A stretch of 38,783 bases of DNA. Origin: Phycisphaerales bacterium. GTDB lineage: Bacteria > Planctomycetota > Phycisphaerae > UBA1845. The position numbers and the translations under genes are program-made. Positions 1 through 38,783 of this stretch are shown piece after piece. Location: positions 1 to 38,783 of the forward strand of contig JABFSN010000203.1 of assembly GCA_013140575.1 (NCBI GenBank), read 5' to 3'. Under the pieces are notes generated by a model. That model worked only from the letters and a program-made list of their open reading frames with translations. It was not told where the DNA came from and did no database searches. The first letter of the stretch is position 1. Every line of letters starts with the position of its first letter.

Positions 1-834
1 TCTGCTGATCGGCCGTCTCCTCGATCTCGCCCTCCGTGGGCATGTTGGGATTCAATCGCACGCTCACCGGACCCATCGGGCCCATGCCCATCAGGTCCAT
101 CTGCGTCATCCGCGTCCGCACCTCGTCCCGGTCGTCGCCGTCGTTATCGAAGGCCACGCCCTCGGCCGCACCCTCGAAATAGACATCCACCGTGGTCGGT
201 CCCATCAACGGGATGGGCACGCCGCTCCCGTCCGGCAACTGCAGCTGCATCACCGCCGTGGTGTTGGGGAAGAAATCGATCTCCGGTCGCGGCGGCCGCG
301 GAGTGTGGGAGGCCCGAATGATCTTGATCCCGGTCGGGTTTTCGTTGGCGTCAAACAACTCGATGACGACGGGGTCGAAATAGGTCGTCCCGGGTCCCGG
401 CGGCTTGTGGTCGATGAAGCTCGACATTCGCTTGGGCTGATGCGAATGAAACGTCAAGCCGGCCACGTCCACCTGGGTATAGACGTCGAAGGAGCTTCGG
501 GCCATGCCGTCCTCGGCGAATGGCGGCAGGTCGAGCCGCCCGGTTTGGGTGTCCTCGAGCTCTTCGATTTGTCCCATCGAACGGAAGCCGTGCAGCATGG
601 GATCCTGCAAGCGAACGACGAACGGACCGATGGGGGTCATGCCCGTCAACTGGAGTTGCACCATTTCGGTTTCGACGTCGTCCAGATTGTTGCCGTTGTC
701 GTCGTCAGCTTGCCCCTCGGCGCCTTCGAAGAACACGTGAAGCCGGGTTGGTCCGACGGCATGAACGGTGTGCATCGCACCATCCGCGAACATCACGTCG
801 AAAACGGCTTCCGAGTCGGGGAAATCGTCGACTT
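1..834 (-). repeat. Two tandem repeats of about 185 residues, second truncated by window edge
   Basis: The C-terminal visible part of the giant Cys-rich protein contains two similar units, one from about 834 to 281 and one from about 280 to 1. Both begin with an F-P-x-(S/T)-x-A-V motif. Both carry GPT-x(3)-V-(F/Y)-FEG followed by an acidic Asp/Asn-rich stretch and a D-(D/E)-V-x-T-x-M motif, then P-(I/M)-GP-(F/V)-x-VRL. The first also has an SMGQIEELED-like segment matched by GEIEE near the window edge, so further copies may lie outside. I do not recognise the domain. The acidic runs look like calcium-binding loops. Confidence 0.6.
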
Positions 835-3112
835 CAATGAAATTGCAATTGGCCGTAGCGCAGTCCGACCCCGGGCCCTGCGGCTCGCCGCCCAATTCGA
901 GGATGCAGATTTGGCGCGGCACCGCCTGGCAGCCGCCGCGCGGCAAACAGCAGGCCTCGTTCGGCGGGAAACAGGCCGTGGCCGAGCAATCGACGCCGTT
1001 GCCGAGGTACTGACCCCCGTAGAAATCCACGCACAGCCCCTCGGACGTTTCGAAGCAGCCGCCGTCGAGGCAGCACCCGCCGGTTTTGGGGCAGTCGTTC
1101 GGCTCGCAGTTGCCTCCGGACACCCAGTAGATGCCGGACAGTTCGCTGAAGCAGACGTCGATGGAGACCCGGTCGCAGAAGGCGTCACGCAGGCAGCACT
1201 GTCCGACGCAGACGTCGGGAACGCAGGACACGCCGTCGCCGCTGTAGAACCCGCCGCCCAGTTCACACTCGCTCTGCTTGATAACGGCGCAGTCGGTGCC
1301 CCGGCAGCAGGCGCCGACCGGTCCCTCCGGCGGGCACGTCACTTGATTGCAGTTCGTGCCGCCGCCGAAATACAGGCCGCCGCCTTTCACGCAGTTCAAC
1401 GGGCTGGAAAGGAAGCAGTCTTCATTGTTGCAACAGGCGCCGCGATCCGATCCCGGACAACTGGTTCCGTCGCACGTCGTACCCGCCCCCTGCGACGTCC
1501 CTTGAAACTCGACGTCGCAAATGAACGGGGAAGTGTCGAAACATTGTCCCGACGGTGTGCAGCAGGCCTGCGTGGAGGATGGACACGATACGTTGTCATT
1601 GCAGGAGGTACCGGCGCCTTGTGGCGTCCCCTGAAATTCGATATCGCAGGTGTTGGGATCGACGTCGAAGCATTGGCCGAATGGCGTGCAGCAGGCCTGG
1701 GGAGGGGCCGCGCAAACGACCGTCTCGCAGGAGGTTCCGGCGCCCTGGGGCGATCCTTGAAACTGGCCATCACAGCTTACCGGGTCGGTGTCGACGCAGC
1801 CGCCGGTGGGAATGCAACAGGCCTGCGTGGGGATGCACGTCGCACAATCGAGCCGGGCGGTGTAACGCGCCCCGCAATTCACAGCGCCCGCGGCAAACAC
1901 CGGCGATACGAAAAACCAATGCTTGCCGGGAGGCAGGCATACGGTCACGCTGCCCGTGGTGCAGGGCGGAAGATCGATGAACGGGTTGACCTGCCCGGTG
2001 TGGTCGATGCAGTTGCCCGTGCCCGGCGGGTCAGTTTCGGCAAGGCCGATCTGCGCGGCAAACTCGGCCGATACCGTCCAGGTGAATTCCGCAGGGGTCG
2101 GCACCATGACCTGATACCAGTCGGTATCCCGCGTCGTGCCGTTGTGTCCGACGGTCCCGCAACGGGTCTGATTGCAGGCAATCGGGGTGAATTGCGGGGC
2201 GACCACCGGGGGGGTATTGCACCCGCCGTTGATGGTGTCCTGCGGCAGGCCGCAGTTGGGTTCGTTCTCCGGAAGGCCGAACGTCGGGCAGTTCACGCAG
2301 CAGGTCAAGTCCACGCGCAAGTTGTACGTTCCCCGGGCGCCGTTGACGCCGGCGATACGAATGAAATAGTTCTCCCCGGCGATGACGGGGATCTCGATCT
2401 GCGATGAACCGGCCGTCGGCGCTCCGCAGCCGTTGTCGTTGCAGGCCAACTCGGGCGACTGACACGAGGCGTAGGCGGCCAGCGTGGTGTTAAACGTGCT
2501 GCCGCAGGTGTTGATTTTCGCGGTGCCCGAACACGGGGGCACGAAACAATGCCAGACGTCGAATACGTCTTCTCCGCCGCCACACGATGTGGGCGCGCCC
2601 GGGGCCGCGTTCGCGTTGTTTCCGATGAAGGTCGATCCGGGATCGACGCGGATGCAGCTACTGCAGACGTCGCCGGTTGGCTCACCCGCCTGGATTTCCG
2701 GTCCGGCGGTTTCGGCGACGCGTTCGCCCGAAGCGTCGAGGTCTGAATTGTCGCCCGACGCGGCCGTTGAGCTGCCGCGATCCGGGCGCGACGCTGACGA
2801 AACGGACGGGGTAGTTCCGCCCACGGACGAGGAGCCGCGCACCGTGCCCTTCCGAAGCAGCGCTTCGGCCGATGGAACGACGGCGCCGCGTTCGGTTTGA
2901 AGCAGATCGGCGGAGTCGGGCGGCGTTGTCGGCGCCTGTTTGGCCGGAGCGCCGCGCGTTCGTTCGCCGTCGCGTTCCGCAACCAGCAGCGTCGGCAACA
3001 CGCCCCCGGCCAGCAGCCCCAGGCTCACCAGCAAGGCTCCGATTTCCGCGAATGTAAACGCGGCATGCCTGTTCCCCCGTCGGCGCAGCAATCCGTTCGT
3101 CGCATGGCTCAT
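1..3112 (-). CDS. Giant Cys-rich secreted/surface protein with prepilin-like N-terminus (3' end outside window)
   Basis: An open frame runs on the minus strand from 3112 through position 1 with no stop, so at least 1037 residues are present and the C-terminus is missing. I start at the ATG at 3112 because AAGGA lies 8 nt upstream; an in-frame ATG at 3121 abuts that motif. The N-terminus is basic (RRR at 10-12) followed by A-FTFAE at 18-23 and a hydrophobic run, the arrangement of a type III (prepilin) leader with Glu at +5. A low-complexity Ser/Thr/Pro linker follows, then two domains with paired Cys like bacterial pre-peptidase C-terminal domains (about 150-270 and 280-430). Next come eight Cys modules (about 430-756) and two roughly 185-residue repeats containing FFEG/YFEG and Asp-rich DNDGDD motifs. 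Function is unknown. The family type is common in planctomycetes. Export and surface location are inferred. Confidence 0.85.
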   Translation of the reverse strand, partial: MSHATNGLLRRRGNRHAAFTFAEIGALLVSLGLLAGGVLPTLLVAERDGERTRGAPAKQAPTTPPDSADLLQTERGAVVPSAEALLRKGTVRGSSSVGGTTPSVSSASRPDRGSSTAASGDNSDLDASGERVAETAGPEIQAGEPTGDVCSSCIRVDPGSTFIGNNANAAPGAPTSCGGGEDVFDVWHCFVPPCSGTAKINTCGSTFNTTLAAYASCQSPELACNDNGCGAPTAGSSQIEIPVIAGENYFIRIAGVNGARGTYNLRVDLTCCVNCPTFGLPENEPNCGLPQDTINGGCNTPPVVAPQFTPIACNQTRCGTVGHNGTTRDTDWYQVMVPTPAEFTWTVSAEFAAQIGLAETDPPGTGNCIDHTGQVNPFIDLPPCTTGSVTVCLPPGKHWFFVSPVFAAGAVNCGARYTARLDCATCIPTQACCIPTGGCVDTDPVSCDGQFQGSPQGAGTSCETVVCAAPPQACCTPFGQCFDVDPNTCDIEFQGTPQGAGTSCNDNVSCPSSTQACCTPSGQCFDTSPFICDVEFQGTSQGAGTTCDGTSCPGSDRGACCNNEDCFLSSPLNCVKGGGLYFGGGTNCNQVTCPPEGPVGACCRGTDCAVIKQSECELGGGFYSGDGVSCVPDVCVGQCCLRDAFCDRVSIDVCFSELSGIYWVSGGNCEPNDCPKTGGCCLDGGCFETSEGLCVDFYGGQYLGNGVDCSATACFPPNEACCLPRGGCQAVPRQICILELGGEPQGPGSDCATANCNFIEVDDFPDSEAVFDVMFADGAMHTVHAVGPTRLHVFFEGAEGQADDDNGNNLDDVETEMVQLQLTGMTPIGPFVVRLQDPMLHGFRSMGQIEELEDTQTGRLDLPPFAEDGMARSSFDVYTQVDVAGLTFHSHQPKRMSSFIDHKPPGPGTTYFDPVVIELFDANENPTGIKIIRASHTPRPPRPEIDFFPNTTAVMQLQLPDGSGVPIPLMGPTTVDVYFEGAAEGVAFDNDGDDRDEVRTRMTQMDLMGMGPMGPVSVRLNPNMPTEGEIEETADQQ
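845..1825 (-). repeat. Eight tandem Cys-rich protein modules of about 40 residues
   Basis: Within the giant Cys-rich gene, the translation repeats a module of about 40-43 residues eight times. Each follows CC-x(4-7)-C-x(6-9)-C-x(about 14)-C-x(3-5)-C, with a frequent G-(A/G)-G-T-x-C near the end. The first three modules are the most alike and share EFQGT-type and QGAGTSC-type segments, which suggests recent duplication. The last five have diverged. A single module of the same kind occurs near the N-terminus of the protein at 15700-16557. Disulfide-stabilised extracellular repeats are the likely role (inference). Confidence 0.75.
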
Positions 3113-3624
3113 CAAATTCATCCTTAGAAACGTGGCGTTCCGGCAATGAAGGGAAAGCTCCGGCCGCGCGATCGCCAAGCGACCACCGCCGAAGCGTTGG
3201 AAACGCGACCAACCCCTTGTTCGCCCCCGATCTCGACCCGACGCCCCATAAACCGCCGGGCGAAAAACCCACGGTGATTCTAACGGGGCGGCTGAATCGA
3301 AACAAGGCAAATTCTCGCGCGTTAGCCCGTAGACGCGACCGACCAAGATTTCGCCGGCCTCGTCCCGGAAACGTAGGCCTCGCGGCCGCCCGACGCGCCG
3401 CACGAGTTCGGAATGGGCCGCGCGGCTCCGCGGCGTTAAACCAATTCGGGAACCGGCCGTGGTATCGACAGGCTGGGACGGGCCTTCTGGAGTCGTGCGC
3501 GGTTCGCTTAAAGGACGGCTTTAGTGACTCGGATCGGGGAAACGTGACGCAGCCGGCACCGGTGCCGGCGGTTCGACCTGGAGCGTTGGAGATCGTGTTC
3601 GGGCGAGGAAGATCGTGTTCCGAA
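3113..3624. other. 512-bp intergenic region with candidate promoter and an 18-bp palindrome
   Basis: No convincing gene lies between the two flanking minus-strand genes. The region holds a candidate promoter for the Cys-rich gene at 3277-3305 and a perfect palindrome, GCCGGCACCGGTGCCGGC, at 3552-3569, 56 nt past the stop of the redoxin-cytochrome gene. An 11-bp direct repeat (AGATCGTGTTC) lies at 3590-3600 and 3610-3620. The palindrome has no loop and no T-run after it, so a terminator role is doubtful and a protein-binding site is equally possible. Confidence 0.5.
3277..3305 (-). promoter_or_regulatory. Candidate promoter TTGTTT-17-TAGAAT for the giant Cys-rich gene
   Basis: On the minus strand, TTGTTT (3305-3300) and TAGAAT (3282-3277) are separated by exactly 17 nt. 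The -10 matches five of six consensus bases; the -35 matches only the TTG. A transcript starting near 3270 would have a leader of roughly 158 nt. A nearly identical arrangement precedes the Cys-rich gene at 15700-16557. Confidence 0.35.
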
Positions 3625-5382
3625 CTATCGATACACGTAGTCCATGTACCCGATCATCATTTCTTCCCAGGTCTGTTCGCCCCAGCGGACGGCGGCCGCG
3701 GGGTCGGGGTTGGCGAAATTGGCGGCGGAGTTGTCGTAGTGGGCGATGCACTCGATCTTGGTGCCCTTGGGGATGAACATGGGGCTTTTCAGAATGTACG
3801 ATTCCTGCCAGTTGAAATCGTAGCGCGGGACTTCCAGGACGGTCTCGGCGCGGCCGTCGGCGTAATGGGCGATGAATTGCCAGCTCTTGCCGCGGAAGTG
3901 CATGTGCGGGAAGAAGGACAACACGTCGCAGTCTTTATCGAACGTGTACGACGCCCGCACTTCGTGATCGGCCGCTCCGGGCGGAATGTTCAGGTCGAAT
4001 GAATAGACGCCTCGGGTACGCACCTCGCGGGCGACGGGCGACTTGGAAAAAATCATCCCAATGCTCGATTTGTCCTTCATCTTCTTGCCGCTGGTGGTGT
4101 AGTGAACCTGCATCACCAGCGTGGCGCCCGCGGGAAGCTTCTTGCCGTACCCTTCGGGATAGACCGATGGCGTGTCGCCGGGGACGGTGGCGCACAACAT
4201 GCCATCGTCCAGACCGATCCTCTGCTGATCGACCTCACCGTCTTTGGGAACGATGAACACCAGAATGTGATGCACCACCTCTTTGGCGCCGGCCTGGGCT
4301 TCCATGGCCGTGATCCACTTGTCCTCTTTGAAGGTGGTGGGGATGCGGAAATGCTGATACTCCACGGTGCCGTCCACCGGCACGTTGAACGACGAGCGCA
4401 TGGTGAACACCGCGTCGGGTTCGCCGATCGTCCAGCCTTCGGGCCACTCGCGCTCCGGCGGCGCGGCCGCCACGTCGCCCTGCGGCATGCCTGCGTCAAT
4501 CCATTTCAAGATCGCATCGCGGTCGGCGTCGGCCATTTTCCGTTCATTGGCGAACAGCCCGGCGTGCCGCGGATGGGCGTTCCACGGCGGCATGCGGCCC
4601 TCGGTCAATACGGAATAGATCATCGCCGACCAGCCGCGCACGTCTTCGTAGGTCAGTAATGGGAACGGCGCGATGTGGCCGTCGCGATGACAGCGCTGGC
4701 AGTTGTTCTGCACGATTCCGGCGATGGGCGACGCGAATGTCAAATCCGTTGGAACTGACGCCGGCGCCGCTCGTGTAATCAAGCATCCGGGCGCCACCGT
4801 CCGCGTCACCAGCGGCGACTTGCCCTTCAGAACGTCGTTGATGGCGTCTTCCAAATATCGGTTCTTGGGGTTCTTGCGCTGCGCGCCGATCGCGTATTGA
4901 TCGTCGATCATGCCGCGATAGCGGATGACACGGTCGGAATCGACGACGAACGCCTCCGTCGTCGTGCGGGCGTCCAGTTGTCGCGTCAAGGCCTGTTCCG
5001 GGTCCTTCAATATCGGAAACGTAATCTCCAATGCTTTGGCCGACTCGACGATTCTCTCCAGTGTATCGTTCGGATTCGCGTTAATGCCGACGAATACGAC
5101 CTCTTTCCTGCCGAATTTATCCGCGATCTTCTCGAGACGCGGCGCGTACCGCTCGGCGATCGGGCATCCGACGCCGGTATAGGCGATGACCAGCACTTTT
5201 TCTTTATGGAAGTCGAGCAACTGGACGGGTTTGCCGTCCGCGGCCAGCAGCGTGACGTCTTGCAGCTTCTCGCCGACGCGATCGGCCGGCGACGCCGTCA
5301 CCACGCCGATGACGACCGCTGCGGTAACGGCTGCAATCGAAACGACAATCGCGGACTTCCTGAACATGGACCGGTCCCCCAT
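3625..5382 (-). CDS. Exported redoxin / cytochrome c / copper type II monooxygenase-like fusion protein
   Basis: About 585 residues in three parts. After an N-terminal signal segment (about 6-30) comes a thioredoxin-fold redoxin domain (about 35-200) with a single Cys in GVGCP (C73) rather than CxxC, so a classical dithiol reaction is unlikely. A c-type haem site CQRCH follows at 228-232. The C-terminal part (about 330-585) resembles the peptidylglycine alpha-hydroxylating monooxygenase fold: HH at 371-372, H427, HMH at 493-495 and Met535 match the usual two-copper ligand pattern. An oxidative role in the periplasm is inferred; the substrate is unknown. The frame is open to a GTG at 5451, but ATG at 5382 (or 5367) sits next to the signal peptide. 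The gene lies 71 bp after a PQQ-like propeller gene, probably in one operon. Such fusions are familiar in planctomycetes. Confidence 0.85.
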   Translation of the reverse strand: MGDRSMFRKSAIVVSIAAVTAAVVIGVVTASPADRVGEKLQDVTLLAADGKPVQLLDFHKEKVLVIAYTGVGCPIAERYAPRLEKIADKFGRKEVVFVGINANPNDTLERIVESAKALEITFPILKDPEQALTRQLDARTTTEAFVVDSDRVIRYRGMIDDQYAIGAQRKNPKNRYLEDAINDVLKGKSPLVTRTVAPGCLITRAAPASVPTDLTFASPIAGIVQNNCQRCHRDGHIAPFPLLTYEDVRGWSAMIYSVLTEGRMPPWNAHPRHAGLFANERKMADADRDAILKWIDAGMPQGDVAAAPPEREWPEGWTIGEPDAVFTMRSSFNVPVDGTVEYQHFRIPTTFKEDKWITAMEAQAGAKEVVHHILVFIVPKDGEVDQQRIGLDDGMLCATVPGDTPSVYPEGYGKKLPAGATLVMQVHYTTSGKKMKDKSSIGMIFSKSPVAREVRTRGVYSFDLNIPPGAADHEVRASYTFDKDCDVLSFFPHMHFRGKSWQFIAHYADGRAETVLEVPRYDFNWQESYILKSPMFIPKGTKIECIAHYDNSAANFANPDPAAAVRWGEQTWEEMMIGYMDYVYR

Positions 5383-5453
5383 GGTTTTCAACGTCCTGCG
5401 TCTTCCAAACATCTCACCGTGCTCACGTCGACGATCAGCCGCCGTCGGCACAA

Positions 5454-6875
5454 TTATCGGCTTCCCTGTTGCGCTCCCGTCGCGCCGCCCGGCGCGCCTG
5501 CCTCTTTAACGGCCATCACGTGATGCTGCGTCCGGAAGAACAGCACGCCCTCCGAAATGGCGGGCGTGGCCATGCAGATCTCACCCAGCGGGTTGGTGGA
5601 CAGGACATTGAATTCCGGACCGGCCTTGACCGTGTAGACGTCACCCTCTTCACTGGTGAAATAGATTTTGCCGTCGGCGGCGACCGGGGACGCCGTAAAC
5701 CCGGTCCGGCCGGTGCCCAGACGCTCACGGTATTTCTTTTCGCCCGACCTTGCGTCGTAACACGTCAAGACGCCGTTATCCCGGCAACAATACAACAAAT
5801 CGCCGTAGACGATCGGCGTCTGCATGTAGTTTCCGATGCGATCGTAGCTCCAGGCCATGAATTCACGCGGCGATTCCGGGTTGTCCGGTGTGATGTCGCC
5901 CTTCACGGCCGTGCGTATGGCGTATAACGGCGCGCCCGGACCGTGGGCGCTGGTGATGTAGATCAGGTCGTGGGCCACGACGGGAGTCGGAACGGGAATG
6001 TCCCCGCCGCCGTTCAGACGCCACGCTTCCCTGCCGGTTTCAAGTTCATACCCGCCGATGTGGCGGTAACCGTTCACCGCGATGCGCGTGGCGCCATCGG
6101 CCGTGTATATGGTTGGTGTGGACCACGTCGGCACTTCTTCGCGGGCGACGCGCCACACTTCCTTCCCGTCGCTGACGTCAAACGCCGCCAGAAACGAGTT
6201 CTTCTGCACGTCGCACTGCAGGATGATCCTGCCCTCGTGGATGATCGGTGAACTGCCGAAACCCCATTGCGCTCCCGGCATCACGTACCAGCCGGAATCC
6301 AGCACGCCGATGTCTTTCTTCCAGACCAATTCGCCGTCGACGGTGTAACAATACAGACCCTCCGAACCCAGGCACACGACCACGTGTTTTCCGTCAGTCG
6401 CCGGTGTGGCATTGGCGTGCGACGCCTTGGTGTGCCGTTTGATCTTCGGAACGCCTTCGAAAACCGCCTTCGACCACAGCACGCCACCGGTTCGCTTGTC
6501 CAGGCAGAACAGTTGCCACTTGTGAACCGTCTCATCCTCGACCGGGGCCACGTCGCCGTACAAGCCGATCTTCAACTCCGGATCGTCCTTCCCGCTTATC
6601 GCGGTGGTCACGAACAGTTTTTCGCCCCAGATCACGGGGCAGGAATGCCCCAGACCGGGAATCGGCGTCTTCCACCCGATGTTTTCATTCTTCGAGGCAT
6701 CCCACCGCGTCGCTGCGGAATGACCGTCGGACACGCCCGCGGCGTTCATCCCCCGGAACTGCGGCCAATTCGCCGATCCGCCCCCGTCGCTCTTTGCGTC
6801 AGTCGCCCCGCAGATAATCGCCGCCCCTACAGCCGCGGTAGTCAATCGAATGACGATCGGGGTATTGCGCACCAT
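5454..6875 (-). CDS. Exported PQQ-like beta-propeller repeat protein
   Basis: 473 residues with an N-terminal signal peptide (about 1-27), then W-P-x-F-R-G, the usual opening of planctomycete PQQ-like propellers of the BamB/quinoprotein fold. Propeller blades recur as LY/LF-x-D-GE-W or K-x-W elements throughout (for example VWKKDIG, EVWRVA, EAWRLNGG, KIYFTSEEGDVY). No cofactor ligands can be assigned by eye, so enzymatic activity is unproven; a scaffold or binding role is possible. The start is well supported: GGGAGG lies 7 nt upstream of the ATG at 6875. It lies 24 bp downstream of the aldolase gene and upstream of the redoxin/cytochrome fusion, suggesting co-transcription. Confidence 0.85.
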   Translation of the reverse strand: MVRNTPIVIRLTTAAVGAAIICGATDAKSDGGGSANWPQFRGMNAAGVSDGHSAATRWDASKNENIGWKTPIPGLGHSCPVIWGEKLFVTTAISGKDDPELKIGLYGDVAPVEDETVHKWQLFCLDKRTGGVLWSKAVFEGVPKIKRHTKASHANATPATDGKHVVVCLGSEGLYCYTVDGELVWKKDIGVLDSGWYVMPGAQWGFGSSPIIHEGRIILQCDVQKNSFLAAFDVSDGKEVWRVAREEVPTWSTPTIYTADGATRIAVNGYRHIGGYELETGREAWRLNGGGDIPVPTPVVAHDLIYITSAHGPGAPLYAIRTAVKGDITPDNPESPREFMAWSYDRIGNYMQTPIVYGDLLYCCRDNGVLTCYDARSGEKKYRERLGTGRTGFTASPVAADGKIYFTSEEGDVYTVKAGPEFNVLSTNPLGEICMATPAISEGVLFFRTQHHVMAVKEAGAPGGATGAQQGSR

Positions 6876-6899
6876 CGAACAACCTCCCTGCCCAGCGGT

Positions 6900-7553
6900 C
6901 TATCCCGCTCCCAATTCAGCGCGGCACCGGTCCACGATTTCGGCCGCCCGCCGTTCGATCGACGCGTAATTCCGTTCGGCCATCCAACCCGGCTCGAACA
7001 GCGTGCGGACGAATCCAGCGCCGGCCGCCCCGGCCTTCAGCACCTCGACGCAATTCGCCAGCGAAACGCCGGCCGTCGGGAAAATGCGCAATTCCGGCAA
7101 CGGGGCCAGGATGCCGGTTACGTACTCGACGACATCCGCAGGCGCGGGAAACAGCTTCACGAAATCCGCGCCGGCGCGATGGGCGGTCAGCATTTCCGTG
7201 GGCGTGAATGCACCCGGAATGAAGGCCACACCCAGCTTCGCGGCCGCACCGAGGATCGCCGGATCGAACACCGGCGACACCAGAAAACACGCCCCCGCCC
7301 GAACCGAATCGCGGGCCTGATCGACGGTCAACACTGTCCCGGCGCCCACCAGCAAATCGTCGTTGGCCGCGAACCGCTCGATCAACCGCAGCGCGTTGGG
7401 CGTGGTCAGCGTGAACTCAATCACGCGGAAACCGCCGGCGACGGCCGCCGTCATCGCGTCGCGTGCGACCGCCTCGTCCTTGGTACGGATGATGGCGCTC
7501 AGGCGACGTTGTTGAATCTCCTGGACGACTTCGTTCCGGTTTCTGTTGGCCAC
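6900..7553 (-). CDS. eda: KDPG/KHG aldolase (2-dehydro-3-deoxyphosphogluconate aldolase)
   Basis: 217 residues, the normal size of the class I KDPG aldolase family, which cleaves 2-keto-3-deoxy-6-phosphogluconate to pyruvate and glyceraldehyde-3-phosphate in the Entner-Doudoroff or uronate pathways. The Schiff-base lysine is K133 in DFVKLFPA and the general acid/base glutamate is E46 in VIEFTL. The phosphate-binding PGAFTPTE loop is at 113-120. Translation starts at a GTG at 7553 with AAGGGG about 7 nt upstream. It appears to be first in a unit with the PQQ-like and redoxin genes, which is unusual company for a cytoplasmic sugar-acid enzyme. KHG or other 2-keto-3-deoxy sugar acids are alternative substrates. 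Confidence 0.93.
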   Translation of the reverse strand: MANRNRNEVVQEIQQRRLSAIIRTKDEAVARDAMTAAVAGGFRVIEFTLTTPNALRLIERFAANDDLLVGAGTVLTVDQARDSVRAGACFLVSPVFDPAILGAAAKLGVAFIPGAFTPTEMLTAHRAGADFVKLFPAPADVVEYVTGILAPLPELRIFPTAGVSLANCVEVLKAGAAGAGFVRTLFEPGWMAERNYASIERRAAEIVDRCRAELGAG

Positions 7554-7583
7554 GTCCGACCCCTTTCGAAACTGTGCGCCGGC

Positions 7584-7589
7584 ATTCTA
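7584..7589 (-). promoter_or_regulatory. Candidate -10 box TAGAAT for the eda operon
   Basis: TAGAAT on the minus strand ends 30 nt upstream of the GTG start, implying a short leader of about 24 nt. No good -35 element is found at 16-18 nt, so this rests on the -10 match and the identical hexamer in front of two other minus-strand genes. Confidence 0.3.
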
Positions 7590-7694
7590 CCGCTCATCGC
7601 CGGGAAGCGGTATCCGTTCCGTGGCGATTCGCAAGCGGGTATGATGGCCTCGCGTCGCGCATCGGGCCGGGTTTTCCTGGGAGTCACCCCACAC

Positions 7695-10600
7695 ATGCTT
7701 CAGTTTCTAACCGCTCTCGTATGCCTCGCGGCTGCTCAAATCGCGGAATCGCCGCCCGAACCGCTCCTCACCGTGGCGGAGAAGACAAGTTTCGAAGCCA
7801 CCGCCCGCTACGACGACGTCGTGGCCTTTATCGACAATTTCGTGCAACGTTTTCCCGTCGCGCGCAAAATCAGTCTCGGCGCGAGCGGCGAAAACCGCGA
7901 CATCCCATGCCTCATTTTGGCCGATCCGCCCATCGCGACCTTCAAGGAGGCCGCCAAATTAAAAAAACTCGTCGTTCTGGCGATCGGGAACATTCACGCC
8001 GGCGAAGTTTGCGGCAAGGAAGCCCTGCTGATGCTGGCTCGTGACATCGCCGAAACGCCGAATCACCCGCTTCTGAAGGATCTGGTCATTGTTTTCGCGC
8101 CCATCTTCAACGCCGACGGCAACGAACGCGTCTCGATCGACAACCGACCCGGGCAAAACGGCCCCACCCGGGGGATGGGCCAACGCCACAACGCCGCGGG
8201 TCTCGATCTCAATCGCGACTTCGTGAAACTCGATTCGCCCGAGGTCCGGGCCCTCGTCCGGTTCATGAACGAATGGGATCCGGCGGTCTTCATCGACACC
8301 CACACCACCAACGGCACGCTGCACCAGTACACCATCACCTACGACGGGCCGCGCAATCCGGCCGGCGACCCGCGCGTCGTCGAATTCGTCCGCGACCAAA
8401 TGCTGCCCGATGTCGGCGAGCGGCTGCGTGTGGAAACCGGCTACCGCTCGTTTTTCTACGGCAATTTCGAGGGCGACCAGTCGCGTTGGACCACGTACCC
8501 CGCCGAACCCCGCTACAGCATTCAGTATGTCGGCCTGCGTAACCGCATCGGCATCCTTTCCGAGGCCTACGCCTACGCACCGTTCCGCGACCGGGTGCTC
8601 GCCACCCGCGACTTTGTGCGTCACTGCCTGGCGTACGCGGCCGATCATTACGACGACATCCGCAAACTGCTCGACGATGCCGATCGCCGAACCATCGACG
8701 CGGGCGCGATTCCGCGACCGGACGACGTTGTGGCGATCGATTGCGAATTGACGCCGCTGCCGCGGAAGGTAGTGGTCGATAGTTATGACCCGTCGTCTCC
8801 CGGCGAAGGCGACGGCGACTCGACGCCACGCACCTATCTGGTCGATTACGATGGCGTTTGCACGCCGACGCGATCGGTCCGCCGCCCCTACGCTTATCTA
8901 CTTTCGCCCGATTTCGAGCCGATCGTGCAGACGCTTCAACGCCACGGAATCGAGGTCGAACTGCTTCGCGAAGACGTCGAGCTCGAGGTCGAAATCCACG
9001 ACGTCGATGGGGTGGAACACGCGGACCGGCCCTTCCAGAATCGCAGCCTCCTGACGCTTCGCTCCACGCCCCGCCGGGTCACGCGGCTCTATTCGGCCGG
9101 GACCATTCTCGTTCGCACCGGACAGAAACTCGGCTCGCTGGCCGCCTATCTGCTCGAACCGCAATCCGAAGACGGACTGACGCGTTGGGACTTCTTCGCC
9201 GAGCGACTAGCGCCCGGACAAGCCCATCCCGTTGCGCGGCTACTCGACCCGGTACCGCTGACACGATGTACGGTTCGCCCGCTGAAGGACGAACCAACGG
9301 TTCGCAAACGCCCGACGTTTGACGCCCTCTTCGGATCCGGCGACCGCCCCGACTTCGACGGTTCCCCGGTCCGCATCGTCGCCTGGCTTTCCGATGGCGA
9401 ACACTACTTGCAAATCAAGGACGATCGCCTCTGGATCGTCGACGCCGCCACCGGACGGGCGTCGCCGTTTCACGATCCCGATCGGCTGGCCGCGGCGCTT
9501 CGGTCTCTTCCGACCATCGACCGAAAATCAGCCGACGGCTTCGCCCATGGCACTTCATTTCAGATGACCGACGATCGGTCGGCCGCTCTCTTCAACCACG
9601 ACAACGACCTCTACTATGCCCGTTTCGACGGGTCGCTCGCCGTCCGTTTGACGCAGACGCCGGAAACTGAAGAACTCGCCGCCTTCAGTCCCGACGGTCG
9701 GTTTGTCGCCTTCATTCGCAACAACGATTTGCATGCGGTTGATATCCAGACGCGCACAGACCGGCAACTGACCACCGGCGGCGCCGATCTCACCCGCAAC
9801 GGAAAGATGGATTGGGTCTATTACGAGGAGCTCTATAATCGCGACTGGCGGGCCTTCTGGTGGGCGCCCGATTCGGCGCACATCGCTTTTCTGCGGCTCG
9901 ATGATACGCAATTGAAATCGCACGCAGTAATCGACGACTCGGCACGCGATCAACAGGTCGCAAGCGAACGATATCCGAAACCCGGTGAACCCAATCCGCG
10001 CGTTGCACTTGGAATTGTTTCAATCGGCGGCGGTAATGCGCGTTGGGTGGATTTGGACCTCTATTCCATCGACGACTGCCTGCTGCCCCGCGTCGGCTGG
10101 TTGCCGGACGGCGATACTCTCTATTTCTACGTTCAGAATCGTTCGCAGACGTGGCTGGACGTCAATACGGCCGATCTTCGCGGCAAAACACGGACCCGCT
10201 GGCGGGAAACCACCGACGCCTGGGTCGGCGACCCCGGCGAACCGCGGTTCTTGAATGACGGAACGTGGCTCCTGCCCAGCGAGCGCAGCGGTCGGCGGCA
10301 TCTCGAACGCGTTAATTCCGAAAACGGTGAACGAACGGCCGTCACTTCAGGCGAATGGGACGTCCGCCGTGTTCACCACCTCGATGCAGACGGCGGATGG
10401 GTCTATTTCACGGGAACTCACGACAGTCCCATTGCAGAGAATCTCTATCGCGTGTCTCTCCTCGCTCCGAATGCGAACGGCGGAACATCGCCTGCCCCGG
10501 CACGACTGACTTCGGACTCGGGGAATCATTCGGTCAACGTCGGTCCGACGGGCGCCTATTTCGTGGACACCTGCAGCGACCGCTTCACGCCTTCCAGCGT

Positions 10601-11513
10601 GAAACTCCGCACCGGGGACGGCCGACTCGTTCGTATGCTGGACACCAATCCCGTTTACGATCTCGAGGACTACGATCTCGCCCGCGATGAATTATTCCAA
10701 ATAACCGCGCGCGACGGTTATTCGCTCGAGGCCATCCTGACCCGCCCGCACGATTTCGATTCCGCGAGCCGTTACCCCGTCTGGATCATGACCTACGCCG
10801 GCCCTGAATCGCCGACCGTGCGCGACGCGTGGGGCCGAGGACGGGCGATGGATTACGCCATCAGCGACGCCGGCGTGCTGATTCTGCGCGTCGATCCGCG
10901 CAGCGCCAGCGGCAAGGGGGCGGCGTCCGCGTGGACCGCATACAAAACGCTCGGCAAACAGGAACTGGCCGATCTCACCGACGCCGTCGAATGGCTCAAG
11001 CGCCAACCCTATGTCGATCCGAAGCGAATCGGCGTTTCCGGTCACAGTTACGGTGGCTTCATGACCGCGTACGCCATGACCCATTCCGACCTCTTTGCCG
11101 CCGGCATCGCCGGCGCGCCCGTGACCGACTGGCGCCTCTACGACTCGATCTATACCGAGCGCTACATGGATACGCCGCAGAACAACCCGGACGGCTATGC
11201 CGCGTCGTCGGTCGTCGACGCCGCGAAGAACCTGCACGGCCGCCTGCTCATTCTGCACGGCGCCATGGACGACAACGTACACCTGCAGAACACGATGCAG
11301 TTCGTTCACGCGTTACAGGAGGCCGACAAACCGTTCGACTTGATGATCTATCCGCGCAGCCGCCACGGCATCCGCGGCGACCATTACAACCGTCTGCAAT
11401 ACGATTTCATCACCCGGACGATGGGTGTTGCATCCGCTGTCGACGCAGCCGCGCCGACGCAAGATGATTCGGCAAACTCGGCTCAATCGGCAACGACGGC
11501 CGTCACGGATTAG
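7695..11513 (+). CDS. Secreted M14 zinc carboxypeptidase fused to S9B (DPP-IV-like) prolyl oligopeptidase
   Basis: 1272 residues. I start at the ATG at 7695, which opens a signal peptide (hydrophobic residues about 3-15) and has GGGAG upstream; the frame is open much further upstream, but that part lies antisense to eda and the PQQ gene. Residues about 25-310 are an M14 metallocarboxypeptidase with zinc ligands H101-x-x-E104 and H203, substrate-binding N173-R174 and catalytic E290. Residues about 350-530 are a linker domain seen in planctomycete M14 proteins. From about 560 a DPP-IV-type propeller follows, with the N-terminus-binding Glu pair E711-E712 in DWVYYEEL. The C-terminal alpha/beta hydrolase has Ser1118 (GHSYGG), Asp1192 (MDDNVH) and His1224 (SRHGIR). 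All active-site residues of both enzymes are intact. The protein probably degrades peptides outside the cytoplasm from both ends. Confidence 0.9.
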   Translation: MLQFLTALVCLAAAQIAESPPEPLLTVAEKTSFEATARYDDVVAFIDNFVQRFPVARKISLGASGENRDIPCLILADPPIATFKEAAKLKKLVVLAIGNIHAGEVCGKEALLMLARDIAETPNHPLLKDLVIVFAPIFNADGNERVSIDNRPGQNGPTRGMGQRHNAAGLDLNRDFVKLDSPEVRALVRFMNEWDPAVFIDTHTTNGTLHQYTITYDGPRNPAGDPRVVEFVRDQMLPDVGERLRVETGYRSFFYGNFEGDQSRWTTYPAEPRYSIQYVGLRNRIGILSEAYAYAPFRDRVLATRDFVRHCLAYAADHYDDIRKLLDDADRRTIDAGAIPRPDDVVAIDCELTPLPRKVVVDSYDPSSPGEGDGDSTPRTYLVDYDGVCTPTRSVRRPYAYLLSPDFEPIVQTLQRHGIEVELLREDVELEVEIHDVDGVEHADRPFQNRSLLTLRSTPRRVTRLYSAGTILVRTGQKLGSLAAYLLEPQSEDGLTRWDFFAERLAPGQAHPVARLLDPVPLTRCTVRPLKDEPTVRKRPTFDALFGSGDRPDFDGSPVRIVAWLSDGEHYLQIKDDRLWIVDAATGRASPFHDPDRLAAALRSLPTIDRKSADGFAHGTSFQMTDDRSAALFNHDNDLYYARFDGSLAVRLTQTPETEELAAFSPDGRFVAFIRNNDLHAVDIQTRTDRQLTTGGADLTRNGKMDWVYYEELYNRDWRAFWWAPDSAHIAFLRLDDTQLKSHAVIDDSARDQQVASERYPKPGEPNPRVALGIVSIGGGNARWVDLDLYSIDDCLLPRVGWLPDGDTLYFYVQNRSQTWLDVNTADLRGKTRTRWRETTDAWVGDPGEPRFLNDGTWLLPSERSGRRHLERVNSENGERTAVTSGEWDVRRVHHLDADGGWVYFTGTHDSPIAENLYRVSLLAPNANGGTSPAPARLTSDSGNHSVNVGPTGAYFVDTCSDRFTPSSVKLRTGDGRLVRMLDTNPVYDLEDYDLARDELFQITARDGYSLEAILTRPHDFDSASRYPVWIMTYAGPESPTVRDAWGRGRAMDYAISDAGVLILRVDPRSASGKGAASAWTAYKTLGKQELADLTDAVEWLKRQPYVDPKRIGVSGHSYGGFMTAYAMTHSDLFAAGIAGAPVTDWRLYDSIYTERYMDTPQNNPDGYAASSVVDAAKNLHGRLLILHGAMDDNVHLQNTMQFVHALQEADKPFDLMIYPRSRHGIRGDHYNRLQYDFITRTMGVASAVDAAAPTQDDSANSAQSATTAVTD

Positions 11514-11516
11514 CAC

Positions 11517-14500
11517 CTATTCGCCGCAGCAGGTGTCCACGCCGCCGAACGCATCCAGCACGGCCAATATGTCGAAAACGTCAATGGTGCCGTCACGCAT
11601 GCACTGGGCGAAATCCGTCTCGGTCGCCGGGCACTGCGTGAAGACGCCCGCGAACCCATCCAATACGCACAAAATGTCGAATATGTCCACGCCGCCGTCC
11701 AGATTCACGTCGCCGTACGGGTGGTTGAACGGCGTGCACAAGCTGCTTATGCACCGGATGGCCGTGCAGACGCCGACAAGAACGCAGTCGGGCGTAAAAT
11801 CGCAAGACGCCTCGCACTCGTCGGGAATGTCGTCCCCATTGGCGTCGGTGGACGGGCCGGTCACGATATCGCAGGAATCAAGCGTTCCATTCGGCTGACA
11901 ATCGGCCGCCCGACCCGCCGCCAGATCGCACGCGTCGGGCACGAGATTGCCGTCACAGTCCGGACTGATCATCGCCAGAACTTCCTGCGGATCGTGCAGC
12001 GCATTGCCATTGCAATCCAGCAGCACGCCGCAGTGATCCAGCATTGCACGCAAGACATCCACGCGGTCATTTACGTCGGGAATCGCCTCGAACGGCACCG
12101 ACCAGAACGACGACCAGTAGATACCCGTGTCCATTTCCACGCCAGCGACGGGCACGTCGCCCAACAACGATACGCCCGCCTCCGACGTCGGAACGAGCGA
12201 ATCGCCCACGTTCGCAAACGGATAGACCAGCGCATACGGCCCCAGACCGGTCAACAGTCCGCCACCCGTCACCGTGCTCTGGCCGACGTCTTCGTCGAAA
12301 TCGGCAACCCCCAGGTGGTCGGCGGCGAACGCCGTCACGCCCCGGTCGCGCAGATAGTCCTGGCTGCTGATGAACGCGCAATGGCCGTCGTCCAGAAACC
12401 ACGCCAACGCCGCTTCGCCCGCGGTGCCCGGTCCGGCCGACCCGCCGAACGCATCGCCCGTGAACCAGATGACCGCGGAATAGCGGGCCAGAACCTGGAC
12501 GCCCGGTTCGTTGTCGCCGCCGCCCGTGTTCCAAATCGCGTATTCGTAGTCGACCGCGTCGAGCGCCGACGTGTACATCGTCCTTACGTCGGGGCTGTCG
12601 TCGTCGTCATCGACCAGCAGAACTTTCGGGCTCGCCAATGTTCGAAATGAACGAGCCGAGGTGTACGATCCCGAGCCGCAACTATTGACGCCGCGCGCTC
12701 GCCAGTAATAGAGGGTGTCTGTTTCCAATGCAGTGGTCAGCAGATACGGCGACCCGGCCACCGCGGCGGCGTGCGCGATATTGTTGAACGCGATATCCGT
12801 CGCCACCTGCACTTCGTGCACCGCCACGTCGCCCGCGGACGCCCACGAAAGCGTGGGCAGCGGCGATACGTTGACCGCGTTCACACCCGGCGAAATCAAC
12901 GCCGGCGTCTGCGGAACCGCGCTGAACACGCGCAACGTGATCGACGACGCAACCGTGTCCAATTCCGCCTGTCCGCGGACCTGGGGCGCGTACGTACCGG
13001 CCGGCACCGCCGCGGTGTTGCCGATCGTCAGCGTCGCCACTCCCGGCGCCGACACGACCTCCGGCGCGATGTTCAACGTCACGCCGGCGGGGGCGCCGAT
13101 GACGGACAGCGTCACCTGCTCGGCCAAGGCCTCGTTCAACCCCACGTCAATCTGATAAACGGCGTCCGTTCCCACGCAGATGGATTGCGTGAACGGCGTC
13201 GCCGAAACAGCGAAGGACGGCGGGAACGTACAATTGTAGCAGACCGCCGCGAAATCCTGATCCGTGTCATCCCCAACCCCCGGCACTCCGTCGGAATTGA
13301 TGTCGGCCGCGATCACGTGCACCGTCGCCGACGCTGGTCCGCCGGGCCCGACCAGGACGGCCTCGGCGTTGTTCATGCCGTCCGCCGTTCCACCCGTCGT
13401 CGACCAGCCGTTCGGCCCGATGACGTTGCCCCGGTACGTGTCCGCGCCGACGTCCACCGTCAGATCGAGATCGTTGTTCCATGCCGGCGTCGTTCCCCCC
13501 AAACCGTGACCCGGCGCGTCCGTCCACACCAGCATGACCCGCATCGGTTCCTGCGGATCGACCACGGACACGCTGCGCACCCATTCTTCACCGGTGTTCT
13601 CGAAAACCACGTGCTGATCGAAATAGTCCACCACCGTCGCCGGCCGCACCAACGCTTCGGTATCCAACCGACCCCAACCCTGCTTGCTGTCCGGCCGATG
13701 CCCCATGATCTGCAAGTTCGCATCGTTGAACCCGACCAAATCGTGGCAGACGGGCAGGATGGCCGCCTTGATCAGCGCCGGACTGGGGTCTCCGTGCCAC
13801 GGATACAGCCCCCGGAATTTCTGGACAAACAACGCGGCCGCACCGGCCACCTGCGGGGCGGCCATGCTCGTCCCGCATAACAACCCGTGGCTCGAACCGG
13901 TGATTGTCGAATCTTCATAGCACCCCGGCGCGACCAGATGCGGAATCCGCCGACCGTCCAGCGCCGGACCATGCGCCGTAACGCCCGCCAGCCAGTTGAT
14001 GAACGAATTGGGCGCGCCGTTGACCGATCGGAATTGCGAAGTCCCCACCGTGATCGTGTTCTTGGCCTCGTCCGGCGCCCCCTGCGTACTGGCGCCGCCG
14101 AACCCATTCTCGATCGCCAGCACATAGCCCAGCGCCTGGTTGCCCGGGGCGTCGGGATCGGCATCCCGCACGCCGATGTCCACCTGCATGGCCGTGTTGT
14201 CGTAGCCCTGCGCCGTCGCGGCCGACCCCCAACTGTTGCTCGACAGAATCGCACCGTTTCGGCTCGATTCCGACATCAACAGCAGCATCCCGCCCGGGCT
14301 CGTGAAAAACGGCTCGTACAATTGTTCCACGATCTTGGCGCCGGGCGCAACGCCCTGACCGCGGACGAACCCCCACGCGTCCAACGTACCGGTCGCGCCC
14401 GTGCCGACCATCAGACCGGCCGTGTGCGTTCCGTGGTCGTCCGCCGCCGCGCCGCCGCAGGTTGCGCCCACGCAGGTCAGCACCCGCCCCACCAGATCGG

Positions 14501-15494
14501 TATGGGATTGCTGCACGCCCAGGTCCACATTGGCCATCACCACGCCCGTCCCCATTAAACCGGCGATGCTCAACCATGTGTCGTAGCCGGGAACGGCCAG
14601 GTTGTTCCCATCGATATTGTTGACGTTGACCTGGCAACTCATCTCGCCCCGCGCCCCGCCGTCCTGCGGCACCGGCTGCACGCTGTACACCCCCGGCAGG
14701 CTCGCCACGTCGACCAACCGCGATCCCGAAATGATGCACCCGATGATTTCGAACCGTTCGTCCACGACCCGACGCCGAATCGTCGTCGCTTGCCATTGAC
14801 GTAGACGTTCTGCGACCGCGTCCACATCCGCTCCGCGATACGTGACGATGTGAACCTCGACCGGCAAGTCCGCCAACCGTCGGGCCCGCGGCAGCAGTCG
14901 GTATTCCGTTTCAAATGCCCCCGACCACCGGATGGCGCCGCCATCGGTCGCCGCCGGGCCGTCCGACGCCCGGCTCCAGATGACATACGCAAACGGGTGA
15001 ACGTAGGAAACGACTTGCGCTCCGCCGGCGCGCAACGCATCCAGCCACTCGGCCTTCGCCGGCCCGTCGAACTGAATCAACCGCAGACCGAACCCGTCGG
15101 ATTCCGTCGCCGCCGGTTCCGACATGGCGGACGCACCCTCGCGAATGGGATCGAAACGGCGGTCGCCCAACCGTAACATGAATGCGTCATCGTCGGCCTC
15201 GAATGGAATGCCCGCAGCCCGCACCCGTCCCTCGTCCCCCACGTCCAGCACCATCCAACGAAACGCACCGTAATCACGATCCACCATCGGCCGCAGCCCC
15301 AGCGCGTCCACGGCCGCCGCGTCCGCAGTGTCGATGCGTACGGCCACGCCCCCCGCGCTCGGTCCGACGACCCCCGATGGGTCGACGTCGCGGCTGCTGC
15401 CGGCCGTCTGCGCGTCAATCGTCGAAACGGCGACCGCACACAGCATCGCCGCCGCCAGTGCGCATCGCGTCGTGATGGACGTTGAAATCGTCAT
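11517..15494 (-). CDS. Secreted subtilisin-like (S8) serine protease with dockerin-like C-terminal module
   Basis: 1325 residues. The ATG at 15494 begins a clear signal peptide (to about residue 28); the frame extends upstream, but a candidate extended -10 at 15550-15558 would place those starts before transcription begins. A propeptide-like region (about 60-290) precedes the S8 catalytic domain with D324, H354 (HGTH), oxyanion N420 (SNSWG) and S543 (GTSMAAP). Downstream are a convertase-P-like jelly-roll region, a fibronectin-III-like domain, an Asp-rich segment and calcium-binding D-x-(D/N)-x-D repeats. The final 65 residues (1261-1325) are a pair of dockerin-like helices closing with CCG. 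The protein probably cleaves extracellular protein and is retained at the surface through its C-terminus (inference). Its stop codon lies only 3 bp from that of the convergent M14-S9 gene. Confidence 0.92.
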   Translation of the reverse strand: MTISTSITTRCALAAAMLCAVAVSTIDAQTAGSSRDVDPSGVVGPSAGGVAVRIDTADAAAVDALGLRPMVDRDYGAFRWMVLDVGDEGRVRAAGIPFEADDDAFMLRLGDRRFDPIREGASAMSEPAATESDGFGLRLIQFDGPAKAEWLDALRAGGAQVVSYVHPFAYVIWSRASDGPAATDGGAIRWSGAFETEYRLLPRARRLADLPVEVHIVTYRGADVDAVAERLRQWQATTIRRRVVDERFEIIGCIISGSRLVDVASLPGVYSVQPVPQDGGARGEMSCQVNVNNIDGNNLAVPGYDTWLSIAGLMGTGVVMANVDLGVQQSHTDLVGRVLTCVGATCGGAAADDHGTHTAGLMVGTGATGTLDAWGFVRGQGVAPGAKIVEQLYEPFFTSPGGMLLLMSESSRNGAILSSNSWGSAATAQGYDNTAMQVDIGVRDADPDAPGNQALGYVLAIENGFGGASTQGAPDEAKNTITVGTSQFRSVNGAPNSFINWLAGVTAHGPALDGRRIPHLVAPGCYEDSTITGSSHGLLCGTSMAAPQVAGAAALFVQKFRGLYPWHGDPSPALIKAAILPVCHDLVGFNDANLQIMGHRPDSKQGWGRLDTEALVRPATVVDYFDQHVVFENTGEEWVRSVSVVDPQEPMRVMLVWTDAPGHGLGGTTPAWNNDLDLTVDVGADTYRGNVIGPNGWSTTGGTADGMNNAEAVLVGPGGPASATVHVIAADINSDGVPGVGDDTDQDFAAVCYNCTFPPSFAVSATPFTQSICVGTDAVYQIDVGLNEALAEQVTLSVIGAPAGVTLNIAPEVVSAPGVATLTIGNTAAVPAGTYAPQVRGQAELDTVASSITLRVFSAVPQTPALISPGVNAVNVSPLPTLSWASAGDVAVHEVQVATDIAFNNIAHAAAVAGSPYLLTTALETDTLYYWRARGVNSCGSGSYTSARSFRTLASPKVLLVDDDDDSPDVRTMYTSALDAVDYEYAIWNTGGGDNEPGVQVLARYSAVIWFTGDAFGGSAGPGTAGEAALAWFLDDGHCAFISSQDYLRDRGVTAFAADHLGVADFDEDVGQSTVTGGGLLTGLGPYALVYPFANVGDSLVPTSEAGVSLLGDVPVAGVEMDTGIYWSSFWSVPFEAIPDVNDRVDVLRAMLDHCGVLLDCNGNALHDPQEVLAMISPDCDGNLVPDACDLAAGRAADCQPNGTLDSCDIVTGPSTDANGDDIPDECEASCDFTPDCVLVGVCTAIRCISSLCTPFNHPYGDVNLDGGVDIFDILCVLDGFAGVFTQCPATETDFAQCMRDGTIDVFDILAVLDAFGGVDTCCGE

Positions 15495-15549
15495 TGCACC
15501 GTTCCAACCCACGATGGTAACTCGGGTGACTCGCCGGATCCCCGCCGGC

Positions 15550-15558
15550 ATTGTACCA
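15550..15558 (-). promoter_or_regulatory. Candidate extended -10 promoter TGGTACAAT for the S8 protease gene
   Basis: On the minus strand, TG-G-TACAAT (15558-15550) fits an extended -10 element with five of six consensus bases in the hexamer and the TG dinucleotide one base upstream. No good -35 is visible. Initiation near 15543 gives a leader of about 49 nt to the ATG at 15494 and argues against the longer frame extending to 15668. Confidence 0.35.
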
Positions 15559-15699
15559 GAAAGCGAGTGGTGAATAGCGTGGATTCCGGCCGGATGGTCG
15601 CTCGCCGGCCGGGCGACGCGACCGCAATACGGTTCCCGTCCATGGCCGGCTTGAAGATCGAGCCCCAACGCGTTCGCGACGCCGGCGCTCCGCCGGGCC

Positions 15700-16557
15700 C
15701 TACGGCACCGTCGAGCCGGACGCCAAAACCTGCAATCCCGCCCAGTCCAGGACGTCCACGTCGCCGTTCTGCGTCAGGTCCGCGCACACGCAATGCCCAT
15801 CCACCGGCCCGCCGCCAATTCCCGTCACGCAATCGAGAAAACCGGCCTGATCGATTCGGTTGGCGAGGGTGTCCACCGCACAGTCGCCTGCTGGGGCGCA
15901 CACGGCGCACAGTTCGCGAGCCTCCAACGCACATGTTGCGTCGTAGTCGTTCGTGCAACAGAAACTGTCCAGGGCGCATACCAACGCCTGGCACGCCGGG
16001 CTGCCGCCGAACACCACACACCCCCGACCCGGCACATCGCATGGCGTCAAGGCGCTGACGATCGGCAGACTGAAACAGCACGGGTCCGCCTTCGGCGCCG
16101 TCCCCACTGGTTCGGGAACCGGATTCGTGCACAAACAATCGTCCCCGACCGGCGTCAGGCAGTTATCCGCGGCCATGTTCGTACAAACGCGATCCCACGC
16201 GATTTCCACGCCGCAGCACTTGGCGTCCAGGGCGCACACAATGTTCTGACATTGTGTTGCGCAGGCCACGTCAAGGACGCCTTCCGGCGAAAAGCAACCC
16301 GGATGCAGATTGATGCACCCCGGCGTTTCGTGCGGCGTGCAGCAATTTCCGTAATCTAATGTACACGGATAGGGATCGCACCCCATTCCGGTGAAGAACC
16401 GTCCGCCACTGCCGGTGCATGCGCCGGATGTGGTTACCGCGCAACCTCCCGTACCGTCGCAACAGGCCCCGGTTTGCGCTAGGGCACTCGACGAACCCAC
16501 CGCGATTGACACGTACAGTACGAAATTCAACGCCCACGCCGCTGGATGCCTCAACAT
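15700..16557 (-). CDS. Cys-rich secreted protein with single dockerin-like repeat
   Basis: 285 residues. The start at 16557 is well supported by AGGAGG five nucleotides upstream and by a signal peptide ending near ALAQ. The mature protein opens with one CC-module like those in the giant protein at the window start. It then carries three related segments of the type CC-x-x-x-(W/Y)-D-x-x-C with neighbouring VCALD, a motif widespread in planctomycete and myxobacterial secreted proteins. The C-terminus has NGDVDVLDWAGLQ, resembling one half of a dockerin-like pair. Function is unknown; an extracellular, disulfide-rich role is inferred. It is transcribed divergently from gpmI. Confidence 0.85.
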   Translation of the reverse strand: MLRHPAAWALNFVLYVSIAVGSSSALAQTGACCDGTGGCAVTTSGACTGSGGRFFTGMGCDPYPCTLDYGNCCTPHETPGCINLHPGCFSPEGVLDVACATQCQNIVCALDAKCCGVEIAWDRVCTNMAADNCLTPVGDDCLCTNPVPEPVGTAPKADPCCFSLPIVSALTPCDVPGRGCVVFGGSPACQALVCALDSFCCTNDYDATCALEARELCAVCAPAGDCAVDTLANRIDQAGFLDCVTGIGGGPVDGHCVCADLTQNGDVDVLDWAGLQVLASGSTVP

Positions 16558-16681
16558 CACCGCCTCCTGTGACTGCGCCGACCCCGACCGCTCGCCGCAT
16601 GGACGACCGGTCGCGATTTCGCGAATGGATGCAATTCCGGTGGGGTTTCTCGGTCGCCCCTTTCCTCCTCGAACAACGACC

Positions 16682-16711
16682 ATTCTACGCCCCCACCACC
16701 CTCCCGGACAA
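16682..16711 (-). promoter_or_regulatory. Candidate promoter TTGTCC-18-TAGAAT for the Cys-rich gene
   Basis: On the minus strand, TTGTCC (16711-16706) precedes TAGAAT (16687-16682) by 18 nt. The predicted leader is about 118 nt. Both hexamers resemble those before the giant Cys-rich gene (TTGTTT and TAGAAT), hinting at shared regulation of the two. Confidence 0.38.
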
Positions 16712-16813
16712 CCCCGCGGCCGATAACTGGAACGCAATTCACAGGCCTATTGAACGGGTTTGCGACCTCGGTGCGCCAAAAACGCCTCCGTCGACCTGCA
16801 GCGACGCGACTTG

Positions 16814-16841
16814 TTGACGTTTGTCCGAATTCAGTGATAAC
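16814..16841 (+). promoter_or_regulatory. Candidate promoter TTGACG-16-GATAAC for gpmI
   Basis: TTGACG (five of six matches to the -35 consensus) and GATAAC (four of six) are 16 nt apart. Transcription starting near 16848 gives a leader of about 39 nt to the ATG at 16887. It would exclude the upstream in-frame ATG at 16821, which overlaps the promoter. Confidence 0.45.
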
Positions 16842-16886
16842 GTCTGCATCCGATCGACCGTGGGACCGCGGACCATCGGAAAGCGC

Positions 16887-18491
16887 ATGAAACCGACGAA
16901 ACGCCCCTGCATCCTGATCATCCGCGACGGCTGGGGCGCCAATCCCCACCCGGAATGGAACCACGCCAACGCCGTCCACCTGGCCCGAACGCCGGTCGAC
17001 GACGCCCTGATGGCCCAATACCCCCACGCCCAGATCGTCACCCACGGTCCGGACGTGGGCTTGCCCGACGGCATCATGGGTAACAGCGAAGTCGGGCACC
17101 AGAACATCGGCGCCGGTCGCGTCGTCGATCAGGACATCATGCACATCTCCCGCCGCATCCGCGACGGCTCGTTCTACGCGATACCCGCGCTCCGCGAGGT
17201 TTACGATCACGCCGCCGCCCACGGCGGATCGGTTCACCTGATCGGCCTGTGCAGCGACGCCGGCGTCCACAGCGCCCTCGAACATTTGTACGCGCTGCTC
17301 GAATCCGCCCGCTGGTTTGAATTCGACGGCGACCGCGTCTACTTGCACGCCATCACCGACGGGCGCGATTCATCCCCATTCAGCGGCGTCGATTTTCTTC
17401 AGAAAATCGAATTCCGTATGAAGCAGATCGGCGTCGGACGCATCGCCTCGGTGATCGGTCGCTATTACGCCATGGACCGCGACAACCGCTGGGATCGCGT
17501 CGAAAAGGCCTACCGCATGTTGACCGGGGGAACGGGCGATCGTGTCCCGTCGGCCCGCGAGGCGTGCGATCGTTACTACGCCAACCCCACGGGCGACTCG
17601 ATGAACGGCGATGAATTCGTGACCCCTTCCGTCATCGTTGCGACCGCAGCCGCCCCGCCCGTCACCATTCGCGACGGCGACGGCGTCCTGTTCTTCAATT
17701 TCCGCGGCGACCGTCCGCGTGAACTCGTCAAGGCGTTCTGTTACGACGAGTTCCCCTTCCGCGACGGTGACAAGTCGCGGGGATTCGCCCGCGACGTGCG
17801 TCCGCGCGTCCATTTCGCCACGCTGTCGGCGTACGAATCCGGGCTTCCCGTCAGCGTGATCGTTCCCAAACCGCCGAAAATGGCCAACATCTTCGCTCAA
17901 CAGGTAAGCGCGCTCGGGTTACGCCAATTCCGCTGCGCCGAAACTGAGAAGTATCCCCACGTTACCTTTTTCTTCAACGACTATCGCGAGCAACCGTTCG
18001 ACGGCGAGGAACGCCTGCTGATCCCCTCGCCGCGCGACGTGGCCACGTACGATCTGAAACCCGAAATGTCCGCGCTGCAGATCACCGACGGCGTGGTCGA
18101 TCGCATTCGCACCGGCATCGACGACGTCATGGTCGTCAATTTCGCCAACGGCGACATGGTCGGTCACACCGGCAATCTGCAAGCCGCCATCAAGGCCGTC
18201 GAGATCGTCGACGTCGGCGTCGGCCGCATCCTCGACGCCATGCGCCGGGCCGGCGGAATGGCCATCGTGACCGCCGACCACGGCAACTGCGAACAAATGA
18301 TCGACCCGGAAACGAACCTGCCCCACACCGCCCACACCACCTACGACGTGGAACTCATCGTCGTCGATGACCGTTTCAAGGGTCGCCGACTGCGCCGCGG
18401 CGGCCGCCTCGCCGACATCGCCCCCACGCTCCTCCACTTGATGGAGCTCGATCCACCCCCCGAAATGACCGGGCAGTCCCTGCTGCAATAG
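16887..18491 (+). CDS. gpmI: 2,3-bisphosphoglycerate-independent phosphoglycerate mutase
   Basis: 534 residues, close to the usual length of this Mn-dependent family, which interconverts 3- and 2-phosphoglycerate in glycolysis and gluconeogenesis. The protein opens with IIRDGWG (metal-binding Asp). It carries the phosphoserine nucleophile S67 in GNSEVGHQNIGAGR, and DGRDSSP in the transferase insert. The second metal cluster is visible in NGDMVGHTGN, TADHGNCEQM and PHTAHT. The start at 16887 follows GGAA and begins the conserved N-terminus directly. It is monocistronic between a divergent Cys-rich gene and a convergent ABC transporter unit. The 89 bp after its stop contain no clear terminator. 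Confidence 0.96.
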   Translation: MKPTKRPCILIIRDGWGANPHPEWNHANAVHLARTPVDDALMAQYPHAQIVTHGPDVGLPDGIMGNSEVGHQNIGAGRVVDQDIMHISRRIRDGSFYAIPALREVYDHAAAHGGSVHLIGLCSDAGVHSALEHLYALLESARWFEFDGDRVYLHAITDGRDSSPFSGVDFLQKIEFRMKQIGVGRIASVIGRYYAMDRDNRWDRVEKAYRMLTGGTGDRVPSAREACDRYYANPTGDSMNGDEFVTPSVIVATAAAPPVTIRDGDGVLFFNFRGDRPRELVKAFCYDEFPFRDGDKSRGFARDVRPRVHFATLSAYESGLPVSVIVPKPPKMANIFAQQVSALGLRQFRCAETEKYPHVTFFFNDYREQPFDGEERLLIPSPRDVATYDLKPEMSALQITDGVVDRIRTGIDDVMVVNFANGDMVGHTGNLQAAIKAVEIVDVGVGRILDAMRRAGGMAIVTADHGNCEQMIDPETNLPHTAHTTYDVELIVVDDRFKGRRLRRGGRLADIAPTLLHLMELDPPPEMTGQSLLQ

Positions 18492-18580
18492 TGCTCGGCC
18501 GGCACAGAATGGACGACGCTACGACCCGCCGTCCACGACGCGGGGTATCTCGATAGGTGCGGCAACGCGTAAAACGACGA

Positions 18581-19267
18581 TCATTCGTCGACGATGCGGC
18601 CGGATTCCATGTGCCAACACCGATCGGACGACGCGGAGACCGCGGAATCGTGTGTGGCGACGATGATGGCGCTGCCCCGGGTCTGAAGTCCCTTCAGGCA
18701 ATTCACGATCGCAGATCCGGTGTCGGCGTCGACGTTGGACGTCGGCTCGTCGGCGATCACGATCCGGGGTTGGTGCACGACGGCGCGGGCGACGGCCACC
18801 CGCTGCTGCTCGCCCCCGGACAATGACGCGGGGCGACGATCGAGCATCTCTCCAATGCCGAGTTCTTCCAGAACGGCGGCGGCGCGGCGGCGGCGCTCGC
18901 GCGCCGGCACTCCCGCAGGGATCAACCGAACCGCGACGTTCTGCCAGACCGGTAGATGCTCCACGAAGACGCCCTGTTGATAGACGAAGCCGATGTCGAA
19001 GCGACGTACAACGTCCGGCGATCCGGTCGCACCGTTGGAGACGTCCGGATTGGCAATTACCACGCGGCCGGTATCCGGTGCGTCGAGACCGCCCATGATT
19101 TGCAAAAGCGTGGTCTTGCCGGCGCCCGAACGCCCGACAATCGACGTCCATGTGCCGGACAAGACGTCCAACGTCAACGGTCCCAATGCGAACGATTGCG
19201 GATCGTGGGCGGCGCCGTGTCGCCGGGTCACGTCGATCAGCCGCAATAACGGTGGAACAGCGTTCAT
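18581..19267 (-). CDS. ABC transporter ATP-binding protein (LolD/MacB type)
   Basis: 228 residues with Walker A GRSGAGKTT, Q-loop region FVYQQG, signature LSGGEQQR, Walker B IVIADEP and the switch histidine in VATHD. Length and motifs fit the LolD/MacB family that powers FtsX-type permeases to move lipoproteins, peptides or other substrates away from the inner membrane. The ATG at 19267 overlaps the stop of the permease gene by four bases (ATGA), so the two are translationally coupled; the longer open frame (to 19468) lies inside the permease gene. Substrate is not identifiable. Confidence 0.92.
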   Translation of the reverse strand: MNAVPPLLRLIDVTRRHGAAHDPQSFALGPLTLDVLSGTWTSIVGRSGAGKTTLLQIMGGLDAPDTGRVVIANPDVSNGATGSPDVVRRFDIGFVYQQGVFVEHLPVWQNVAVRLIPAGVPARERRRRAAAVLEELGIGEMLDRRPASLSGGEQQRVAVARAVVHQPRIVIADEPTSNVDADTGSAIVNCLKGLQTRGSAIIVATHDSAVSASSDRCWHMESGRIVDE

Positions 19268-20409
19268 CGCAGTGTGTCGACCGGACGCGTAATGGAAGTG
19301 CGCCACGTGGTGTAGATGCTGCCGGTCATGGTGACGACGAGACTGAACACCAGTGCCAGCAGACCGGGCAGCGGCAGAAATCGAGCGGGTAAAACAATGT
19401 TCGGAAAAAGCGGCAGGTCGGGTACGAAGAAGGGCGCGATCAGCGGCGCGCGAAAGACGCGCAGCCACACGATGGCAATGAACGTGGCCGACGCGGCCGC
19501 GAAGACGGCGACGATCACGTTTTCGCAGGCGACCATTTCGAGCACGTGGGCGGTACGCCAGCCCTCGGCCTTCAGCAATCCGATTTCGCGTCGGCGCGGC
19601 GTGTGGCCCATGTAGGTGAGAATGGCGAACGATGGAATCGCCCAGGCCAATGCCAGTGCGAAGAGGATCGTGAACACGCCCTCGCGAATCGACATTCCCC
19701 GGACCACGTAGTTATGCACGATCGATTTCGTTTGAACCCGGTAGCGGTCGTCCACGCGTTCGATGGATTCCGCAGCCAGCGATTCATATCCGGCCCGGGC
19801 ATAGAGGCAGACGTCGGTGACGTGGCCGGATTCGCCGAAGACGGTGGCGGCCTCGTCAATGTCGCAGACGACGGCCTTGGCGCTCCAGAGCGTCGACGTC
19901 GACCGCACAACGCCGACTACCGTGAACAGACGCAGGGAATGCGCGTCCAGTGCGATGGTCTTCCCGGGCGATAGACCCGTGATTCGAGCCAGTTCGTTGC
20001 CGATCAGGACTTCGCTGCCGTCGGCCGGCAGCCGCCCGTCAACCTGCGGCGCCGCCCGTCGAATCTGATCGAGCGGAACACCGACGACCAGGACTACGGC
20101 GGATCCGACGATTGTGCGTCCGATGATCCGCGGCACCGCACGAGTGACGCCGTCAATGTCCGCCAATGGAGCGATTTTGTCCAACGGCAGCGGGGCATCG
20201 CGGCCGAACATGTCCCAGGTGCAGTAGAGGTCGGCGCCGGCATCAACCGAGGCGACGGCGTCGGCCTTGAGCCCTTCGCTGACGGCGACGCCGCAGAGCA
20301 AAAGCGCGAGCGGCAGCACCAATCCAGCCGCGGCCACAAGGTAAGCACGCCAATGGCCGACGACGTTTTCGGCGGCGAGTAGAAGCAGATTGACATGTGT
20401 GCCGAGCAT
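19264..20409 (-). CDS. FtsX-like ABC transporter permease
   Basis: 381 residues with one N-terminal membrane segment (about 20-42) and three more in the C-terminal part (about 240-265, 295-320 and 350-370). These flank a periplasmic domain of about 190 residues of the MacB type. This is the four-helix plan of FtsX/LolC/MacB permeases. The partner ATPase gene follows with an ATGA overlap, and a small secreted protein gene precedes it by 9 bp. Upstream lie an FG-GAP/UnbV lipoprotein and a NosL-like protein on the same strand, so export of a lipoprotein or delivery of a cofactor is possible but unproven. Confidence 0.88.
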   Translation of the reverse strand: MLGTHVNLLLLAAENVVGHWRAYLVAAAGLVLPLALLLCGVAVSEGLKADAVASVDAGADLYCTWDMFGRDAPLPLDKIAPLADIDGVTRAVPRIIGRTIVGSAVVLVVGVPLDQIRRAAPQVDGRLPADGSEVLIGNELARITGLSPGKTIALDAHSLRLFTVVGVVRSTSTLWSAKAVVCDIDEAATVFGESGHVTDVCLYARAGYESLAAESIERVDDRYRVQTKSIVHNYVVRGMSIREGVFTILFALALAWAIPSFAILTYMGHTPRRREIGLLKAEGWRTAHVLEMVACENVIVAVFAAASATFIAIVWLRVFRAPLIAPFFVPDLPLFPNIVLPARFLPLPGLLALVFSLVVTMTGSIYTTWRTSITRPVDTLR

Positions 20410-20418
20410 TTCAACGGT

Positions 20419-20721
20419 TCAAAAAGCGGTGTTCAGGGGTGGAAGATCGACAATGACCGCGCCGTGCGACGGGTTGGGACAAGGCAGTCCGGGAATGGGC
20501 CATAGTTCATTCTCGCAGACGCGCTCCACGCGCGGGTCGAGCGTGAAAAAACACCACGACGGCGACACGGAAGCGCCGACACCGAAGCCGCAGGTGGACT
20601 GTTGGAATGCGTCCGTGCCGCCGGCGCGAGGCGCGCCGCCCGCGAACACAATCCATGCGGCGTCCAGCGCGACGAGCGTCGCGGTGGTGGACAATACCAG
20701 TCGCGCCCTAGTGCTGCACAA
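20419..20721 (-). CDS. Small hypothetical exported protein with four Cys
   Basis: About 100 residues if the TTG at 20721 is the start; no clear ribosome-binding site is visible and a shorter start at another TTG (20691) is possible. The N-terminus is a hydrophobic segment (about 9-29) fitting a signal peptide or anchor. The rest contains four cysteines (about 44, 57, 69 and 81) and a Pro-rich tail. The gene overlaps the end of the UnbV lipoprotein gene by 14 bp and ends 9 bp before the permease gene, which supports its reality as part of the operon. I do not recognise the family. Confidence 0.55.
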   Translation of the reverse strand: MCSTRARLVLSTTATLVALDAAWIVFAGGAPRAGGTDAFQQSTCGFGVGASVSPSWCFFTLDPRVERVCENELWPIPGLPCPNPSHGAVIVDLPPLNTAF

Positions 20722-22564
20722 TGTCGATAACCCGATTGATCGCCGGCGCGTCGATAATCTGTGGATTTGGATCGCCGGGCCAGTGAATCGTCACGGTCTT
20801 GACGGCGTCGGCCGATCCAAGCCCGACGTGAATGACCGCGCCGTTTTGGGTCAGATAGCCCTCGGCGCCGGAACGCCATCGATGGCGGGTCTTGTCGACG
20901 GTCTCGACCGCGATGCGCGCGCCGATACCGTCACGATTAGCGCGTACGCCGCGAAGACGCAAACCCACGTAGCTGGATTTAGGCGAGTCGTTGCGGAACA
21001 GATACGGCTCGTGATTGAAGTTATTGACCACCATGTCGAGGTCGCCGTCACGATCGAAATCGGCCGTCGCCGCGGCGCGCGAGCTGCGTGTGAAGGGCTT
21101 GCCCTTGATTTCCGCGCCGGCAATGACCATTCCCGCCGCGGGCGGTTCCAGACCGGCGGACTGGGCGGCTTCGCGGAAGACGCCGTGGCCGTCGTTCAGG
21201 TAGAAACGGTTGGGCCAGTAGAAGAACGGATAACCCATGCCCGTGGCCACGTAGGCGTCGACGTCGCCGTCGTTGTCGTAGTCGCCGGTGGTGATGCCCC
21301 ACGGCCACCAGGTTTCGAGGTGGGATTCACGCGAGCGTTCGTCAAACGTACCGTCGCCGTTATTGAGAAAGAACGTGTTTCCAAAGAGGGCCGTCTTCGC
21401 CAACGTGTCGTCGCCTTTTCCGATCGGCAGCCCGCCGTTGACCGTTGAACCGAGGGGATTATTGAATTTGTCCGCGGGTTTGAGAAGTGATTGGTCCGAC
21501 GGGTCCGGGATCCACATATCGGAGTGCATGTCGACGACGTAGAGATCGGGATATTGGTCGCCGTCGGCGTCGAAGAAGGTGCAACCCATGGCGCCCCAAC
21601 TGGTACGCTTGAGCTTCTCCGCGGTTACCTCGTCGAACTTGCCGTCGCCGCGATTGCGGTACAGATGATTGGCCCCGAACATGTTCGTGACGTAAAGATC
21701 GGGGTCGCCGTCGAGATCGTAATCGGCGGCGGCCACGTCGGCGTTCCATTCAACCGACTGAATGCCCGATTCCTGCGTCACATCGGTGAACGTGCCGTCG
21801 CCGTTGTTTCGATAGAGAATGTCGCGCTCGCCGGTGACGCGCTGGTCGGGCTTTTGTGCCAGCGTGGCAAACGGCAGGCTGAGGCCGGTATAGAAATAGT
21901 CGGCTTCCTTGCTGATGGTCTCGGTGGTGAACTTGCCGATATTGCAGAGATAGAGGTCCAGGTCGCCGTCGATGTCAACATCGACCCACGCGGCGGCGCT
22001 GGAGTGGCCGTTATAGACGACGCTGGCGGCCGCGGTGACGTCTTCAAAGACGGCCTGACCGTTGTTGCGAAATAGATGGTTTCCGCCGCGATACGTAGTG
22101 ACGTACAAATCCTGATCGCCGTCGTTGTCGTAGTCGCCGAAGGCGCCGCCCACGCTGATCGAGCGATCGACGGCGACGCCTGCGCCGGCCGTGATGTCTT
22201 CGAACGTGAAATCGCCCTTGTTCCGATAGAGCACGTTGGGGCCGAGGAAATTAAGGAAGTAAATGTCGTCAAGACCGTCGCCATCAACGTCGGCGAGATA
22301 GACGCCGCTGCCGTGATCGTAGGGATTAATGCGGTAGTCGGTTCCGGTTTCGCTGTCCAGGAACTGGTGGCGGAACGCGATGCCGGACTGTTTCAGAACA
22401 TCGGTAAAGTGCGGCACGGCCGCCGTCGGCGGGGCATTGGCGGCCGCCGATGGAGCGGGCGGGGGTTTGTCGGCCGGCGGCGTGGAAGACGATTGCTTGC
22501 ATCCGGCCAATGGAACCATGAAAAGCAGGGGCAGGATCGGAATAGGGAAATGTTCGCGAGTCAT
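20708..22564 (-). CDS. FG-GAP repeat / ASPIC-UnbV (CRTAC1-like) lipoprotein
   Basis: 618 residues starting at the ATG at 22564, which has GGGGAG upstream and overlaps the preceding gene's stop (ATGA). The N-terminus is a lipoprotein signal with lipobox PLAGC (C22), followed by a Pro/Ala linker. Multiple FG-GAP/VCBS repeats then appear as D-x-(D/N)-x-D-G-D-x-DL(Y) calcium-binding loops, for example DVDGDGLDD and DYDNDGDQDL, predicting a seven-bladed propeller. The C-terminal 85 residues (YVGLRLRG ... GAEGYLTQ ... VTIHWPG) are an ASPIC/UnbV domain. Function in bacteria is unknown. It sits between NosL-like and ABC transporter genes. Confidence 0.92.
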   Translation of the reverse strand: MTREHFPIPILPLLFMVPLAGCKQSSSTPPADKPPPAPSAAANAPPTAAVPHFTDVLKQSGIAFRHQFLDSETGTDYRINPYDHGSGVYLADVDGDGLDDIYFLNFLGPNVLYRNKGDFTFEDITAGAGVAVDRSISVGGAFGDYDNDGDQDLYVTTYRGGNHLFRNNGQAVFEDVTAAASVVYNGHSSAAAWVDVDIDGDLDLYLCNIGKFTTETISKEADYFYTGLSLPFATLAQKPDQRVTGERDILYRNNGDGTFTDVTQESGIQSVEWNADVAAADYDLDGDPDLYVTNMFGANHLYRNRGDGKFDEVTAEKLKRTSWGAMGCTFFDADGDQYPDLYVVDMHSDMWIPDPSDQSLLKPADKFNNPLGSTVNGGLPIGKGDDTLAKTALFGNTFFLNNGDGTFDERSRESHLETWWPWGITTGDYDNDGDVDAYVATGMGYPFFYWPNRFYLNDGHGVFREAAQSAGLEPPAAGMVIAGAEIKGKPFTRSSRAAATADFDRDGDLDMVVNNFNHEPYLFRNDSPKSSYVGLRLRGVRANRDGIGARIAVETVDKTRHRWRSGAEGYLTQNGAVIHVGLGSADAVKTVTIHWPGDPNPQIIDAPAINRVIDIVQH

Positions 22565-23004
22565 TTTGGGCTCCCCGGGTCGTTCGATTGCGCTGCGGCC
22601 GGATCGAACGGGTTCGGAATCCGATGCCCCTCGTATTGGGTGCAGTGACCGAGGGCGTCGGCCCAGTTCTTGAACACGTGAATTCGGTCCCGGCGCGACG
22701 GCACGGTCACGACGCGGCTTTCCACGAAACAGGCGTTCGAGGCGTCCAGCGGTTCGCCGGTTATTTCGTCGTGTACGCGCCAGTAGGCGTCGGCGGGTAC
22801 ATCCGGCCAATCGCCTGCGCACCTGATGCAACAAAAGGATTGCACCGTTTCACCGTCGCGAACGAGGTCGACCCGGCGCACCGGCTCGATGCGGTTTCCG
22901 TCCAGGTTGCAACGATCGGCACGCGACTGATAGACCCGCCACCGGCTGATGAGCGAGATCACCAGCACGGCGCCCAACCAGATGCCGATTTGACGATGGT
23001 TCAT
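22561..23004 (-). CDS. NosL-like membrane-anchored putative metal-binding protein
   Basis: 147 residues if begun at the ATG at 23004; the frame is open to a TTG at 23067. One N-terminal membrane helix (about residues 6-24) leaves the rest outside the cytoplasm. It contains FCCIRC, which resembles metal-binding Cys clusters. The segment HDEITGEPLDASNACFV followed by an F-x-x-W-x-DAL motif looks like the C-terminal half of NosL, the copper chaperone of nitrous oxide reductase. The family match is by eye and moderate; a TRASH/YHS-type metal-binding protein is the alternative. The stop overlaps the start of the UnbV lipoprotein gene, so the two are coupled. Confidence 0.6.
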   Translation of the reverse strand: MNHRQIGIWLGAVLVISLISRWRVYQSRADRCNLDGNRIEPVRRVDLVRDGETVQSFCCIRCAGDWPDVPADAYWRVHDEITGEPLDASNACFVESRVVTVPSRRDRIHVFKNWADALGHCTQYEGHRIPNPFDPAAAQSNDPGSPK

Positions 23005-23098
23005 GTTCCAGGACCACCCGTCACGAACCGATTGCAGCCCGATCGGGAGCGCATCGGACGTTTCCAACGGTCAAGGGTAGTGGCGGCGGCGAGCCGCA

Positions 23099-24262
23099 TC
23101 AAGATCGGGCGTTGAAACAGCTCGACGTAACGGTCCGCTCGATGCGGACGCCGCGGTCGTGCAACGAGGAGACGACGGCGTCGAACAATTCCGGCCGCCG
23201 GGCGATGTGTTCCGGCGGATGAACGCCGGGATCGCGGAATCGCCCGTCGACCAGCATCCGGGCGACGATGACGGCCGGGAACGCGGTGGTCCGGGCCATC
23301 GAGGACGCGCCCGTGGCCGCATCGGTTTCGTCGTACAAGTCATAGGTCCATCGAACGGGATGCCCATCGGATCGGCCATCAACGACGACGCGCATGACGG
23401 TGAATTCGCGTTCGCCGGGTTCGGCGGTCCACGCCGGGAACAAAAGCCGCGAGGTTACGTCGAGCGGGCGAACGGAATGGCCGCCGACGTCGATGGGTTC
23501 GCGGCTGAACAAGCCGATTTCGCGGAAGACGCACATCAATTCGATGTGGCCGGGGTAACGCATCGTTTTTTCCACCAAATCGGGAATGTCCGTGGTTTCG
23601 AGCAGCGAGCGCAGGCCGTCGGTGTTGAACGCCTCGAGCGTGCCGATGCCGGGAAAATCAAGTAATTCGGGGTCGGTTAGCGCCGGTTTGACAACGGTTT
23701 TTCCCGCGATGCGCATTCGGGCCGGGCGGACGTATTCCTCGATGACGTCGGACGGGGCAAACGGCGCCCTGTATTGAAACGGCCAATGCCGCGCTTTCGG
23801 CAGGCCGCCGACGTAGATCACCGCGCGATCCGTCCGTTCCAGCAACGCGGCTGCGTGACCGACCGCCATGTTGGACAACCCCGGTGACACGCCGCAATCG
23901 ACGATGGCGACGGCGCCGGTTCGTTTGGCGACATCGTCGAGTTCCAGCGGGTTTTCGGGCATGAAGGCGATGTCAACGAATCGTTTGCCGGCCTGAACGA
24001 TGGTGCGCAGGGCCGCGAACCCGAACTGACTGGGCAGCGCGCCGAGGACGATGTCGAACGGTTCAACGAGGCGGCGGAGTTGGTCCGCGTCGCTGAGATC
24101 GACCGACTGTGTGCGGATGGCGGCGTGGCCGCGGAATTGCCGGGCCAGGCGGTCGGCGTCGAGATCGGCGGCGGTGACTTCGAAACTCGGTTCAGCGGCG
24201 AGGTCGCGGGCCATCGTGGCCCCGACCATGCCGCATCCCAAGACGACGGCTTTTGTGGGCAT
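23099..24262 (-). CDS. Saccharopine dehydrogenase family NAD(P)-dependent protein
   Basis: 387 residues from the ATG at 24262 (another ATG at 24271). The N-terminus is a Rossmann nucleotide-binding site, VVLGCGMVGATMA, followed by an acidic residue at the end of strand 2 (AADLD). VDCGVSPGLSNM, central in the chain, is characteristic of the saccharopine dehydrogenase (Lys9-like) fold, and the C-terminal half has the expected catalytic-domain sequence. Possible substrates include saccharopine or carboxyspermidine-like compounds; the exact reaction cannot be told. It lies 62 bp downstream of the NHLRC2-like gene on the same strand, and a TATAAT just before the ATG may give it its own, nearly leaderless transcript. 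Confidence 0.82.
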   Translation of the reverse strand: MPTKAVVLGCGMVGATMARDLAAEPSFEVTAADLDADRLARQFRGHAAIRTQSVDLSDADQLRRLVEPFDIVLGALPSQFGFAALRTIVQAGKRFVDIAFMPENPLELDDVAKRTGAVAIVDCGVSPGLSNMAVGHAAALLERTDRAVIYVGGLPKARHWPFQYRAPFAPSDVIEEYVRPARMRIAGKTVVKPALTDPELLDFPGIGTLEAFNTDGLRSLLETTDIPDLVEKTMRYPGHIELMCVFREIGLFSREPIDVGGHSVRPLDVTSRLLFPAWTAEPGEREFTVMRVVVDGRSDGHPVRWTYDLYDETDAATGASSMARTTAFPAVIVARMLVDGRFRDPGVHPPEHIARRPELFDAVVSSLHDRGVRIERTVTSSCFNARS

Positions 24263-24269
24263 GGGCGGC

Positions 24270-24275
24270 ATTATA
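24270..24275 (-). promoter_or_regulatory. Perfect TATAAT 7 nt upstream of a start codon (possible leaderless promoter)
   Basis: A perfect -10 consensus on the minus strand ends 7 nt before the ATG at 24262. Transcription from it would begin at about the A of the start codon. No matching -35 is present at 16-18 nt, and the ATG lacks a Shine-Dalgarno sequence, which fits leaderless translation but could also be chance. Confidence 0.3.
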
Positions 24276-24324
24276 GGGGGGCGGCGCGCGTCGGCCAGCG
24301 AATGAACCGTTGACCGCCACGCGA

Positions 24325-26229
24325 TTAGCACGCGGGTGCCGGGGTTGCGGCCGCCTGGCCTTGAAGCGAGACCGTCGTCAGGCCGCCTGGGCGAATTCGC
24401 ACGGGCACGCGCCAGTTGAATTCAGCCGGGATGCACAGTCCGCCGTCGGTATCGGTGCAATAGACGCAGGTGAGGTTGACCATCCAAGTGACGTCGTCGC
24501 GTCCGACGGCGAAACGGATGGTGATGGGCAGCGCGGCGGGATGGGTCGCGTGGCCCGTGACCTGAGCCAACCCGGCGTGGTCCGAAACGACGCGCACGGT
24601 CCAGGGCGCGTCGGAGTTCAGGTGGGCGCCGTCGGGAAGCGTGGGCGTCAGTTTCAGCGTGATTTCGGCATCGGCGGCGACGGTTACGGCGTCGGATTGA
24701 ATGGCGTGGCCGTTTGATCGGTCGGATCGATCGGGCGCGGTCAGACCGTGGATGGTCAGTTCGTGCCAATGCCGTGAACCGAGTTCAACCATGACGACGC
24801 GGTGGTTGTTGGTGTCGGCGATGAACAACGTGTCGCCGGCGGCGTTCAGGCCGCCGGGTTCGAACAGCCCCAACGAGCCATCCGGACCGTTTGTCGCAGG
24901 ATTGCCATGCCCAAACAACGTGGTCGCGCTGCGGTCGGCGGGATCGACGATTTTGATTTTGTGGTTGTAGGTGTCGGCGATCAGAAGCTTGTCGCGCCAA
25001 GAAGTGACGCCGAGGGGGTGTTGCAGGCGAGCCCGCGGATGCGTTCCGTCGACGTCGCCGAAAACGAACAGACCCGATCCGATGATGGTGAACACGCGTT
25101 CCGCGGCTAGGTCGATGCCGCGGATGGCGCTGACCTCGCTGTCGGCGAAATAGAGGATTCCGCGGTGCAGGCAGATGCCCGATGGTTGCGACAGGGCGGC
25201 CGTTTCGACCGGTCCGTCGGCGATGTTCTCGCGGCCGGTGCCGGCCAGAGCGCGGGCGAACCCGACGGGCATTTCGATGCGCCAGATTTGATGGGTGCCG
25301 GCCATCGCGACATACAGCGTGCCGCCTTCCGTGCATAAATCCCACGGTGTACAGATGACCTGCCGGGTGCCCATTCCGCCGCCGGCGCGGTCGTACCCCA
25401 TTTCGCCCGTTCCGACGGCCGTGGTGACCTGCCCGGTGTTCAGATCGACGGCGCGGATCAGGTGATTGTCGGTGTCGGCGACGTACAGAATGTCGCCCTG
25501 AATGGCCATTCCTTGCGGATTGAAGAACGTGGCGGCGTCGGCCGGTCCGTCGTCCGCGCCGGCGACGCCGCAACCGACGATCCGAATCCGCCGACATCGG
25601 CCGAGTTCGTCCGGCCACTCGCAGATCACGATTCGGTGGTGGTTCGAATCGGCGATGAACACTTGGCGGCGATCGGAATCGGCCAAAACCTTGCCGGGGA
25701 AGGCCAGTCCCGACGCCGGTTGAACGACGCCGTCCCGTTTCAACGTCAGCGGACCGGCGGCCAGCGCTCCACGTGAACGGTGTTGTTTCAGCAATTGATC
25801 GATGGCGTTGTCGAGCGTATCGCGGTTGCCCTCGCCGGCCACCTGCAGGGCGATGAAGCCTTCCGGATCGATCAGAACGAATGTCGGCCAACTGCGTACG
25901 CCGTAGGCCCGCCAGATTTTCATGGTGTCGTCGACGACGACGGGATGTTCCATTTCGTAGCGGTGAATCGCGGATCGGATTGTCCGCCGGGACGATTCGT
26001 TGGTGAATTTGGCGCTGTGCACGCCGATGACGACCAGCGGCTGATCGGCGTATTTGCGTTCCAGATACTTCAGATCGGGCAGAATGTGGATGCAGTTGAT
26101 GCAGCAGTACGTCCAGAAATCGAGCAGGACGATCTGCCCGCGGAGTTCGCCGTCGAGGCGCAACGGCCGGTCGGTGTTCAGCCATCCCAACGGTGAATCA
26201 AGCGCGGGGGCCCTGGTTGATTCGGTCAT
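24325..26229 (-). CDS. NHLRC2-like thioredoxin-fold / NHL-repeat protein
   Basis: 634 residues with no signal peptide, so probably cytoplasmic. The N-terminal thioredoxin-like domain (about 10-150) carries FWTYCCINC (C42, C43, C46), the signature of NHLRC2-type proteins. Six NHL propeller repeats follow (about 165-480), recognisable by VADTDNH, IADTYNH and IADTNNHR segments. A C-terminal beta domain of about 130 residues ends in a Cys-bearing stretch (LTCVYC). Human NHLRC2 is required for development, but its biochemical activity and that of bacterial relatives is not established. The start overlaps the stop of the VOC gene by four bases (ATGA), indicating coupling. Confidence 0.9.
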   Translation of the reverse strand: MTESTRAPALDSPLGWLNTDRPLRLDGELRGQIVLLDFWTYCCINCIHILPDLKYLERKYADQPLVVIGVHSAKFTNESSRRTIRSAIHRYEMEHPVVVDDTMKIWRAYGVRSWPTFVLIDPEGFIALQVAGEGNRDTLDNAIDQLLKQHRSRGALAAGPLTLKRDGVVQPASGLAFPGKVLADSDRRQVFIADSNHHRIVICEWPDELGRCRRIRIVGCGVAGADDGPADAATFFNPQGMAIQGDILYVADTDNHLIRAVDLNTGQVTTAVGTGEMGYDRAGGGMGTRQVICTPWDLCTEGGTLYVAMAGTHQIWRIEMPVGFARALAGTGRENIADGPVETAALSQPSGICLHRGILYFADSEVSAIRGIDLAAERVFTIIGSGLFVFGDVDGTHPRARLQHPLGVTSWRDKLLIADTYNHKIKIVDPADRSATTLFGHGNPATNGPDGSLGLFEPGGLNAAGDTLFIADTNNHRVVMVELGSRHWHELTIHGLTAPDRSDRSNGHAIQSDAVTVAADAEITLKLTPTLPDGAHLNSDAPWTVRVVSDHAGLAQVTGHATHPAALPITIRFAVGRDDVTWMVNLTCVYCTDTDGGLCIPAEFNWRVPVRIRPGGLTTVSLQGQAAATPAPAC

Positions 26230-26723
26230 GCTTCATCCCCCGGTCGACGGTTCCGCCACATGCCGCGGGTGACGAGTTCGGTCGAATTGCCGGCCGGGTC
26301 GCGGAAATAAATGGACCGCGACCCGTCACCCCACGTGATTTCCCGCTCGATGGGCACGCCGTTCGTGTTCAGATGATCCCGCCAGGCGTTCAATTCATCG
26401 GTTTCGATGGCCATCGCCACATGTCCGGGCCCGGTGGAACCATGCGCCGGGACGTCCTGTTTTTTAGAGGTTTCGTCGGGATTAAAAATCAGCAGCACGC
26501 TTGTGTCGCTGACGTAAAAGAACACGTGCCGGGGGTATTCGGCCGTCATGCGCGACAGTCCGAGCACCTGCCCGTAAAACGTATCCATCGCGGCCAGGTC
26601 GCGGGCGTACAGACAGGTTTCCAGCACGTGCAGGATTTTGGGCACGATTTCGGTCCGTTCGACTACGGCAAACCGCGGCGGCACCGCCGTCGCGCAAATT
26701 CCATCACGGGGCGGATCGTACAC
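26226..26723 (-). CDS. VOC (glyoxalase/bleomycin-resistance/dioxygenase) superfamily protein
   Basis: 165 residues at the longest, with a GTG start at 26723; an internal GTG at 26645 would give about 139 residues and begin just before the domain. Two beta-alpha-beta-beta-beta modules of the vicinal oxygen chelate fold are visible. Possible metal ligands are a His in LHVLET (residue 32), a His in GPGHVAM and a Glu in NSTEL. DPAGNSTELVTRG is a typical C-terminal VOC segment. Substrate is unknown. It heads a unit with the NHLRC2-like gene and is divergent from the DUF971 gene. Confidence 0.85.
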   Translation of the reverse strand: MYDPPRDGICATAVPPRFAVVERTEIVPKILHVLETCLYARDLAAMDTFYGQVLGLSRMTAEYPRHVFFYVSDTSVLLIFNPDETSKKQDVPAHGSTGPGHVAMAIETDELNAWRDHLNTNGVPIEREITWGDGSRSIYFRDPAGNSTELVTRGMWRNRRPGDEA

Positions 26724-26729
26724 GCTTCA

Positions 26730-26757
26730 TTGTCCCTTGCGAAGGCGATGATAGACT
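26730..26757 (+). promoter_or_regulatory. Candidate promoter TTGTCC-16-TAGACT for the DUF971 gene
   Basis: TTGTCC and TAGACT are separated by 16 nt within the 84-bp divergent gap. The predicted start near 26764 gives a leader of about 44 nt. The -35 hexamer is identical to that of the Cys-rich gene promoter at 16706-16711. Confidence 0.33.
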
Positions 26758-26807
26758 GCCGAGCCGGTGTCGCGCTGCCGCGCATGGCGATGAACGGTGG
26801 TTTTCGC

Positions 26808-27119
26808 ATGACGCATCCCGCACCGACGGATATCAAGGCCAAACGCGCCGACGGCGTATTGCAGATTACCTGGCCGGACGGGCGCGTCGTGTGTTATCCA
26901 TTCAAGGGAATACGAATCGCGTGCGCCTGTGCGTCGTGCGTCGACGAATTCACCGGGAAGCGCCTGCTGGATCCGGCGTCGATTCCCGATGATATCGGCA
27001 TTGAATCCATGGCGTTGGTCGGCGCGTACGCGGTCAGGATCCGCTGGACCGACGGGCATGATACGGGCCTGTACACGTGGGAACGGCTGCGGTCGATTTC
27101 AGGTTGTGGCGATGCATAG
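26808..27119 (+). CDS. DUF971 (gamma-butyrobetaine hydroxylase N-terminal-like) protein
   Basis: 103 residues. The ATG at 26808 has GGTGG about 7 nt upstream; in-frame ATGs at 26784 and 26790 lack such a site. The pattern of a W-x-DG-x-x-x-x-YPF start, a central C-x-C-x-x-C (ACACASC), then VGAYAVRIRWTDGHDTGLYTWERL is typical of DUF971, the small zinc-binding domain also found at the N-terminus of gamma-butyrobetaine hydroxylases. Stand-alone bacterial forms are often linked to iron-sulfur metabolism, but the role is not settled. The gene is followed by a REP-like element. Confidence 0.88.
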   Translation: MTHPAPTDIKAKRADGVLQITWPDGRVVCYPFKGIRIACACASCVDEFTGKRLLDPASIPDDIGIESMALVGAYAVRIRWTDGHDTGLYTWERLRSISGCGDA

Positions 27120-27147
27120 CGCCCCGACGCAGCCGGCGTTTCGGAAC

Positions 27148-27265
27148 GGGTGGCACGAACAACGGTACGCCGTTGTCCGTGCGGCCAGGGCGGGGCTGAA
27201 GAAGTCGATTCGAATTCCACGCGAGAGAAGACACGGGCAAGCGAGTACGCTTGCCCGTGCCACCC
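27148..27265. repeat. REP-like paired hairpins with shared inverted outer ends
   Basis: Two palindromes lie in the 222-bp gap. The first has arms 27153-27165 and 27170-27182 (13 bp, one mismatch, loop TACG). The second has arms 27232-27243 and 27248-27259 (12 bp, perfect, loop AGTA). The outer ends are inverted copies of one another: GGGTGGCACG at 27148-27157 and CGTGCCACCC at 27256-27265. This is the arrangement of a REP doublet (BIME-like). Neither hairpin is followed by a T-run, so simple termination is unlikely, though mRNA 3'-end protection for the DUF971 transcript is possible. Confidence 0.65.
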
Positions 27266-27341
27266 GAAAACGGAAGTGCATCGGGGCCTTGACCGGGCGG
27301 CAAGCCCACCACGTTAATGGCGAACAAGGAATGCCACATTT

Positions 27342-28358
27342 ATGACGAGTGAGCCAACCCCCGTGACGCAACCAGAATCGGAATCCGCAACGACAACGGA
27401 AACGGCGACGGCCCATCCGACGCGCGTCCTGTTGACCGGCGCCACCGGTTTCGTCGGTCGTTACGTATTGCGCGAGATTCTGAACCGCGGTCACCGCGCC
27501 ATTTGCCTGACACGATCGAGGTCGGCGCTGGCCGACGTCGCACGCAGTTTGGATCGCAGCCGGATCGTCGCAGTGGACGGCTCGCTGTTCGATTCCGGCG
27601 CGTTGCGCGACGCCGCGGCACAGTCGGATTCGGCCATTCACCTGGTGGGCATCATTATGGAACGGCGGTGGCGGGGGCAGACGTTTGAACACGTGCATCG
27701 CGAGGGAACGGAGCGGGTGGTGAACGCGGTGCGCGCCGGCGGCATCCGGCGATACCTGCACATGAGCGCGCTGGGAACCCGGGCCGACGCGGTTGCGCGA
27801 TACCATCGCACCAAATTCGCCGCCGAACAGTGCGTGCGGGCGAGCGGACTGCAATGGACGATCTTCCGGCCGAGCCTGATTCACGGTCCGGACGGCGAAT
27901 TCATGCAGTTGATGAAGCGGTTCGCGTGTGGATGGATTCCGCCGGTGACGCCCTATTTCGGAACGGGGGAGTCGCGGATTCAACCGGTGTCGGTTCGCGA
28001 CGTGGCCTATTGCATGGTCGACGCGTTGGCACGCGACGCGACCATCGGACAAACGTTCGAGATGGGCGGCCCGGATCGCTACAACTGGAAGGAACTTTAC
28101 CAGACCTGTCGGCGATTGATGCCCGGCGCCAAACGTTGGAAGCTGATGGTGTCGCAGCCGGTGCCGGTGGCCAAGCTGGTCGCGCGCACTATCATGAAAA
28201 CCCCGTTGGTTCCAACCGCGTTGAAATTCAACGTCGATCAAGTGGCCATGTCGCAGGAAGACAGCGTTTGCGAAATCGCACCCGTCGAATCCTCGTTCGG
28301 CATCCGCCTTCGGCGTTTCGAGGACGAGTTGTCGCGCTATGCGGAGTTGATCCGTTAG
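27342..28358 (+). CDS. NAD(P)-binding atypical SDR, complex I NDUFA9-like
   Basis: 338 residues. After a Thr/Glu-rich N-terminal tail of about 25 residues comes VLLTGATGFVGRYVL, the GxxGxxG nucleotide-binding motif of extended or atypical short-chain dehydrogenases. The segments AIHLVGII, HMSALGT, YHRTKFAAE (YxxxK type) and RPSLIHGP follow the NDUFA9-like subgroup. In mitochondria that protein is an NADPH-binding accessory subunit of complex I; bacterial members are often stand-alone and of uncertain function. AAGGAA lies about 10 nt upstream of the ATG at 27342. Confidence 0.85.
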   Translation: MTSEPTPVTQPESESATTTETATAHPTRVLLTGATGFVGRYVLREILNRGHRAICLTRSRSALADVARSLDRSRIVAVDGSLFDSGALRDAAAQSDSAIHLVGIIMERRWRGQTFEHVHREGTERVVNAVRAGGIRRYLHMSALGTRADAVARYHRTKFAAEQCVRASGLQWTIFRPSLIHGPDGEFMQLMKRFACGWIPPVTPYFGTGESRIQPVSVRDVAYCMVDALARDATIGQTFEMGGPDRYNWKELYQTCRRLMPGAKRWKLMVSQPVPVAKLVARTIMKTPLVPTALKFNVDQVAMSQEDSVCEIAPVESSFGIRLRRFEDELSRYAELIR

Positions 28359-28402
28359 CCGCCGGACAAACGTGATGGGTCCGCGGATTCCGACCCAACG
28401 AC

Positions 28403-28419
28403 CGTCCCGATTAGGGACG
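28403..28419 (+). other. Perfect 6-bp hairpin downstream of the NDUFA9-like gene
   Basis: CGTCCC and GGGACG pair around a GATTA loop, 44 nt past the stop. There is no T-run directly after it (the nearest is at 28433-28436), so it is at best a weak terminator or an mRNA 3' stabiliser. Confidence 0.3.
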
Positions 28420-28437
28420 ATCATGACGCCCGTTTTC

Positions 28438-28466
28438 TTGACACTCCCGTGATCGGAAGCTACGGT
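28438..28466 (+). promoter_or_regulatory. Candidate purA promoter with perfect -35 (TTGACA-17-TACGGT)
   Basis: TTGACA at 28438-28443 is a perfect -35 consensus, followed after exactly 17 nt by TACGGT, a weak -10 (three of six). Initiation near 28473 would give a leader of about 107 nt that contains the terminator hairpin at 28494-28515. Confidence 0.42.
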
Positions 28467-28493
28467 ATCGTCGAATTGGTTCCTGCCATTCAT

Positions 28494-28515
28494 CGGACCT
28501 GAACAGGTCCGTTTT
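28494..28515 (+). terminator. Intrinsic terminator or attenuator in the purA leader
   Basis: CGGACCT (28494-28500) pairs with AGGTCCG (28505-28511) around a GAAC loop, and TTTT follows directly. It lies 135 nt after the NDUFA9-like stop and 65 nt before the purA start. It could end the upstream transcript. If the TTGACA promoter just before it is real, it would instead act as an attenuator of purA. Confidence 0.5.
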
Positions 28516-28579
28516 GCCGTCGTGGGTTTTAGCGTCGACGCCGACGTGGATCGGCGATGACGTGTTGGGGGTCGAGGGA

Positions 28580-29926
28580 ATGGCATCGCGCGGTCCGAAC
28601 GGGCACACCTGCGTCGTCGGTCTTGGCTGGGGAGACGAGGGCAAGGGCAAGATCGTCGATCTGTTGTGCCCCGACTACGACGTCGTCGTGCGGTTCAACG
28701 GCGGCGCCAACGCCGGCCACACCGTCTGCGTCGACGGCGAAAAGTACGCGTTGCACCTGTTGCCGACCGGCACGCTGCACACCCATATTCAATCGGTCAT
28801 CGGGCCCGGTGTGGTTGTCGATCCGATTGCGCTCGTGACGGAGATCGACGCGATGGCGGCGCGGGGACTGTCCGTCGAGGGGCGCCTGCACATCAGCGAC
28901 CGCGCCCATCTGGTGATGCCGTACCACCAATTGGAGGACCGTCTGGGCGAATCGGCCGCGCCCGCCGACGAACAGATCGGCACGACGGTCCGCGGCATCG
29001 GTCCCTGTTACGCGGACAAGATGCGGCGCACGGCCGGGTTGCGGGTTTGCGATCTGTTCGACGCGGCCCGCTTCCGCGAGCGCGTCGCCGAAATCGTCCG
29101 GTACAAGTCGGCCGTGTTCAAGGCGGCCTACGATTACCGCGACGAATTGGACGCCGGGGCCATCGCGGCCGACGTCCTGGCCGCCGCCGATCGACTGCAG
29201 CCCCTGCTCCGCGACGCGACGCAGTTTCTGCAGGACCAAATGGCCGATGGACGGCGATTGCTGTTCGAGGGCGCCAACGGGGCGATGCTGGACATCGACC
29301 ACGGAACGTATCCGTACGTGACGTCCAGCACCACGACTGCCGCCGGCGTCGCGTCCGGCGCTGGCGTTCCGCCGGGATCGGCCCGGCACGTGCTGGGTGT
29401 GGTCAAGGCCTATTCAACCCGTGTCGGCCGCGGACCGTTCGTCACGGAACTGAACAGCGAAACCGGCGACGCGATTCGAAAAGCCGGAAACGAATACGGC
29501 ACCACCACCGGCCGGCCGCGGCGTTGCGGCTGGTTTGACGCCGTGGCCACGCGTTACGCCGTGCGATTGGGCGGGGTGACGGAACTGGCGGTAATGCATC
29601 TGGATACGTTGACCGGATTTCGCACGATCGGGGTTTGCACCGGCTATCGTGTCGATGGTCGCACGGTTACGACGATTCCGCCCGATTGCGACGCGCTGGC
29701 CCGCGCCGAACCGGTGATCGAATTCGCGGACGGATGGGATTCCAATCCGGCCGGCGCTACCACCGTCGATGAACTGCCCGATCCGGCGCGACGGTATCTG
29801 GCCCGCGTCGAGGAATTGGTCGGCGTTCCCGTCACCATTGTCAGCGTTGGTCCCCAGCGCCATCAGACGTTGTTCGGCCGCACGCAAGTTTGCGACCGCG
29901 GGCGATCCGTCGCCGCGCCCGCCTGA
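28580..29926 (+). CDS. purA: Adenylosuccinate synthetase
   Basis: 448 residues, slightly longer than the typical 425-435. The enzyme makes adenylosuccinate from IMP, aspartate and GTP, the first step from IMP to AMP. The start is ATG 28580, directly before the conserved N-terminus, with GGGGGT about 8 nt upstream; the open frame to 28514 is not needed. The phosphate loop GWGDEGKGK contains catalytic D19, and H47 in GGANAGHTV is the second catalytic residue. Also visible are GTTVRGIGPCYADK, FEGANGAMLDIDHGTYPYVTSS, and GRPRRCGWFD in the aspartate-binding region. uppS follows after 6 bp, so the two are probably co-transcribed. Confidence 0.97.
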   Translation: MASRGPNGHTCVVGLGWGDEGKGKIVDLLCPDYDVVVRFNGGANAGHTVCVDGEKYALHLLPTGTLHTHIQSVIGPGVVVDPIALVTEIDAMAARGLSVEGRLHISDRAHLVMPYHQLEDRLGESAAPADEQIGTTVRGIGPCYADKMRRTAGLRVCDLFDAARFRERVAEIVRYKSAVFKAAYDYRDELDAGAIAADVLAAADRLQPLLRDATQFLQDQMADGRRLLFEGANGAMLDIDHGTYPYVTSSTTTAAGVASGAGVPPGSARHVLGVVKAYSTRVGRGPFVTELNSETGDAIRKAGNEYGTTTGRPRRCGWFDAVATRYAVRLGGVTELAVMHLDTLTGFRTIGVCTGYRVDGRTVTTIPPDCDALARAEPVIEFADGWDSNPAGATTVDELPDPARRYLARVEELVGVPVTIVSVGPQRHQTLFGRTQVCDRGRSVAAPA

Positions 29927-29932
29927 TTCACC

Positions 29933-30748
29933 ATGCGTGATGCACCATTGGATCCCCGGGACACGATCGGCCTGGAACCGGAACAACTGCCCCGGCACAT
30001 CGCCATCATCATGGACGGAAACGGCCGATGGGCCCGGCAACGCGGGCTGCCGCGGATCAACGGTCATGCCGAAGGCGCCAAGGCCGTCCGGGCAGTGGTC
30101 ACGTATTGCGCCCGCTTGGGAATCGAAGCGCTGACGTTGTACAGCTTCAGTTCCGAAAACTGGAAACGGCCCCGGGCGGAGGTCGATTTCCTGATGGAAT
30201 TGTACGGTCAATACCTGATCGCCGAACGCGGCGAAATCACCGAAAACAACGTGCGTTTGATTCACATCGGACGGCGCGAGGGCCTGCCGGCGTCGGTGCT
30301 GGGAGAAATGGACACCACGGTCGCGCTCAGCCGTGACAATTCAGGCTTGAAACTATGCCTGGCGCTCAATTACGGATCGCGCGACGAAATCGTTTCCGCG
30401 GTCAAACGCATCGCCGGCGACATTCGCGACGGTCGACGGTCGGTCGACGACATCGATGAACAGTTGATCGGCGATTCACTGCAAACGGCAGGCGTGCGGG
30501 ACCCGGATTTGCTGATCCGCACTGCCGGTGAATTCCGGGTCAGTAATTTTTTACTGTGGCAAATCAGCTACGCTGAAATTGTGGTGACGCCGCGGTTGTG
30601 GCCGGAGTTCACCGTCGACGAGCTGAACGCCGCCATCATCGAATTCGCCCGTCGCGAACGCCGTTACGGCGACGTCGCACCCCGCTCGGCGCCGCCGCGA
30701 ACGACACCGGCCTTCACCGGTTCGTCCGATTCAGGCGGAGGCCCGTAA
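29933..30748 (+). CDS. uppS: Isoprenyl transferase (undecaprenyl diphosphate synthase)
   Basis: 271 residues. The cis-prenyltransferase condenses isopentenyl units onto farnesyl diphosphate to make the lipid carrier for cell-wall precursors. Motifs are HIAIIMDGNGRWA with catalytic D28, GHAEGAKAV, LYSFSSENW, LLIRTAGEFRVSNFLLWQ and a final WPEF. The C-terminal 25 residues are Pro/Ser/Gly-rich and beyond the conserved domain. The ATG at 29933 lies 6 bp after the purA stop with only a weak ribosome-binding site, which fits translation by coupling. Confidence 0.95.
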   Translation: MRDAPLDPRDTIGLEPEQLPRHIAIIMDGNGRWARQRGLPRINGHAEGAKAVRAVVTYCARLGIEALTLYSFSSENWKRPRAEVDFLMELYGQYLIAERGEITENNVRLIHIGRREGLPASVLGEMDTTVALSRDNSGLKLCLALNYGSRDEIVSAVKRIAGDIRDGRRSVDDIDEQLIGDSLQTAGVRDPDLLIRTAGEFRVSNFLLWQISYAEIVVTPRLWPEFTVDELNAAIIEFARRERRYGDVAPRSAPPRTTPAFTGSSDSGGGP

Positions 30749-30764
30749 AAACCGTGTTTTGGAG

Positions 30765-30793
30765 TTGAATTTTCGCGCCCGTCCCACCAGAAT
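30765..30793 (+). promoter_or_regulatory. Candidate promoter TTGAAT-17-CAGAAT before the FG-GAP/DUF1111 gene
   Basis: Both hexamers match four of six consensus bases with 17-nt spacing, just after the uppS stop. The leader to the ATG at 30950 would be about 150 nt and contains hairpins at 30866-30882 (CGAACCA/TGGTTCG) and 30905-30928. Confidence 0.3.
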
Positions 30794-30904
30794 GGGGGCT
30801 GGGTTTACCGGCCTACGGGTACGGGCCGCATTCATGAACGGCCCGATCGGCCCACGATGGTGCCGCGAACCATGTTGGTTCGGGCATCGGAAGGGGGCCG
30901 CGAG

Positions 30905-30928
30905 CGATTCCCGTAATCACGGGAGTCG
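30905..30928 (+). other. Leader hairpin immediately upstream of the FG-GAP/DUF1111 gene
   Basis: CGATTCCCGT pairs with ACGGGAGTCG around AATC, giving ten pairs including one G-U in RNA. It ends 21 nt before the ATG at 30950, just ahead of the AGGGAG ribosome-binding site at about 30939-30944. It could affect translation or message stability, but there is no further evidence. Confidence 0.35.
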
Positions 30929-30949
30929 TGATCAAAACAGGGAGATTCT

Positions 30950-33900
30950 ATGTTGTCGGGTCGAATCGCGTTCGTGTCCCATGTTCAATCGAATCGCCTC
31001 CTGATGTTGATGTCGACCGTCGCGGCCATGTCGCCGTTCGTGCGACCGGAATCCGCCGCGGCCGGGACGGGCGGGGCATGGGTCGAGTTCGCGGACGAAA
31101 CATCGACTCGGCTGGTGGTCATTCCATCGCTGGGCGTCAGCGACCCCGACGAAAAGGAATACGCCTGGGCCGACATCGACAAGGACGGTGACATCGACCT
31201 GGTCTGCGTCCGCAAGGAACCGTGGACCTCGCCGGGTCGCCGTCGCAACGTCTTGTTCATGAACGAAGGCGTCGCCGACGGTCACGCGATCAACGGCGTT
31301 CTGGTGGATCGCACCAACCAATACGCGACGTCTGCCGACGACGGCGGACAGGGATTCCTGGATTTGACCAACGACCGCGACGTTGCGCTGGTGGACGTGA
31401 ACAACGACACGTGGCTGGACATGGTCACGGCCACCACCATCAGCGACGGTCTGCCCAAGACGATTTCGCATCCCCGGGTGTACAGGAACCTGGGCAACAA
31501 CGGGAACGGTGACTGGCTCGGTTTCCGCTACGAACAGGCACGGATACCGCAGTTGTTGACCATCCCGGGCGGATCGGCCGTGGCGCCGCGATTCTGTTCG
31601 GTCGCGGGCAAGGACCTTACCGGCGATGGATTCGCCGACCTCTATTTTGGCGACTACGACAGCAGCGGCGCGGGCGGCGATCAGGAGCCATCGCAAATTG
31701 ACCTCAACGACCGGCTGCTAATCAACAACGGCGCAGGCTTTTTCACCGATTCCGCCTACACGCGTATGTCGCAGGCCATGCTGGTCTCGGCGTTCAGCAT
31801 GGCCGTCGCCATCGAGGACATGAACGGCGACGGGTTTGTCGACATCGTGAAGGACACGGCGCTAAACGTCCCCCAACGCGTGTCGATCGCCTACAACAAT
31901 CCGGCCAACCAGGGTTTTTTCGACGTATTTGACAGCGGCGTGTACACGCTGGCGCCCTACCACACCACCGTCGGCGACCTGAACAACGATTCGAGGCTCG
32001 ACCTGGTCATTACGGACGACGGGTCGGATCGCTATTTGCTGAACACGGGCAATGGCGCCCAAAACCAGGCCCTATTTTCCAGCCGAACGTTCAGCTTTCA
32101 GACCGGAGGCGACGACGGATTCGGCGGCGATTCGGTCATCGCCGACCTCAACAAGGATGGATTCAAGGACGTTTTGATCACCGACGTGGACATCGACATT
32201 TCCGGCTGTGATCGCCGTCTGCACATCTATCGAAACCTCGGGAACCTCCCCACCGTAACCCTGCAGGAGCAATTGAGCGGCGGCACGCCCGAACCATGGA
32301 TGCCCAACGGCGCGCACGACGTGGCTGTTTTCGATCTGAACGGCGACAACTGGCTGGACATGGTCATCGGCACCTGCAACGGCACCGAAGTGTGGATCAA
32401 CCAGCCGCCCACCGATCTTCAGTTCGCCTATCCGGACGGTCTGCCCGCCGACATCGTCCCCGATCAGATCACCCAGTTCGACACCGTGGTCAGTGGCACC
32501 GGCTCGGTTCCCCAGCCCGGTACCGGCCGGATATTCATTTCCGTGGACGGCGCCCCGTTCACCGATTCGGCCATGCCGCAATCCGCGCCCAACGAATACG
32601 TGGCGATGCTGCCGGCCGTGCCCTGCACGTCAACCGTTCGCTACTATTTCAGCGCCGAGACCACCGACCCGATCACCATCACCGACCCCCGCGGGGCGCC
32701 GCTGACCACCTATTTCGCGGTGGCCAACGTGGGATCCGAGACCGTCATCGACGAAAAGTTTGAAGCGCCCGATCCCGGATGGACGGTCAGCGACCAAAAC
32801 GTGTTGACCGGTGCGTGGGTGCGGGTCGATCCCGTGGGATCGTTCTTCCCCGACGGCAGCACCACCCCCGCCCAGCCGGGCGATGATTTCGGCGCCGCCA
32901 CCGACGAGACCATGTGCTGGGTGACCGGGCAGCATTCCGGCGGAGCGGCCGGTCTGACCGATCTCGACGGCGGTCCCACGATCCTGACCTCCCCGATCAT
33001 CGACGTCGCCGGCGTGGACGCGATCATCAGCTACGCCCGATGGCAGTACAGCAGCGTCGGCGGGGCTTCCATTCTCGATGAATTGATCACCGAAATCACC
33101 AACAACGGCGGCGATTGGGTCCGCGTCGATGGAGTATTCAACACCGGGTCCGCGTGGAACGTCCATTCCTTCAAAATCAGCGACTACGTGCCGCCTACGG
33201 CCACGGTCCAGGTTCGGTTCGTCGCGTCCGATCAACCCAACAACTCGATCACCGAGTCGGCCATTGATAATTTCACGGTCACGAAGCTGCTGTGCGAGTT
33301 CACCTGCACCATCGACGGCGATTGCGACGACGGGCTGTATTGCAACGGCGCTGAATCGTGCGTCGAGGGCGAGTGCCTGTCCGCCCCGCCGCCGTGTCCC
33401 CAGCAGTTCTGCGACGACGTCACCGATGCGTGCTCGTTGATCCTGCAGCCGCGCATGGGCGACCCGCTGGCGGGTTTGACCGCCGGACAACTCGACCGGT
33501 TCAACCAGGGTTCAACGAGATTCAATCAGACGCTGTCCATTCCCAACGGATTGGGTCCCATTTTCAATCAAAACAGTTGCGCGGCCTGCCACAACGGAAG
33601 CGGGGCGGGCGGCGCCGGTTCCATATTGGTCACCCGCTTCGGATTCGCGGACAAAAACGGGTTCGACCCGCTCGCCTCCCTCGGGGGCTCACTGTTGCAG
33701 TCGCAAGCCATCAGCGGCACGTGCAGCGAGCAGGTCCCCGTTGAATCCAACATCGCCGCCAATCGCGTGACCCCATCCGTTTTCGGCGACGGCTTGGTCG
33801 AATCGGTCGACGACGCCGACATCCTCGCCGGCGAATCGTCGCCGCCGCCGGGCATCACCGGGGCGGCGCACATGGTTCCCGCGCTGGAAGACCCGCCGGC

Positions 33901-35149
33901 CAGTCCGCTGCGCGTCGGCCGATTCGGCTGGAAGGCCCAGGTCCCCACAATGCTGACCTTCTCCGGTGACGCCGCGCTCAACGAAATGGGTCTGACCAAC
34001 CGCCTCGTTCCGACGGAAAACGCGCCCAACGGCGACATGGGTTTGCTGGCCATTTGCGACACCATCCCCGATCCCGAGGACGGACCCGATGCCGAGGGGC
34101 TGCATTTCATCGACCGCGTGACCGATTTCCAGCGGCTCCTCGCCGCCCCGCCGCAGACGCCCAAGTCGGGCATGACCGGCGAAGCCGTATTCAACAGCAT
34201 CGGCTGCGCCGGCTGCCACGTTCCGTCGTTCATCACCGGCGTGGTGGCCGAATCCTCCCTATCCTCCAAAACCATCAAGCCCTATTCCGATTTCCTGCTG
34301 CACGACATGGGCCAGCTCGGCGACGGAATCGTGCAGGGCGACGCCGGCACCACCGAAATGCGCACCCCGCCGCTGTGGGGCGTACGCGCCCGCGACCCCG
34401 TGCTGCACGACGGCCGCGTCGCCGGCGGCTCGTTCGACGAACGCATCCGCGATGCCATCAGTTGGCACGACGCCCTGGGCGGCGAAGCCCAGCCGGCGGG
34501 CGCCGCGTTCGATGCCCTGCCCGAGGGCGACAAGTTGGCCGTCATCGCTTTTCTCGATTCGCTCGGCCGGGCCGAATTCGACCACGACGGCAACGACAGC
34601 GTGTTGCTGCCCGATTTCCTGGCCTTCCGCGGCTGTTTCGACGGCCCCGGCGGCTATTCGCCCGACGACGCCTGCGCCATTTCCGACATCGATCAGGACG
34701 GCGACGTGGACCTGACCGACGCGGCCATGTTCGTCGACGCCTGGGACGGCCCGCTGACCGATTGCAACAACAACGCCGCGGTCGACCTGCTGGACATTCT
34801 GACCGGATTCAGCCAGGATCTGGACAACAACGCCATTCCCGACAGTTGCACGCCGCCGTGTATCGATGCCGCGACCTGCGGCGACGGAAACGTCTGCACG
34901 GCCGATCTGTGCACCGGCGGCTTCTGCGACAACCCGCCCGCGCTCTACGGCGACGTCAACAACACCGGCGACGTGGACATTTTTGATATTCTGTGCGTCC
35001 TGGACGGCTTCGCCGGAAACTTCACCGACTGCGTCGCGTCGGCGGTGGACATCGCGCCCTGCACGCCCGACGGCCTGCATGACATTTTCGACATCCTGGC
35101 CGTCCTTGACGCCTTCTCCGGCACAGACACCTGCTGCGGCGGCCCCTAG
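30950..35149 (+). CDS. Secreted FG-GAP propeller / di-haem DUF1111 oxidoreductase / dockerin-like fusion
   Basis: 1399 residues. The start has AGGGAG 5 nt upstream. An N-terminal export segment is followed by FG-GAP/VCBS-type repeats with D-x-(D/N)-x-D loops (about 60-480). A beta-rich region (about 500-800), partly resembling the jelly-roll adhesion segment of immune-inhibitor-A-like proteins, and a short Cys-rich linker (about 785-830) come next. From about 850 to 1230 lies a DUF1111 di-haem oxidoreductase (MauG/cytochrome c peroxidase-like). Its haem sites are CAACH (877-881) and CAGCH (1086-1090), with family segments GWKAQVPT, NEMGLTN, LLHDMG and RTPPLWGVR ... LHDGR. Calcium-binding repeats and a 66-residue dockerin-like tail (1334-1399) end it. 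It probably performs redox chemistry outside the cytoplasm; the substrate is unknown. Confidence 0.92.
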   Translation: MLSGRIAFVSHVQSNRLLMLMSTVAAMSPFVRPESAAAGTGGAWVEFADETSTRLVVIPSLGVSDPDEKEYAWADIDKDGDIDLVCVRKEPWTSPGRRRNVLFMNEGVADGHAINGVLVDRTNQYATSADDGGQGFLDLTNDRDVALVDVNNDTWLDMVTATTISDGLPKTISHPRVYRNLGNNGNGDWLGFRYEQARIPQLLTIPGGSAVAPRFCSVAGKDLTGDGFADLYFGDYDSSGAGGDQEPSQIDLNDRLLINNGAGFFTDSAYTRMSQAMLVSAFSMAVAIEDMNGDGFVDIVKDTALNVPQRVSIAYNNPANQGFFDVFDSGVYTLAPYHTTVGDLNNDSRLDLVITDDGSDRYLLNTGNGAQNQALFSSRTFSFQTGGDDGFGGDSVIADLNKDGFKDVLITDVDIDISGCDRRLHIYRNLGNLPTVTLQEQLSGGTPEPWMPNGAHDVAVFDLNGDNWLDMVIGTCNGTEVWINQPPTDLQFAYPDGLPADIVPDQITQFDTVVSGTGSVPQPGTGRIFISVDGAPFTDSAMPQSAPNEYVAMLPAVPCTSTVRYYFSAETTDPITITDPRGAPLTTYFAVANVGSETVIDEKFEAPDPGWTVSDQNVLTGAWVRVDPVGSFFPDGSTTPAQPGDDFGAATDETMCWVTGQHSGGAAGLTDLDGGPTILTSPIIDVAGVDAIISYARWQYSSVGGASILDELITEITNNGGDWVRVDGVFNTGSAWNVHSFKISDYVPPTATVQVRFVASDQPNNSITESAIDNFTVTKLLCEFTCTIDGDCDDGLYCNGAESCVEGECLSAPPPCPQQFCDDVTDACSLILQPRMGDPLAGLTAGQLDRFNQGSTRFNQTLSIPNGLGPIFNQNSCAACHNGSGAGGAGSILVTRFGFADKNGFDPLASLGGSLLQSQAISGTCSEQVPVESNIAANRVTPSVFGDGLVESVDDADILAGESSPPPGITGAAHMVPALEDPPASPLRVGRFGWKAQVPTMLTFSGDAALNEMGLTNRLVPTENAPNGDMGLLAICDTIPDPEDGPDAEGLHFIDRVTDFQRLLAAPPQTPKSGMTGEAVFNSIGCAGCHVPSFITGVVAESSLSSKTIKPYSDFLLHDMGQLGDGIVQGDAGTTEMRTPPLWGVRARDPVLHDGRVAGGSFDERIRDAISWHDALGGEAQPAGAAFDALPEGDKLAVIAFLDSLGRAEFDHDGNDSVLLPDFLAFRGCFDGPGGYSPDDACAISDIDQDGDVDLTDAAMFVDAWDGPLTDCNNNAAVDLLDILTGFSQDLDNNAIPDSCTPPCIDAATCGDGNVCTADLCTGGFCDNPPALYGDVNNTGDVDIFDILCVLDGFAGNFTDCVASAVDIAPCTPDGLHDIFDILAVLDAFSGTDTCCGGP

Positions 35150-36234
35150 CGAACGATGCGCGGTGATTACCGCATGGAGTCGGGCGGGCTGTCATACTGA
35201 AACAACGGAGCGACCGGAGTTTCTGCCGTTCGAATATCACCGGCGAGATGCTCCGCTCGCCTTCCGTGGGCGTGCAATGGCAGCCGTCGAACGTGACCGC
35301 CCCCCTCCTTGCGGTGTCGAACGCCGTCGAGGGCGTAAACCCCAGCGCCCAATTGGCGGTTGCGTCGCCAAGTGGCGTCGTTTCGCCGTCTCGTCGCCGG
35401 GTAGCCACCGGGATCGAATTACAAGCCTCCCCCGATCCCTAATTCCCCGTTCAACCGCGCGCGTGCCATGCGGTCGCCGGAACGGATTATCGGTCGCTCG
35501 GCACTCGTTCGGCGGCGCGAACGCCGGCGCCCCGTCGGCGGGATTGTGTTCCGATTGTGTTTGCCGAGTGTGCGGCGATGGCGAATAACCCGCGCCGCAG
35601 TCGCGCCTGCCCCGCACGATCGTGTTCGCGGTCTCAATTGATACACGGCGCTTTATGGCGTCCGGTTTCCCAGCTATCAATGGTAATCGGCGTCGCCGGC
35701 GGGCTTTTCGCCCATTTCGGACCGCGTCGGTGGGGCGACCGCGGTCTGTTATTGGCCGGAGATCGCGCAGCGAACCCAAATGGGGGAGCCGCCACCTTGA
35801 TTTGGGGGTCTCTTTCGAGGATACTTGTGCGAAGGGTGTCGTGCCGGGATCGACGTGCGCGTCCGGCCGGGGAATAGCACGGCTGCCGCACGCGTCGGGG
35901 GAGCGGTGCGACGGCGTCGACCGGACCGTGGTCGTTCGGCGACGGCGTGGTGCGGGGAGAAAGAGGCAATTCGCCGCCTCGGCGAATAACACGGGGTGAA
36001 GCAGTTTCGCGGGCCATGGGAGCCGATGGCGACCCGGTCGTCGTTGCGCCGCATTGCCGCGTGCCGACCCCTTGTCGCGAGGAATGTGCGGTCGGCCGAT
36101 GCCGGCCGAAAATCCGGATATATGGATGAAGTGCGCCCGCGCGGGAAGCGCCGCGTGGTACCGCAGATGAATAAACGCCCCACGGGCGACTTGGACCACG
36201 GAATGATTTCCGTCAAGAAGGATGAAGGAAGACG
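35150..36234. other. 1.1-kb region without a convincing gene
   Basis: Open frames on both strands here are Arg/Pro/Ser-rich, lack plausible starts and show no domain or periodicity, so I call none. The region contains a candidate promoter (35797-35825) and a close direct repeat GATTGTGTT (about 35542 and 35553). A 6-bp hairpin (ACGGAA/TTCCGT) lies at 36198-36213, just before the next gene's ribosome-binding site. A long leader, a small RNA or a decayed gene are all possible. Confidence 0.5.
35797..35825 (+). promoter_or_regulatory. Candidate promoter TTGATT-17-GATACT inside the 1.1-kb gap
   Basis: Both hexamers match four of six consensus bases and the spacing is exactly 17 nt. If it serves the gene at 36235, the leader would be about 400 nt, unusually long. 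It might instead drive a small RNA. Confidence 0.33.
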
Positions 36235-38589
36235 ATGACCCAGAGAAAGAAGCAAATGACCGCGAATTGGCATCGGCCGTCGGGCGTGGCGTTCGCACGG
36301 TTCGGACGGGGATGGATGATGGTCGCGTGCATCGCGGCGGCCGTCGCCCCGGCATGGGCGGAAGTGTGCCTGCAGCCCAACACATTCAGCGGGGGGGCGT
36401 GCGTCACCGACGCGGAGTGCAGTCCGCCCGCTAGCCTGTGCAACATGGCGACCCACCTGTGCGTGCCGGTCTCGTGCGACGACAACGCCGACTGCGACCC
36501 GCCGGCGAGCGTGTGCAACCTCGAGACCCTGGTGTGCGAGGGGCGCGGCACGGTGCTTCTGCCGCCGTCGTGCTTCGGCGGTTACGTGGCCCCGGACGAT
36601 TTCATGCAAATCGATCTGCCCGGCTTCCCCGTGGGCATGGATTCCAGAATCGCGATCAACCCGGTCATTTCGAGCATCAGCGGCATTGTGCGTACGCCGG
36701 GCGGCGCCTTGGGCGGGGAAACGCAGGAGTTCTTCGCGGGGATGACGTTGAACCTGCAGGGCTATGGCGGGCTCTCCATCTTCAACCAGGACATGGTGTT
36801 CGGCGTGCAATGCAAGTTCGAAACATCGGCGGGAATCGAAGGCGCCGCGACCCAGCAATTAACCGCCCAGATCGACAGCATCACAGGCGAGGCATTCGGT
36901 TTCGATCCATTCTGGTCGATGTTCCGCATGACCATCGGGGGCGATCACGGTTTGCCCAGTCCGGGGCAGGTGCGGCTGGTGCACGATCCCATGACCGGAA
37001 ACTTCTACACCAGCAGTTTCTTCGACGTGAACTACCGGATCGAATACACGGGCGCCAACGCCCCCTTCAATCCCGTTCGAAACGTCACGGGTACGGCGAC
37101 GGGCGTGGTGCGCATGGTGATCGGGGCGGAACCGACCATGCTGGTCCGGCCGGTGCCGTTCTTCAACAAGCGCGAGGCGACGATCATGTCCGGCGAACCC
37201 CTGGTGCTGGAGACGTTCATTCGTGACACCAGCCCGCGCCTTCTGCGCGCTTACCAACAGACGTTGCTCAAGACGATTTCCGGAGGAACGAGCGGAAACA
37301 TCGTCTGGGATGGCACCAATCCGGTAATCAATCAGGCGCACGTGAACCCCGCCTGGGCGCTCAGCGGCGCTCCCGGTAGCATCTTTTCGGCCGTCTCCAC
37401 CGTCCTCGATCGGCTGACCGTCACCGCCGCCCTGCTGAACATTCCGGACGGGGTACAGGTCAATGGGCTTCGCTACGGAGGAACGTTCTTTTACGAAGCG
37501 ACGCCGAATGCGAGCGGCACGTTTCCGATCAACTTCTTAAGCCCCGGCGCCGGCCAGGGGTTCGCGACGACCCTCTCCCAGGCGGGCACCCCGACTGTGC
37601 CTATCCCCTTCAAGCCCTTCGGGGCCATCGTGCACGTCATCGCCACGCCGTGCGACAACGACGACGACTGCGAGGCGGGGCTGCACTGCAAGATCGCGAC
37701 CGGAATGTGCGTCGCGTGCACCAACAACGGTCACTGCACCGACAGCATGTTCTGCACCGGGACCGAGACCTGCGTCAACGACGTGTGCGTCGACGGCGCT
37801 GATCCGAACTGCAGCGACAGCGTGGCCTGCACCGTCGATTCCTGCAGCAACGCCCAGAGCATGTGCCTGCACGTGCCCAACGACGCTCTGTGCGGGGTCA
37901 ATCAGGTCTGCAACCTGACACTGGGCTGCGTGGCCTCCTGCACCGACGTCGTGCCGCCGTTCATCGTGCACAACGCCGGTCAACCGAACTCGACGCGGCC
38001 GTGCTCCGGCTACATCGACCCGCGGATCGAGAGCTCCAACGGTGTGGCGCTGGACCGCGGCACCAACAGCGTGGACATCCGCTTCAACGAGCCGGTGTTC
38101 AAGATCGGCGGCGGCGCCGTGGACTCCACCAGTTTCGTGGTCACCGAAACCGGCGGCGGAGCGCCCCCCGGCGTACTGTCCGTTGTGGCGCTGGACGCCA
38201 TGACCTTCCGCGTGACGTTGACGCGATTCATCACCCTGCGGCAGTGGACCACGGTGCGGGCGGTGGTTCAGGACGTTTGCGCCAACCCGATCGTGAACAC
38301 CGGACCGGGCGGCGTAGCCAACGAGCCGGACCGCGTGGACATGTCCCATCTGCCCGGCGATGTCAGTCAGAACAGTTCGACCCAACCGGCCGACCTGATC
38401 AATTTCCGGCAGGCGTTCGCGGGTGGATTCGCGGCCGCATGTCAGCCGACCACGAATTACTTCGACATTGACCGCAACAACACCGGGTTGCAGCCGAACG
38501 ACCTGATTCGGTTCCGTCAGATTGCCGCGGGTACGTCGCCCGCGACCACGGTTTGGCTGGGCAAGAACATCCTCTCGGCGCGACCGTAG
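36235..38589 (+). CDS. Cys-rich secreted protein with Ig-like domain and diverged dockerin-like tail
   Basis: 784 residues. AAGGA lies 5 nt upstream of the ATG. A signal peptide with basic N-region and hydrophobic core ends at AWA-E (about residue 42). Two short Cys modules follow (D-A/N-x-C-x-PPAS-x-CN type). Next is a large beta-rich domain I do not recognise (about 105-470), then another Cys-rich block (about 475-590). An Ig-like domain of the SbsA/Big type (RFNEPVF ... FRVTLTRF ... WTTVRAVV) spans about 615-695. The C-terminus has two dockerin-like repeats lacking many canonical Asp residues, GDVSQNSSTQPADLINFRQ and DIDRNNTGLQPNDLIRFRQ. A cell-surface or extracellular structural role is inferred. 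A strong terminator follows 30 nt after the stop. Confidence 0.88.
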   Translation: MTQRKKQMTANWHRPSGVAFARFGRGWMMVACIAAAVAPAWAEVCLQPNTFSGGACVTDAECSPPASLCNMATHLCVPVSCDDNADCDPPASVCNLETLVCEGRGTVLLPPSCFGGYVAPDDFMQIDLPGFPVGMDSRIAINPVISSISGIVRTPGGALGGETQEFFAGMTLNLQGYGGLSIFNQDMVFGVQCKFETSAGIEGAATQQLTAQIDSITGEAFGFDPFWSMFRMTIGGDHGLPSPGQVRLVHDPMTGNFYTSSFFDVNYRIEYTGANAPFNPVRNVTGTATGVVRMVIGAEPTMLVRPVPFFNKREATIMSGEPLVLETFIRDTSPRLLRAYQQTLLKTISGGTSGNIVWDGTNPVINQAHVNPAWALSGAPGSIFSAVSTVLDRLTVTAALLNIPDGVQVNGLRYGGTFFYEATPNASGTFPINFLSPGAGQGFATTLSQAGTPTVPIPFKPFGAIVHVIATPCDNDDDCEAGLHCKIATGMCVACTNNGHCTDSMFCTGTETCVNDVCVDGADPNCSDSVACTVDSCSNAQSMCLHVPNDALCGVNQVCNLTLGCVASCTDVVPPFIVHNAGQPNSTRPCSGYIDPRIESSNGVALDRGTNSVDIRFNEPVFKIGGGAVDSTSFVVTETGGGAPPGVLSVVALDAMTFRVTLTRFITLRQWTTVRAVVQDVCANPIVNTGPGGVANEPDRVDMSHLPGDVSQNSSTQPADLINFRQAFAGGFAAACQPTTNYFDIDRNNTGLQPNDLIRFRQIAAGTSPATTVWLGKNILSARP

Positions 38590-38619
38590 AGGATTAGGTT
38601 TCTGCGTGAAGTTGATTTC

Positions 38620-38655
38620 GCCCGCCGCTTCGCACCACGAGGCGGCGGGCTTTTT
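38620..38655 (+). terminator. Rho-independent terminator
   Basis: GCCCGCCGC (38620-38628) pairs perfectly with GCGGCGGGC (38642-38650) around a 13-nt loop, and TTTTT follows at 38651-38655. This is the clearest terminator in the window. It ends the secreted-protein gene and appears to be the target for the group II intron that begins at 38658. Confidence 0.9.
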
Positions 38656-38657
38656 GT

Positions 38658-38783
38658 GTGTGCCGAGCATGTTTGGCGGCTTGGGGGTGGAAGTCCCCTG
38701 TTCAACCTGATGGAGGTGAAGGACAAGCGACTGGCAAGGGCGTCACCGCGAGGTGAGGTCTGAAGGAAGCCATAGCGAAGATG
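38658..38783 (+). mobile_element. 5' end of a group IIC intron, truncated by window edge
   Basis: Beginning at GTGTGCC (38658) the sequence has the features of group II intron domain I, and by recall it closely resembles the class C intron of Oceanobacillus iheyensis. These are GTGTGCC-x-x-GCATG, a GGGG/CCCC hairpin enclosing GTGGAAGT, GCAAGGGCGTC, a TCACC-GCGA-GGTGA tetraloop hairpin (38743-38756) and TCTGAAGGAAGC (38759-38770). It lies in sense orientation 7 nt after a terminator hairpin, the known preferred target of class C introns. Only 126 nt are visible, so the reverse transcriptase, domains V-VI and the 3' end cannot be assessed. Confidence 0.82.

Follow-up and report, generated by a model that had tools for sequence, protein, structure and literature searches.

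A group II intron 5′ end behind a terminator hairpin

The window (the whole 38,783-nt stretch analysed, contig C193 in a 268-contig genome of a Phycisphaerales bacterium) ends shortly behind a gene and raises the question of whether its last nucleotides are the beginning of a group IIC intron that has taken a transcription terminator as its target, as a first-pass annotation had proposed from the letters alone. The upstream gene is a 784-aa open reading frame in the ORF list (36235-38589, plus strand), the stop codon of which lies 30 nt ahead of a hairpin at 38620-38650 (plus strand). This hairpin, with 13 pairs (11 G-C) and a 5-nt loop, is assigned as an intrinsic terminator from the terminator scan, the fold and the hairpin score, and is separated from the intron by a T-rich tail, TTTTTGT (38651-38657, plus strand). 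The terminus of the contig reads ...GCGGCGGGC TTTTTGT followed directly by GTGTGCCGAGCATG..., with the intron starting at the first letter of the latter. The annotated GTGTGCC start of the last 126 nt is seen at 38658-38783 (plus strand), a stretch that is assigned as the intron 5′ end and part of domain I from three identical contig ends and from helices that covary across 84 sequences (see below). The annotated hairpin and its TTTTTGT tail are likewise present, although the stem has 13 pairs and not 9.

The terminator scan of 35000-38783 is overall not above chance (four terminator-like sites versus 3.1 expected), and the stem at 38620-38650 is the longest that it returns. Without its two outermost pairs (fold of 38622-38660) the hairpin attains −22.4 kcal/mol (z −3.8), a value equalled by 0/200 shuffles, and its hairpin score is 35.5 against a shuffled mean of 15.2. 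The hairpin ends 7 nt ahead of the intron, which is inserted on the sense strand of the upstream gene; as the site is behind the terminator, the host gene is unbroken. Group II introns start with GUGYG, and the GTGTG at 38658, which is shared by three other copies in the genome, corresponds to such a 5′ end; the 5′ end of the window intron may also resemble that of the O. iheyensis IIC intron. Only 126 nt of the intron are seen because the contig ends at 38783. At gathering thresholds no Rfam match is found in the window, and at a relaxed threshold RF02001 (group-II-D1D4-3) matches 38742-38783 with 26.4 bits (gathering score 32), the match stopping at the contig end. The covariance-model search suggested as a check thus finds the window below threshold only, but reaches 106 bits in L043 and 126 bits in L054 among the relatives scanned; at E <= 0.05, RF02001 has no match in L046, L050, L052, L055 and L057, despite DNA being present behind their 5′ ends.

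Further copies of the intron in the same genome

The intron stretch of the window recurs at three further contig ends, on C28 (126 nt), C14 (124 nt) and C237 (119 nt), with 100% identity and E-values of 2e-60 to 6e-58. The four 5′ ends have four different flanks, each with a different GC-rich hairpin, and in 4/4 cases a stem of 12-14 pairs is positioned 5-7 nt before the intron; none of 20 shuffles is as good at any of the four sites when 60 nt upstream are searched. The proposal that a terminator stem-loop is the target is therefore upheld at every 5′ end of the intron found in this genome.

At five other contig ends (C8, C159, C47, C112 and C165) a domain V is found (RF00029, 38.5 bits, just under the gathering score of 40), and these contigs share a 3′ boundary, ...CCTATGTCGAT, beyond which five different flanks begin. 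Their common 3′ terminus, ...GACAGGGACAGCCCGCGAGGGCTTACCTATGTCGAT, contains a domain VI with a bulged A, as read by eye, and ends in ...GAT. C165 extends 106 nt further and codes for ...GPWRISRSPALSYAMPDAFLRELGLPLLSVR-stop, the last 47 residues of the intron reverse transcriptase (RT), which can be aligned to the C-terminal ends of RTs from relatives (L128 being the closest, at 67% over 45 aa), and the other four 3′ ends start with the last 11 RT codons, in which one residue differs from C165. The RT, domain V and 3′ end that had been expected past the contig end are therefore present on other contigs (for the RT, no more than the final 47 codons) and in relatives, but not in the window.

Given five 3′ contig ends with different flanks, at least five copies of the intron are likely to be present in the genome. 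The 119-126 nt shared at 8/9 contig ends are what an assembler that halts at a repeat would produce, and at least five near-identical copies would have interrupted the assembly wherever the intron begins or ends, so that its body is missing from the bin. The body, including EBS1, is absent from the window and from all contigs found for the genome, and no 5′ end could be paired with its own 3′ end. The near-identity of the copies suggests recent movement. A PF00078 profile search of the genome yields no RT of the window intron; its only matches are on C161 and, below threshold, on C172. The former (L017; G000 C161:33584-35533), considered as a candidate for the intron body, is a different group II intron (Rfam D1-D4-6, 110.5 bits) with a 482-aa open frame that includes an RT and with a domain V of 34.2 bits; the match on C172 is likewise not the window intron.

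Relatives in other genomes and the intron reverse transcriptase

Similar 5′ DNA is found in 9/51 and similar 3′ DNA in 8/51 genomes of the family, the window's own genome included in both counts. With the 19-mer at 38703-38721 as the search pattern, at least 117 loci are retrieved in named genomes, and a GTGTGCC-type 5′ end is found ∼45 nt upstream of the 19-mer in 106/117 loci among the matches listed, the other 11 having been dropped for lack of a recognisable 5′ end (<=4 mismatches allowed). The hosts among 80 matches listed are mainly Acidobacteriota, Planctomycetota and Proteobacteria, including Alphaproteobacteria. As Planctomycetota or Phycisphaerae account for 15/80 of these matches, a planctomycete host, which is upheld for the window intron, is not unusual.

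A complete relative of ∼1.88 kb, in which both kinds of end are joined, is found in Planctomycetota RA.bin114 (L124). It is identical to the ends of the window's genome at 101/125 positions at the 5′ end and at 69/72 positions in D5-D6, its domain V starts 1803 nt behind the intron start, and it encodes a full-length RT of 458 aa (424.6 bits to TIGR04416). The TIGR04416 cut-off is passed by 6/6 RTs tested, i.e. five of the 22 RTs found in relatives, and P0002, the RT of L054. Compared with solved structures, the L128 RT, the sole one so compared, is closest to the GsI-IIC RT (6ar1; E 4e-146, 490 bits), with LtrA at 2e-41 and 145 bits, and on this similarity would fall in the class C clade; the GsI-IIC match spans residues 60-470 of 471 and thus leaves no room for an endonuclease domain. 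When a complete near copy was sought in the 51 family genomes, only L054 (G015) among seven loci compared was found to have an RT, but in its 5′ part L054 is a distant relative. From the last 47 residues on C165 and from these relatives, an intact RT for the window intron may be inferred.

The relatives also include reduced forms. Five loci (L090, L094, L104, L109 and L140) appear to be ORF-less IIC introns with a domain V string 508-585 nt past the 5′ end and no RT homology. Five others (L043, L046, L052, L055 and L057) are 5′ pieces of ∼40 to 250 nt without an RT or a recognised domain V, i.e. 3′-truncated remnants, which is the opposite of the product expected from incomplete target-primed cDNA synthesis. 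In L107, the first ∼64 nt of the intron are joined almost directly to the RT C-terminus, as in an internal deletion.

The window copy might accordingly be read as a decayed 5′ remnant, the 3′ part of which has been deleted. Such remnants are known among the relatives: where the contig continues for 2600 nt or more past the 5′ end (36 loci), 18 are without RT homology, and 12 of those are without the domain V string (a crude search that also misses some loci that have an RT), and genomes of the family contain 5′ pieces of ∼40 to 250 nt without an RT. A remnant would, however, be expected to run into unique DNA, whereas all four 5′ contigs end inside an identical stretch, as expected of a collapsed multi-copy repeat, and five 3′ ends accompany the four 5′ ends in this genome; we thus regard a remnant as improbable. 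More improbable still is an ORF-less intron, a ribozyme of ∼0.6 kb that depends for its movement on an RT encoded at another locus. The five ORF-less introns among the relatives provide a precedent for it, yet C165 joins domain V to 47 codons of the intron RT C-terminus, and the other four 3′ ends begin with the last 11 RT codons, with one residue different. We consider it very probable that a mobile group IIC intron has inserted 7 nt past the terminator hairpin that follows the upstream gene, its first 126 nt being those seen in the window.

Covariation in domain I

Domain I was aligned across 84 sequences, the window and 83 distinct loci from those listed, after 23/106 had been dropped as too short, as containing N, as lacking the GAAGC/GAAGT landmark or as duplicates. 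Three helical elements are obtained on the plus strand. The first is a hairpin of the GGGGG/TCCCCT type at 38683-38699 with paired changes, in which pair 38685-38697 is GC in 38 sequences, AT in 41, GT in 4 and other in 1. The second is a hairpin at 38700-38724 around the 19-mer CAACCTGATGGAGGTGAAG (38703-38721), the outer pairs of which (38700-38724 to 38702-38722) change on both sides; the inner pairs are unable to vary, as the 19-mer was the search pattern and is therefore invariant. The third is a helix at 38732-38772 that encloses a hairpin with a GCGA loop (38743-38756), the region in which the Rfam D1-D4-3 match (38742-38783) starts. Up to 13/84 sequences are without a standard pair in this inner hairpin, the range per pair over the whole prediction being 0-13 of 84, and no pairs are predicted for the first 25 nt. 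The domain I helices covary across the 84 sequences, with the structure having been predicted from the same alignment as the covariation count, which is hence biased towards agreement. The annotation as a class C intron is supported by these helices, by the recurring 5′ ends and domain V/VI in the genome, and by the RT of the relatives.

Hairpin and IBS1-EBS1 recognition of the target

At 104 sites of relatives, the top-scoring hairpin within 60 nt ahead of the intron averages 25.4, compared with 14.0 for shuffled sequence and 14.1 for 100 control stretches 140-200 nt upstream (two of the 106 loci were dropped for <60 nt of 5′ flank, and the 104 are not deduplicated, L135 and L190 sharing a flank). 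All 20 shuffles are beaten at 72/104 sites and at least one shuffle is as good in 32/104; the hairpin ends 3-9 nt ahead of the intron in 76/104, and in 16/104 the best hairpin is >12 nt away or weak.

A 10-nt EBS1 loop is readable in 49/106 loci among those listed, the other 57 having been dropped for want of a readable, non-duplicate loop. Bases 4-7 of this loop are Watson-Crick complementary to exon positions -1 to -4 in 45, 45, 41 and 21 of the 49, compared with shuffle means of 21.0, 25.6, 14.7 and 10.5 and shuffle maxima of 28, 32, 25 and 19; related introns are counted separately among the 49, so that these are not independent events, and the offset had been spotted by eye on these very loci ahead of testing. 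No pairing excess is observed at exon positions -5 to -7 in the 49 relatives, and the four other loop offsets tested as controls give no signal. As the excess is limited to -1 to -4, IBS1 would extend over ∼4 nt and correspond at the window site to TTGT (38654-38657), the last four nucleotides of the tail; the pairing seen in relatives thus argues against the six-nucleotide IBS1 annotated at 38652-38657 (TTTTGT).

The four sites in the window's genome have TTGT (window), TCAC, GCAT and TCAT as IBS1. A single EBS1 of GUGA would form 15/16 pairs with them (10 Watson-Crick) and one of AUGA 14/16 (12 Watson-Crick), and a fit at least this good is reached in 57/2000 random draws of four sites among the 106 loci. 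There is thus modest support for an EBS1 predicted near (G/A)UGA. By analogy with known IIC introns, the intron RNA and an RT that lacks an endonuclease would recognise the terminator stem-loop as single-stranded DNA, the short IBS1 (∼4 nt) would pair with EBS1 in a domain I loop, and the intron RNA would reverse-splice into the DNA and then be copied.

With only 126 nt in the window and Rfam silent at gathering thresholds, another dispersed repeat (an insertion sequence or a palindromic repeat) or an assembly chimera might have been suspected. Domain I covariation, EBS1-IBS1 pairing, and domain V/VI together with an RT in relatives that share the 5′ motif argue against these possibilities, as do four different flanks with a strong hairpin in each, and we consider them extremely improbable.

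Other kinds of site are observed among the relatives. Seven introns (L079, L119, L144, L164, L167, L173 and L176; the first three in Alphaproteobacteria) are located behind short GCGG-type hairpins that end in TTCGTT and have no T run, with AACG as EBS1 in 6/7 and AACA in L164. In a Mesorhizobium genome with copies of a related intron, the motif CCGC-loop-GCGGYTTCGTT occurs six times (reversed control 0), with the intron in 2/6, which is too few to regard it as a repeat target. In G043, related introns on C483, C4 and C11 (L061, L062 and L051) follow a hairpin and ...CAGC or ...TAGC, and a 3′ end (L069) is followed by the hairpin CCAGGGCAACGCCCTGG, both as read by eye.

A related intron in REP-like palindromes

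In another genome of the same family (G004), the 5′ ends found for a related intron are in 9/9 cases located in copies of a two-part palindrome, the first part of which reads CAGCCTGAAAGGCTG...GTAG and the second CCGTGGGC...GCCCACGG. The pattern occurs 29 times in G004 (L196-L224, e.g. L197, L204, L212, L223; reversed control 2); in nine copies the intron is inserted at precisely the position behind GTAG, and the other 20 have no intron there. A strict form of this REP-like repeat is present in 7 of the 51 genomes of the family, against 0 for the reversed control. Three 3′ ends in G004, which are taken to belong to the same intron (the halves being joined by no contig), are followed by a hairpin, and in L074 the 3′ end is followed by CCGTGGGCAAGCGCAGCGCCGCCCACGG, as in uninterrupted copies of the repeat. 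One of five 3′ matches in G004, on C82, proved on reading to be another intron type.

REP elements are known to stand beside RAYT genes. In G003, a REP-like copy is present on C99 (L233), ∼130 nt ahead of a Y1_Tnp (RAYT-like) gene; among the Y1-transposase loci L231-L234, the repeat was found at L233 only, with none at L231 (G004), L232 and L234. When a complete intron behind GTAG, as in G004, was sought in a draw of 392 genomes from the planctomycete phylum that did not contain G004, one candidate match was obtained (G199).

We think it somewhat more probable than the contrary that IIC introns of one planctomycete family have switched the kind of hairpin that they use, with terminators used in the window's genome and REP-like elements, which have a GTAG foot and companion palindromes, used in G004, where the element is split exactly between GTAG and its hairpin. 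The intron body and EBS1 of G004 lie outside the assembled contigs, and the switch is read from the 5′ ends and putative 3′ ends.

Relation to known group IIC introns and implications

In the parts of the sources available, class C introns such as B.h.I1, GsI-IIC and others are described behind intrinsic terminators (Robart et al. 2007, as cited in PMC4424553 and PMC7161350), and a genome survey places bacterial-C introns mostly immediately behind terminators (PMC8919778). The window intron resembles them in its GTGTG 5′ end, compact domain I, domain V/VI and short IBS1, in its position a few nucleotides behind a terminator stem-loop, and in the RT of a relative that is closest to the GsI-IIC RT. 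It matches the known group IIC frame in every tested point; nothing differs in kind, and what is new is the host lineage and the four target sites. The class C-attC introns (S.ma.I2), as far as the available part of PMC4424553 describes them, likewise have a hairpin target, whereas that of the window intron is a terminator. In Pseudomonas putida KT2440, 2/9 group II intron copies are in REP sequences according to the accessible text of PMC1525189; the G004 intron is similarly placed in REP-like elements, but with 9/9 of the 5′ ends found at an exact position behind GTAG, whereas the window intron is at terminators. Judged by titles and abstract openings, none of the papers found on group IIC introns, terminators, REPs and Planctomycetes is about a planctomycete IIC target.

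The genome of the window contributes a planctomycete intron in several copies, together with four terminator targets that are new and an EBS1 prediction that can be tested, and the comparison set (106 5′ ends and 49 EBS1 loops, among the matches listed) indicates that only ∼4 exon bases are set by pairing. The REP-targeting relative would provide a natural experiment on the choice of stem-loop by class C introns: if the switch is real, these introns would, through a changed 4-nt EBS1 and the use of another kind of stem-loop, have gained in REP repeats one more type of safe harbour.
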